A stretch of 64,000 nucleotides of DNA from Arabidopsis thaliana (Eukaryota; Streptophyta; Magnoliopsida; Brassicales; Brassicaceae). The DNA lies in NCBI RefSeq assembly GCF_000001735.4, contig NC_003074.8, positions 17,677,261-17,741,260 on the forward strand. The letters are read 5' to 3'. Made by a program: the position numbers and the translations under genes. Under the pieces are notes generated by a model. It did not search any database, had not been told where the DNA came from, and saw only the letters and a program-made list of their open reading frames with translations. This document shows, in pieces, positions 1-64,000 of the stretch (position 1 is the stretch's first letter; each line of letters starts with the position of its first letter).

Positions 1-1223
1 CTCGCCGTTGGTGCCTGACAACTGAGATTTACTATTTTCGGTCTCAGGAGGTGTGACCGGATATTTTCCATCAGCTAACTTGTTTGAAGCTTTTTGGCGT
101 CTAGTTCTCCTCCCAGTTCGTTGATCAGATTGGAAAATACCAGCTTGCATAGCTGTGCCGTTAGGCACTACTACAACAAAAAAAAAAGAAAAAACAATAT
201 AAGTGCCTCAGAAAGGTCAGTAGACACATATTTTCATATTCGAAACCAATGCTAACCTTTTTGGGATTTTACATTCTGCACCTTTGCAGTATCAGATATC
301 GCAGAATGATTTGTTGACGGGAAAACTCCATTTGTATTCACACTGGCTCCTTCCAGGTCATCAAGTCGTCCATTCCTTTTCTCCTGGTAAAGCAAAGAAC
401 CCCAGAAATTAATTTCAAGCGATGATTGAAAAAACATAACTCCACCACCTTGTCACTCTATTGTTACCTGATTTATGGATTTTTCTTGTCCTTGTAAAAC
501 TAAATAATCAACTTCATTATCTGTGCACCCATTATACACTGTCTTTGCAACATTCATGGGAACTGAAGAGCTGTATTTCTTTTGTTGTTCTGCCATGTGC
601 TTCTCCTTAGCTTCATCCTCAATTCTTCTCTGATACTCTAGGGTTTTTTCAAGTTTTCTCTCCTCCTCCTCTAGCTCTATTTGGCGTTTATATTCCTCTT
701 CCTCTTCTTTTAAAGCTTCAACAGCTTCAGAAACAATGTCAGCCTCTGAATGATCGCCGACAGGTGCAACCGGAAGGGGGCTGGAACAAGAAATTAGCAG
801 GTAAATCAACGACATATTATAAACCACCAACATTTTCAGAAACAAAGATTTTCCAGGTTACACCCGCTTAAGTAAAAATTATGAACAAGGCAGATCTTCA
901 CCTGTGTTCAACTGAATCAGCATTGGAGCGATGGTCGCTTCCAATAGTTGCCTATAACAAAAAAATTAAAAAGTTAGTTACAAATATAGACAAGAAGTAC
1001 CTAAAAAGTAGACAACAGATTAGTTCGAACCTTCATATCCTTCACTTTCCTAGTGTCTTTAATCTTTTTCTTGTCCTTGGACTTTTCCAGCGTGTTTTTT
1101 GAATTATCATTTCTTCCTCGAGCCTCCTTCTTAGAATCAAGAGCTAGCTCAACAAGTAAGGCTTCTCTTGCAGCATCAGACTTCTCAGTGGCATCTTTCT
1201 CTGCTAACGCCTCCAAATGTGCC

Positions 1224-1276
<53 letters not shown>

Positions 1277-4184
1277 GGAAATGGGGAGATTAAGATGGAA
1301 ATGCCAATTAGAACCTGAAAGAACACAGCAACACAATGGAAGAAAAAGTAACAAGGTCAAAAGAGTTAGATACTTACCCGCATGTAGGACTTCACCAAAG
1401 GTAACAATACTATCTGATAATCGTTGGAGGAAACTGGTCCAAGCTTTAGCTCTAATTGCTGCATCCCAGTGACATTTCGCATCATTTGTGCATCGATTCT
1501 GCTAAGCTGTGATAGCACATGTACAGATTATTTTAAAATCAGAAAGGCATTAATTGATTATTGCAGTGGTGTTGCGTAAAGATAGAAAAGCTTACCTCTG
1601 CAGACAACTGCTCTTTTTGTTTCTGAATCGCAATCTCTATGAAACTGTCAGCCTCATGTAAGGAATCCTTTATCCCCCATTCATCAGCTTCACCAGATTC
1701 CAGATCACGAAGCTGAGAACTAGTGCAGCCATATGATTCTTCATATCCAAATTGATTGTGGTTAAGAGTTTCGGCATCTTTCAAAACATTTGTTATAGCA
1801 TCTAACTCAAACCTGCTACTGATAAACAACAACTCATGGTCACTCTCATTTAGCTCTTCTCTTCGTTTCCTCAGCACAGTTTCATAGCTTTCATGGGTAA
1901 ATTCTGCTGAAGTCTCCCTCTTCCGGCCTTCTTCAAGACAAAGATCCTCGACAGTCTGCAGTGCTCCCTCATAGCTTAAGTGCTCGCATTTTCTCTCGCA
2001 GAGGTTCTGCAAGTGATAGAACTCCTTCTCAAGATGCTGCATGATCTCCAGTCCTTGATTAGTTTTATCTTCCTTTGTGCGCATCCATGACACAACTTGT
2101 TCCTCGCTAGAGGGTCCTGTGAAGATCCATGAAAGAAATCCATCCGCACCAGAAGACACATCATTTCCATTAGCAATATCTCCAGAACTTGCTATAGTTA
2201 CATTATTAAATGCTGAGCCCATATATTTTTCTTGGATGCACTCAGTGCCAAGCAATTTTTCATCCATAAGAAGACATGAATCTTCACTATCAAGAAGAAT
2301 CTCCTCTGTGACTTCACGACCCAGGTCACCAAAATTAATCTCATCGTGGGGGTTACTTTGTTCAGAATATCGACTCAATCCACAGGCCTGAGATAAGTCC
2401 TGCAGGAATTTGAGGATTTTGCTGAGATGGGAAGCTCCCAAAAAGCAGATGCATAAGGGTGACTTGTTCAAGCCACGATTTAAGAATTGCGAAACCGAGG
2501 GTAGATTCTGGAGTTCATCCAGCGTAAATTGTATCACCTTATCATGATGGCTGGCAGCTAAATATTTGTGTCTGATCAGTTGCTCAAAGGCTGCACGGAT
2601 TTTTTCAAGGAGCTTTGCACGTTCAGGATCATCAGATATAGGCCATCCATCAGGAGGAGGAAACGCGATCGATAGCTTAACCTCCTCTTCAGATTCATTC
2701 TCATTCCAACCGTTGCAAGTATCTCCATCTGGTGTAGTATCATTCCATGCATCCTTGAAGCAATCGTCACCACCATCCATATTATCTCCAGAGTGAAATT
2801 CATCAAACTCAGAATTTTGTATTTTCTGCTGACTTCGAAGCAATTTCAGTGTAGCAGAGAGATCCAATGGTTTCCATGGGGACTTAAAAAGCATATCAAT
2901 CCTCTCAGTGTCGACAATTTGTGGCAAAACCATTTGCATCTTAGGTAAGACGTTACCCATGTGCGCCTGCACAATATGATGCATATGAGCCTCAGACTCT
3001 ATGAAGTTTTGACTACACCGGCAGCAAGCCCAGAACCTCCAAGTCTTATTGGCCTCACAAAAGGACAGTGCCTCGCTAACAATCTCATATGCTTGCCCAT
3101 CCTTTGAACCACTAAAGTGACTCTTAAGATCACTAAACTTAACTCTTAGGAATTCTTTCTTCATTTCTTTGCTCAAAGAATCCCAGTATGACCTAACCCG
3201 ATCCCTTCTATCCGCTGTGGAGCCATTTTTCCTTGCATTCCCATGCTTTCTTCTCTCCCCGCTTCTTGGCCCCGCGGCTAATGCTGAATCTGATCCCTTG
3301 TTGTTAACAGCTTCTACATTCTCCGACGGGGAAGACTCTGACTTCTGCTGCAACAACCTATGCGCAGCTACCCTCACTTCAATCTCCTTCCTCCTCTCTT
3401 CATTAGTCTTGGTAGATTTTTTAATCTCATTAGGCCTCCTGGACTGAATCAAGTTACTCTCAATAGGATCCTCGGCCATTCTCCTAAGAGGGATCAACCT
3501 AAATTTCTCTTCACCATTTCCCAAGGTCTGCATCCAAGTGGACAATGAATAAATGTTAGACTTCTGTATCAGTGACCTGAGCTCATCCTGGAAATGAGCA
3601 ATACGAGCCTCAGGTGTCAATATCTTCAGCTGAGTCTCATCCTGAAGACTCTCTCTAGCAGGATCAATCGGATATTCGATGGAGAGAGCACGGTGGCACT
3701 CTTGCACAACCTCCTCGTACTCTCTCTTCCCTTCGTTAGCAGCCTCATAAAGCAAGTTGGCATAAAAATGCCCAAACTCAATCGAGTTAGGAGACAGCTC
3801 CACAGCTTTTCTAGCAGATTCGATTGCATTTCGGAGATACTTCTGTTTCGTAGCGAGATCCTCGTAGACAGCAGCAACCTTCACGCAGATAGTTCCCTGA
3901 ACACGGTGAATTAGGGCAGAGTCTTGGTGGCGAGAGCACGAATCCTTTATCAGACGAATCGCCTTGTTATAGCTCCCCCGTCCAAACGACTTCAGTGCCT
4001 TCTCGCATTCTAGCTTGACGACAGATGAATCCAACGGCTCACCATTAGCGTCTGGTCCGGAAAAACCCCCATCGTTGAAGCTACAAGCGGAAATCTCAGA
4101 CGGCTCCACCTCTACCACCGTCACAGCCGTAGAAGACGGCGGTTGTTTGGAGCGAGACGCGGAGGTTTTCTTCTTCTGGCCCAT
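1..4184 (-). CDS. Ubiquitin carboxyl-terminal hydrolase-related protein (DUF627/DUF629), 5' part; continues past the left edge
   Basis: Recognised as AT3G47910. The exon chain on the minus strand is 4184-1596, 1506-1378, 1222-1031, 951-902, 780-468, 383-257 and about 170-1, all joining in frame with GT-AG borders. Exon 1 alone encodes 863 residues. Residues about 55-190 form a TPR-like DUF627 region. DUF629 follows, carrying a C2H2-like finger (WACCRC, then spaced His residues) near residue 390. Past residue 950 come glutamate/lysine-rich coiled-coil stretches. The USP-like catalytic domain expected at the C terminus in this family lies outside the window, so catalytic residues cannot be judged. 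By family knowledge it is a deubiquitinase-like protein; its substrate is unknown. The start at 4184 (MGQKKK) is the first ATG of the long frame. The acceptor of the last visible exon is a TAGTAG tandem (171-166), so isoforms one codon apart are possible. Confidence 0.9.
1226..1268. repeat. (GA)n microsatellite inside an intron
   Basis: A run of about 20 GA units. On the minus strand it is a CT tract running directly into the intron acceptor CCAG|GCACAT of the DUF627/DUF629 gene, so the microsatellite serves as that intron's polypyrimidine tract. Confidence 0.9.
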
Positions 4185-4961
4185 CCACGATTCAGCTTAA
4201 AACCCCTAATTTAATCGGCATGTATACGCGTGTGTGTGTGTGTATTATATACGCCCCAGTAAATGCGTAGAGATAGTCAAACCGGAAATTAATTAACAGT
4301 CAACATACGGTGGCATCTCGGAGATTCCGGTACCGTAGTATGGCGGAAGATCGGCGGAGAAAGCTGGTGTGGGGAACAAGATAGAGAGAGTAGAACAAGA
4401 GTCGTCGTTTTGCTCTCTGTGTGGAGTTCGAAGCCAGGGGAAAATAATCATTAAACCGAAATGCCAAAATAGGAGAAAAGGAGATTTTAGTAAACAACTC
4501 AGATTTACACACCGGTTCGCTTTATAGAAAAAGGCGGTGAAGCGGTACGGTTGAACCGTCTGCACTTTAGCAAACCGCATTTGAATTGTGCACTAACTAA
4601 ACTTGCTCTTTGGTATGAAATATTAATGCATTTAGTGTTTAGTTAGTTCTGTATGGATCAATATAGTTTTCACCTGCTGATATTGTAGTCATTTATGACA
4701 ATTGACAAGCTACTGAAATGTATATCTTACAATCGAGACGCTTAAACCATGTGTTATCTACTTGTTGCGGTTATTGTTATCTGAAAAACGAAGCTAATTA
4801 CAATTTCGGTTTACCAAATCAACATTTGAATAGTATAGTGACTATCCAAAATAGAGTGATTCAAATCTACCTTATGTTACCAAGTTGATGTAGACCATTT
4901 TTATATAATTACATTTTATGTTTTGTTTTTTGGAACAATTACTAATTTCTATCTATTAAAA

Positions 4962-5000
4962 CTAGATTTTAACATGCGGTACAATGCGGGACTATTTATT
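4962..5000 (-). mobile_element. Candidate Helitron 3' terminus
   Basis: Read on the minus strand, an imperfect CCGC...GCGG hairpin is followed about 10 nt later by AAAATCTAG and then T. This is the hairpin plus CTRR|T arrangement of Helitron 3' ends. The element would extend to the right, but I could not find a matching 5' TC end, so its length is unknown. It lies in the AT-rich spacer 4200-5664, which otherwise shows no gene. Confidence 0.4.
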
Positions 5001-5664
5001 AAAAAAAAAACTGAAAATGTAATTTTTTGATAGATTAGTTATATATAATCTATTTTTTGTATTTTATAAATATATAACTCTATTTCTATATTATTTTATG
5101 TACAACCCTTAGATTTTACCCTTCAGTACACCCTAGATCAATTTTTATAACTAAAAAGTTTAAATTTTAAGTTACATATGTTTTATTAAGATTGTTTGTT
5201 TTGTTTAGTGTTAAAGATTATTTAATTATATTTTAATTAATAATTCTAAGACTTTACTTGTGGTATAGTGTACCGTCTTAATATCGATCCAAACTCGTCT
5301 TATCATATAACCTCATTTTGTGAAATTCAATTTTTAAATATATTTCTAATAATATTTTGTTTTCATTCTTTATGTTGAAGATTGAATATATATATTAATG
5401 ATTAGTTAATATGAACCAAAAAAATATCATTTTAAAATTACATTAGATTGAGATTTTTTTTATCAATTTGGTTATCAATTAAAAAAAATATCATTTTAAA
5501 ACTAAGATGGTTGATTCTGTATCATTTTCATTTTTTAAAATTTATTTATTGCTTATCAATTTAACACGTGTTTAATGGGTGTATCTAATCCTATATTAAT
5601 GGATTGCTATTCAAATGCATCGTATATTTCCAAATTGAGATAAATTTTCTCGAATAAGTAGATT

Positions 5665-5679
5665 AAATAATGCATGGCT
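5665..5679. repeat. Left target-site duplication of the LINE
   Basis: AAATAATGCATGGCT, identical to 6930-6944. The two copies bracket the retroelement at 5680-6929. The ATG used by the internal open frame (5674) lies inside this host-derived repeat. Confidence 0.85.
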
Positions 5680-6594
5680 TTCAGTGGTAGAATGCTGGAT
5701 GCTACTTATGTTCAGTTCTTGTTTCAGAATGAAGTTGATTTACTTTCAGTGCAAAGAAGGGAACTGTGGCTTTTCAATAATTGGTTTGTTGCAAATCATA
5801 GATGGGAGCCTGCTCCTGTCTTAAATTTTGTGACTACCATAGATCTTTGGGTGCAGATGCGAGGCATTCCTCTTCTCTATGTTTGTGAGGAGACAGCTTT
5901 GGAGATTGCTCATGAGATTGGTGAGATCATCACGCTGGACTTCCATGATGCAACGATGACTCAAATTGCTTATATTAGAGTCAGAGTTAGAATTGGAATC
6001 ACTGATAGGCTTCGTTTCTTCCAAAGAATCACTTTTGATTCTGGGGAAACTGCTCTCATCAGGTTCCAATATGAGAGATTGAGGAGGATTTGTAGTAGCT
6101 GCTTCAGAGTTACACATCACAGGAACTATTGCCCTTATAGACCAAGGCTACCTAATTATGGAAGGGAAAGAGCTGTCTTCCATGATGAAAGGCTTAGATC
6201 GTCTATGAATTCTCAGTCTCAAATGACGGAGTCTTCATTTCCAGCACCTGTGCTCCCTCCACCAAGAATTGTTACCCCTCCACTGAATCATGGAGAGTTT
6301 CTTGCAGCCCATCCGAATTTTCCTGCTCCAAGAGAAGGCCTTAATCATCAGGGTCGAGGGACTTACTATCAAGGGCTCTGTCAAGGTCAACAGGTCTCAA
6401 CTGATTCTAATATCACGCCTTCAGTTGGAACAGCACTCTCAACGGGTTCTCGTCGGGTTTTTGAAGTTGGTCAATCTTCAAGAGGGGTGGAAACAAGGGA
6501 AACAAGGAAGAGGCAAGAAGAGAAAGGAACTCATGATGAACAAGACAAAGCGCACATGAAGGGAGGGATTCTGAACCCTCCAAAGAAAAGATAA
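5674..6594 (+). pseudogene. Truncated LINE gag-like protein (DUF4283 + CCHC zinc knuckle)
   Basis: An open frame of 306 codons, probably annotated as AT3G47920. Residues about 5-95 match the second half of DUF4283 (WVQMRGIPL, IAHEIGEI). A perfect CX2CX4HX4C knuckle (CSSCFRVTHHRNYC) follows near residue 140. The C-terminal half is low-complexity, rich in Pro, Ser and Gln, and ends in basic residues. The first half of DUF4283 is missing. The start codon and second codon come from the target-site duplication, so this is probably a chance start on a truncated element and not an evolved gene. No frameshift or stop interrupts it, which suggests a recent insertion. Confidence 0.8.
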
Positions 6595-6929
6595 ACACTC
6601 TATGAATTCTGTCATTTTTTTTATTTAGGACTGCATTGATTTCAACAGATGCAGATCCATGCTTTGGAATAATCTGCCTCAGTAGTATGGCCTTCATAAC
6701 ACTTTTTGGGTCAAGACATACTCTATAGCTGCAGTTGTTATGTTTTAACGTTTACTTGTAACTTTCTGGTATGCAACATGGCTAACCTTGTTGGTTTCTG
6801 ATGCCATGGTTGCTTGTTTACCTGTTTATGTGTATGTCTTCAAAGCTGTAAATGGCAGAGCCATTATAACACTTTTTGTAACCGTGAACTTAATGAAATG
6901 AAGACAACACTTAGTGAAAAAAAATAAAT
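5680..6929 (+). mobile_element. 5'-truncated, gag-only LINE-type retroelement copy
   Basis: A 1.25-kb insertion flanked by a perfect 15-bp duplication and ending in an A-rich tail (GTGAAAAAAAATAAAT). It contains a gag-like frame (DUF4283 plus zinc knuckle) followed by about 330 bp of non-coding sequence, and no reverse transcriptase or endonuclease. The 5' border falls inside the DUF4283 domain, which fits target-primed 5' truncation. It is either a LINE that lost ORF2 or a retrocopy of a gag-only transcript. Confidence 0.8.
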
Positions 6930-6944
6930 AAATAATGCATGGCT
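6930..6944. repeat. Right target-site duplication of the LINE
   Basis: Exact copy of 5665-5679, directly after the A-rich tail. Confidence 0.85.
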
Positions 6945-7239
6945 CACTAGTGAACTACTTTGTCTAGTCACTCGAGCATAACCGTTCGACCCGATTCTCA
7001 TGCGGGACAGAAAACCAAAAGGCCCAAAACTACAAGTCTACAATAAAATTTCTGGTTTTGTTTGGTTTTTGAATGTGGACAAACTAGTTACCAATTTGTT
7101 CATTAACAAATTACTCGGCTCAAATTATGAAAACAGAAATAAAATCAGGGTATAATGGAAACTTTCTTAAATCACTAAACCCGATCCTGTACAAGAACAT
7201 TTCCCTCAGGTTCAGATCGCCTGAAGTTAAACAAAAAAA

Positions 7240-10166
7240 ATGCTCCGGTCACTTCTTCTCCGACGCTCCGTCGGCCATTCTCTCGGAACCCTATCTCCGT
7301 CTTCATCCACCATCCGTTCCTCATTTTCGCCTCATCGTACTCTCTGCACCACCGGTCAAACATTGACACCACCACCGCCGCCACCGCCACGTCCTCCACC
7401 TCCGCCTCCGGCCACCGCCTCAGAAGCTCAATTCCGTAAATACGCCGGATACGCAGCACTCGCTATCTTCTCTGGAGTTGCTACCTATTTCTCATTTCCA
7501 TTCCCTGAGAATGCTAAACACAAGAAGGCTCAAATCTTCCGTTACGCTCCTTTACCTGAAGATCTTCACACTGTCTCTAATTGGAGTGGTACTCATGAGG
7601 TACAGACTAGGAACTTTAATCAACCGGAGAATCTTGCTGATCTCGAAGCTCTTGTTAAGGAATCTCATGAGAAGAAGTTAAGGATTCGTCCCGTTGGATC
7701 GGGTCTCTCGCCTAATGGGATTGGTTTGTCTCGCTCTGGGATGGTGAATCTGGCGCTTATGGATAAAGTTCTAGAGGTGGATAAAGAGAAGAAGAGAGTT
7801 ACGGTGCAGGCTGGGATTAGGGTCCAGCAATTGGTTGACGCCATTAAAGACTATGGTCTTACTCTTCAGAACTTTGCCTCCATTAGAGAGCAGCAGATTG
7901 GTGGTATTATTCAGGTTTGCATATGTTTCTCTCCCTTGTGTGAAGTCTAGGGTTGTGAAACTAATGGAGAATCTGAAACAATTTTAGTTGTTCGTCTTTA
8001 TCTTGTGCTTTGAGGTTTTTAGAGTCTATATTTTTGTTTACGTTCAGGTTGGGGCACATGGGACAGGTGCTAGATTGCCTCCTATTGATGAGCAGGTGAT
8101 CAGTATGAAGCTGGTTACTCCTGCGAAGGGAACAATTGAACTTTCAAGAGAGAAAGATCCGGAGCTCTTTCATCTAGCTCGATGTGGCCTTGGTGGACTT
8201 GGAGTTGTTGCTGAGGTCACCCTCCAATGCGTTGCAAGACATGAACTTGTGGAACACACATACGTCTCAAACTTGCAAGAAATCAAGAAAAATCACAAGT
8301 TAAGTATCGCTAACTTTCGCTATATTAGTCTCCATATTATGGCTCCAGCTTAGAAAATCATGCTCAGTATACGACTTTTCTTCTGGTCAGATTATCAGAG
8401 AAGTATCAGATTGATGCAAGAGCTTAAAGTTTTTTTCACTTTTTAGTACTGCCCATATCATTTGGCATAGTGCATTCTAGCATTTGGGAAATCACTCCCT
8501 CTACTTTGAAGCAAATTGATCCCATAAATTGGCTCAGGGTGGAACGTTTCCTAACTTTTGTTTTGTTTCTGGCTGTTCAGAAAATTGCTCTCTGCAAACA
8601 AGCATGTTAAGTACCTATATATTCCTTATACCGACACAGTCGTGGTTGTAACATGCAATCCTGTATCAAAATGGAGTGGGCCACCTAAGGACAAACCAAA
8701 GTACACTACAGATGAGGCTGTACAGCATGTCCGTGATCTCTACAGAGAGAGCATTGTGAAGTATAGGTATCGTTATGCTTAAGTCTTATGTGTAACTTGA
8801 TTTCTCTAATGTGGAGGACTGAATGAAATGCAAAATAATTTTTTACTATGATGTATAGGGTCCAGGACTCTGGTAAGAAGTCTCCTGACAGCAGTGAGCC
8901 AGACATACAGGAGCTTTCATTTACAGAGTTGAGAGACAAACTACTTGCCCTTGATCCTCTCAATGACGTTCACGTTGCAAAAGTAAATCAAGCTGAGGCA
9001 GAGTTTTGGAAAAAATCAGAAGGATATAGAGTAGGGTGGAGTGATGAAATTCTGGGCTTTGACTGTGGTGGTCAGCAGTGGGTGTCAGAATCTTGTTTTC
9101 CTGCTGGAACCCTCGCCAACCCTAGCATGAAAGACCTTGAATACATAGAAGAGCTGAAAAAACTAATAGAAAAGGAAGCAATACCAGCACCTGCTCCAAT
9201 AGAGCAGCGATGGACAGCTCGAAGTAAGAGCCCCATTAGTCCTGCATTCAGCACTTCAGAGGATGATATTTTCTCATGGGTAACTCTTGTTTTATGTCGT
9301 TTATCCTTCCATTTACTTCTCTTTGACTTTCATGAAAGTATGAAGAGATATTGGTGTCAATCTATAGGAAGCTTGTTTTGTGGCTCTGCCTTTGTGGTGG
9401 AGGAAAACATGTGATATATTGATGTTAAAATGTTCATAGACAAAGAAGAAACCGTAAAAATGATGTTACATACTGTACTCTTAGGTGCTGGATTGTTGTT
9501 TCACTTGGTAGATTTTTGTTGTTGGCCAACCTTGTTCCAACACCGACTGTTTGCCTTTTTTCTCTTTCAAATGCTAGTCATCTACAGTTATAATATGCTA
9601 CATTACATTTTGTCTCAGGTTGGTATAATCATGTACCTCCCGACAGCAGACCCTCGCCAGAGAAAGGACATCACAGATGAATTTTTCCACTATAGACATT
9701 TGACACAGAAACAATTGTGGGATCAATTTTCTGCGTATGAACATTGGGCTAAAATTGAGGTAATCGTAGATTTTCTAATCTAAATATGAGATTCTTGTAT
9801 CTTAACACACAGATACCATCATTCTCACTTAACTATGTCCTTCTGATTCACTCACAAAAAGTCTCTGTATCTTAATTACATTTTTTCTGCTTGAACTACA
9901 ACTGTCCTCATTGTGAGAAGTAAGCAAAGGGAATGAGAATCTGTTGAGGTAACTATTTAGAGTGTAGACAATTTCTAATGTTTTCTGTTTGATATTTATA
10001 TAATCAGATACCAAAAGACAAAGAAGAACTTGAAGCCTTACAGGCAAGAATAAGAAAACGTTTCCCAGTGGATGCATACAACAAAGCACGTAGGGAGCTG
10101 GACCCAAATAGAATCCTCTCCAACAACATGGTGGAAAAGCTCTTCCCAGTCTCCACCACTGCTTAA
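7240..10166 (+). CDS. GLDH: L-galactono-1,4-lactone dehydrogenase, mitochondrial
   Basis: Catalyses the last step of the Smirnoff-Wheeler ascorbate pathway, oxidising L-galactono-1,4-lactone and passing electrons to cytochrome c. It is also needed for complex I assembly at the mitochondrial inner membrane. Exons 7240-7914, 8048-8298, 8581-8766, 8859-9279, 9619-9759 and 10008-10166 sum to 610 codons plus stop, the known length (AT3G47930). Residues 1-101 form the presequence, with a run of 13 prolines around one arginine and a hydrophobic stretch (YAALAIFSGVATYFSF). The FAD-binding PCMH domain follows. At the usual covalent-flavin position the motif reads VGSGLS, with Leu (about residue 156) in place of His, as expected for the non-covalent FAD of plant GLDH. 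The C-terminal half is the ALO-type domain ending SNNMVEKLFPVSTTA. Every intron is GT-AG. Confidence 0.97.
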
Positions 10167-10971
10167 AACATTTTCATCAATAGGTTTTTTCCTCTTTTTG
10201 GGATCCTATACATCTTTTTATTGCATCTATAAGTTTTTTTAAGAAGAGGTGAGGAATGAGTGAATCCAATATATTTGTCATATTTGTCACAAAACTGTAC
10301 ATTGAGTTTTACCACTCTTTTCACAGTTCCTATGAATAAATATTTGTTCTTTACTTTCTCATTCTTGTTGAGTTATTCTGACTTCTTAATCTCATTTCCC
10401 CAAGTTACTGGAACAAGGGTTTGTGGCTGTCTTGCTAGCTACCAAAAGTGTACTTCAGATGACCAATCTGATCCTGGTTTAGGCTAACATGTCTTGGCTT
10501 GTGAATGGATTGGTGGATATCGTATTGGTTAAAGCTGGAACGGTAAGTGGGTTGTTCTTAAAGTTTAACATAGCCTTAATGATCTTCGTGTCAAAAGCAA
10601 ACAGAATGAAATCCATAACTCTCTGATTACGTAGCTCTCTACTCTAAGTTTTACCATACATAGTCATGAAGATAAGTAATAAGAGTGAGAGATATAGAAA
10701 TTTTTATCAAATAAGATAAATAGGTAACAAAGCATACCTTGGAGTACACACTCTCTAAACATTAGAAGGCAGCGAAATCAAATCAAATCAATGAAATAAT
10801 TAAACAAAGGGGAAAAAGGTCTAATTTCAAACAAGAGAAGTAAAAAGACAGAAGCAAAGCTTGTGTTGGTTCTTCGGCTCTCAAATCCAAGCCTCCTTAG
10901 AAGAATCCCTCCTACCATTCACAATCTATCATCTCCTCTACTTTTGCTATCTACATTCATCAATGACTTCC

Positions 10972-12142
10972 TCATGAGACCCCACCAAGAACTCTCTTTA
11001 GCTCGAATTTCTGATCCGATGTGAGCCTCGACGGGTATTTCACACTAAGCTTCAGTTTCAAGTTACCCTTTTTTCCAGGTTCTTTAGAGATAGGCATTCC
11101 TTCGTTTGGAACAACAATCTCATGATCAGGTTTAATGATCTCCGTCAATGGGATCATGAGAGTCCTTCCATCAAGCGTGATCAGATTGACAGTCTTACCA
11201 GTTAAAGCTTCAAGTAGAGTTATCTCCTGACTGACCAAAAGATCGTTCCCATCTCTCTTGTAAACAGGATGTGGCTTCTCTTCAACCACGAATACAATAT
11301 CTGCTGGTATGATTCCAGGCTCTTCATTGCCTTTCTTAGGAAATGTCAGCTTTGTTCCTTTCTTCCAACCAGGTTTTATTTCTATAGGCAATATCTCCGC
11401 CTCTACCATCATTCTCCTGCAACACGAATCATAACAGTATTCTAACATTAGTTCATCCAAATACGCCTAAAGGAAAGATTCTTCTAGTTCTAGATTCCGA
11501 TATGTAGAGAGGGAGATAGAGAAGAGGAACATACCCAGAAGCATCATAGACATTTCTAGTTATCCGCATCTTCTTCACCACACCTTTATACAGATCCTCC
11601 AAACTCACAGGCAATGGATTCTCCATAGCTGGAACTTTCCTCATCTCACCGCTATAACCATTGGCACCACCGGTGTTGAAATGACCATTCCTAAACGCTC
11701 TGTTTCCTCTCCCACCAGCATTATTGCTTCCTCCACCATTTTCAGATCCAAAGAACTCAGCATAGATGTCCTCCGCGTCTCTAGGGTTAAAACGAAACGA
11801 CGAAGCGTTAGGCGGATGCTGCGGCCTGTGCTGATGAAAGTGAGGATATCTCGAGGAGGAAGAAGAAGAAGAAGAAGAAGCCTCCGATGAAGAAGAATTA
11901 GGGATTTTGCCAGATTTAAGACCTTCCTCGCCGTAAAGATCGTAGATCTGACGTTTCTGAGGATCAGAGAGAACATCGTAAGCTTCGGAGATCCGTTTGA
12001 ATTTGGCTTCAGCTTCGTCTCGACGCGTCGATGGATTCTTATCGGGATGCCAAATCATGGCGAGACGCTTGTAAGCTTTCTTGAGATCATCCTCCGTCGC
12101 GTTGTGATTCACCTTTAGTATATTGTAGTAATCTACACCCAT
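10972..12142 (-). CDS. DnaJ type II (DNAJB1-like) heat-shock co-chaperone
   Basis: Recognised as AT3G47940. Two exons, 12142-11535 and 11416-10972, give 350 residues. The J domain occupies residues 1-70 with WHPDKNP. A Ser-rich tract and a Gly/Asn/Phe-rich linker follow, then the two beta-sandwich peptide-binding domains ([25 protein letters not shown]) and a dimerisation tail. There is no CXXCXGXG zinc finger, so it is type II. Family role: stimulating Hsp70 ATPase activity and delivering unfolded clients, in cytosol or nucleus. The start MGVDYY is chosen because it begins the J domain; an ATG three codons upstream (12151) is also in frame. The gene is convergent with GLDH, with about 800 bp between their stops. 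Confidence 0.93.
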
Positions 12143-13720
12143 CTTAATCACGGAATGAATGAATCAGATTCACGAATCTGAGGTTTTCGCCGGCGGTTGA
12201 TGATGATTGGCCGTCGCCGGAGAAAATGGGGGAAAATGCGAAACAGAAGCGTGGGAGACTAGGGAAGAGGGAAGGCTGTTTCCACCGTTACGTTAAACAA
12301 AAGAGTAATTATTATTATTTTGTTACCCAATTCTCTCTTTTTATCTGTTTTTGGCTTATTTTCACATTCTTAATTTTATATATATGGAAAAGTTTCTGAT
12401 TTTTTTTTTACATTTTTGTATTCTTCAGTCTTATTCTATTTTAGTTTTCTCTCTTTCCATCTTATTTATATTTTCCAAATTTGTTTTACAATATCATAAT
12501 CATAATTATAATTACAAAACTACATAGCATGTTACCTTTTTTTTTATTTTGTAAACATATAACGTGTTAATTTTAGTCTTTAGACAAACCAATGCTGTAA
12601 GAAACAGACATGCGAATAAACAAGAAAAAGAGGATTCCATTCTTTAACATGTCCATGATTATTAACTTGCTCTCGGACACACAACATCTGACTGTATTGA
12701 CTTAATTTGAGACCCACAAAACTTCAATTTTCAAATGGGCCTAAAATGATATAATAGGCCCATAATCATCGAAGTCCATGAAGCAAATGTATCTCTCATT
12801 AAAATTTTCTTAAGAGATAACATTAGATAGGTCATAGGTGCCTCAGAAGTAAAGAAAAAAAAATTGTGATACATCAATAAAAAGCTTGATTAGTCAAAAA
12901 GAGACATAGGAACCACAGGACTAGTCGTGAGAACCGGAACGATGAAGAGAAGGATTTTGTTGAAATGGATCAGACGGTGGTCCTAATCAGTTTGAAATGT
13001 TGATTATTGGACTGATTAGAAGAAGTAGATGAAGACAGTTTCATGTTGTCATATCTTTGTGAAAATATAAAGAAAAAAAGAGTTATAGAATCCTATATAT
13101 ATGTTTTATCTTTCATACTATATGGATGCATTTGGAAGAAAAATGCAACAAAACGAGATAAGTTATGATAATATATTGCGAAGAACGAATGTGGGATTTT
13201 TAGAGGAAGTGAGATTGCATATAATTATTTATATTCATTAAAATGACGTAAAATCAATTACACAATAACTTCTTTACCTTATTGGCATTTTTCCGTAGAA
13301 CAAACATTACATGGTCGATGATGTACTCGTATAAAAAAAAAAATCTTTTCAGATATATATGTTTCACTTATATCTCTTCATATAAATTGATTAGATCTCG
13401 CGATTCTACTAATTCCATCAATTTTTCTACTAATCTCACAATTTGAAGGTTACAAGATAGATACAATGTCAAGACTCAAAAGTATAGATTTTTAAGAATA
13501 AAAGAAAGAAAGATAGAAAAAGAAAATTCATGGAAAGATTTATTGCTCTAGAGAGTACGGACGGGTACCGTACGGAACTAGACAACTACTAGTACCTTTT
13601 CAATTTATTTATTTTAAAGAATGAAGACAACAAAGATGACGATATCGTGTGGGGTATTGACTACTGAGAATCGTTGTTTTGTTTTTCCATTCAAAACCAT
13701 TCTGACACCTAAGTCCAACA

Positions 13721-13733
13721 CACGTGACACGTG
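13721..13733. promoter_or_regulatory. Two G-boxes (ABRE-like) spaced 7 bp
   Basis: CACGTGACACGTG contains two CACGTG cores 7 bp apart. Paired ACACGTG elements bind bZIP/bHLH factors and typify ABA-responsive regions. It lies about 1.6 kb upstream of the DnaJ gene and 2 kb upstream of AHA4, so any target is uncertain. Confidence 0.4.
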
Positions 13734-14448
13734 ACACATCCTCTCGGTGGTTCCTACCCTAATGGCACATGACCTTCCCTCTCCCGTCCCCGGAACCGGG
13801 ATCCACATCTTATCTTTATTAACATGTTTAATTAGTCCCTCAACGACTCTTTTAATTTTAATCTCAATTCGGATCCTATTTCTTTAATAATAGAAAACGA
13901 TACAACGTTTTTGAAAGATAGATAAGTTGTAATCAATATCAAAATAATTAAAAACAGTAAAAAGTAACAATACGAAAAATGAAAGAAAAAAAATTATAAC
14001 GTTTTTGAAATTGGTAGTTAAACGGTAAATCTCGTATTGCAGTAATATAAAGTGACCAATGGGAGTTTATATGTTTGACAATTTGTTTTTTGAGATTAAG
14101 ATACTGGTTTATTGGTAAGGTTTACTTATGTATGGTTGAGCTAAAAATAATAAACTCATATTTAAAAAAAGAAAAGAATTTAGCATAAACATAAAATCTT
14201 CTGATAGTCGAACTGAAGCTAAAGAGGGGTGACAAACCATACTTGACCAATTATAAATCTAACTAAAGGTATGTCACTTCTTAAAAAGCAAACCGTATAA
14301 AATTTTCGGAAAATATTAATTTGTACAAGTGTGCTTAACATTACTAAAAACATTAACAAAATTTAAAATTTTACGGACTCTACAAAATTAAAGTGATGAT
14401 ACAAATAACATGGTGTAACTTATCTATCAATCCATTCCAAAATGTCAT

Positions 14449-14462
14449 TTACGTGCACGTAA
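14449..14462. promoter_or_regulatory. 14-bp perfect palindrome with ACGT cores
   Basis: TTACGTGCACGTAA is self-complementary and carries two ACGT cores. It is a plausible bZIP dimer site about 1.3 kb upstream of AHA4. The function is inferred only from sequence. Confidence 0.3.
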
Positions 14463-15754
14463 CCTATTATAGCTTCTAGGTAATCCCTCAAAGAGTGGCT
14501 CCTCCCATAATTAGTCCCTTAGTATGGATGAGCGTATGATGAGTATGACGAATAAGAAACCTTAGTTAATTGGTTTGATTATGCTCTAATTATCTTTTCT
14601 TGCACGCTTCTTTATCTCTTGACCCATTCACAAAGATTAGTTAATTAGTCAGAGAAATTAAAATATATATATATATATATTTTAAGAAACTGTGTACATA
14701 TATATCTTCTTTTTACTTCATTGATCTTTGGTCAAATATTGTTGACTGAATGCTAAGTACCGATAGAGGATAATTATGATTCTCAATTTCTCATCATATA
14801 TAGTAATAAACTATCAATATCTCTTTACAACTTCGCCTTAAAACGCTAAAAAGCTTTTGGATCTTGTCTTTGGAGTCTTTTGGATCATTTTGGATAAAAG
14901 ATGCGGCCAAATAAAAAAAGGAAATCAGAGATATAAGATTTGATATGTAATACAATTTTTAACAAATAGAGAAAACAATTAAGTAGTTAAAACACCTTAC
15001 CAAAAAAAAAATTAAGTAGTTAAAACAATACAATATAGTGGATCAAAGGAGAGTTACAGGAAAAATTTCCGAGTATTTTTATATATCGTTTTTGTATCAA
15101 TTACATTAGATGCAGTATATCTCGTATCATAGTAATAAGGATTACCAATCCAAAGTGTAGGATGAAAAAATTGTAATCAGTGTTGTCCCTAATAGTACTA
15201 TCCGTACGTATCCATGTGCTTTCTTGGTAGGTAATATATTAAATAACATTCGATATCTTTACCGGCATTTTTATTAAGCTGCCTGGTTAGTAGTAAGTAC
15301 GCCATTAATAGTAATCTCTTTAATTGGTCTCTAAATACACTTTTATACTATTTCCCTATTAAAATAAGGCTTTTATGTTTGTTCGCCTGACGCTTGAAAA
15401 AATCCGTCAAAAGAAAGAAAATTGAGTCTTATTTGTTGACTGTGTCTCATAATAAGGTAGTGCCACTACTACTATAGCGGTTTTATCATCTTCTACGCTT
15501 CGATTTCGTCGTCCTCCTCCCAACAAAGTTTGTTAGGAAACGAATACTCGAACAGCCATTTCTTCTCTATTTCTCGGTACGGAGTTTCATCCGTTAAGCT
15601 TTCCGATTGTTCCGTTTCTGGTCAACTATTTTGGTGTAATTTTGGATTTTCCTTTGTTGTTTCGCTTCTTTTTATTGTTGCTTGAGTTCTATCACTATGC
15701 TTTCATGGAGAATTCTTGGATAATCATGCTGGTGTTTTATTTCGGTGCAGTGCG

Positions 15755-18700
15755 ATGACGACGACTGTGGAGGACAATCGCGAGGTCCTCGAGGCTGTTT
15801 TGAAAGAAGCGGTCGATCTGGTACATATTTTCTTTAGTAAATTTGTGAAACTTTGTAAGGGAAAATGGTCTGAGATTGTGTTTAAATTTCCAGGAAAATG
15901 TGCCAATTGAAGAAGTATTTGAGAATCTGAGATGTAGCAAGGAAGGTCTCACTACACAAGCTGCTGATGAAAGACTTGCTCTCTTTGGCCATAACAAACT
16001 CGAAGAGAAAAAGGTTACTAAGTTTGATTTTGCTGATATTCTGAAAGTTTGGGTTTTTGCTACTGAATGTGTTTTATGTATTGTGCTGAAGTAGACAACC
16101 GCTATTTTTATCTTTTTTGAAGGAAAGCAAATTCCTTAAGTTTTTAGGCTTTATGTGGAACCCTCTTTCCTGGGTGATGGAAGCTGCTGCTATTATGGCT
16201 ATTGCGCTTGCTAATGGAGGAGTAAGCTATTTTCTTAACTCTTACTTTGTACTTGTTTTGATATCTTTTTTTAGTTTTTGTTCTTGATAATGTTTGTATC
16301 AGGGAAAACCTCCTGATTGGCAAGACTTTGTTGGTATTATCACTCTGCTTGTGATTAACTCCACCATCAGTTTCATTGAGGAGAACAATGCAGGAAACGC
16401 TGCAGCTGCTCTCATGGCCCGTCTAGCCCCGAAAGCAAAGGTTCTATATGCTTATTTTCAATTGTTTCTTATAACCGAGTTTTTTTATGTTTTTTGTTTG
16501 TTTATGTGTTTTGCTTTGTTGGATACTCTCTTTAACTCATTTGGTTGACCATTTGATTTTTCCTTATGTTAAATGTATATGTGAAGGTTCTTCGAGATGG
16601 AAGGTGGGGTGAGCAGGATGCTGCGATTCTCGTTCCCGGTGATATAATCAGCATCAAGCTTGGGGATATCGTCCCAGCTGATGCACGCCTTCTCGAGGGT
16701 GATCCCCTTAAGATCGATCAGGTTTGGAAACTGATCATCAGTATTCATTAGTGTCAATCTTAGTCACCTCGGATGTCTAGAGAATAGTGTCTGATTCTCT
16801 TAAGCTTTTGTTACTTATCAAATTATAGTTATTTTGCTGAAGCTTTTAAGAAATTGCTGTGTAGTCTGCTCTTACTGGTGAATCTCTACCAGTAACCAAA
16901 AGTTCTGGAGATGGTGTCTATTCCGGTTCTACATGCAAACAAGGAGAGATCGAAGCAGTTGTTATCGCAACTGGCGTCCATACCTTTTTTGGAAAGGCTG
17001 CTCACCTTGTTGATACGACAAACCAAATTGGTCATTTCCAACAGGTATGTGTTATTTCATTCCCTTTACTAGCGATTCTTGTTTAACACACCCACATTCT
17101 CATTTTTGAACTCGCTTCAACTATCATGGACTTTGTTCAACTGGAACAAACCAATATTATTTTTGAATTTATTCAAACATGTGCACAGGTTTTAACTGCA
17201 ATTGGGAACTTTTGCATCTGCTCTATTGCTGTGGGGATGCTCATTGAGATTGTCGTGATGTACCCTATTCAACACCGAGCATACCGCCCTGGGATTGATA
17301 ACCTTCTTGTGCTTCTCATTGGTGGAATTCCAATTGCCATGCCTACAGTTCTGTCTGTGACCATGGCAATTGGCTCCCACAGACTATCTCAGCAGGGAGC
17401 TATCACTAAGAGAATGACGGCGATTGAGGAAATGGCTGGCATGGACGTTCTTTGCAGTGACAAGACGGGCACTTTGACATTGAATAAACTTACTGTTGAC
17501 AAAAATCTGATTGAAGTTTTCATGAAAGGAGTGGATGCAGATACTGTTGTCCTGATGGCAGCTCGAGCCTCCAGACTAGAGAACCAAGATGCTATAGATG
17601 CTGCTATAGTCGGGATGCTGGCAGATCCTAAAGATGTATTTGGTTTCACTGAACTGCATTCTAAGATTTATTAAGCTTCCTTTGTTTTCTGTTTATTTCT
17701 TTGGCGCTTATGGTCAACCGTTTTCTGTAGGCACGAGCTGGTATCCAGGAGGTTCACTTTCTTCCTTTCAATCCTACTGATAAGAGAACGGCTCTGACAT
17801 ATATTGACAATGAGGGTAACACACATAGAGTGAGCAAAGGTGCTCCTGAGCAAGTAAGCTCTTTATCGCCAGTTGTGCCTATATTTTACTAATTTTCAAT
17901 TTTTAGTTAGAGCATAGTCTGAACAGTTACCTTCTGTGAAAATGTTTCAGATCTTAAATCTTGCACACAATAAATCAGAGATTGAGCGGAGAGTTCATGC
18001 TGTTATTGATAAGTTCGCTGAAAGGGGTCTGCGATCTCTTGCTGTGGCGTACCAGGTCAATTGGTGATCTACTTTCCAAGATTCTTAAGATATTGAGTCA
18101 CAGCAATTTGATATAAAGTTCAAGGTTGAAAAGGTTTTGTACTTTTGCAGGATGTTCCTGAAGGGAGGAAGGATAGTGCTGGAGGTCCTTGGCAATTTGT
18201 GGGTCTCATGCCTCTTTTTGATCCGCCTAGGCATGACAGTGCTGAGACGATAAGAAGGGCTTTAAATCTTGGTGTGAGTGTTAAAATGATCACAGGTGAA
18301 AAACATTTCGTAGCATTTAGTGAATTTCCATTTCATATTGATATTTCAGTCTGATCCTTATAGCATTTATCCTTGTCAAGTTGTCATTTTGACATTTCTT
18401 GTCAAGATAAAATTTATCCTTGCTAAAGGCTTGAGGCTTCTCTATAGGGGATCAACTGGCTATAGGAAAAGAGACTGGGCGCCGTTTGGGGATGGGAACC
18501 AACATGTACCCCTCATCCGCTTTACTTGGACAGAACAAGGATGAGTCGATAGTTGCTTTACCTGTCGATGAGCTCATAGAGAAAGCTGATGGCTTTGCGG
18601 GTGTCTTCCCTGGTAAATTCATGTACTTCTGAAACTAGTTCCAGCATCTATAAACAGAATTTCTCACTTATGCCCAAGGGTTTTCTGCAGAGCATAAATA

Positions 18701-20541
18701 TGAGATAGTGAAGCGATTACAAGCCAGGAAACATATATGTGGAATGACGGGTGATGGTGTAAATGATGCTCCTGCTCTTAAAAAGGCTGACATAGGCATT
18801 GCAGTTGCTGATGCCACTGATGCAGCTCGTAGCGCATCGGATATTGTTCTTACTGAACCTGGTCTTAGCGTTATCATCAGTGCTGTTTTGACCAGTCGTG
18901 CTATCTTCCAGAGAATGAAAAATTATACTGTGAGTGCCATATTTCTTTGAAATCTCAAATCATTGAGGCCTCATGACAATTTCCTTTTAACTTTTGTTGG
19001 TTTTCATGTTTTACTGGACAGATCTACGCAGTCTCCATCACAATCCGTATTGTTGTATGTTACGATTCAGTTTTTTGGGTTTTCCTACTCATTTCTCTTT
19101 TACTGTTACCACTAATATTCTGACTGCTTTGTACACTTTTACCGATTCAGCTGGGCTTTATGCTTCTGGCTCTCATATGGCAGTTTGACTTCCCACCTTT
19201 CATGGTCCTTATCATTGCCATTCTTAATGATGGTTCATTTCTTATTTCCTCTTTTTCTCGATCATAATTAGACTTTCAGAGTTTTCTATTAGTTCCTCTA
19301 GACTCTGATATACCAATGAACTCTTGTGGAATTGACGTTTAGGTACGATCATGACAATATCAAAGGACAGGGTGAAACCTTCCCCTCTTCCAGATAGCTG
19401 GAAGCTTTCTGAGATTTTTGCTACCGGTGTTGTCTTTGGCAGTTACATGGCCATGATGACCGTTATATTTTTCTGGGTTTCATACAAAACCGATTTCTTC
19501 CCGGTACATTTTCTCTCCTCTCCGTCACTTGTGTTTATCTCGTTGGTTTTATTTGCTTTGTTAATTCTTTCACTAACAGCTAATCTCAGCTTTTCTTACT
19601 TGAAACTTCAGAGAACTTTTGGAGTTGCGACACTTGAGAAAACTGCTCATGATGATTTCCGAAAGCTTGCCTCAGCCATATACCTGCAAGTCAGTATTAT
19701 CAGTCAGGCACTTATCTTTGTGACCCGATCGCGAAGCTGGTCTTTTGTGGAACGTCCCGGGATATTTCTTATGATTGCCTTTATCCTCGCTCAGTTGGTA
19801 ATTCCGGAAGTTTGTTAACTGTGTGATCAGTACACAATGAGAACCTCAAAAGTTATGAGCTTTGGGTCTAATTATATGAATTTTTGTTTTGCTTCCAAAA
19901 CAGGTGGCTACTCTAATTGCAGTCTATGCAAATTGGAGCTTTGCTGCGATAGAAGGAATAGGTTGGGGATGGGCCGGGGTCATTTGGCTCTATAACATCA
20001 TATTCTACATCCCCCTTGATTTCATCAAATTCTTCATCCGCTACGCTCTTAGTGGCAGAGCCTGGGATCTTGTTATCGAACAAAGGGTATGTTATTAGGA
20101 ACACAAATAGCTTTTGTGCCACTTTATACATTAAAGTTTCTTATCGGGTTTCTTGCATTTTCATAGGTTGCGTTCACAAGGCAAAAAGATTTTGGGAAAG
20201 AACAAAGAGAGCTGCAATGGGCTCACGCACAAAGAACGCTCCATGGTCTACAAGCACCAGATACTAAGATGTTCACAGATCGAACCCATGTCAGTGAACT
20301 TAACCAAATGGCTGAAGAAGCCAAGAGGAGAGCTGAAATTGCTAGGTAAAGTAACTCAAAGCCAAATCTTCTCCAGCTTTTTGAACATAACAAAAGAACA
20401 TTTTTTCATCGTCTTCTCTCTGTCTACTGCTCTCTTCTTTATAGGTTGCGTGAACTTCACACGCTCAAGGGCCATGTTGAATCAGTGGTGAGACTCAAAG
20501 GACTCGACATAGAAACCATTCAACAAGCTTACACTGTCTGA
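15755..20541 (+). CDS. AHA4: Plasma-membrane H+-ATPase (P3A-type) AHA4
   Basis: Proton pump that energises the plasma membrane; AHA4 is known from the root endodermis and salt tolerance. Nineteen exons (15755-15820, 15894-16013, 16123-16221, 16303-16440, 16587-16721, 16865-17044, 17189-17635, 17731-17853, 17951-18055, 18151-18295, 18448-18612, 18691-18929, 19022-19054, 19151-19232, 19343-19503, 19612-19797, 19904-20086, 20167-20345, 20445-20541) sum to 960 codons plus stop, the AHA4 length. Visible motifs are TGES of the actuator domain (exon 6), the phosphorylation site CSDKTGTLT (about 17453-17479, exon 7), KGAPEQ of the nucleotide domain, and GDGVNDAP (exon 12). The autoinhibitory C terminus ends YTV, whose penultimate Thr becomes a 14-3-3 site when phosphorylated. 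Exon 13 is only 33 nt. No disruption is seen. Confidence 0.97.
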
Positions 20542-20865
20542 GAAAGTGAGTGCAAGCTGATTTCAGTTGGGTCATGAAGGTTGTGTCTGTAGTTAATACA
20601 TACATATTGCATATAAATATCGAATCCTCGTAGCCTTCTTTTAGCGGTTTGTTATGTTCTGTTCTGTTGTGGTGATGAAAGAAGAAACAGAAACTTCGTA
20701 CGGAGGTTGAAATTAGCAACAAAAAACTTATTTTACAATACATGTCTACAAAGATGAAGTGATTTTCTTCTTCAATTAATCTATAAAAGTACAACAAGGT
20801 TGATTTCGGGTGAAGAAAAACTACGGAGATTGAAGTAGAATACCAAAAATATATAAGTTTCCAGA

Positions 20866-23511
20866 TCAGACAGAGTTCTTGTCTTGTAGCTGCTGTTGCT
20901 TGGTTTCTTCTTCATTGGTCTCAATCTCAGTGATGTCTTCATCATTACCTCCTTTGTATCTATACCATCTAGCCATCAACAAGAAGTAAGCCATGTTAAC
21001 AACCATGAGTCCTGTGAGCATGAAGTAGAAGTAATCCAATTTCGCTTTGTTCAGATCCTCAGCTAACCAATTCCCTGAAGGTGAATGCGCGGTTGTTCGA
21101 TGAACAGTTGATATCAAGAAGCTAGCGAGGTAGCTCGAAACCCCTGCACCGACATAAAAGATAGAACCCGCGAAGCTCTTCATGTTTTCAGGAAACTGCT
21201 TGTAGTAAAACTCCATTTGTCCAATGGCAGCAAAAGCTTCTGCTATGCCTGCAAGTGTAAGCTGCGGAATCAGCCACAACGCTGACATTGATGAGATTTC
21301 TCCTGTCCGAGGCGCCATCCCGAGTGTCGGTTTGGTCAATGCAAAGTTTCTTCTCCTTTCCTCTATAAACCCGGAAACTAATAAACTCATTATCGCAAAT
21401 GTAAACCCAGCTCCGATTCTTTGTAAGAGTGATATACCGGTTTCTAACCCGGTCACTCTTCTGAGCGACGGGACAAGTACACGGTCGTAGAATATGATGA
21501 AAACTGTCATGCCAGTCATCAAGAACACTACATAGGTGGCCGCAGGAATCCTGAAGCCACCAGAACCTAATCGTCGGTCGCTCTGGAGCGCTTGGAAGAC
21601 CGGATAAGTCATTTGTATAGTTATTGCAAGGTAGTATATCGTGGATGCAAACCAGATTGGAATCACTCTTACAATGCATTTCACTTCTTCCACTTGCTGC
21701 AACGTGCATAGTTTCCATGGATCGGAAGCCGTTCCATCGGAGTTCAACTTCTCCTCGGGGGTCATAATTGCTGCTTTGTCTAGAAATCTGGCAACATAAT
21801 AAACAAACATTTTTCAGCAAAACAAAAGCCAGAAACATAAAGCAAGAGAACCAAGAATAAGTAGATATCAATTTACCTGAACTGGTCGGTGTATTTTAGA
21901 GTAGTATTTGCATAGTTAGACGGGATATGGTTGTAAAGATTGACCCAAGGCTGCTTAACCGGCTTCAAACCTCGTTTCTTGATCGCGGCTGCTATAACAC
22001 GAGCAATACCAGCCAATGGACTACCCGAGGCTTTCACTTTTACATACAATCTATCGCCAGCAAAGAAAATCACACACGCCAAGAACATAAGAGCCACCGG
22101 AATGATCAAACCGATTGTCCAACTCACATTTGACTGGATATACACAACTGCTGTGAGCGAGATGATCTGCGCGAACGTGAAAGTGAAGAAATACCAGTTG
22201 AAGAAACTGTTGATCCCTTTCTTTCCTGATTCGGATTTGGGGTTGAACTGATCAGCACCAAACGCTAAATTACACGGTCTGATACCACCAGCGCCTACCA
22301 CAAGAAAGCCTAAACCCATGAGCAGAAACAGTATCTGTCCCACACTTGGCCCTTCGCACGAGATTTTGTTTCCGCAAGCAACGGGGTGCAACGACGGAAT
22401 TGCAGCAGTAAGTAGTATCACAAACGATCCCTACAGAGATGAAAAATGGTTTAGAAAACATTGGCGAAAACGAAACCGGAGTCATGAAAGATTATATATA
22501 AAAGTAGTACCAGAAAACAAGCGATGACAGCGACACTGAGAGTCTTGTAGCGACCAAAGTAAGTGTCGCAAAGAAAGGCAGCAATAAAAGTCCCGAAATT
22601 GATTGTACCACTAAAGGCATTGATGATAGTTGCAGCTGTGTAGCTCTTAAGGTTGAATACAGAAGTTAGGTACACAAGAAGGTTTGATAATGTCCCTATG
22701 ATCCCAAGCTTCTCAAATGTCTCATTACCTACAATAGCAAATTAATGATAAGAAATTAAGAATACAGTTACAGTTTTTTTTTTACATTTAATGTACAAGG
22801 AAACACACAAATCAAAGTTTGGACTTCCAATGTTCTGACTTTGGTTCACATGAAACTTTATAACTGTTTTGTAACTCCCATAAACTAATTTTGTCTTATC
22901 CAGAAATTCACAAAAATCTTATCTACTTTTTTCAGAAACTTAACTGCATGATTTAAAGTCTCTGTTTTTTGTGTTAAAGATTTCAAAAGTCTCTTTGAAA
23001 ATAAAATGAAAACAATTGTAAAAAATATAATTTCCATTAGACAGATCTGTAAGATTATCTGGGTTTCATTGTTTCAACGAAATCTCAGTTTTAAAACCAA
23101 TTTCACTTCGAAATCTCAGAGAAAGAACTCCAAATTCGAGATTTTTGACAGAGTCAAGTCAAAGAGAAGAGAAAAGAAACGAAATTTAAAAACATCACGG
23201 ACAAAATGTTACACTTCCCTAAAATCCGACAAAGCACCCCAAAAGAAAAAAATGATGTCTGAATTAGACACAAACAAGTAAAAAGGAGCGTTACCAATGA
23301 TAAAAGGCATGACTTTCCATCCTCTATAAACGATTTTTCTCTGCTCTTCCTCGAAAGAATCGACCACATCGGTGTTAGTCGTCGTAGTAGATGGCTCAAC
23401 CTCAAGAGGCTTTCTCTCCATAGTATCAACCTGTGTGTAATGATTGGTGTTGTTGTTGTTATGATTCTTATCTCTTCTGTCTCTATGGTTAAGAATGACT
23501 CTGCTCTTCAT
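20866..23511 (-). CDS. GTR1: Glucosinolate/H+ symporter GTR1 (NPF2.10)
   Basis: A member of the NRT1/PTR family. GTR1 imports glucosinolates with protons and directs their long-distance transport to seeds. Exons 23511-23295, 22728-22511, 22430-21877 and 21787-20866 give 636 residues, matching AT3G47960. The ExxEK proton-coupling motif (ETFEK) opens exon 2 and about twelve hydrophobic segments follow. The hydrophilic N terminus is rich in Asn and Thr and the C terminus ends in Glu/Gln-rich sequence. Intron 1 (23294-22729) is the longest. The gene is convergent with AHA4, with about 320 bp between the stops. Confidence 0.95.
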
Positions 23512-24089
23512 GTCAAGCTTCTCCGCTCAATTATATATAGTGGTGGAATCAAACGAGTGGATTTTGTCGGAATCTGGGCAAAGGGGGAAAAATGAAAATA
23601 AAGAATGGTGTGAATTTGGCTGTGAAAGATAGAGACATCTGTCTCTGAGTGACTCATTTTCATTTATTACTTTCCCTTTAACGTTTCTTTTTAATGTGTG
23701 GGCTGAGTTAGCTGGATTTAGGTAGGCCCATTTTTACACTAGTAAGTCAATATATTGTTTCAAAAGTCAATTATTTTATATATTAGTTTTTTGTTTAATG
23801 AGATATGTATGTTTACATTACACCAAGTTTATGATTTCAGATTTCTGTAGTCAAATTTTTCGATCGAATTATTATATTATATATGTCAAACCTATCAATT
23901 TAATAATTTTAGGTTTCGGTTGCGTAAAAGAAAAACTAGGTTTCGTTTTTTTTTTCTCTCTAAAATCTACTAGCATTTATAATTTACGAATAAAGTCAAC
24001 ATACTTTCTAATTTATGTTCTTTGTAGCTATTTCAAAAAAAATCCCTTCTTTTATGGGGGAATTTCAAAAATATCCAAGTAATATGTTT

Positions 24090-24306
24090 TTTAAATAACC
24101 GCATATATTGTATATTTTCAATTATGTATAACGATATATAAGATTTTTTATAAAAAAAAAATTTAAATACAAGATTTTCTAAATGAATTATAAGATTTTA
24201 TAAATATGAATGATTATTCAACCACTATAAGCCGTCACAGACATTAAATATATTATTTTTGAAATATGTATAATTGAAAATGGACAACACATATGGTCAA
24301 TTTTAA
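24090..24306. mobile_element. Foldback (MITE-like) element
   Basis: The left arm near 24,090-24,130 (containing TATATTTTCAATTATGTATA) is repeated inverted near 24,258-24,306 (TATACATATTTC side, with TTTTCAATTATACATA on the minus strand). It is followed by a (TA)n run at about 24,308-24,334. Arms are about 40-45 bp with several mismatches. No target duplication was resolved and the family is not assigned. Confidence 0.4.
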
Positions 24307-24307
24307 A

Positions 24308-24340
<33 letters not shown>

Positions 24341-25439
24341 GTAAAAATGGTATATTTCTAAAAAAATTCTAGTTTTATGGATAAAGAATTTAAAATTTTA
24401 TAAGTATCAAAAACTAAACAAGAATAATGAATAATTAGTTTTAATGTAAGTTATGCATGTAATTTACTTTTAATATATATGATCCACATGCATGTGCAGT
24501 GATAATAATTATAAGTCGGTAGGTGTCTGTATAAAAGATCTAGAGCCAGCCTCTCTTTTTCCCAGCTAATCCTAATTAAAAACACATTTCTCTTGTATAT
24601 ATAAATATCTATAAAGTGTATTGTTCTATGTTTACCCTACTCCCGTAAATCAAAAATATATATATATATGAATGTCTTCTCAAATAACTTTTGCCGATCC
24701 CAAAAACATCGAACTACCCGAAATACACATTTGGCAAGACATCATTTTGTGCTATCAGTCGACTTTATGCTTTTGAACTAATCTTAAAGGTAGATCACGC
24801 CCGTCTAGAGGACATATACGTTTGTTACAATATGAATGCATATTGCCATCTTCTCTTACAATTTAATGTTGGAGACATTTGGCTACTGACTAAGACCCAG
24901 TTGACCGACCAAATTGCACATTTGTACGTATACCTGCATGGGGGTGGGGGTAAAGCGATAGAGGTTGCTTTGGATATTTGGTTTCCAAAATTACCAATGG
25001 GGTAGAAAAAAGACTATAAATTAAAATAAATAATTAATTACTTATCGGTTCATAAATTTCATAAGATTCCGTTCATAAATGGATGATTACATATGTAAAG
25101 ACAAGAGGCAAAGGGTCCACTTTAGTTACTTCACATTTATTGAGGTTATTATTGATGTGATTTCGAAGTTTGGCATATATGATGAGTATTGCAGTCCACA
25201 GAATTTGCTAGTTTTAATCAAAAACCTAAACACACACATGCTTAGGGGAAATGATACCAAAAAAACACCTAGCATTTGCCAAAACAATATCTAACTAGCT
25301 ATCTCATTGGATATTTACGCTAGAGTTTTTACATATAATATTTGCCATCTTAACACCATCCTAATTCACAGTTAGAAACACCGTTCAGTTTCTGTTTCAG
25401 TAAAAAAAAATCATCAAATCAAAACCCTAATTGAAGCAA

Positions 25440-25890
25440 AATCCAACTTCTATATATTTCATCCCTTTTTCCTCCACCGATCTCTCTCAGTTTCTCGCCA
25501 GTCTAAGAACCAAGATCTAATAAGCTTTGGTAAAATCATGTGGTAAAAACATTTGGCTATGTTTTTGTTTCATTGTTTTTTTCTGTTTCCATCGCAAATA
25601 TATAGAGGAAGCTTTCCTGTTCCAATAATTTCTAGAATAACTTTCTCTTTAATTGTCGTGTCTTTTTCTTTCTAATTAATTACTGCGTCTAGTCCAGAAG
25701 TTTTGATTTGAGTTGCTCTTGTTTGTTGGAGCTCATAATTAATAATTACTCTCACTTTTTCGTAATATATGATCCGATAGGTGAAACCTTAGAAGATCGT
25801 CCAGCTAAACATGTTGTGTCCTCTTTCGAATTCTCGAAAGATTCCTCTAAATTATTCAATAGTATGTTTCACTGAGTGATTTTTATTCGC
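25440..25890 (+). ncRNA. Possible short spliced transcription unit, function unknown
   Basis: An AAACCCTAAT telo-box (25,421), a TATA-like CTATATATTTC (25,451) and a CT-rich leader precede a possible donor (TTTG|GTAAAA, about 25,528) and acceptor (CCGATAG|GTGAAA, about 25,781). Only a 22-codon frame (MLCPLSNSRK) follows. The arrangement resembles a 5' leader with an intron, but no product can be supported. This is a weak call. Confidence 0.18.
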
Positions 25891-27261
25891 TCATAATTGT
25901 CTATAATCTATTATAATACTTGCTAGGCATAGACGATGACAAGTCATTGTTGTTGACAAAGCTGTGGACCCAGGATCTTATCTACACAACATTTGTTTCA
26001 CTAAATTGATTCTCATATCCTCTTAAGTCTTTATTTGAGTTCAAGATAAACAAAAAAAAAAAAGATAAACAAATCTTCCTGATAAGCAGAATATCTAGAT
26101 GAATACTTAGTATTTAAAATTATAGTTTTCATACGTGTAGATTGTTGTGCAAGATGAATCGTATACATTATAAAGTCCTAAACTCCGTTATTAAGCCGAC
26201 CCAAAATAAAGTCATAGATATAACCAGTGTTTTCTTCCTTTTCAATTAGGTTTTGACTTGAAAGATCCCAACTCCAAATTATTTTGTAGTACAGTGTTCA
26301 CACTAAACATTTGCTTCTTCTTTTTTTAATGCACACAAATATACATTACTTTAAACTAAAAAAAAAATAACAATTCAAGGAAGACTTCATGGCATTGCAG
26401 ACCAAAAAGAACCTGGCTGCACATGCATGTAAGAAAATTAATATGGACTTCAGACCAAGAAACTGATGTTCTTAAAAATTATACAAAGATAGTTCTGGAT
26501 TAGGGATTCTATTTTTATTTTTGCATGCTTCCAGTTCATTTCTCATTTAAATTCAACTACATAAATACCAGTTATTTTTCCTTATAAGTGGAGTCTACAT
26601 ATTTAAATAAATAAAAAGCAATGCCCAATTCTATTTAGAATTCCAACAAACTGGCCTGAACAAGAAATTTATTTGTAAGAGAGAAAAAAAGGGTGTACGA
26701 TGGGAAGCATTGCAAAAAGTTATAATTTAGCAGACTTTTCAATAGGTTTATACAATAATATATAATGATATTTTTCTAATCTTTGAAAACAACACTGTTA
26801 TACTAATATATGTACGTGTTGGATATACGTGGACCACAAAAACACATGTTTTATGGTGTACGTATGTATACAGTGTACACACGTGTTTTTTATTGTGAAA
26901 ATTATGAGAGAGTTATTGTAATAAAATAGTACTCCATAATCCATATACCTACCAACTAAGTCCGTATCATATGTGAAAAGTGAACAATGGTTTAGGAGGT
27001 GATGACTAAATAGTATGGTCCGGTTCGGTTAAATAACTCAAATATGAACTCGTAATAATTTGGACTGGTTAGATTTTGGCATCCTTTTATAATTACGTTT
27101 GCTAAAGAATGTACGTTTCGGTGTAATATATGCATGAAAAAAGAAAAACAAAAACTAAATCGAGAAAGAATTCAGTTCAGTTGGGTTGTCATTATACGAA
27201 GAAACTAATCAATACAAGCAAACAAGAAAAAAAAACATATATGAAAATAGAAGAGGTGGTT

Positions 27262-27294
<33 letters not shown>
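27262..27294 (+). repeat. (ATG)11 microsatellite
   Basis: Eleven consecutive ATG triplets. They create a poly-Met run in a short chance open frame. Confidence 0.95.
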
Positions 27295-27500
27295 TATGTC
27301 CATATTACCATATACTTCCTACTTTTTGGGGTTTGACGCGGTTTATTTGGAAATTAGTGATTTGATCAAGTTGTAGAAAGCAACACAACTATCTACACAA
27401 GTCAACCTTCTCATGCTAATTATCCACGTCACGGGTTTGAACCTTTTAGTCTAATTCACGCGGTCAATCATTGGATAGTGTGGACTGTGGATAGTGGACG

Positions 27501-27540
27501 ATGGTTAGTGGATGCACTAGATGGTTAGTGGATGCACTAA
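27501..27540. repeat. 20-bp tandem duplication
   Basis: ATGGTTAGTGGATGCACTA(G/A) occurs twice head to tail, differing only in the last base. Confidence 0.95.
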
Positions 27541-29900
27541 CCAAAATTGAAAACTGAACCGAACCCAAAAACTAAACGATATTCCAATCCTTGTCAATCA
27601 TTTAAAAGCGTAGGCCACGTTTTTTTTTGTTTTTTTTTATATGCCTATTTTTATATTTTATGAGTTGGACCGGCAAGCCTGAAGAAATCAGTGGGATGAA
27701 GAGAAATTTACTTTATATATTAACATTTTAAACATTTATAAACTTGGTGTCAAATTCTGAATGAAGAAAATCTCAATGGAATGGAACTGTATGGTTTTTG
27801 TCTAATCTCTTAAGATATTTAAAGTCTTAACTACGTGTCTATTCGTTATATTGGATGTTTGTGTTTTTTTGGCGGTTTAATTTTCATTGTTGAATTGGAC
27901 TACAACACTAAATTTGGTCCAACACTTGACTTATAGTTTACATATAATTGACTTTCCATGTTCACATCATAAATATGAGCCATTCGATTTCAATATCGCT
28001 TTTGTATGTATAAATGAATAAAAATATAGCTCAACCTTACTTTACGAGGTCGTGTAGCAAACAAAAAACAAGTTGCCTTTTTCATTATTGGGCCGGCAAG
28101 TGCTACATGCACTCTCCGCGTACAATTACGTTCTTAATTCTCACGTTTTTATTTGTTGCAAAGTTAAATATTTGTTTGTTGCAAATATAACTGTATTATA
28201 TAGTCCATAAAATTTGTATATAATATTCATTCCGAGAATTTTTTTTCATGAGAAAAAAAGACACTAATATTAATATATATAGTGCAAGATATATTTACAT
28301 ACACCGCTCTCCCATATTGGTGAATTTGTCCAAAAAAGATTTTACATGAATATGTTCAGGGATTGTTTGTCCCATTCTGTTTTACGACTTTTTTTTTATT
28401 TCTTTTTTTTTGCGATACATTGTTTTCGGCATAAATTATGGTGTTTCAATCATATACAACACCCACATCTTTACCACACAATTCCATTTAAAATAAACGT
28501 TTTAATTTTCGCGAAAAGTAACAATTATTATCGGTATAGTTATGTCATTGAAATACATACAAAAAGCACATAATACCTACAAATCCGTTTCTAATCAATA
28601 TTACTGCGTAAAGCTTAAAAGCTTTTATCATTATTTTATTTTAAGTTTCTTCAAAAGGTACGCATTATAGACTACATTGGTCAAGAAATCAATAATTTCG
28701 CATTACAAAAATGTGTTGTAAGAGATCAACACGCAGGCAGGCACTAGTACTAGTTTAAATTGTATACTATGTCAAACACGATATTTAATTCTTTACTGCG
28801 TCAGGCGAAACATGTTCAAAATGTGTTATACATCGGAATTTTTAAGCGTCTTCAAATTCAAAGAGTAATATATGTCGACGAAGACCTAAGTAAATAAGTG
28901 GATATAATCTGATTGGTAAGTCTCAGTCACTATATATGTGCTAAAGTTTATAAGTTTTTAGTGCTGCAAATGGTATAATTTTGGGCGGATGAGGTGGTTG
29001 AGCCATATTTTTCATCGTTCACACCCGACTAGATTAATTAGTGGACGGTTCGAGCACTCTTTTTTTTTTTTTTTTGTTATTTGCGTGTTTTATTTTTATT
29101 TTTTAACACGATAGTTACATGTATTTTTATGGATTATTTTTATGTATTTTAAGATATTGATAAGCTGAGAAAGGTTGGTCGCAGCTCTGTTATTTATTAG
29201 TTGACACCAATGGAAAATACTGATACGATATTAGGAGGATTTTCTTCTGCGTAGTTTTTTTTCGAACTTGGTTGGGTTTTAAATTGATTGCTCGCCGGAT
29301 ATTTTACTTGTCTATTCACAGTCTTCAAAAACTATAATTACTATGTATATATTTCACATTTTCTTATTTTTCAACTTATAATTTTGCATATGAGCTTTAG
29401 AATAAATAAAACAAATTTAATGATGTAGATGTTTTCCTTTGATACTTGGACAAGAGACTTTTAAGAAGTTTAATTTAATTTGTTCTAGAATGTAGTTTAG
29501 GACCAATGTCCTGGAAACAAAATTATGGTGCCGCCATTTTCCGCAAAGTGATAATTATTGAGTATTGACCCAAATAAAATTATTAACCGTTATAAAATAA
29601 AAAATACTACAGTCTAAACAACATTAGACCATACAAGTTTAAATATTTTATCAAACGGCAATTTCAACCTAATGGGGACGTCCCACAATGAATCACCACA
29701 ATTTCTCAATATCAACTTGCTCGATGTAAAAAAGAAAAGATTGTTCGATGTAGGCTTGTCTACAAATTATATATACTCAGGAACTTAGAATTTGAAACAG
29801 TACTATTTTCATTAGATTAATTATATATAATTTTATATTGTCAAAGTGGCAATACCGATCAACTATTTCCAATAGATTAATTATATATAATTTTTAGGAC

Positions 29901-30123
29901 AGAATTTTTTTAAAATATTCCTGTCATGATTTCCACAAATAAGAAATACAATTATAGATAGTTGATCGGTATCTTTTTAATTTAATATTAAATTATATTA
30001 AAAAAAACAAATATATAATTTAATATTAAATTCAAAAATAAATACCGATCAACTATCTATAATGGTATGATCTGTTGGTGTTTGTAGAAATCATGATAGG
30101 AATATTTTAAAAAAATATATTCT
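29901..30123. mobile_element. Foldback element with arms of about 100 bp
   Basis: The left arm begins AGAATTTTTTTAAAATATTC and the right arm read in reverse begins AGAATATATTTTTTTAAAAT. Both continue through CATGATTTC, ATTATAGATAGTTGATCGG and AATTTAATATTAAATT, leaving only a short AT-rich loop. This makes a near-complete hairpin of a non-autonomous DNA element. A fragment of the same arm (ACCGATCAACTAT) recurs just outside at 29,854-29,866, next to a duplicated AGATTAATTATATATAATTT block. This suggests a nested or repeated insertion. Confidence 0.65.
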
Positions 30124-30204
30124 AAAACTTTCACATGTAAGCATTTTCAAAGGCCCAAAATTAAATAGATAAAAATGTTGAATGGTAATTTTTTTTCGTT
30201 CACC

Positions 30205-30272
30205 AAGTGTTATTAGCTCAATTGGTAAAGATTTTAGGCGAAGATTAGAGGTCGTCGGTTCGAGTGACACTT
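30205..30272 (+). repeat. tRNA-like segment, probable SINE head or tRNA relic
   Basis: An A-box-like TAGCTCAATTGG (30,214-30,225) and a B-box-like GGTTCGAGT (30,257-30,265) are about 31 bp apart. The ends AAGTGTT and GACACTT can pair over seven bases. The T stem is damaged, so it is not a working tRNA. It is most likely a tRNA-derived SINE or a pseudo-tRNA. Confidence 0.45.
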
Positions 30273-30690
30273 GTAACGAAACTAATATTACATGATGTGA
30301 TTTCAGGTTTAAAGAAATTACGGATTTTGGCCCAAAACCATCGACACACTTGTTAGTGCGTATATTTTTTAAAACTAAATGTAACACCACCCAAGTTTTT
30401 TAAAGTATATTAAAGCCCAACCGGTATGGGCTTTGTTACCGAGTTTCACGTACATGTTCACGTAAGAGCATCCACATTGGTTGGTTTCTAATATGAGTTT
30501 CTTCAAATTGTTTATTAGTTAATTTTGATTGTTTTGTAGTTTAGAGTTTTTTGTAATTTTTATGGTTCAATGGTGAAATCTTCAAGAGGGTTTTTAAAAA
30601 AAAAAAAAAATTTAGAAAACAAAATGGTCAAGTACATAAGCTAATAGATGAAACTCATGAAATAAAACTCATTACTCGATTGTAACCAAA

Positions 30691-30870
30691 ATGGTTAAGT
30701 TCAGACCAAACACTCACATTCATCTATTAGTCGATATGGTTGAGTTCAGACCAAACACACACATTCATCTATTAATCAATTTGGTTAAGTTCAGACCAAA
30801 CACACACATTCAGTCATTAATGGATATGGTTAAGTTCAGACCAAACTCATTAATCGATAAAACTCACAAC
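30691..30870 (+). repeat. Four 45-bp tandem repeats, open in one frame
   Basis: Copies start at 30,691, 30,736, 30,781 and 30,826, exactly 45 bp apart, each opening (A/T)TGGTTAAGTTCAGACC. Because 45 is a multiple of three, the plus strand reads as a repeating 15-residue unit (MVKFRPNTHIHLLVD and variants) in a 64-codon frame. No start context, promoter or homologue supports translation. Confidence 0.9.
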
Positions 30871-30994
30871 AATACATACATTTAAAGCATTTGGTCTCTT
30901 CCACAATTGATGTTGGCACCATTTCTATTCTTCCCAGTCCTGCAAAATGAAGCAAATCATGACATTAACAGATGAAACAAAACCGTAAACTACA

Positions 30995-31143
30995 AACATT
31001 CAGACCAAACACAAATACTCATCTCATTAATCCATAAACTGAAAACATTGAGACAAACATTCACCAAACACAAATACTCATCTCATTAATCCATAAACTG
31101 AAAACATTCAGACCAAACACAAACATTCAGACCAAACATTCAG
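30995..31143. repeat. 59-bp tandem repeat region related to the 45-bp array
   Basis: The block ACAAATACTCATCTCATTAA recurs at a 59-bp interval (about 31,011 and 31,070). It lies among further copies of CATTCAGACCAAACAC, the same core word as the upstream 45-bp repeats. The whole 30.7-31.15 kb stretch therefore grew from one short sequence. Confidence 0.8.
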
Positions 31144-31752
31144 TCTCAAAGTTATTACACATATACTAGAAGCCGAAATACTAGAAGCTAAAACTTAAAG
31201 CCGAAATATTAGAAGGTGAAGTACATTCTGACCAAACATGCAACATTCAGATAGAAACTAAAACTTAAGACAACATATTATTTATTAGCCTGTTCTTAAG
31301 CGCCATCTATATGTCAGATAAAGGCTCTGTTTTGCCACAACCATGTTTTTTGAGCAAAAATTTCAGAAAACTCGAAGTGCATTAAAAGAGATATACTTGA
31401 GACAGAGCTGGATTCTACCTCTTGGTAAGAGCTCATGAGATAGCCACATGATAGAAGCTCCTGGTGTTACAAAGAATTGAACAATATAACCACAAGATCC
31501 GGTTTGAAGTTGACTTGGTGAACAATCTCATCGTCGATCATCATTCCGGCGGTTGTATATTGAGTATATGTGGTTGCTCTCCCGATTTCATGATCAAAAC
31601 GTTGGATCAAACAAATCAAGCTGAATCGCCTTTGGTATCGTCGACGGAGAAACCAAACAAAAGAGAAAGCTGAGAAAAAATTCATTTTGTTTAAAACAAA
31701 CAATCTATCACAATTAGCCACGTATGCGTTTCTAATGAGTTTCCAAAAACCT

Positions 31753-31776
31753 AATTTTAGGAACGTTCCTAAAATT
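31753..31776. repeat. Perfect 24-bp palindrome
   Basis: AATTTTAGGAAC followed by its exact reverse complement GTTCCTAAAATT. The centre AGGAACGTTCCT includes GAACGTTC, which resembles a pair of inverted heat-shock units. No gene lies close by. Confidence 0.9.
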
Positions 31777-33216
31777 CTTGTTGAATTTTTATTTAATTTA
31801 GGCCCATTATTCTCTTAGAGACCAACTAAGAAACCCACTAAAAACTATCGATGAACTTGGTCTAAGTCTTTTTGTCTTACGTATAGATAAAAAAATTGAT
31901 ATGTATTGATGCAATCTGAAAAAAGATATCCATGAACCATGATGCTTTAAAAAAAGAGTTTTCTGCAAAGAAAACATTGTTTGGATTAGTCCGAGGAAAC
32001 CATGAAATTTGCATAGATTATTTGCTGACTTCACTCAAGTTTTTGCTTCCTCCAATTTTTTCTTCTATGCGTTTAAGTAAACCAGTCAGATCCAATGGTA
32101 AACAATAAAATGGTCGACAGTATAAATGGGCTTTTAAGCAGAGTCTTTGGGTTTAGAAATCAGTATCTTAGTTTTGCTTCGCTTTATATGTTTTTCTATG
32201 TGATTGGTATGGGTTTGAAGGTACAAAGTACAAAACCCAAAGTCTTGGCCTTGTCTGCTTTCTCAAAATAAGTACTAATCTTGTCATAAATTTTGTTCTT
32301 ATTTCGGTCAGTGAATTACTTTATAAGAAGTTATATAACGAGTAAGAATCAATTGATAGATCTTTTTAACCGGTAACTGAAGATTCGTTCCTCTTTGAGA
32401 GAAGAAGACACTAAAAAAATTTGGGTTATATTATAACTTAATTAATATACATAAATGTTATTTTAATTTATGATTGGTGTTCACGATTAGAAACATGGAA
32501 CATGTGTATGCATGTGAAGGCGACAACTTCCATATACATAACAGAAATACAAATACAAATCTCTAGTAAACCAAATTAAAATAACAATAAGGAGAAATAA
32601 ACTAAGTATTATATGAAGCCACACTTGTAATCCAATGACCTTTCGACTGATCAAACAGACTCACCTTTGAACCCCATTCACCTCTTATAAAGCCACTGCT
32701 TTTCTTTCTTTTTGGCATATCCACTTGCATCTATCATTTTTTATGTAAAGTCATTCCTCTGTTAATTATTACTATAATACATGTAGGTCCTTGTTCTTAA
32801 TCAGATTAAATAATATCAGCTGAATAATAATTTTAAATAATTAAAGTCGGCATTTTAGAGTGGTGAAATTTGGTGACAATTATATCAAAAACTCTTCACA
32901 TTTTTTAAAAAAGAAAAGACAATATCAACAACTATTACACAAGAAAAAATCATTCTGGTTCCATGCCATAAACGGTAGCATGCCCTTAGTAGTGTCAAAA
33001 AGAAAATATCCACCTTTGTATATCATTCATTTTAACTGGTGTTACATCACACCATATAATATATGTATTAACACAAATCTCAGTGTTTGTTATATCATTG
33101 TCCACTTCTTTCTCTCTTTTCTCTCTCTCTGTCATCCCTAATTAGAAAAGAAAAGAAGGGAACATATTTTTGAGTCTTTGTTGAGATATTTACATCAAAA
33201 CACTCTCTCAACAACC

Positions 33217-35371
33217 ATGGCTTCGCTTCCGGTGAAGCCTCTACCTTCCGGCCACTTACAGCTTCATAGCCGGAATCTTATTATTCCGCCATCAATGGTA
33301 ACCGTTGGTTTCAAAAGGCATCACTTCTTAGGAGTCTCTTCTTATGGTTTATGTATTGATGAATCTGTAAGGCATATGAGAAGCCTAAGGTCGTCGAGCA
33401 ATCGTCGGCGAGTAAGTAAAAGCGCCGGCGTGTCTATGCCGGTGGCTTCCTCTGATGATTTTCCAGCGGTTTCTTGGGAGTCTTGGAAGCCGGAAAAGAC
33501 CACGGTGGCTCCGTCGCTGAGTGACGTCATCTGGCCTGCAGCAGGTAAATTAGTAGTTAAACTGAATCACTAATCTTTGCACCGGAGATATTATTATATG
33601 CTCATTTTGTTACAAATAGTCTTAGACTTTGATATAAAAAAAAATTCTTGATTGGATTTTAAGAATGATTATGAAACTCGTTTCATATCATGCAAACTAC
33701 GAATCCTATATGAGATTCGAAAAAATTAAAACATTAAGGAGAAGAGATAAGAAAATGATAACATATAAAATGAGAAAACATATTATAAACTTCATTAGAC
33801 AGCAGTTTTCTTTGTCCGAACACTAGGGAAGAGAGAGAGAGAGACAGAGAGATTGTGTCTCTTCTAACGACCAGATAGCTATTGATCTTAGGGTATACAT
33901 GAATCTAACTGTTCGAGGTTGACCAATTCTTGAATTTAGTAAGAATCACGATTACTAATATTTATTTGTTAAATTCATTGTGAGCTTCATAATATTTATA
34001 TACACATTCGAAAAAGTCATCGTCGATCATATATATATCTTTGAATGGAGGCACATATATATAAATTTATTATCTAATATTTGGTTAGAAATTTGTCAAT
34101 TGTAAAGGAAACATCTATCTATAGTAGAAGTCGTGTTATCATTTCATTTATTCGAAAACATCATGCAAAATAATTGAATCACTCGGTTTATTAACCATGA
34201 ATCTCTAACCGAATTATTGTCAATATTGGGAATGAGAAAAGGAGCCTTTGCGGCGATGGCGATAATGGGAAGAATAGATCAAATGCTAAACCCTAAAGGG
34301 ATCTCAATGTCGGTTGCACCACTTGGTGCTGTCTCTGCCATTCTCTTCACCACTCCTTCTGCTCCTGCTGCTCGGGTAATTTCCTAAATGCTTTTTTTAC
34401 AGGCGATTGAAATGAATAATTGCGAAAAATGAAGCAATAAAATGCTAGCTATTAATTGTTAATAACATGTGTTGATGGGTGCATGTGTATTTATTTCAGA
34501 AATACAATATGTTCACGGCTCAAATAGGTTGTGCAGCCATTGGAGTGTTGGCGTTCTCCGCCTTTGGGCCAAGCTGGCTAGCCCGCAGTACCGCTCTCGC
34601 CGCTTCCATCGCGTTCATGGTCATCACTCGTGCCAACCATCCGCCTGGTAATTCAATTCTATTTTTTGGAAATATAGAAATTTCATCACTAAAATATTGA
34701 GAATAATTTTCTAATATAATCCTAGCAAAAATAAATTAAAAAATTAGCGCACAGCGGATATCCTAATCTTAATATAGAATTTTGGAATGAAACATAAATA
34801 AAAATCAATTAAATAGTGATTAGGATAGTAGTAGGTCTCGAGTAGGGGTAAATTTTTCTATTTGTTCTATGCAATGGATCAAATCATAGATTCTTACTAT
34901 CATGCATTTTAGGCCACTACACCTTTACGTGGAATAAAATCAGATTTTCTACATATTCACGAATTTAGCAAAAAAAAAGTTTTTGTTTGAAAGTCCTGGT
35001 TTTATGTCTAGAACAGAAAAAAAATCCAAAACTTCGGATTTCTTGTATATATCAATGTTGAGTTTTTTTTTCTTACCAAAAATAGTTTACTGATGTTTCA
35101 TGTTTGTATATATATGATTTTGGAAAACACAACAGCGGCGAGTTTACCACTACTGTTTATAGACGGAGCAAAGTTGCATAAACTGAACTTTTGGTACGCA
35201 TTATTCCCCGGTGCAGCCGCTTGTATCCTTCTCTGCTTCCTCGTAAGTTACCTTACGCTTTCAAAGTATGTGCTTACCTTTTTCTGCTTTCAAACCATTT
35301 GCTTAGAGGTGTTTGTAATTTTTTGGCAGCAAGCGATCGTGGGTTACTTGAAGGAAAACTTAAAATTTTGA
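33217..35371 (+). CDS. NITR2;2: HPP-family integral membrane protein, chloroplast nitrite transporter NITR2;2
   Basis: Recognised as AT3G47980. The family exports or imports nitrite at the chloroplast envelope (known for NITR2;1 and NITR2;2). Exons 33217-33544, 34245-34375, 34500-34647, 35136-35242 and 35330-35371 give 251 residues. Using the in-frame alternative acceptor at 34241 adds one glycine. Residues 1 to about 75 are rich in Ser and Arg and resemble a chloroplast transit peptide. Four hydrophobic segments follow, with the family signature NHPP at the exon 3/4 junction and ending YLKENLKF. The start MASLPVKP at 33,217 sits in a strong ACAACCATGGCT context. An upstream in-frame ATG at 33,178 would add 13 residues in front of the transit peptide and is less likely. 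Confidence 0.9.
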
Positions 35372-36106
35372 CGAATGAAAAAGGGATACGCGTTTATATT
35401 TATGTATACAAAACATATATTGGTGGAGGAGATTCTGTGAAGATTTTTTATTCATGTTTAGACGTTTACTGTAGTTGGTCGACGTTTTTCGTACGTACCC
35501 GTATATAAATGAATATATATACAAATATATATTTACGTTTCTACGAAACTTGTAATATACTTTTCTTTTCCGTTTTTGGTCTCTAAGTTTGGCTCAATTA
35601 AATTACTGAAAGAATAATGCGTATATCAATGTATTATCATACATTGTAGAATGTAGATTATATTTTCTTAGTTCTAAGAAACAATTAAAAAAAAAAAAAG
35701 GTTATATGTTACTGATGGAAAATCTTGTTTAGGTACCAGTGAACAAACTCGTGATGTTCAAATTAGAGATTCATTGGCGAAACAAACTCGTATACCAATT
35801 TTGGGACTATTTTAGTTTGAAATGTGATTTATACATTTTATTCGTATGGTTTGGGTATATAAAATAGAAAACTGGTTAACCATAACTAAGTAACCTGAAC
35901 AATGTGTATCATTAAAGAGTTTGAACATGATCAATAATACTCCACTCTTACCAAATGTAAACCCAAGATTGGTTTTTCTCTTCTTTAAACCCCAATTTAT
36001 TTACATTCCAAGACTGTTTAAGCTGAAAACTTTTTAAGAGAGTGGGTTGGCAAATCAGTCGAGAGTTAGTACTGAGTAAAAATTTCCATAGGCTCATTTC
36101 TTTCTC

Positions 36107-38791
36107 TCATCTCCGAGATGGAGATAGATCGGTCAAGACAGGAGGAACCCCGCCGTTCTCTGCAGTCTCCAGAGCGGTATCTGTGTGGACTGGGTGAATT
36201 AAGGATTGAACTCTCAAGAAGTAGCTCTCGCTCTGAGGTTGGCTTCTTATGTACCGAGCTTCTGATGTTTCTGTGTTTACTTGTGAATGTTGTTCGGTTC
36301 CTGAGCTCTGGAGGTTGGATAATGCACTGAGATCGAGGTCTGGGAAAACCGAGCACCGGCAACGGGGACATTTCACGTTTAAACGCAGCCACTGGTCTAT
36401 GCACTCCACATGGAAATTATGGGCGCAAGGTAAACCTCTAACCTGTAAGATTCAGACAAAATCCGCTCAATCAAAGGACAGCATTGGGACGAGAAAAGCA
36501 CACAAGCACAGCATGGATAAGAAGTTGGATCCCTAGCAATGGAGATCATTTATAAAAGTGATGTTTAGTACCTCATGGCCGATATGGAACTCCTCTAAGC
36601 AGATTAAGCATTCACCGCAGTCATCTGGCACAGCTTTTAACCTGAACTTAGGAAGTTCTTGAATGAGTGCCTCAACAGCTTCTGTCTGTTTATCAAAGCG
36701 TTAAGCATCAAATATTAGATGTTTTGGAATCATGAGACAGAGATATGATAAATGTAAATTTGGACATAATCACATCCTGCCAATGATCTCTTCGTCGACA
36801 TCATTAACAAAGAAGATTTCTGCCTCTCTACAGACTCTGTGCAACAGGTACTGGAAACATAAATGCTGCGAATTTGTTTCCCTGGATGGGAGAGATTGAA
36901 ACCACAGGCTTCTAGGCACATATTTATTTAAGAAAAGTTACTCGCTGCTTAGCTTGCTGAGAATAAATGACCAGACTTGCCTGGGCTGGAGTCAAGTAAA
37001 GTCCAGGATGATATGTAGCAGCATCTTGACTTATGCCTCTCATCTCTTGGCCTGCGGCTTCGAATGCCCAGTCAGGTACCCTAATCATGTCAACTAAAAT
37101 CTGGGGACAAGACACAGACATTGAAAAATTACTCAGAAGTGTCAGAGACTAATTGCAACTAAGCAGTTAGAGACAAAAATCATAATGACAAACTCCGAAA
37201 CTATCTCATCGTGTAAAGGACTTGAAGTTGAATAATCGGATCCTGGAACTTACCCCGAACTCTGAAATCGGAATTCCCTGCTGAGCACGTAATAAGTGTA
37301 CCTGTCTTCGTGTCAACCACTATCAAGTAAAGTCCATTAAGTGGGGTGCCCTCTTCAAACCAAAAAAAAAAACAGCTTGATATAAATCTACCTTTCCGAC
37401 ACAGATGAAAGCAATGCAGAGGAGGCCACAGTAGCTAAACATCAACCAAATAAGAAAGCCCCATTTCTGGCCTTCTTCAGGTAACTATGGCAAGATAATA
37501 CATACTAACTCAGCAACAGATTTCCAACAAGAATAATCATATGCCATGATCGGAAAAACTACTTACACAAGTTTTCGACTTTGTAAACCATTGTGTACCA
37601 ATTACAGTCCAAGCCCACAGAAATGGATACAGCAGCAGAGATAGGACAGACAGGACAACCACTCTCCCACAAAACATGGCGTTCCGCTGTTGACTTCCAA
37701 AATCCCTAACAGATGTTCATACCAGAAATCAATGTGACATAAGAAACCATATATTCATAAAATTTGCTACCTAGAGAGATAGAGAAACGTTGCAACTAGC
37801 TACTTCTAAGATAAAGCTTGCAACTAGAAGAGCCTATTCGACTGGAGCTACAAAGAAATTCTATGCTTCCCAAATAGCTTATATTTATCATAATCTAATA
37901 CTTCTCAATGAATTAAACGCCTATCTAAGGAATAAGGATAGCAAAGACAATTTTACGCAAAAAAAAAACTTGTTCAGATAACTCTGGGAAACCGGGGAAG
38001 ATTCCAAAAAGTAAAAACCTTTAAAACTCATTGTAACTCTAGAACTAGGGAGATTTAGATGGAACTTACAAGCCAAGTCCAGAAGCAAGACCATTGTCAA
38101 CAAACATGAAGACACGGAAGATAAAGACGGTGGTGTAATCGACCTGAAGTCATAGGAGACAAACACAAATGAAACTGAAACTGATAATAAGAAAGAGCAA
38201 CAAAAAGAATAGAACTGAGGCAGCTACCACAATCCATATATGCAACGGGTATTCACAAGCTCGATATCTGTTCCAGTTGACAGCTACAATGATTCTACGA
38301 CGCAAAATAACCATTAAGGAAACGAAATGGAGAGGTTATCTAGATCACCTTAAACCCTAATAAAACAAAATCCAGTTCACCTATCCCACAAGAACCAAAA
38401 CTAATCAATCGGATCTTCAAAGAAATAAACTTTTTTCTTCTGATTAACCAACTGTATCTCGATCATCAAATCTTATATCGAATGGTGGAGAATTAGCTTT
38501 AAGAATGAGAATTCTCAGCTCGATCCAAACAAGAACAAAACCGAAAAAGAAAAAAAACAAATTTGACAGAATCCAAGTAGCATAAGGATACACACTAGTC
38601 GCAAGCATCGACAAGAAGAACCCATCGTACCTGCACAATTTACAAAAATCAGAAAACCCCAAAACTCAAAAAAAATGGGAATCGATAATCAAATTCGCAA
38701 TCCGTCCCCTTTAGATCGACCCAAGTGAATGAAGATTGAAGAGAGAGAGAGAGAGAGCTCACCACTTGAAATCGACACCTCTCATCGCCAT
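36107..38791 (-). CDS. SIS3: RING-H2 E3 ubiquitin ligase SIS3 (SUGAR-INSENSITIVE 3)
   Basis: A membrane-anchored E3 ligase that promotes sugar responses in seedlings. Exons 38791-38763, 38630-38592, 38294-38228, 38143-38070, 37705-37567, 37484-37392, 37319-37254, 37100-36981, 36685-36572 and 36442-36107 sum to 358 codons plus stop, the known length of AT3G47990. Several hydrophobic segments fill the N-terminal half. The RING-H2 domain is C3H2C3 ([21 protein letters not shown]), split by the intron 36571-36443. The Ser-rich tail ends SPSRR. Two splice sites are unusual: intron 2 has U12-type signals and intron 8 has a GC donor. Both are needed to reach 358 residues in frame. Confidence 0.95.
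36686..36980 (-). other. SIS3: GC-AG intron of SIS3
   Basis: The exon ends CCAGCCCAG and the intron starts GCAAGTCTGG, where the frame ([12 protein letters not shown]) must be cut. The flanking CAG|GCAAGT is the strong U1 match usual for GC donors. Confidence 0.85.
38295..38591 (-). other. SIS3: U12-type (minor spliceosome) GT-AG intron of SIS3
   Basis: On the minus strand the donor reads GT|GTATCCTTATG, matching the RTATCCTT consensus. The sequence before the acceptor holds TTTCCTTAATGG about 19 nt upstream of the CGTAG end, matching the U12 branch site TTCCTTRAY. Only this donor keeps the frame (ATSVIIVAV). Confidence 0.8.
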
Positions 38792-39280
38792 GAGAGAGGT
38801 GAGTAATAGTCGAGAAGAGCTAAAATCCGAGAGAAGAATTAAGGAGAAACCCTAAGATAGATTGAAGATCAAAATGGTTGAATCGATACTCGAAATCGTG
38901 AGCTAATGATGCAAGTGAGAAAGAAGAAAAAGGAGGGATTTTGGAGCCAAGTAGCAAAAATCGCGATGAAGAAACTAAAGAGAAACGGAAACTTCTGGCT
39001 GACGAACAAGTTAAAATTCACGATTTGGTCACTTCTGATGCGTTCAACATTTTTCAGTCATGTTAAAAATATTATTTAAATAGAAAACTTGTATCGAAAT
39101 TTATTAAGAAATATAATAAATATTCAAAATTAGTATAATTTTTTGTCTGTTACAAAAGGAAAAATATATTTATCTGATAAACCTTTTAATAAAAAGTATT
39201 TTTTTCATACTTGTGATCAATTTTATGTTGATATTTTATTCTAAGAATATACTGTATATGAATTTAATAATTAACAACTA

Positions 39281-39492
39281 CTTCCTTTGTTTCATATTAG
39301 TTTAAGGTTTTTATACACATATTAAAAAAATCATGAAAGTCTCATTTAATCTACCTCTTTTATATAAAAATATTATTAATTAAATATAATTGATTAAAAT
39401 ATTAAATATTTATTATTTGTATAGAAAGTTGAAAACAACACTTATTTTGAAAAAAATAAAAACTCTTAAACTACATTTATATAGAAACAGAG
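39281..39492. mobile_element. Stowaway-like MITE (Tc1/mariner type)
   Basis: A 212-bp element flanked by TA on both sides. The ends are CTTCCTTTGTTTCATA and, inverted, CTCTGTTTCTATATAA, with further pairing through TAGTTTAAG and TTTTTA. TIR sequence, TA target and size fit Stowaway. It lies between the SIS3 5' end and the ALDH2B4 3' end. Confidence 0.65.
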
Positions 39493-39821
39493 TATATATT
39501 TAAACAACTGAAAAGTTTTTAATTAATTATTGAGTTTTAACTCTTAATTACTTTAAGATATATATTTTCTAATTTTCGTTGCATTTTTCAGTTTCATGTT
39601 TGTTTTCAGTTTCAATAGAAATCTTGCAAAACCAAAATGAACACACAAGTCTCAGTGTAACAACAGCTATGTGATGAATAAACAACAATGAAAAATTTAT
39701 TAGAAGTATCACAATCCGTTACTCAAATTACAAACCATGACCTTAATTATTACTATTGTAACTTTATAGAGTCTATTTCTTTTGTTTGAGCATTTATGAT
39801 GCTGAAACCACACTCCAGAGA

Positions 39822-42583
39822 TCAGATCCAGGCAGGCTTATTTAGAGCAGTGACGACTGCCTTGATCTGCAAGTAATTATTGAGACTGTATATGCCTTTC
39901 TCTCTCCCATTCCCACTCATCTTGTAACCACCAAATGGTATGGCTGCATCAAATACGTCGAAGCAGTTAACCCATACGGTACCAGCTTTCAAAGCCCTTG
40001 AAACCCTGTTTGCCGTGTCCAGATTCTTCGTGAAAACCCCTGCCGCTAGCCCGTACTTCGTCTCGTTCGCCCTCTTTATCACCTCATCCACATCACTGAA
40101 CCCAACATCATAACCAGTGTTAAACCAAATCTATCATGGTTTCTGTTTTTTAATTGAATACATTTATCTTTAAAAAAAGTTTAGGTTTGGTTGGTTCGAA
40201 ATTAGTTTCAGTTTACCAAATCTCTAACAACTCAGCCATTTTTACCAAATTGTGACTTATTTGTCTACTGGATCAGTTTTATTGGTAGCTCTATATACCT
40301 GAACTTCAAGATCGATTGGACTGGACCGAAAATCTCGTCTTGAGCGATAAGCATGTCATCCTGTAGTTGAACCAAGCGTTCGAGATTAATGCCATGGAGA
40401 ATCGGTAATAGAAGAACATTAAAGATGTCTTAGAAGAGTTTTCTTTTTACCTTAACATTAGAGAAGACAGTAGGTTGGATGAAGTAACCTTTGTCTCCAA
40501 TCTGATCACCACCACATTCAAGAGTAGCATTGCTTTCGATACCTGACTTTATGTACTTCATCACTTTCTCAAATTGCTTCAAATCGATCTATACAAAGTT
40601 TTTGTGAAAACGGAAATCACAAAACCAATCAACAAAGTAGAAAAGCTAAACTCTTCTTAATGGAAGGAAGGAATGTGTATGTGTTACCTGAGGACCCTGT
40701 TCAATGCCTTTCCTGAAAGGATCACCAACAACACGTTTCAATGCGCGTGCCTTTGATTTCTCAACAAACTCATCATACACTTTCTCATGAACAAATGTCC
40801 GAGACCCCGCGCAGCAACATTGCCCCTACAAAAACATTACTCAACATTATCTCAAGAACTAGCTAGGAAAATGAGTCAGCTTAGCTCAAGGTGAATATAT
40901 TCTACTATTGACAAAACCTGGTTGAAGAAGAGGGCAAAGTGTGCAAGCTCTACAGCTTTATCAATATCAGCATCTTCGAATACGATGAACGGTGATTTCC
41001 CTCCAAGTTCCAGAGTTACGGGCTTAAGATTGCTGTTAGCAGCCAATCCAAGTATAACTTTCCCCGTATCAGTCGATCCTGTAAAAGCAAGCTGAAGCAA
41101 AAAGAAGAATGTAAGATAATTTAGTTTCTTAAAGAAGTTAGCAGCAAGTAAATAAATATATCTACCTTGTCTACATCCATATGACTCGCGAGGGCAGCAC
41201 CTGCTGTTGCACCGAATCCCGAAACAATATTCAGAACACCAGGAGGAAGACCCGCCTATCATAAATTTCACAAGAAACATTGTTACTCATCAAAGTTTTT
41301 CTTTTCCTAGAGAAGACAATAGGAGAATCTATCGGATGTATCTTACTTCAAGGAAAAGCTTTCCAGCATAGAAAGCCGTGAGAGGTGTTTGCTCAGCGGT
41401 TTTGAGGACAATGGTGTTACCACAAGCAAGAGCAGGACCAACTTTCCAAGCAAACATCAAAAGTGGAAAATTCCACGGTATGATCTGTCCAGCTACACCT
41501 ATCGGTTCATGTAATGTGTGAACTTGATAGTTTCCATCAGCTGGAATTGTTAGTCCATGAATCTTATCCGCCCATCCTACACATCAAAGCAAAACCAAGA
41601 ATGTTCATTCACAGAAAGTAACACCAAAAGCACCAGAATTCTCAAGATTTAAGTTCGTTTTATGATACCAGCATAGTAACGGAACAATCTTGCAAACATG
41701 GGAATCTCTGCGGTCAAGGATTGTTGGTAAGGCTTGCCATTGTCCCATGTCTCTAGAGACGCGAGCTCTTCGCTGTGTTTCTCAACCAAATCTGCAAACC
41801 TCAACAAAACTCTTGACCTTTCCTGAAACCCAAAACAATAACCATATGTGACCATCCATATCACATTAAAGTTCATAAAACTGAAGACTCAAGAAGAGTA
41901 GTAATATACATACATAAGCACTCATTTTAGGCCAAGGTCCTTCATCAAAGGCCGTCCTTGCAGCTTTCACAGCTCGATTGATATCTTCAGCATCGCCTTC
42001 AGCTACATGAGCAATGACTTCGCCTGTCCTCGGATCAAGAGTCGGAAACGTCTTACCTAAATCCCCAAATCCAAATATCAATACTCAAAAAACTTTGCTT
42101 TTTTCTACCAATTCCTCTACGTGGGAGACAAATAAAAATGAAAACTTTAATCACCAGAAGCAGAGTCAACAAAGTTCCCATTGATGAGGAGCTGTGTGTG
42201 AGAAACTTGAACAGATGGGTTTATGATTTCCTCAGCAGCAGCAGAAGAGGTTCCAAATCTCCTTAAGATCCCTCCATTGTAACAATTTCTCCCTGAAAAT
42301 TATCATCTTTACACATCACAACCTAGATTCGACATAGACCCACAAATCAAAGAATCTAACTTTCAGTCTATTTCATTGGACATAACGTTAATTTTGTAGA
42401 ATTCAGCATAAGTTTAGTGATAAAGTAGAAACATGGAGATACAGTGGAAAATTCACTGATTCAGCAGAGAGATCGAACAGTGGTTTGTTTGTTTGTGTGT
42501 GAGATACCTTGAGAACGAAACAGTAAGGGAGAGGAAGCTGAAAAAGATCGAGATAAAAGAGAAGACACTCTACGAGCCGCCAT
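39822..42583 (-). CDS. ALDH2B4: Mitochondrial aldehyde dehydrogenase ALDH2B4
   Basis: NAD+-dependent oxidation of acetaldehyde and other aldehydes to acids (family 2B; the maize relative is the restorer factor rf2a). Exons 42583-42508, 42292-42155, 42056-41914, 41822-41669, 41576-41347, 41255-41166, 41091-40918, 40825-40688, 40588-40451, 40360-40299 and 40095-39822 total 538 codons plus stop, matching AT3G48000. The N terminus [14 protein letters not shown] is a mitochondrial presequence. IPWNFPLLM, the FTGSTDTGK nucleotide-binding loop, the LELGGKSP glutamate motif and the active-site cysteine in GQCCCAG are all present. All introns are GT-AG and no damage is seen. Confidence 0.97.
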
Positions 42584-44074
42584 GGATGAAACAAGTTTCA
42601 AGCTTTAAGCTTCAAAACGTCAAAGTTCTTATCTTTTATTCTTCGAATTCTCCTCCTCTTCTCTCTCTCTCTCTGTTTGATGGGATTTATAATTTGATTT
42701 GAAGGAGAAAGAATCCAACGGTTGAGATCTCCGGATATCTCTAACACATGTCGCTTAACTTACACTCTCTTGGTTTGTGTTGCCGTACTTTGAATGGCTC
42801 TATTTGACTAGACTGATTTGTCCGTTTCCTAATATCAAAGACAAAAGAAGCGATTTTTATTGCATAAGAGAAAAAAGAAATGTTTTTCTTTTTCCCTCTT
42901 AGAAAAATGAGATTCGGGAAAAAATAATTAAAATAAATTAGTAAGACAACAAACAACGTTGACAAATAAAAAACTAAAAGATAAGACAAAAAGTTGTCTT
43001 GCCGTGATCTCTGATTTTTTGGTATGTGTATCCATATGATTCAGACTCAATATGTTTTTTCTTTTTTCTTTCATATTAGATTTAGATCCAACTACAAATT
43101 AAAATTAATTAATTGTGGATATCATTTTTTGTGGCAATGTGGAAAAATTATAATGAAAATAAAGGAAATATCTATATAAATGCAAAAGTTGCTAGTTATG
43201 GTGTGAAGTCGTTTTCTAAGCGGTAGTTGTGTCATCTATTTGGTATGTTTTTCATCTTTTCTTGTAAATATAGGTTACTTTGCGGATTGTGATGTTTGTC
43301 CCTTGAAATCTTTCGACAAATAAAGAAAAAAAATCATCTGCTATTAATAAGAAGATTTAATTCGTACCATTTGAATACAATGAGAAAATTCTACTGCTCC
43401 AAAAGGTTACTAATCAAGAAAATGATTAAAGTTGAGAAAAAGGTGGTTTTTTTCTATGTGCTTTTTACAATATTATTTTCAGATTTCATTCTATATTCAC
43501 ATATTCATCTTTAAAATTAAATTATGGCATAAATGACAAATATATGGTTTTTGACACGATTGCGAGATTTAATCAGTTTATATATTAAAAATATCAAGCA
43601 ATAAACTGAAAGGGATTACATATTTTTTTTGGTTTGCACAAAATCATGTAGACGAAGAAAAATACAAGTTGAAGTGTGTAATCAAAAATCATTTTCGTCC
43701 AATCAAATAGTGGAATGAGTCTATGACTATATCCTTTATTTTTCTTTTATAAGTGTCATTCTCATTATTTTTGACCAAAATATGGTCATTGCCCAAATTC
43801 AATTTATAATTAATTAATTTTTTAATTCACCTAAATTATGTGAAAACATAATTAGACTTAAACACAAGGTGTTTTATGAGTTTCAAAGCCCACTTTGTGT
43901 ACCAATAAATGCTGTAGGAGCCAAGAGTGCGTTGGATAGAAATCGACATAATATCGACCGACGTCAAGTCACAATTACTTCAATCTGTAATAATGTTTCT
44001 TTGTATACCTGACTATTGGTTACAGCAAATCAAGTTAGTGTCAGAAATCCTAAATGCATTTGTCACAACAACTA
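42584..44074. other. 1.5-kb spacer without a gene
   Basis: Holds the ALDH2B4 upstream region (a CT-rich leader around 42,655-42,675) and AT-rich sequence up to the CNGC16 3' end. No coding or repeat structure is seen. Confidence 0.6.
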
Positions 44075-46768
44075 TCAGAAGAATCCTGGATCCTCTGGTT
44101 TAAACATTTTAGGCATCTTCAAAGTTGGATGATCAGGATCAATTCTTGTAGATCCTCTTTGGTTCCCTAAAACACCTCTCTTAGTATTAGCTGCGAACTT
44201 AGACGCTAATATTGTTGCACTCAAATTTTGATTATTGCTGCTGTTTTCGTCTCCGTTGTTATTATTACTTTCAGGCATGTCCTCTTCGAATTGATAGTCT
44301 CCATCATCGTCATAGAAGTAATCGTCTTCTTCCTCTTGCCTAGCTAACTCCATTGCTAATTTCCTCTTCATGTATCGCCTCCAAGCAGCTTGTATAAAAC
44401 AAGTTCCCCATGCTCTCCATTGATGCGAATAGTATCTGGTTACAGTCAAAACATAAAGATCAAGAAACCTTATAGCGTGTGAAGCAAGAAACCTATATTG
44501 CTTATGAGACCATACGAGGATTACCTGAAAGCATGTTGGAGTTTCTTGCTGTGAAGACGTCTGAATTGGTTAGCTACGAATTTCAAGTCCTCTGCTCGGA
44601 GAGCGAAAGCTTCTACTTCGGAGAGAGTCCTTACGGTTCTCGTGGACAATGGTAGATTATGATTAATGTTTGGCACTAAAGCCCAGGTTAAAAGCTCTTC
44701 ACCGCAGAAATCTCCTGGTCTAAGTGTGATAGAGTTAAAGAATCCTGACCGTCCACCATCTGTAGTTGAACTCTCCATCTGACCTCTAATAATGAAAAGC
44801 ATCTCGTTTACAGGATCGCCTTCGCGTATAACATAGGTGTCTTTTGTGTTCAAGGACGGAACTAGACGCTCACATATCGCATCCAAGAGCTGGTCATCCA
44901 TCTGCGCAAAGAACGGCACCTGAAAAATTAAAAGAACGTAAAATTAGGGTTTCTTACTTGAGTGGAACGTAATGGAAATGTGGTGTTATTCTGGTGTGGC
45001 TTACACGGCGAACGAGGGCAAGACAGAGATGTCGTTGGATCTGGCGACGAAGATCCAATGGTAGAGCCCGTAGAATGGCTTCTTCGTCGACTCCACGAGT
45101 CGTTAGCCATTTATATTGGACGAATCGCCTTACACGCTCTTGTAACTCATCTGGCAATTGCCTATGTCGCATCCATTCCTCTGTGTCTCTTCTTCGAACT
45201 CTCCATTCGTCTAACCTAGCAGTCGTCGATTGCAGATAGTTCTTCAAAAAGCAGAGAAATCACTTAGACTCCATTAAAAACTATGGAGAGAGCTAATTTT
45301 CATTTGAATTTTACCTGAACATTTCCAATGAGATGAGAGAAGAAAACAAGACCCGCGACACAAATGAAACAACTGAATATAGTCTCACTGCTCAGTGTAC
45401 TCGCTGCAAGACTCTGTCCATAGGAACTACACAAAACCAAATCAAGAAAAAAAGATCAGTTAACAAGTCGCCAAAAGCAGCGGTTTTATTTGTTTTAAGA
45501 CAGATGAATATCAACCAACCTGAGGTTACGGAGACCCCACCAAAGGCAGTAGAAGTATTTATCAAAGAAAGGAGAGGAAGTGACATCATTAGTGAACGCA
45601 TCACCGAACATACCAAACTGAAAATGTTGGTCATCGTCATTGCGTGCATCACAATTTGACAGAACCCGAGTGATCCGCATCCAAGCTTGTCTACCTGGAT
45701 CATGCAACGATCCACAGTCTAGAAACAAGAGACTACAAGAAGGTGAATGCGTTGCGTTCATCTCTTTAATGCACTCTCTTCTCCAGCATTCGTGCTGTCT
45801 CTGGATCGATAAAACGTACCAAACCGATCCAAGAACCTAAAAGGGAAACCAAGTTGTGAAACAGAGACATTTTTAAGTCATGTATAAGAAAGAGAAATGG
45901 TTACTTACGTGGCTCACAAGTAAGTAAAGGATGAGATTGTAGGCTGCACCGGACCAGGCTGTTTTGGCTGCGACTCCGGTGGCTTTAATGATTCGACGGT
46001 TGAGAGGAAGCATGACGAGGAAGCGAGGCACATATTGTATAAGGACGATCAATGAAAGTGTGTGGTTCTGGTGAGCTGCGTATCTGAATTCTCCAGCATT
46101 TGGTATCACAAACCAAATCATTATCTGAGAAAAACAGAGAGATTTCAATTTAAAGAACAGAACATAATATCAATAATTCTTGGCCTTGAATTTGTCACCG
46201 GTTGGTTTTGAAATGTTTCATCAGTAACACTATTCTGCCATTGTTACCTATATGAGCCCTAGGAAAATAAAAATAAGCTGAATTGAACCTGAGGAAGAGG
46301 AAGGGTGGCGGCTAGGTCGATGACGAACTCAGATTTGAGGTAACGGATAGCGATTTCACGGCGGTCCATAACAAGCTCTCCACGACCAAAGACTCTAGAG
46401 GATTTGGATACAAAAGCGGTTTTGAATTTGAGGAGAATGTGGATGAGGAAGGAGAGATCGGCTAGGTTTCGGAAGCATGTGACGAAAATGCCGAAACGGA
46501 CGTCGATGGACATACATGCGGTTCCGGCTTGGACAATGGGGAGATAGAAGTAGAGAGGATCGAGGAAGAGAGCGAGGAGGCATGTGATGAGGAAAATGTG
46601 GTTCCATCTCGTGATTAGGTCACCGCCAGGGTCGAGAGTTTTGTCACGGAGCTTGGAGAAGATGGATCGACGGCGTTGGTTGTTGGGGTCGTTGTGGTGG
46701 TGACGGAGGGAGAATGTTGTCGGGAAATTGCGAAACCGTGCGGAGGTGTAGAGGTGGAGGTTGCTCAT
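44075..46768 (-). CDS. CNGC16: Cyclic nucleotide-gated channel CNGC16
   Basis: Ca2+-permeable cation channel of group III, known for pollen tolerance of heat and drought. Exons 46768-46289, 46124-45909, 45836-45520, 45426-45315, 45241-45005, 44919-44525 and 44435-44075 give 705 residues, matching AT3G48010. Six transmembrane segments are followed by the pore (LWWGLRNLSSYGQS, split by an intron). The cyclic-nucleotide-binding domain follows (PFFAQMDDQLL through GDFCGEELLTWAL). The adjoining calmodulin/IQ region is WRAWGTCFIQAAWRRYMKRK, and the tail is acidic, Asn-rich and ends PEDPGFF. The 5' end faces the small gene at 47,333 across about 560 bp, a shared promoter region. Confidence 0.95.
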
Positions 46769-47332
46769 TTGGGGGTTGCGTGTGTTTCAAGTTATGGAAG
46801 GGAGAGATTTGTGGGAGTAGAAGAATGAGACCATATTGGAGACAATTAAGGAGAGGAGAGAGCCTGTGTCTATGAAAAATTATTTCGTTGATAGAAAAGT
46901 TAATTACTGACAAATATTAAACATTAGTTTAGCTGATTTTGTTTTTGTCGTCTAAAATTAATTTTATTAAAGACACATACAAAGAAACAACAGAGAGTAT
47001 TATACGAAAACAAAAGATGATGATCGTAAATCAATTTATTGACTATTTATGTTGCTCGATGGTCAAAAACTTAATGAAAAAGATGTGATCTAGGTATACA
47101 ATTTTTTTTTTAATTAGGTTATTCGTAATAAAATTCATGATCGAGATGTTTAAAAGTAATTTGAATATTATGTGTAGGGGACAATACAATTTTTATGACT
47201 TATATGTGACTTGGTCTATGATTGTTTAAAATATAAAATTGCAGCCAATGGTTTGATTACAGCTAAAAAAACAGTTTCGTGTTGGCTTCTATTACACCAA
47301 AACCCTTCAAACTCAGTTTCGACCCTTTTGTA

Positions 47333-47740
47333 ATGGAAGTTGGACAAGCGAATCCGCTTCTTGGTGAATCGTCTTGCTGTTCCACCACCGTTAAATCCTC
47401 CTGGTGGCAGCGAATTCACAGAAACAACCACCAGGAGCCACGGTGGTGGGTGCGAGCGTTTCTAAAGATCCGAGAATGGTCGGAGATCGTGGCTGGGCCA
47501 CGGTGGAAGACTTTCATCCGCAGATTCAACCGCGATCCACGCCGAGGTCAAGACTGGGACGATAGTGACAAATTCCGATACGATCCTGTGAGTTACACTT
47601 TGAGTTTCGAAGATGAAGACAAAGACGACGACGACGAAGCTGGAGTCGGTGGAGTCAGAAGCTTCTCGATGCGCTACGCTTCTGTCCCCGTTGCTTCAGG
47701 TAAATCTCCCGCTGTTATCAGCGTTGACGCCGTGAAATGA
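47333..47740 (+). CDS. Small plant protein of unknown function
   Basis: Probably AT3G48020. A single-exon frame of 135 codons from ATG 47,333 (MEVGQANPLL); an in-frame ATG at 47,279 would add 18 residues. The middle is rich in Trp and Arg (WWVRAFLKIREWSEIVAGP; WKTFIRRFNRDPR), followed by KFRYDPVSYTLSFED and an acidic run. It has no signal peptide or membrane segment. I recognise the layout from plant stress-related small proteins but cannot assign a function. It is divergent from CNGC16. Confidence 0.75.
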   Translation: MEVGQANPLLGESSCCSTTVKSSWWQRIHRNNHQEPRWWVRAFLKIREWSEIVAGPRWKTFIRRFNRDPRRGQDWDDSDKFRYDPVSYTLSFEDEDKDDDDEAGVGGVRSFSMRYASVPVASGKSPAVISVDAVK

Positions 47741-48149
47741 TATCTCTTCGGACGAGTTCGACGATAGGCGTTTGAAAAGTCTCTCGTATGAGTTGCGTTT
47801 CCTCCTTGTTTATTATTTGTTTAAAAGTTAAGTTTGGTTTGATTTATTATTTATCGTTGAAAGTTACTCCTCTTTCAACGTGTCTTGTAAATGTATCACG
47901 ACGGTCTAATATTTTGATTCTATAATTTTCCTGTGTTCTAACGATTTCATGTCTGTAGTAAGTAACAAGGAAGACTAAGATGCAACCAAAAAACCACCTA
48001 TTTTTGTTTAATAAACAGAACTCTCTTCTTCTCCGACCAAAACCAGATCTTTGACATAGACATACTCTCTTTTCACTACAAAACATTAGAGCCTACCCCA
48101 ACTACCAGAGTCTTGTTATACCGAATCACCCTCGTGAATGGAGCATTTA

Positions 48150-48965
48150 TTACCGACCGATATTTCCCTCACGAGGAGACGAAGACAGAGCCACCACAAA
48201 ATCTTGATCGCATACGAGATACTGTTGCGTGCCCATCGAGTAACATCTTCTTGGCATTCTTACCCCGATTTCATCTTTGACATCATGTCGTTGACTTTGA
48301 CTTTCGTTCGTGCTTTTGAATCTCCCGAGACGAACAGAGAAAACTCTTTTAGCAAGGGAGGCTTTGCCGTCATCCACCTGCTGATGCCCAGACAAGGGGG
48401 CGACAAGAGTCTCCGAGTGGTTGTAGCAGACGTTTGAGGTTGAGAGTGATCTTCTGCAGAGAGGGCAAGTAGAGTTCGAAAGAAGCCATGTGTCGATACA
48501 GTGTAGATGGAAAGCATGGCTACAAACAGGGAGTAGTCTGAGCTTGTCTGTGTCAGAGAACTCATTGAGACATACGGCGCAATCGAATGGCTGTTCAAGA
48601 CTAATGGTTACATTACCATAGAGGAACACTGGAAGTGCATCGATGGCAGTCTGGTCTAGACCAGAGTCATGGAGGAAGAACAGGTGCTGGAGCTGAGGCG
48701 AGGAGAAAGAAAAGAGATCTGGGTTGTAGTTGAAATGGGGAATGGGAAATAAAGTCGAGGACTTGCGGAGAAATTTGAAGATCAAGTAGAGGACACCGAG
48801 GAAGACGATGATAAGAGCAAGACCAGAGATAACTAAACATAAAACAGACACTATAGAGCTTGAAGATGGATCTTTCTGGTTCATAAGAGTTAGTGTTGCT
48901 GCAGATGAAGATTTAGGTGAAAGAGCTTCAGTTTCATGGATTTCAGACAAAAGTAACCTACACAT
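48150..48965 (-). CDS. ATL-type RING-H2 E3 ligase frame (unfused form)
   Basis: An open frame of 271 codons starting MCRLLLSE. It has a transmembrane segment at about residues 38-60, the GLD motif (GLDQTAIDALPVF), and RING-H2 with CAVCLNEF, the ATL-typical Pro before the third Cys, CSHAFHLHC and CPLC. Whether a transcript starts just upstream to use this ATG is not visible. In the fused transcript the ATG is intronic and the frame is entered from the HIG1 exon. Confidence 0.6.
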   Translation of the reverse strand: MCRLLLSEIHETEALSPKSSSAATLTLMNQKDPSSSSIVSVLCLVISGLALIIVFLGVLYLIFKFLRKSSTLFPIPHFNYNPDLFSFSSPQLQHLFFLHDSGLDQTAIDALPVFLYGNVTISLEQPFDCAVCLNEFSDTDKLRLLPVCSHAFHLHCIDTWLLSNSTCPLCRRSLSTSNVCYNHSETLVAPLSGHQQVDDGKASLAKRVFSVRLGRFKSTNESQSQRHDVKDEIGVRMPRRCYSMGTQQYLVCDQDFVVALSSSPREGNIGR

Positions 48966-50694
48966 TTTGGTGTTTGAAGAGAAAAAGCAGTTTTGAGTAT
49001 AGCTCAGTGATCAGTCACTGTAAAATATAGTCATGAGATTTCAAACATCAAGACACGCTTTAAAAGTGTATCATTCCAAAAGCTTCTCATTGGTCCCATC
49101 TTTATGTCTTGGTGGCATGATTATTAGCTAAACCATAACCATTATTGACTAAAAAGACCAAAAATGTAATTAGGATTTCACATGTAGAAGGTCAAGAACC
49201 ACAATAAGCTGGAAAAAAACACAAGAATATGATTAGGAAACTATTAGGCCCACCATTGTCTTCCACTAAGATGTTCTGAAATCATTAAACATAGCTTGCC
49301 TTCTAATACATAGTCTCTTCACTCCCACTTATTTGCCATTATATATTTTGATAATAGAGTCTATGTGATAATGCATTGTCCCATGTTTCTCAAAGGATCT
49401 TTCAAGAAGTCAAAACTCAAACATAAGTGTAAGTAAATAAACAACACAGAGATTGTCGGCAGAAAGATAATGAGATTTTGACAGATAGAGTAAAGATGGT
49501 TTTCGGAGAATTTCCTTAAATCAATCTAATCAATTGATCAAGATACAACGATACTTGTTCGTTCTTCAAATTATTCAAATCATGTAATGTACCCTTACTA
49601 AATCCTAGCAAGACCGCATATTTCTACACTCAGAGCGAGAGCACACACACCTTTGCCCGCAGATTTCCCGAGTGTCATCTCAATTATGTGAAAACGAACA
49701 AGTAGTTGGAGCTCACTTCTTCCACGGATTATCACCGTAGTAATAACCGGTTCCAACCATTAAAGCGACAGTAGCACCCTGGACGACCACCCTAGCTCTC
49801 ATCAAAACCTGACCCAACTGAGAATTGCCTCTTCTGAAACTAATCAACCCAGCCGTGAGCACTCCCGCGGTCATAAGTGCACCTGCAATATTGAAAGAAA
49901 TTATCAATTTTTGAAATGTCTAACAGTATTGACCAAGAGAATATTGGAGTCTATTCAGAGAACATCAACAAAACAAAACTTAAACAATCCTCAATAGTTC
50001 AAAATCTCATTACAGGGGAAGCCATGCATTTTGTCAGTGATTGACACAATGAAACAGTTTTTTCTCTGTCAATGTTTATAGATACATATAATCATGGATT
50101 TGCTCGCTGAGGTCCAAAGTTACAAATTCTCATACAATTTGCCAATGAAACAACCTCCATAGATAAGAACCAGCAAGAGAACATAAAGACTAATTCGAGA
50201 AACTGATATATCCTAAACGAATTTGTTCTCACTAATTTTCAAATGTGTTTTCAACTCCACAAACATTTATAATGAATGGAGTTTCTACAATCTGAAGGTA
50301 CTCTCTATATAGCTCTGCCATCTACCATGATTCTTGAGAATTGAGATTCTGTAAAGACAAAATCATACATACCGACACAGAGTTGTAACAAACAAACAAA
50401 AAAAATCCACAAATTGAATTTCAATTACATATTTTCACAATCATTTCTGAATCTCATGATTCAAACGGAACAAGTAACTGTGTTTAGGGATCGGGTAGAT
50501 AAAAACCCAGAAACTAAAATCACCAATTTGGTAAAGAGAAGCCTATAAACATCTGAAAGTCCAAAAGAGATTTCGTGAAATGAGATCAGAAGAAAGAGGA
50601 AATGAAGAAGACACAAACCGAGAGGAACGAGAGGATTCCTGACACGCTTCTTCTCCTGGAACAGATCTTCCATGTCTGGTTCTACCGAACTCAT
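48150..50694 (-). CDS. ATL48: ATL48: HIG1-domain/RING-H2 fusion protein (alternative splice form)
   Basis: Exons 50694-50619, 49882-49717 and 48957-48150 join in frame to 349 residues, the length I recall for ATL48 (AT3G48030, described as a YGHL1-C3HC4 RING fusion). The donor AA|GTGAGC overlaps the TGA stop of the HIG1 frame, and the acceptor TGTGTAG|GTTACT lies just after the ATG of the RING frame. Splicing therefore removes both the stop and that start. The product has a HIG1 domain (about residues 1-81), a new membrane segment (SIVSVLCLVISGLALIIVFL), the GLD motif and a RING-H2. Its role is inferred: ubiquitin ligase attached to a hypoxia-induced mitochondrial-type domain. Confidence 0.85.
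49713..50694 (-). CDS. Hypoxia-induced HIG1-domain protein (unfused form)
   Basis: Exons 50694-50619 and 49882-49713 encode 81 residues ending DNPWKK. Two hydrophobic segments (LMTAGVLTAGLISF; ATVALMVGTGYYYG) flank the conserved QxxMRxRV motif (QLGQVLMRARVVVQG). HIG1 proteins are small inner-mitochondrial-membrane proteins tied to respiratory supercomplexes and low oxygen. An in-frame ATG seven codons upstream (50,715) exists. This form arises when the donor over the stop codon is not used. Confidence 0.85.
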
Positions 50695-51116
50695 CTTCTC
50701 CAGAACCAATGTCAAAAACCAAAGAGGAACAAGAAGAACAAAAAAAAAAGAGAAACCAAATTATGTATGTAGTCACGCGTGGCCTGTTCGTCACCAGAGA
50801 CCGTGTGACGACGAGCCGGTTCTGTAAAACGAGTCGGGTCGATGGTTCTGTGAATCGGGTCAGATTCCAGTGTTGGAATTGGAAAAAATAACATTTGGAT
50901 ACAGTCCACTGGGTTCACTTCTAACGTTCACGTCAGAAACAGCATCAAATCCGTTTTGGGCCTTTTTGGTTAACGTATTTCTCGTTTAATTTTTGCTTTG
51001 TCTTACTGAAACTTTTTTTTGTTTTATACTGAAAATTTTCATTTATAGCTTTATGCTTTTTGCCAACCATTCTCTGGGGGTTTGTCTCTGCGAATTTATT
51101 AATGCATACATTTTTC

Positions 51117-51299
51117 GATTACCCCTGAATAAAATTTAAAATCTGGATGATGAGCATCAATTCTAACTGTTACAGGTTGGCTTGCAACAGCCTTGAGAAG
51201 GGCTGCCTCGTTGAATGGATCTACAAATGCGAATTGATCGATGGTTACCCTCACGCCTTGTGCCTTTGAAGGGTCGCATTCTCATTTGATAGCTGTGTA
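51117..51299 (-). pseudogene. Papain-like cysteine protease fragment (mature-domain part)
   Basis: The minus-strand reading ECDPSKAQGVRVTID, then NEAALLKAVASQPVTVRID and DFKFYSGVI matches the region of papain-family proteases between the second Cys block and the His-loop. A stop (AIK*E) lies upstream and homology ends at YSGVI. It lies directly downstream of the inverted first-exon copies in the same orientation as the 51,524-51,699 arm, so it is probably the remainder of the same dead gene. Confidence 0.75.
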
Positions 51300-51311
51300 A
51301 GGATAAAAAAA

Positions 51312-51699
51312 ATGAAGATTCTTGCCTTGATTCTGTTTTCACTTAGCAGCATCCTCCAAAATATATGTGGATTCGATTATAACGAAACAGAACTAGAGAG
51401 TGAGGAGAGTTTATTAAAGTTATATAACAGGTGGGCGAGCCACCATCACGTTTCTATGAAACTCAAGCCAAAAGAAAATAGATTCTAAGTCTTCCGAAAT
51501 AACATGAAAAATGACCTAATAAAACTTAGAATCTATTTTCTTTTGTTTCGAACTTCATAGGAACGTGATGGTGGCTCGTCCACCTGTTGTATAGCTTTAA
51601 TAAACTCTCCTCACTCTCTAGTTCTGTTTCGTTATAATCGAATCCACAAACATTTTGAAGGGTGCTAAGTGAAAACAAAATCAAGACAAGAATCTTCAT
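51312..51699. repeat. Inverted duplication of a cysteine-protease first exon (long hairpin)
   Basis: Arm A (plus, 51,312-51,490) and arm B (minus, 51,699-51,524) are about 178 nt, about 90% alike, and separated by a loop of only 33 nt. Each reads MKIL(A/V)LILFSLS..., then CGFDYNETELESEESLLKLY and RW(A/T)SHHHV, the signal peptide and propeptide start of KDEL-type papain-like endopeptidases (CEP group). Both end NRF followed by TAA where an Asn codon is expected, so they share one nonsense change. Beyond it arm A still reads VFRNN, and the A-runs flanking the two ATGs are also shared. A transcript of either strand would fold into a near-perfect stem. Confidence 0.9.
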
Positions 51700-51782
51700 T
51701 TTTTTTTGCTTTGATTGCTTTTAATGGAAGTTGAAAGTGTAAGAAAGTGGAGGCTTGGAGATCTAAATAGGCAAGAGAAGCG

Positions 51783-51794
51783 ATATATATATAG
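51783..51794 (-). promoter_or_regulatory. TATA box upstream of the hairpin locus
   Basis: On the minus strand CTATATATATATCG lies about 85-95 nt before the ATG at 51,699. A pyrimidine-rich leader (CCTCCACTTTCTTACACTTT) and an A-rich pre-ATG stretch follow. This looks like the original core promoter of the protease gene, still placed to transcribe through both arms. Confidence 0.5.
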
Positions 51795-52138
51795 CTTCTT
51801 GCTTTCGGTTGGTTAATTATTAAGTTCATCACAAATGCATTGAAATGTGTGTGATCAACTTACCATAAATTAAAGTAACATCATGCAAATAAGATGATTA
51901 GGAATGATCGCACATTCGCACCTGTTTTTTCATTGAAAGATATTACAATTTCGGTTATTAGCTTATTTTCATGTGATCTTCATAAAGAGTATTCCATTAA
52001 AATCTGCTATCTATCATTAATTAACAAATAACAAACTCGTCTTGTCTATTAACAAATCATCACGTAGATTACTATATATGCACTAGTTTATTATCTCAAT
52101 TTGATGGATCATTTGCCTTGTCTCTGATGATACAGCCA

Positions 52139-52216
52139 TACAAGGCCAAAGACATGGGCCTTTTGGGTCTATTGTTTTTTTTGGCAGCACGATAGTGTGT
52201 AACCAATTTTATCAAA
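52139..52216. repeat. Dispersed repeat, copy 1
   Basis: AAAGACATGGGCCTTTTG followed about 50 nt later by GTGTGTAACCAATTTT. It matches a diverged copy at 63,413-63,510. Confidence 0.5.
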
Positions 52217-53151
52217 CCCACAAATCAGATATGAAAACCCAATTTAGCTTGGATACTTTTGTTTTGAAATAACAAAATTATACTTTACTAAGATTGATGA
52301 ATAAGTTTGATAGCAGATGTTACAGAAAAAAAGAAGGAAAAGTTTGGTTGCTATTTTCCAAAACTTAAAAGTCCCCAATTCAGAGTTAATCCTAATTCCT
52401 ATATATATATATATCTTTCTCTCTTCTATAACTACATATGTGTTTAACCAAGTTATGTTCATTTCTCCTAGCTAGAACCAGGTAAAATTTGTTTTATTGA
52501 AATAATCTATACAATTAATTGGTAATGAGTAATGCCAGAATCTTACAAAAAAAATGATGGCAAAATATAACAGTTTTTAATGCTAAACAAAATAAGAAGG
52601 ATCAACCGATAAAGAAAAAGAAATAACGTACTATAATCAATGCTTCTTAAGCATGTGATTAGCTTTTAGTATCCTTTTAATCCTACTATATTATTTGGGA
52701 AATACATTTTAAATGTAACCTTAATTTTTGTAATTAATTACATGACAATACCATTAGAAAAATTTAATCAAAAACAAAATCTTTTAATGACATCATTAAG
52801 GTTACCAAAATCATTTAACGACAATATTCATTTCTTAATTATAGGGCTTGTTGAATCTAAAGACGGGTCATCAAAGATTTTCTAAACTAAAGCAAAATAT
52901 ACCGAATATTCAAATATCTTTCTGTTACCAAATTATAAACAAATAAGTTCGTAAAACAATTTAATATTTTATATACGAAATCAATAAATCTTAATCACAT
53001 AAAAATTTGTACAAAAAAAAAGTATTCAACAATTAAAAATTTATCAAATCTCTGTGTTATATAAGTTTTGATATTATATTCGAATAAAGTGTAATATACC
53101 TTTTTAATTTGTATTCTTTAACTAATTTAAGCTAACTAATATATTTGCTAA

Positions 53152-53971
53152 TCTTATACCTATTAAAACCGACTATCGTTTCTTATCTCTATAGTATTTT
53201 TGCAAGATTTTTTTGGTGGATTTGGATAAAAGTGCATTCGGGTCATATGGTACATTCCCCTATTAAATAAATATGGTGCACTCCTATGTTATTAGCTAAA
53301 ATGTTTAGAATTCAGAGTCATATCATAAATAAAATTAATATGAATAAAATAAATGGCTTTTTGGCAAGACGGATTTAGAAGGACGGGTTTTTGAATCAAC
53401 ATTAATAAAAAAGTAAAATATAATTAATCCACCGTTTCAATACGGGTAAAATCTTTAATTTATTATTTTTTAAGACCACTAATATTAAACATATCAAATT
53501 ATCCTAATTTAGAAAATATTATATAAAACCAAAAATGTTATGTGATATGTATAATGTTACTATATATAAAATTAAACTATAAAATATAAATGTATTAGAG
53601 AATGATACAATTTGCAAAACTTTTATATATAATAAATAATTCTTAAATTTTAAAAATTACGACTTAAAAAAAAACTCACGGGACGGGTAAAGAAATTACA
53701 GAACGAGTTTTATTTTGGAATTCGGTTATATGGTGGATGTATTTGAATCAATATTTATAAAATTATAAAATATTATTAATATGCTGTTTTAATAAGGGTT
53801 AAAACTTCAGTTTTTTAACAATTGTCTTATAGATTCGTGGCATAGCGTTACTTAATAACAATTATAAACCGTAAAATATAAATATTTTATAAAAATAAAA
53901 TTTGCAAGTTTTAATATATATTACCTTTAAAAAATTAATCGTCTCGCGGTATACCACGGGTTAAAATCTAA
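53152..53971 (+). mobile_element. Candidate non-autonomous Helitron
   Basis: The 3' end reads CGCGGTATACCACG, an imperfect hairpin, then GGTTAAAATCTAA and T, fitting hairpin plus CTRR|T. A matching 5' end TCTTATACCTATTAAAACCG begins at 53,152 after an A, fitting A|TC. The interior has two related blocks (GGGTTTTTGAATCAACATTA and TTTGAATCAATATTTATAA, each followed by GGGT(A/T)AAA). It encodes no protein. Confidence 0.5.
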
Positions 53972-54300
53972 TACATTTGTAAAAGCGATAAATATGAAAC
54001 GATTTAGAAAAGTCATGTGGATTAGATGGATATATCATGTGAGCCCCTCTTCTTTCCCTCTCTTCAGTCTTCAAACCAAAAAACGAAAGAGACAAAAATA
54101 CAAAATTGAAACTTTGAAAATATTGAAAGAAAAGTGAAAAAAAAGAGAGTTTAGTTTTTTTAATCATATGGGGTTTATATAGTTTATTACCACACTTCCT
54201 CATGTTAATCACTTCATTTATCTCTCTATTATCTCTCTCACAATCTCTCTGGTTTTTGGGCGTTTCTTCGTTGAAAGTTGTTTGCTTTTGGTGAGTTAGA

Positions 54301-55981
54301 ATGGCTTCGAGTGCTTCAAAATTCATCAAATGTGTGACTGTTGGAGATGGTGCCGTTGGAAAAACTTGTATGCTCATCTGCTACACTAGCAACAAATTCC
54401 CTACTGTAAGTTTAAAATTTGATCAAGTAAATCACAGTTTCGCTGATTTTTCATCAAATTGTTCTTTCGGGCATCTCCAATTTCGTCACTTTTAGTTGAA
54501 TATACTTCTGGGTCTGTCAAATTTCAACTCTTTCACCGAGAATTTTAGCATGGTATTTCAAAGTTAGCTCCTTTTTTAGGGATTGTGCAAAAATAATCCT
54601 TTTTTGGAGATTCTGAAAAATCTTACATTGTAAAGTTAGTGGCTTTCTTGATTCACCAGTGTTTCCTCTTACTCTATTGCGCATTTGTTGTTCTCGTGAA
54701 GTTAAAGATTTGCTTGATGGATTGTATCAGGACTACATACCAACAGTTTTTGACAACTTTAGTGTTAATGTTGTGGTTGAAGGCATCACTGTGAACTTAG
54801 GCCTTTGGGACACTGCCGGTAAGTAACATTTCTGTATCCCTCTCTTGAATATCTCAGAATAACCAAGTTCACTAATGTTATGTGGTTCTAATCTTTCTAA
54901 CATCTAGCAAGTTTGCTTTTGATTTGGGATTCTTAGATAGAGAACTTTATAGGGAGTGTTGAAGATTAGTGACTGTTAAGAGTTTTATGATTATGAGTAC
55001 CCTTTCATGTTTGCAGGGCAAGAAGACTATAACAGACTAAGGCCTTTAAGTTACAGAGGAGCAGATGTTTTTGTGTTGGCTTTCTCATTGATCAGCCGAG
55101 CTAGCTATGAGAATGTGTTTAAAAAGGTTTGTGGAAATTGGATTCATTGTATTTCTTACTGGGAAAACAAAGAATGAAATGTGAATTTCTGATGTTTTTG
55201 AAGCGTTTATTTTGTTCAGTGGATCCCTGAACTCCAACACTTTGCACCAGGAGTCCCCATTGTGCTTGTTGGTACCAAAATGGGTAAGATAGCTATAAGA
55301 GTGGAGCCAACATATTTCCTTGTGTAATGCTTGAGAATCACATATATGTAATGTTTCTTACAATGTTCCGTTATCTAGATCTTCGTGAAGATAGACATTA
55401 CTTGTCTGATCATCCTGGACTGTCCCCGGTAACTACATCACAGGTGTGCTTTTTCAACCTGTAGAAACCGAAAAGATTGTTGTGACATTCTCTAGACTCT
55501 CTCTTCTCTAGGTTTTATATGATTTAATCATTCATGTGTTACAGGGAGAGGAACTCCGCAAGCATATCGGAGCGACTTATTACATTGAATGTAGCTCAAA
55601 AACTCAACAGGTACACTTGTTCATGTGTGTTTGGAAACTTAGGAGTCATTAGTGTTAGGTGACTCTTTACTTGCAAACTATATGCTTTTCTTTGGTTCAT
55701 GGCTTTTGCAGAATGTGAAAGCCGTATTTGATGCTGCTATTAAAGTAGTAATTAAACCAGCAGTGAAACAAAAGGAGAAGAAGAAGAAGCAGAAGCCTCG
55801 CAGCGGATGTCTCTCGTAAGTTCAATAATCTTCACTCTTTTTAATATATAACTAAGAAATTATGTAATACTAGAATTTGGTTATGCAACCTTTAGCTTCT
55901 TCATACAGTTTTGTTTGTTTGTGTAATGATTATAGATTGGCTTCTCTATTGTGCAGAAACATTCTGTGTGGGAAGAATTGA
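54301..55981 (+). CDS. ROP10: Rho-of-plants small GTPase ROP10
   Basis: A plasma-membrane signalling GTPase; ROP10 is a negative regulator of abscisic acid responses. Exons 54301-54405, 54731-54818, 55017-55126, 55220-55283, 55379-55443, 55545-55610, 55712-55815 and 55957-55981 give 208 residues, matching AT3G48040. The G1 motif is GDGAVGKT, the effector loop [10 protein letters not shown]3 is WDTAGQE, G4 is GTKMD, and the Rho insert follows. A polybasic stretch precedes CLSNILCGKN, a type II ROP tail with two S-acylated cysteines in place of a CAAX box. The last intron, between the two Cys codons, is a known site of isoform change in this type. Confidence 0.96.
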
Positions 55982-57009
55982 TGAGTCAATTCCATCTGAT
56001 GATTGTTCACTTCTTTTTTTTTCTTTTCTTTTCTAATTGGCCAGTTTGTGATTCTGATAAGTCGGAATTACATAGACTCTGGCAGAGATGAGCCTCAATT
56101 AGTAGCTTCTTCGATTCTGTTTGTATATGTGACCCTGATGTTTGTTTGTTTCGATTTGGTTTGACCCTTATAGAATTGTTATAGCCATTTTGTAGCCAAA
56201 ACTTGGAGTAGTTCACGACTTAACGTGGTTAACACTTGCTTCTTTCGAAAAAAGGTGAATCCTTAATCACATATTCGAATTTATTTGGTCCTATTATGAG
56301 ATCCAAGACCAAACGACAAAAGCGTGACAAGTAAGAAGAAGCCTGTAAATTTCAAACAGAACCAGCACAAGAAGTAATAAATCTACAAACTGGAAAAAGA
56401 AAGATAAAAAGAAGTAACTAATCTTGTGTCTATAATACAACCCCCATCACCTAACGCACACATGTAAAGCCACAATGCGAAAGACTTTTTTTTTTATCAT
56501 TTTGAACACACTCAAAAGCCACCAACATTTGTTTTATCGCTAGTTTTTTGAGCCGGTGTATAGAGATACACACATGCATGAAAAATGACCTAAAAGTGTG
56601 TTTTCACCTTTTAAAACTCTTTGTGGGGAGGTGGTGATGCGGGTCTCTCGCTGAGAACCTTGTTGATGACTCTTCTGAAAGAGAATGGCCACTCCGGTGA
56701 ATTTAGGACTGTTTTTGGAAGATCTACATGATGGTGAAACCAAGAGGTCAGGTTTGTGTTCTTAAAAAGGTTGAGACCACTGTGAAGTCGCAAATTGACT
56801 CACCCATGCCTCATTTGTACAGAGCAGGCCAGCCAATGAAGCCTTGTGGCATCACATTCACTCTCATCTCTTAGTAACTAGCAGAGTAAAAATGTAACTG
56901 AAACATTAGTAAGAGAGAGAAAAACAAAAAGAGAGGTCATAAAACACTAAGGTTTGTGGATTTCGAGGGCTTACAAGCTCATGTGGCCTACTGAGATTCT
57001 GAGCTACTG

Positions 57010-60000
57010 TTATTGCCATGAGGACTGCCTATATCCATCCCATCCTCCTTCCGGTTCTTTCCTCTTCAGAACACCACCTGACATTTGATACATTCTTGCT
57101 TGATCCTCCTTCAAAGGTAAGGAAGCAGATGAGGATAATTGCCTTGCCACAAGTGTTGATTCGTCTCTTCCCTCTGTTTCATGACCTCCAGGACCAGAAT
57201 TTAAGTCAAGTCCTGACCTAAACCATTTCGCGCCATTGTCCAAAACACCGCCATTGCTACCACCGTTTGGGAGGCCAACTATATAAGGTCTTGGGTAATT
57301 AGACGGAACTGGAACTCCAGGACCCAATATTTGAGAGTTGACACCGGGGAAGCAAGCTCTCCCGCTTGAAGAAGAATCCATGTGTGCTGTAGAAGCACCA
57401 GGGAAATTCGCTGAGGTAACGGGGAAGCTGTTTCCAAAAGGAAAGACAGGATACTGGAACGTTGTGGACTGAAATGGCATGGCTGGAGACGACGACAAAA
57501 CAGGACCCCTGTACCCTTCAGGGGTAAATGAGGAAACACCAGTTGTTGGACCCAACATTCTCTGTGGGCCACGAGTGGCAATCATTGGAAAAGGCTGATC
57601 ACCTCTCTCAGGCATAATTGGAGGCATGCTCACAGCTGAATAAGCGTTAGCAGCAGGAAACCAAGTTGAGAAACTAGCCATGTTTTCGCCATTCACTCGA
57701 ATTCCAGAGAGAGATGGTTGTGATGGCAAGCCACTTCGTGAATGTTGATTTAGAACCATAGATGGCTCAACAGCTGCATCATCACCCACAGGTCCATCAT
57801 TTAAATCAAAATCTCTACGACCACCAGTCGATGGTAATTTAACCTGCTGAAAAGATGAATCTAGCCGATGACTACTGTTCATTGTGTAGCTGATCATATC
57901 AGTTGAATCATCAACTTTGTTTAGATCAAGATCAAGGCCTCCAGAAGAATGATCAAGGGCGGAACCCATGACCCCAGAACGTACTTGGTCAAAACTATTG
58001 GTGATATCAGATGTACAATTTGTGGGATTTCCAGATCTTTGGGAAGCCAAATCTTCAAGGACTCTCTCGTCAGGTACATTCAAGTCAAAATCCAGAAACG
58101 TCCTTGTCTGTTTGCCAGCAGAAGTAGATGCATCAGATGTAGAGGTGTTGTTAATGCTCAGTAACACATCCTGAGGTTTTCTTGGCTCAGCTGGGCGGAA
58201 GGCACTAGTGGCAGCAGATCCTCTCCAACCAACAGCCCCTTTATTTCTCAACAGATCTTCAGGTGGAACAAACGGACCTTTGGCAGCAGCAGCAACAGTA
58301 ATAGATGCACGAGTTCCACTAGATACAGGAGCCACCGGAAAAGGTAAGGTCTTAACTGGTTGTAGAGGAGTAGGCGTCAAAAATACAGATCCAGAGAAGT
58401 TATTTGAGTCCCCATGTTTTGCATCGTCTCCATCAAAACCTTCATTTAGATCAAATTCAACTCTGGCATCCATCTCAGAGCCAGCTGAAGCTGCAGCTGA
58501 AACAGAAGAAGCATCTCTGGCAGCAGACGTACATTCCCCCGCTTCATCTCCATCAGCATCACTGGTTTTAGGCCCATTCGGTCTCTCAAGATCCTCAGCT
58601 TCTTTAGGTGATAATCCTGGAGTAGCTCTTAATCCTGAGTACCGTTCCTTGACTTCACTATTTTCCAGATTCCCCTCCACAGGCTCAACTTTACCTTTAG
58701 TTACAGATGAGTCCAAACCGGCTGAGGTATCCTTTATAGCTCCCACAGAAGTATCACAATCCTGCTTAATCTTCTTTACATCTTTTTGGTCCATATGATT
58801 AAACGCAACATTATTGACCATTTCAGTTATAGGTCTACCAATGCTTACAGCATCCATATCCCTTGAAATCCCAGAAGAAACGGGTACATCTTCTTCCACT
58901 TTTTTAACTAGCTCAGAACTCAACGCCGTTGGGGGTTTCTCTTCTTTCTTATCATCATCAACACCTTCCAAGGGAGTCTGTTCAACAGCCACAGAATCTA
59001 CCTTTTTACTTACATCTCTACATTCGGTTAGCATTGAGCTTGCTACTCTTTTCGTTGAGTCAGATGTGCAATCAGCCTCTGATTTAACATCAGTCTTTAT
59101 ATCCTTCAGTTCCCCAGAGTCACTATCATTCAAAATCTTTTCCTTAACGGCTTTAGTGGGTAAAGCAGGCGAAGCAACAACACCATCTGAATTGTCATTG
59201 CTCTCTAAGCACTGATCCACCAACCTTTGCAGATCTTCAGTGTCTGAATTCGAGCTCTTATCACGATCTCCGGTCTTAGATTCATTTTTTATTTCTGACT
59301 CCAACTGTGTGCCACTACTGCTAACATGTTGCTCACCTTGCTCAGTACTGACAGAGGTACAAACAGCTTGATGTTGCTCGTGAGGCAAGCCATCCGAAGC
59401 CATTAGCTTTGTATTGTTCCCTACAGTAGAATTTTCATTCATCACGGAATTTGGAGGCTGAGATACTGAGGGAGATGCAACAGGCGATTTAGACATCTCA
59501 TCAGCAGCAACACTAGCAAGAAGATTCATTCCAACATCATCCGAACCAGCCAAAGAGGCATTCGTCTCAGAGTATCTGACACAACTTTCAATCAAAGCAT
59601 TCATCGAACTGAGTGTTCCGCCATGCCTCTCTCCAGATTTGAACTCATTTCCTAAGGAAGATGTGCCTTTAACATTCCCAGATGCTTTATCAGAATCCTT
59701 AAGATCCCCTCCGCGCTCATCACCAGCAACAAGTGGTGAACCAGCTGCCTCTTGCGAGCCTGTCAAAATATCTTTTAATTCATTGCTTTGCCAAGACTCA
59801 GCATTCAAGACAGAGCTCACATTAGGTCGATAAGAATGATTTTTTTCTCTCCCGTTATTGTCACATAGTTCCTGCTTCACCGCATGCACAGGTGAAGAAA
59901 CTCTGCTATTCACCGGTGCAGGGTCTTCCAAAGAGCCTCCACTCACACTTTGAGCAGGACTTCGACCACGATTCGGCAGCTTCACAATCAATTTATTACC

Positions 60001-62152
60001 GGAACCCTCAGTCAGAGGAACCTCAAGAGTCTTTTCAGATGTCAAACTTGATTGAGAAATTTTCTCAGAAGGGACATTCCTGTGTGATGAGAAGCTTCTA
60101 CTCAAACCAGCTCCCCTAGGGGATGCTGACGAAGACGAACCTTGAAACACATTGTTTGACTTCCGATGCCTTGAAGAGCCACCGGAACACTTCTTCAAAG
60201 TTGAACCAGCAGTAGAGCTTCTTGCATCTTCTTTTCCACATAAATTGCCTGTTTTAGCATGCTCGCTCGAGCAAGACTGACTATTATTGTGCGACTGACT
60301 GGAGCTGCTACTTTTCTCATCCTTTACTGCAGCTAGGACTTCAGATACACCACCAGCCCCAGCATTTCGCTGCTGTCCATCTTTAGAAACATTACCACCT
60401 GATCCCGGAGAAGGAGCTGATCTTGTGGAGCCTGGCGACGTGGCTACACACTTCAGGTTGTTTTCCACCTGTTGTTTGACCGAGACAGACTTAGAAGCAT
60501 GTAGGTGTGATGATGATGTCTTGTTTGCCTCCGCGGAACCACCTGAATGCCTTCCCCCATGACTCAGTCTTCCAGGCCAGGAAACACCCTGGTTGGATCC
60601 AGACTTCGCATCCATTTCTGCCTCAACTCGTTTCTTCCAAGTGTCAACCAAGCTCCTTGCTTTTTTCCCAATCTCTGAATTTTTATGTGAGCGTAGATGA
60701 TTAACAGACTTTCCAATGTTACAAGTCTGTAGCGCGTTGAGATTCACAGGTAGCTTATCAAGAGCCCGAAGTAAGACTAAGAGGAAATCGTCTACTAACC
60801 TATCACTGTCTTTGGGACTGCCCCCATCCCCAACTTTCCCTTTATGAACTTCCTGCAGCCACTCATCAAACACAGGTAATCCCCTGAGCTGGACAAAACG
60901 ACTAAGGCAATCAAACTTGTCTGTTGCCGCTACAACCCCTGCAAGAATTGCACGGCCAACTAAGTCTATTTTCTTTTCATTCCTCTCAGGCAGCATGAGC
61001 TGAACCAATTTTTCAACTCCTTCAGAATCCACCAGACCACCTTTCTCTGTAAATTTTAAAATTTCAGACTTTAAACCGCTTTCTGTTCTGAGGGGACCAG
61101 AACCACTGTCATCTACTCGACTAGAACGTTCCCTTTTAACAGACTCGGAACCATGATCCATACGCTCTCTTTTCCTTCCCTTACCCTGAGAGAGAAAAGA
61201 GTTACTGTTCTGGATGCCATCTTTCGGTTGTGATGTTGTTGGACTATTCATGGACTTGGGAGACCGACCACCCTGCTGTAATGTTGTATGCATTTCTGAA
61301 CGAGTCTTACACAATAACTTGTCTACTTCTAGTTGTCGATCCTGCAAAGAGGAAAAAAATGCCTTAGTTACCAGAGAAAGCCATAAATCCAAATAGAAGA
61401 AGGCAGTTGGTGATGAGTTATAATCTCACATCAATATAGTCTTGATCAGTCAGCCACCATAAGCGCTCGTTTGTAACGTCGTAAACTCGCCGACACACAA
61501 ACGAGCTGATACCAGATGGCAGTTCAACACCTCTTGGAAGGAAGGCAACTTTACACGGATGCAGTAAAGATGCAGCAGGTATATTATCCTCGTGAAAGGA
61601 GTAAAAGAGTTCGTTCGGCTCAGCCTCTAGAAGGATGCCTTTGCCAAGTTTTAATTCAGTGGGTCGATAAAGCCAATTAACACCCAACTTCAACTTATCT
61701 TCTTCCTCAGCAATGATCAAGCGAATTATCCCAATGAACGGTGGACAATCCTGTGGTGGCTTAAACAGAGCACAGTCACCAACACTAATTTTGCGCCCGT
61801 CCTGCTAGTGACAGCAAACACCAAACAAAACTATAAGTCGAAGAGCAAACCCAAAAAAAAAAAAAAAAACTCATTTTCTCGAATCAAGCAATAGAATCAC
61901 AAAATCCAGACGAAATTTCAAAACTTTGGGCAAACCCATCCACCAAAACAGAAGGAAACACGAAAGAAAAAAAAAACGCCTGAGGAAATCGAAACGAAAT
62001 CGAATAGAACTTACCTTAGAAAACGAGGTAGATGAAGATAAGGACAAACAAGAAGAACCACCACCTTCCACAGTCGCAATTACACGAGAGGAAGATATCA
62101 ACATGTGCCGACGACGACTTTTGTGTCTCCGCTCACAAACCCTCCCATGCAT
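57010..62152 (-). CDS. SUO: SUO: BAH / TFIIS-N / GW-motif protein of miRNA-mediated translational repression
   Basis: Exons 62152-62015, 61801-61430 and 61341-57010 join to 1613 residues, the length of SUO (AT3G48050). The BAH domain spans about residues 45-170 (ISVGDCALFKPP to VYDVTNERLWWLTDQDYID). The TFIIS N-terminal (LW) domain is at about 280-400 (LVQLMLPERNEKKIDLVGRA; DTWKKRVE). A long Ser-rich disordered region follows. VGWRG and GGWDGY are the GW/WG sites thought to contact Argonaute. Five DLN motifs sit in the C-terminal third. SUO represses translation of miRNA targets and is reported in nucleus and P bodies. Exon 3 is a single 4.3-kb block. Confidence 0.95.
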
Positions 62153-62471
62153 AGCCTTCTATCATCTTCTCCTTCGAACAACATCAATATCCTCAGCAAA
62201 ATCCAACAAATCCTCAAAATTCCTTTTTCCCCCTGACAATATTCGATAACTTTAGATCCAAAAACTTATCGGTGAAAAAAAAAACCTAATTTCGCGACGA
62301 AATGGATCAAATCTCTAGGGCTTCGATTCCCGATCCGAAGATAACAAAACACAGATCCAAAATCAACAACAGCGACAGCGAGTAATCGAATCAGCCTTGT
62401 TTCGATCCAGGAATACGAGATTTTTTCTTCGAGAAATCGCGTAAGCGAACCAAACACCAATAAATCGAAGA

Positions 62472-62490
62472 AGAGAGAGAGAGAGAGAGA
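62472..62490. repeat. SUO: (GA)n tract in the SUO leader
   Basis: About nine GA units upstream of the SUO start on the gene's antisense side, a CT run in the transcript. CT/GA-rich leaders are common in plant core promoters. Confidence 0.7.
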
Positions 62491-62599
62491 CGGGGCGAAA
62501 AAGGGGAAAGGTGACTTGGACGAGTTCGGGCGGATCGGGTCGGGTTAGAGAGAGGAGTTGTGGATGGAAGGGGCAAAGATAACGTGACAGTGCGGTGAC

Positions 62600-64000
62600 T
62601 TAAATGAAAAAACAATATGGGCGTGACGTCATCTCCAATCTTTTTCAGGTGACATAGGGACTGGAGAGATTAAGAGGTGGGTGAGTGACGGACGGTTTTG
62701 ACCACGTTTCCTTACTCCTTTTGACTTTACTTTTTTTGTTTTTGTTTTACAATTAAAATTTGATTCTATGCAAGCCGGTTTGAAGAACCGAAATAAACCA
62801 AAAAACTTGTCAGAAGTTTTTTTTTAATTGTCCAATTTATATTATTTTTCAATCGGGTTTAAGAAATTGTGTATAGTCACTGTTTTGTGTTTAAAATAGA
62901 GTGATGGCCAATTCATTCGGTACAACTTGGTTATATTTATTGTCTCAACCACACATAACCATTCATCAACTACAAATAAGTTAGATGAATAACTACTTGG
63001 ATTTTTGATTTGTGTGTTTGTATATTCTTCCACAAAAAGTTGTAATATTGCATATCACTAGTAAAAACAAGTGCTATATGATAAGTCGATTAACAAAAAT
63101 GGTGGCAAAACAGTTTTTTTTTATAATTCTTTCACAAAACCTTATGCCCCTTTAGAAAAAACGAAGTTGTTCTTTTACCGTCAAAACGAAACCAAGCATC
63201 CATTGAATCCACAGCAAAATTGTTATGTTTAATGTTGCTGTCAAAATTTGTTTTCTTTTTAAAATTAATAGTATTTTTAGTCCATTTTTATTTTTTCTTA
63301 TCATGTCGTTATATTTAATCGGTATCTCTTACCACATCTAACCGCATCATTGTTTATTTTACCGAATTTCTATTTTTGTATCATCAACTGAATTCACAAA
63401 AATAGTTTTTGAGGACCAAAAGACATGGGCCTTTTGTTTCAACCATATTTTGTAAAATTGCATGTTTTTCTTTTTTGGTCGCACTATATTGTGTAACCAA
63501 TTTTGTTTTAATCCTAACAACATCTCTGTCTCTCTTCTGTAACCAAGTTTGAATCAGCAATCCCTCTCTCGATCCTAATATATTCGCCTTCTCCACATTG
63601 GGGACTATACGAATTCTTAGCTATCCAATATTTATATCCCGTTCTGCCTCATCCCGTACTTGACCAAAGGCATTGCGTAGTTCAAATCCGTTCCAGAGTT
63701 TTTCGTCATCACTCCTTGCGAAATATATCCATAAGCATGAATAGTTATACTAGGCTGACTATATTTTTTAAAAATTGACTACAAAAAATAGATTTTGAGT
63801 GTCCTCACTCTCGACAAGTCTGGGAAATGTCTTCGATTCCTGTAATAGCAGGAAGCTTTCCTTTAACCTCGGAATTTTCAAATCTTCATTACTTTTTTTG
63901 TGGATTACCATCTCCAATAGATGAGAGAGAGGGAAATAACTTTTATGCATGGATTTTATAGTTTATTTGGAAAGATAGGAATAAAAAGGTTTTCAAAGGT
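62600..64000. other. Right-edge spacer, no gene seen
   Basis: AT-rich sequence upstream of SUO. It holds the second copy of the dispersed repeat (63,413-63,510) and no supported coding region. Confidence 0.55.
63413..63510. repeat. Dispersed repeat, copy 2
   Basis: AAAAGACATGGGCCTTTTG, then TTTTTTGGTCGCACTATATT and TGTGTAACCAATTTTG. The order and spacing match the copy at 52,139 apart from small insertions. Confidence 0.5.

Follow-up and report, generated by a model that had tools for sequence, protein, structure and literature searches.

The window (the whole 64-kb stretch of Arabidopsis thaliana DNA analysed) carries at 51305-51706 a long hairpin that is very probably an endogenous inverted-repeat source of siRNAs, a proto-MIRNA derived from a lost paralogue of CEP2. 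It is best read as a proto-MIRNA of the siRNA type and not as a miRNA gene. CEP2 (At3g48340) encodes a KDEL-tailed protease connected with programmed cell death. The birth of a new miRNA gene is argued from loci at a single stage. Here two foldbacks of one parental family, the hairpin and MIR843, are near neighbours that represent different stages, in a plant that has been studied intensively. This raises the question of whether the sibling at the siRNA stage still acts on the parent family while the sibling at the miRNA stage has switched targets.

Structure of the inverted repeat

The hairpin consists of two copies of one exon separated by a 27-nt loop (51494-51520). Arm A (51521-51706, minus strand) has the exon in sense on the minus strand, forms the 5' arm of a minus-strand transcript and holds a 57-codon ORF ending in TAA. 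Arm B (51305-51493, plus strand) is the inverted copy, with a 58-codon ORF and the same TAA end. The repeat finder split the structure into two pieces that overlap, one of 146 nt with 90% complementarity and one of 44 nt with 95%, and these made up two of the four rows of inverted pairs in the window with arms of at least 35 nt no more than 1.5 kb apart. When the arms were aligned, 169 of 185 positions were alike, with 16 substitutions (14 of them transitions) and one 3-nt indel. The inverted duplication with arms about 90% alike that an earlier reading of the sequence alone had proposed was thus recovered, with limits slightly different from the 178-nt arms and 33-nt loop given there. The loop continues the exon of arm B (VFRNNMKND beyond the TAA), so the copy in arm B is longer than that in arm A.

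Folding of the minus strand from 51290 to 51720 gave -275.2 kcal/mol compared with -86.8 (sd 5.4) in 100 shuffles (z -35). There were 185 predicted pairs in the minus-strand transcript and 177 in the plus-strand transcript, and the longest uninterrupted helix was 54 and 95 pairs, respectively, compared with 16 and 20 for MIR843. A long near-perfect foldback, as expected of an inverted-duplication siRNA locus or proto-MIRNA, is therefore present at 51305-51706. The probable start codon of At3g48030, as read from the ORF, is 611-1012 nt downstream of it; HIG1 and RING domains were detected in this gene. The names At3g48030, ROP10 and SUO are annotated names that we take to apply from the gene order. 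The window corresponds to C3:17677261-17741260. Its assignment to Arabidopsis thaliana agrees with the presence of miR843 in the adjoining DNA and with the protein read at the CEP2 locus, which is 100% identical to Arabidopsis entries (a cluster named A. suecica over the full length, an A. thaliana entry over 82%).

Origin of the arms from a CEP-type protease gene

Both arms match exon 1 of CEP2 with 54-56% protein identity (E about 1e-15). Their ORFs (51526-51699, minus strand, 57 aa; 51312-51488, plus strand, 58 aa) each encode a CEP-protease signal peptide followed by the beginning of the propeptide, and the resemblance to a coding gene reaches far beyond a 21-nt target site. No Pfam family was found at E 0.1 with either ORF alone. 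Alignment to CEP2 and to what are presumably CEP1 and CEP3, assigned by homology (61% and 62% to CEP2) and chromosomal position, related the arms to papain-like proteases through exon 1 of CEP2, in agreement with the cysteine-protease origin given in the sequence-only reading. The fragment of a mature protease noted there was also present. It lies at 51123-51302 (minus strand), extends from PYTAIK to FYSG, contains a single in-frame stop and matches exon 2 of CEP2; an ORF within it reached 21.8 bits for Peptidase_C1 (cut-off 20.7). The start of arm B lies within the A-run that precedes the ATG, and this is also the point at which it meets the second half of exon 2.

The same nonsense codon TAA, as claimed, closes both arms (51526-51528, minus strand, in arm A; 51486-51488, plus strand, in arm B) and is absent from CEP1, CEP2, CEP3 and both MIR843 arms. 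The run of A residues just upstream of the start codon had been taken as another sign of common decay, but CEP2 has such a run too; it is thus inherited and proves nothing about decay.

Between arm A and CEP2, 12, 16 and 27 differences fall on codon positions 1, 2 and 3 (dN/dS about 0.2), and dN/dS for arm B was 0.24, in a codon-by-codon comparison from which the CEP3 rows, misaligned by one codon, were left out. The third-position excess and the dN/dS of about 0.2 indicate that much of the divergence of exon 1 from CEP2 arose under protein selection. For the exon-2 piece the differences were 20, 16 and 19 and dN/dS was 0.66. Judged from these codon patterns, the parent is a lost, once functional relative of CEP2, with the signal carried by exon 1 and not by the exon-2 piece.

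A search for an intact protein with the arm A peptide, by a method that needs shared exact words, gave eight candidates and none at E 1e-3. The search with the CEP2 protein gave 7949 proteins, and many of the 120 listed were named vignain or KDEL-tailed endopeptidase. A MITE or other transposon was also considered as the source. Arm A with its leader, searched against the genome at E up to 10, recovered at least the hairpin itself, MIR843 and CEP2; as no dispersed copies were among the matches found, this origin was rejected.

Leader and TATA-type motif

The 5' leader (51700-51780, minus strand) bears a weak likeness to that of CEP2, with a local score of 38 compared with a mean of 23 and a best of 36 in 200 shuffles. 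Without the 45 nt closest to the ATG, the score was 20 and the similarity was gone. The TATA-type motif proposed earlier does exist, at 51783-51793 (minus strand), 90-94 nt before the ATG of arm A, and would be a putative promoter element; such motifs are nevertheless common in the window, about two per kb per strand. The TATA motif of CEP2 lies 72-74 nt before its ATG and does not align with the one at 51783-51793. It is possible that the promoter was inherited from the CEP-like gene.

Divergence of the arms and order of events

The divergence between the arms was 0.092 (JC), a roughly two- to threefold higher value than in the adjacent ROP10-SUO tandem duplication (0.029-0.054), so the description of the hairpin as young holds only in a relative sense. 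Among 15 differences 7 were synonymous and 8 were other changes (dN/dS 0.22, Fisher P 0.007), and they fell 8, 2 and 5 on the three codon positions, with no third-position excess. The synonymous count alone would suggest that both copies remained coding for a while after the inversion. The chance of at least seven synonymous changes, however, was 0.15 at the observed share of transitions, 0.08 at 70% transitions and 0.009 without transition excess. With regard to G-U pairing, the differences were 8 against 6 between the strands; there was no bias and hence no sign of selection on pairing. Gene conversion between the arms was considered as well, but the longest identical run (54 nt) had a P of 0.05 under random placement, too weak to claim it. 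The common TAA may be either older than the inversion or spread between the arms by copying. The proposal that an already dead gene was inverted fits the common stop, which copying between the arms could also have produced.

Relationship to MIR843

Outside the window, 13.1 kb from the hairpin, a second and shorter foldback of the same origin was found at C3:17742109-17742291. Its 82-nt arms are 77% complementary, 19 nt apart and alike at 64 of 89 positions. It contains miR843 exactly, at C3:17742147-17742167 (plus strand), according to the sequence printed in a table of PMC1790633, which gives F-box and ACC-synthase genes as targets. AT3G48057 is named MIR843A in PMC3264603, and ath-MIR843 appears in PMC10085913 among the nonconserved MIRs with nonvariable copy number.

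The hairpin and MIR843 are both foldbacks of a CEP-type exon 1 beside an exon-2 remnant. In trees of up to 100 columns, arms A and B and the two MIR843 arms formed one group apart from CEP1, CEP2 and CEP3 with 100% bootstrap, so the arms share their ancestry with the MIR843 family. Within the group, arms A and B were joined at 71 and 78% in two runs, and the pair was joined with one MIR843 arm (Y) at 49 and 52%. MIR843 differs from the hairpin in being shorter and imperfect, in carrying miR843 and in its polarity: the hairpin has the ATG side at the base of the stem, whereas MIR843 has the earlier part of the exon at the loop. No junction shared by the two was seen by eye in the alignments. 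Genome-wide, mature miR843 had six sites within 3 mismatches, none of them at 51305-51706, and the hairpin as a target of miR843 showed 5-6 mismatches at best. No Rfam family reached the gathering score at either foldback; MIR5998, MIR7696, MIR7807 and others were far below the cut-off, and no MIR843 family was among the matches listed.

Small RNAs reported from what is probably the same locus

A MIRNA gene is recognized by one precise miRNA/miRNA* duplex whose formation depends on DCL1. In PMC2877095, a sentence and a table row describe an inverted repeat, Group4327, located by At3g48030, with homology to MIR843 but without mature miR843, which produces abundant 21- and 24-nt siRNAs. There the repeat is taken to suggest a different origin of MIR843; the passages concerned neither tie it to a CEP gene nor give it targets. 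The same paper states that Fahlgren et al. noted weak homology of MIR843 to At3g48340 (CEP2), a locus that the main text of PMC1790633 does not mention. Keyword literature searches on At3g48030 with siRNA and on At3g48340 with 'inverted' returned nothing beyond PMC2877095.

Group4327 is most likely the hairpin at 51305-51706: both lie by At3g48030 and are homologous to MIR843, and the window has no second such repeat. Provided that the two are the same, the siRNA-type output predicted from the sequence is supported by the data in PMC2877095. The miRNA status that had been suggested together with it was not supported, given the mixed published sizes and the lack of a miR843 match within 3 mismatches. 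If this identification holds, the repeat and its siRNAs are already in print, and what is new here is the origin from a lost CEP-like gene, the polarity opposite to that of MIR843 and the possible target CEP2.

CEP2 as a possible target

Target scores were computed for all 764 21-mers of the hairpin, from either strand, on about 2 kb of the sense strand of each of the genes CEP1, CEP2 and CEP3. On CEP2, 16 of the 764 scored 4 or better, the best being three at 2.0, while on CEP1 and CEP3 none did so and the best score was 5.5. With the reversed-sequence control, no score on the three genes was as good as 4 (best 5.5-6.0). Elsewhere in the window (63 kb, both strands), 16 matches scored 4 or better and three scored 3 or better, with none at or below 2.5. 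CEP2 and CEP3 had been named as natural targets; CEP2 is plausible as an siRNA target at one conserved site, as judged from the match, and CEP1 and CEP3 are not.

The candidate siRNA for this site is the 21-mer at 51635-51655 (plus strand), which starts with U and has 2 mismatches to exon 1 of CEP2 (target score 2.0). In the genome searched (119.7 Mb, seven contigs) it had 16 sites within 3 mismatches, 13 of them with 3; within 2 lay its own site, its counterpart in the opposite arm and CEP2, so that CEP2 is the only such site beyond the hairpin locus. The reversed control of the 21-mer had nine sites within 3 mismatches. The CEP2 site codes for the conserved protein stretch CGFDY, and the match may be due to plain ancestry or protein conservation alone. 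The score of miR843 on CEP2 was 12. The statements on CEP2 in PMC3906980 give it as nitrate-responsive and make no link with siRNAs.

On the MIR843 foldback (C3:17742095-17742304), 50 of the 764 21-mers scored 4 or better on the plus strand and 51 on the minus strand. siRNAs of the hairpin could thus touch the MIR843 precursor.

Proposed mechanism and alternative explanations

The birth model adopted for the hairpin is set out in PMC1790633. The sequence shows that the KDEL-tailed protease gene CEP2 had a paralogue which was lost, and that a rearrangement, broken at one end in the A-run upstream of the ATG and at the other within exon 1, placed an inverted exon 1 behind the first copy, with loss of the middle of the gene. 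A transcript of either strand, the minus-strand one from the leader and TATA-type motif, or the published antisense RNA over At3g48030, would fold into a stem of about 180 pairs. DCL4/DCL2 and DCL3, and not DCL1, would cut it into mixed 21- and 24-nt siRNAs; the sizes are published, and these Dicers are those expected from other long foldbacks. The 24-nt siRNAs would have their effect in cis, both on the locus itself and on the promoter of At3g48030, and a few 21-mers may act in trans on CEP2. MIR843 is a sibling of the same origin with drifted arms; its miRNA has ceased to match CEP2, and F-box genes are the targets predicted in print. In its most specific form, the idea that the two hairpins were born separately and with opposite polarity within about 13 kb from one lost CEP2-like lineage, that MIR843 turned to F-box genes and that the other still silences CEP2, is unlikely. 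Were it true, the two loci would offer a natural comparison of before and after in the making of a miRNA gene.

It is a real possibility, though one we hold short of probable, that the locus is merely a rearranged pseudogene and an inert relic, with weak transcription of the foldback and siRNAs that affect no gene; this estimate is for the lack of an effect and overlaps with the siRNA-source reading, which claims the origin and the siRNA output. The arms show no bias toward changes that preserve pairing, no selection test is significant once transitions are allowed for, and the 24-nt class is compatible with such a relic. Against it are the abundant 21-nt siRNAs that PMC2877095 reports for the repeat besides those of 24 nt, the nearly complete pairing that the arms retain and a CEP2 site that scores better than every background match. 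That 51305-51706 is a genuine MIRNA gene which, as a further MIR843 locus, gives one precise miRNA would agree with the common origin of the two foldbacks but is extremely improbable in view of the near-perfect stem of about 180 pairs, the opposite polarity, the mixed siRNA sizes in print and the distance of the hairpin from miR843, both as source and as target.

Another explanation is that the hairpin and MIR843 are one foldback duplicated together with ROP10 and SUO, or remnants of an older sense-antisense-sense structure. The protease fragment and the arms stand in the same order beside ROP10 sequence in both places, and this colinear order at first suggested co-duplication; the weak order of the four-arm tree (49-52%) would allow the older triple structure. 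The tandem duplication itself is young and relates C3:17742299-17746500, immediately beyond the window and up to the end of the examined stretch, to window 54190-60282. Its divergence was 0.029-0.054 (JC) on substitutions only, which were used since the BLAST identities of the copies (87-97%) include gaps and ragged ends. The hairpins differ from each other by 0.24-0.37, and MIR843 is, on these divergences, not a co-duplicate of 51305-51706. Moreover, the segment starts 8 nt past the right arm of MIR843, and CEP sequence is missing from the corresponding place of the first copy; the ROP10 copy, which lacks about 1.2 kb, abuts the MIR843 foldback with its left edge. With opposite polarity and no common junction seen in addition, we regard this explanation as improbable.

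Comparison with other inverted repeats

As a source of siRNAs, the hairpin resembles the IR71-type repeats described in PMC12825306, a class of long foldbacks handled by DCL2, DCL3 and/or DCL4. IR71, as given there, forms about 3 kb of dsRNA, whereas the hairpin forms about 0.18 kb from one exon. The VIM4-VIM2 repeat of ecotype Cvi is likewise reported, in the account of it in PMC13213937, to yield siRNAs from inverted gene copies that silence a relative in trans. It consists of two whole genes with VIM1 as the reported target, in contrast to a dead exon with CEP2 as a predicted target.

Elsewhere in the window, an inverted repeat at 29904-29939 and 30081-30116 (36 nt, 94% complementary, 141 nt apart) has a size that suggests a MITE-like element, and an AT-rich inverted repeat with 49-nt arms of 73% complementarity was found at 24082-24130 and 24265-24313.
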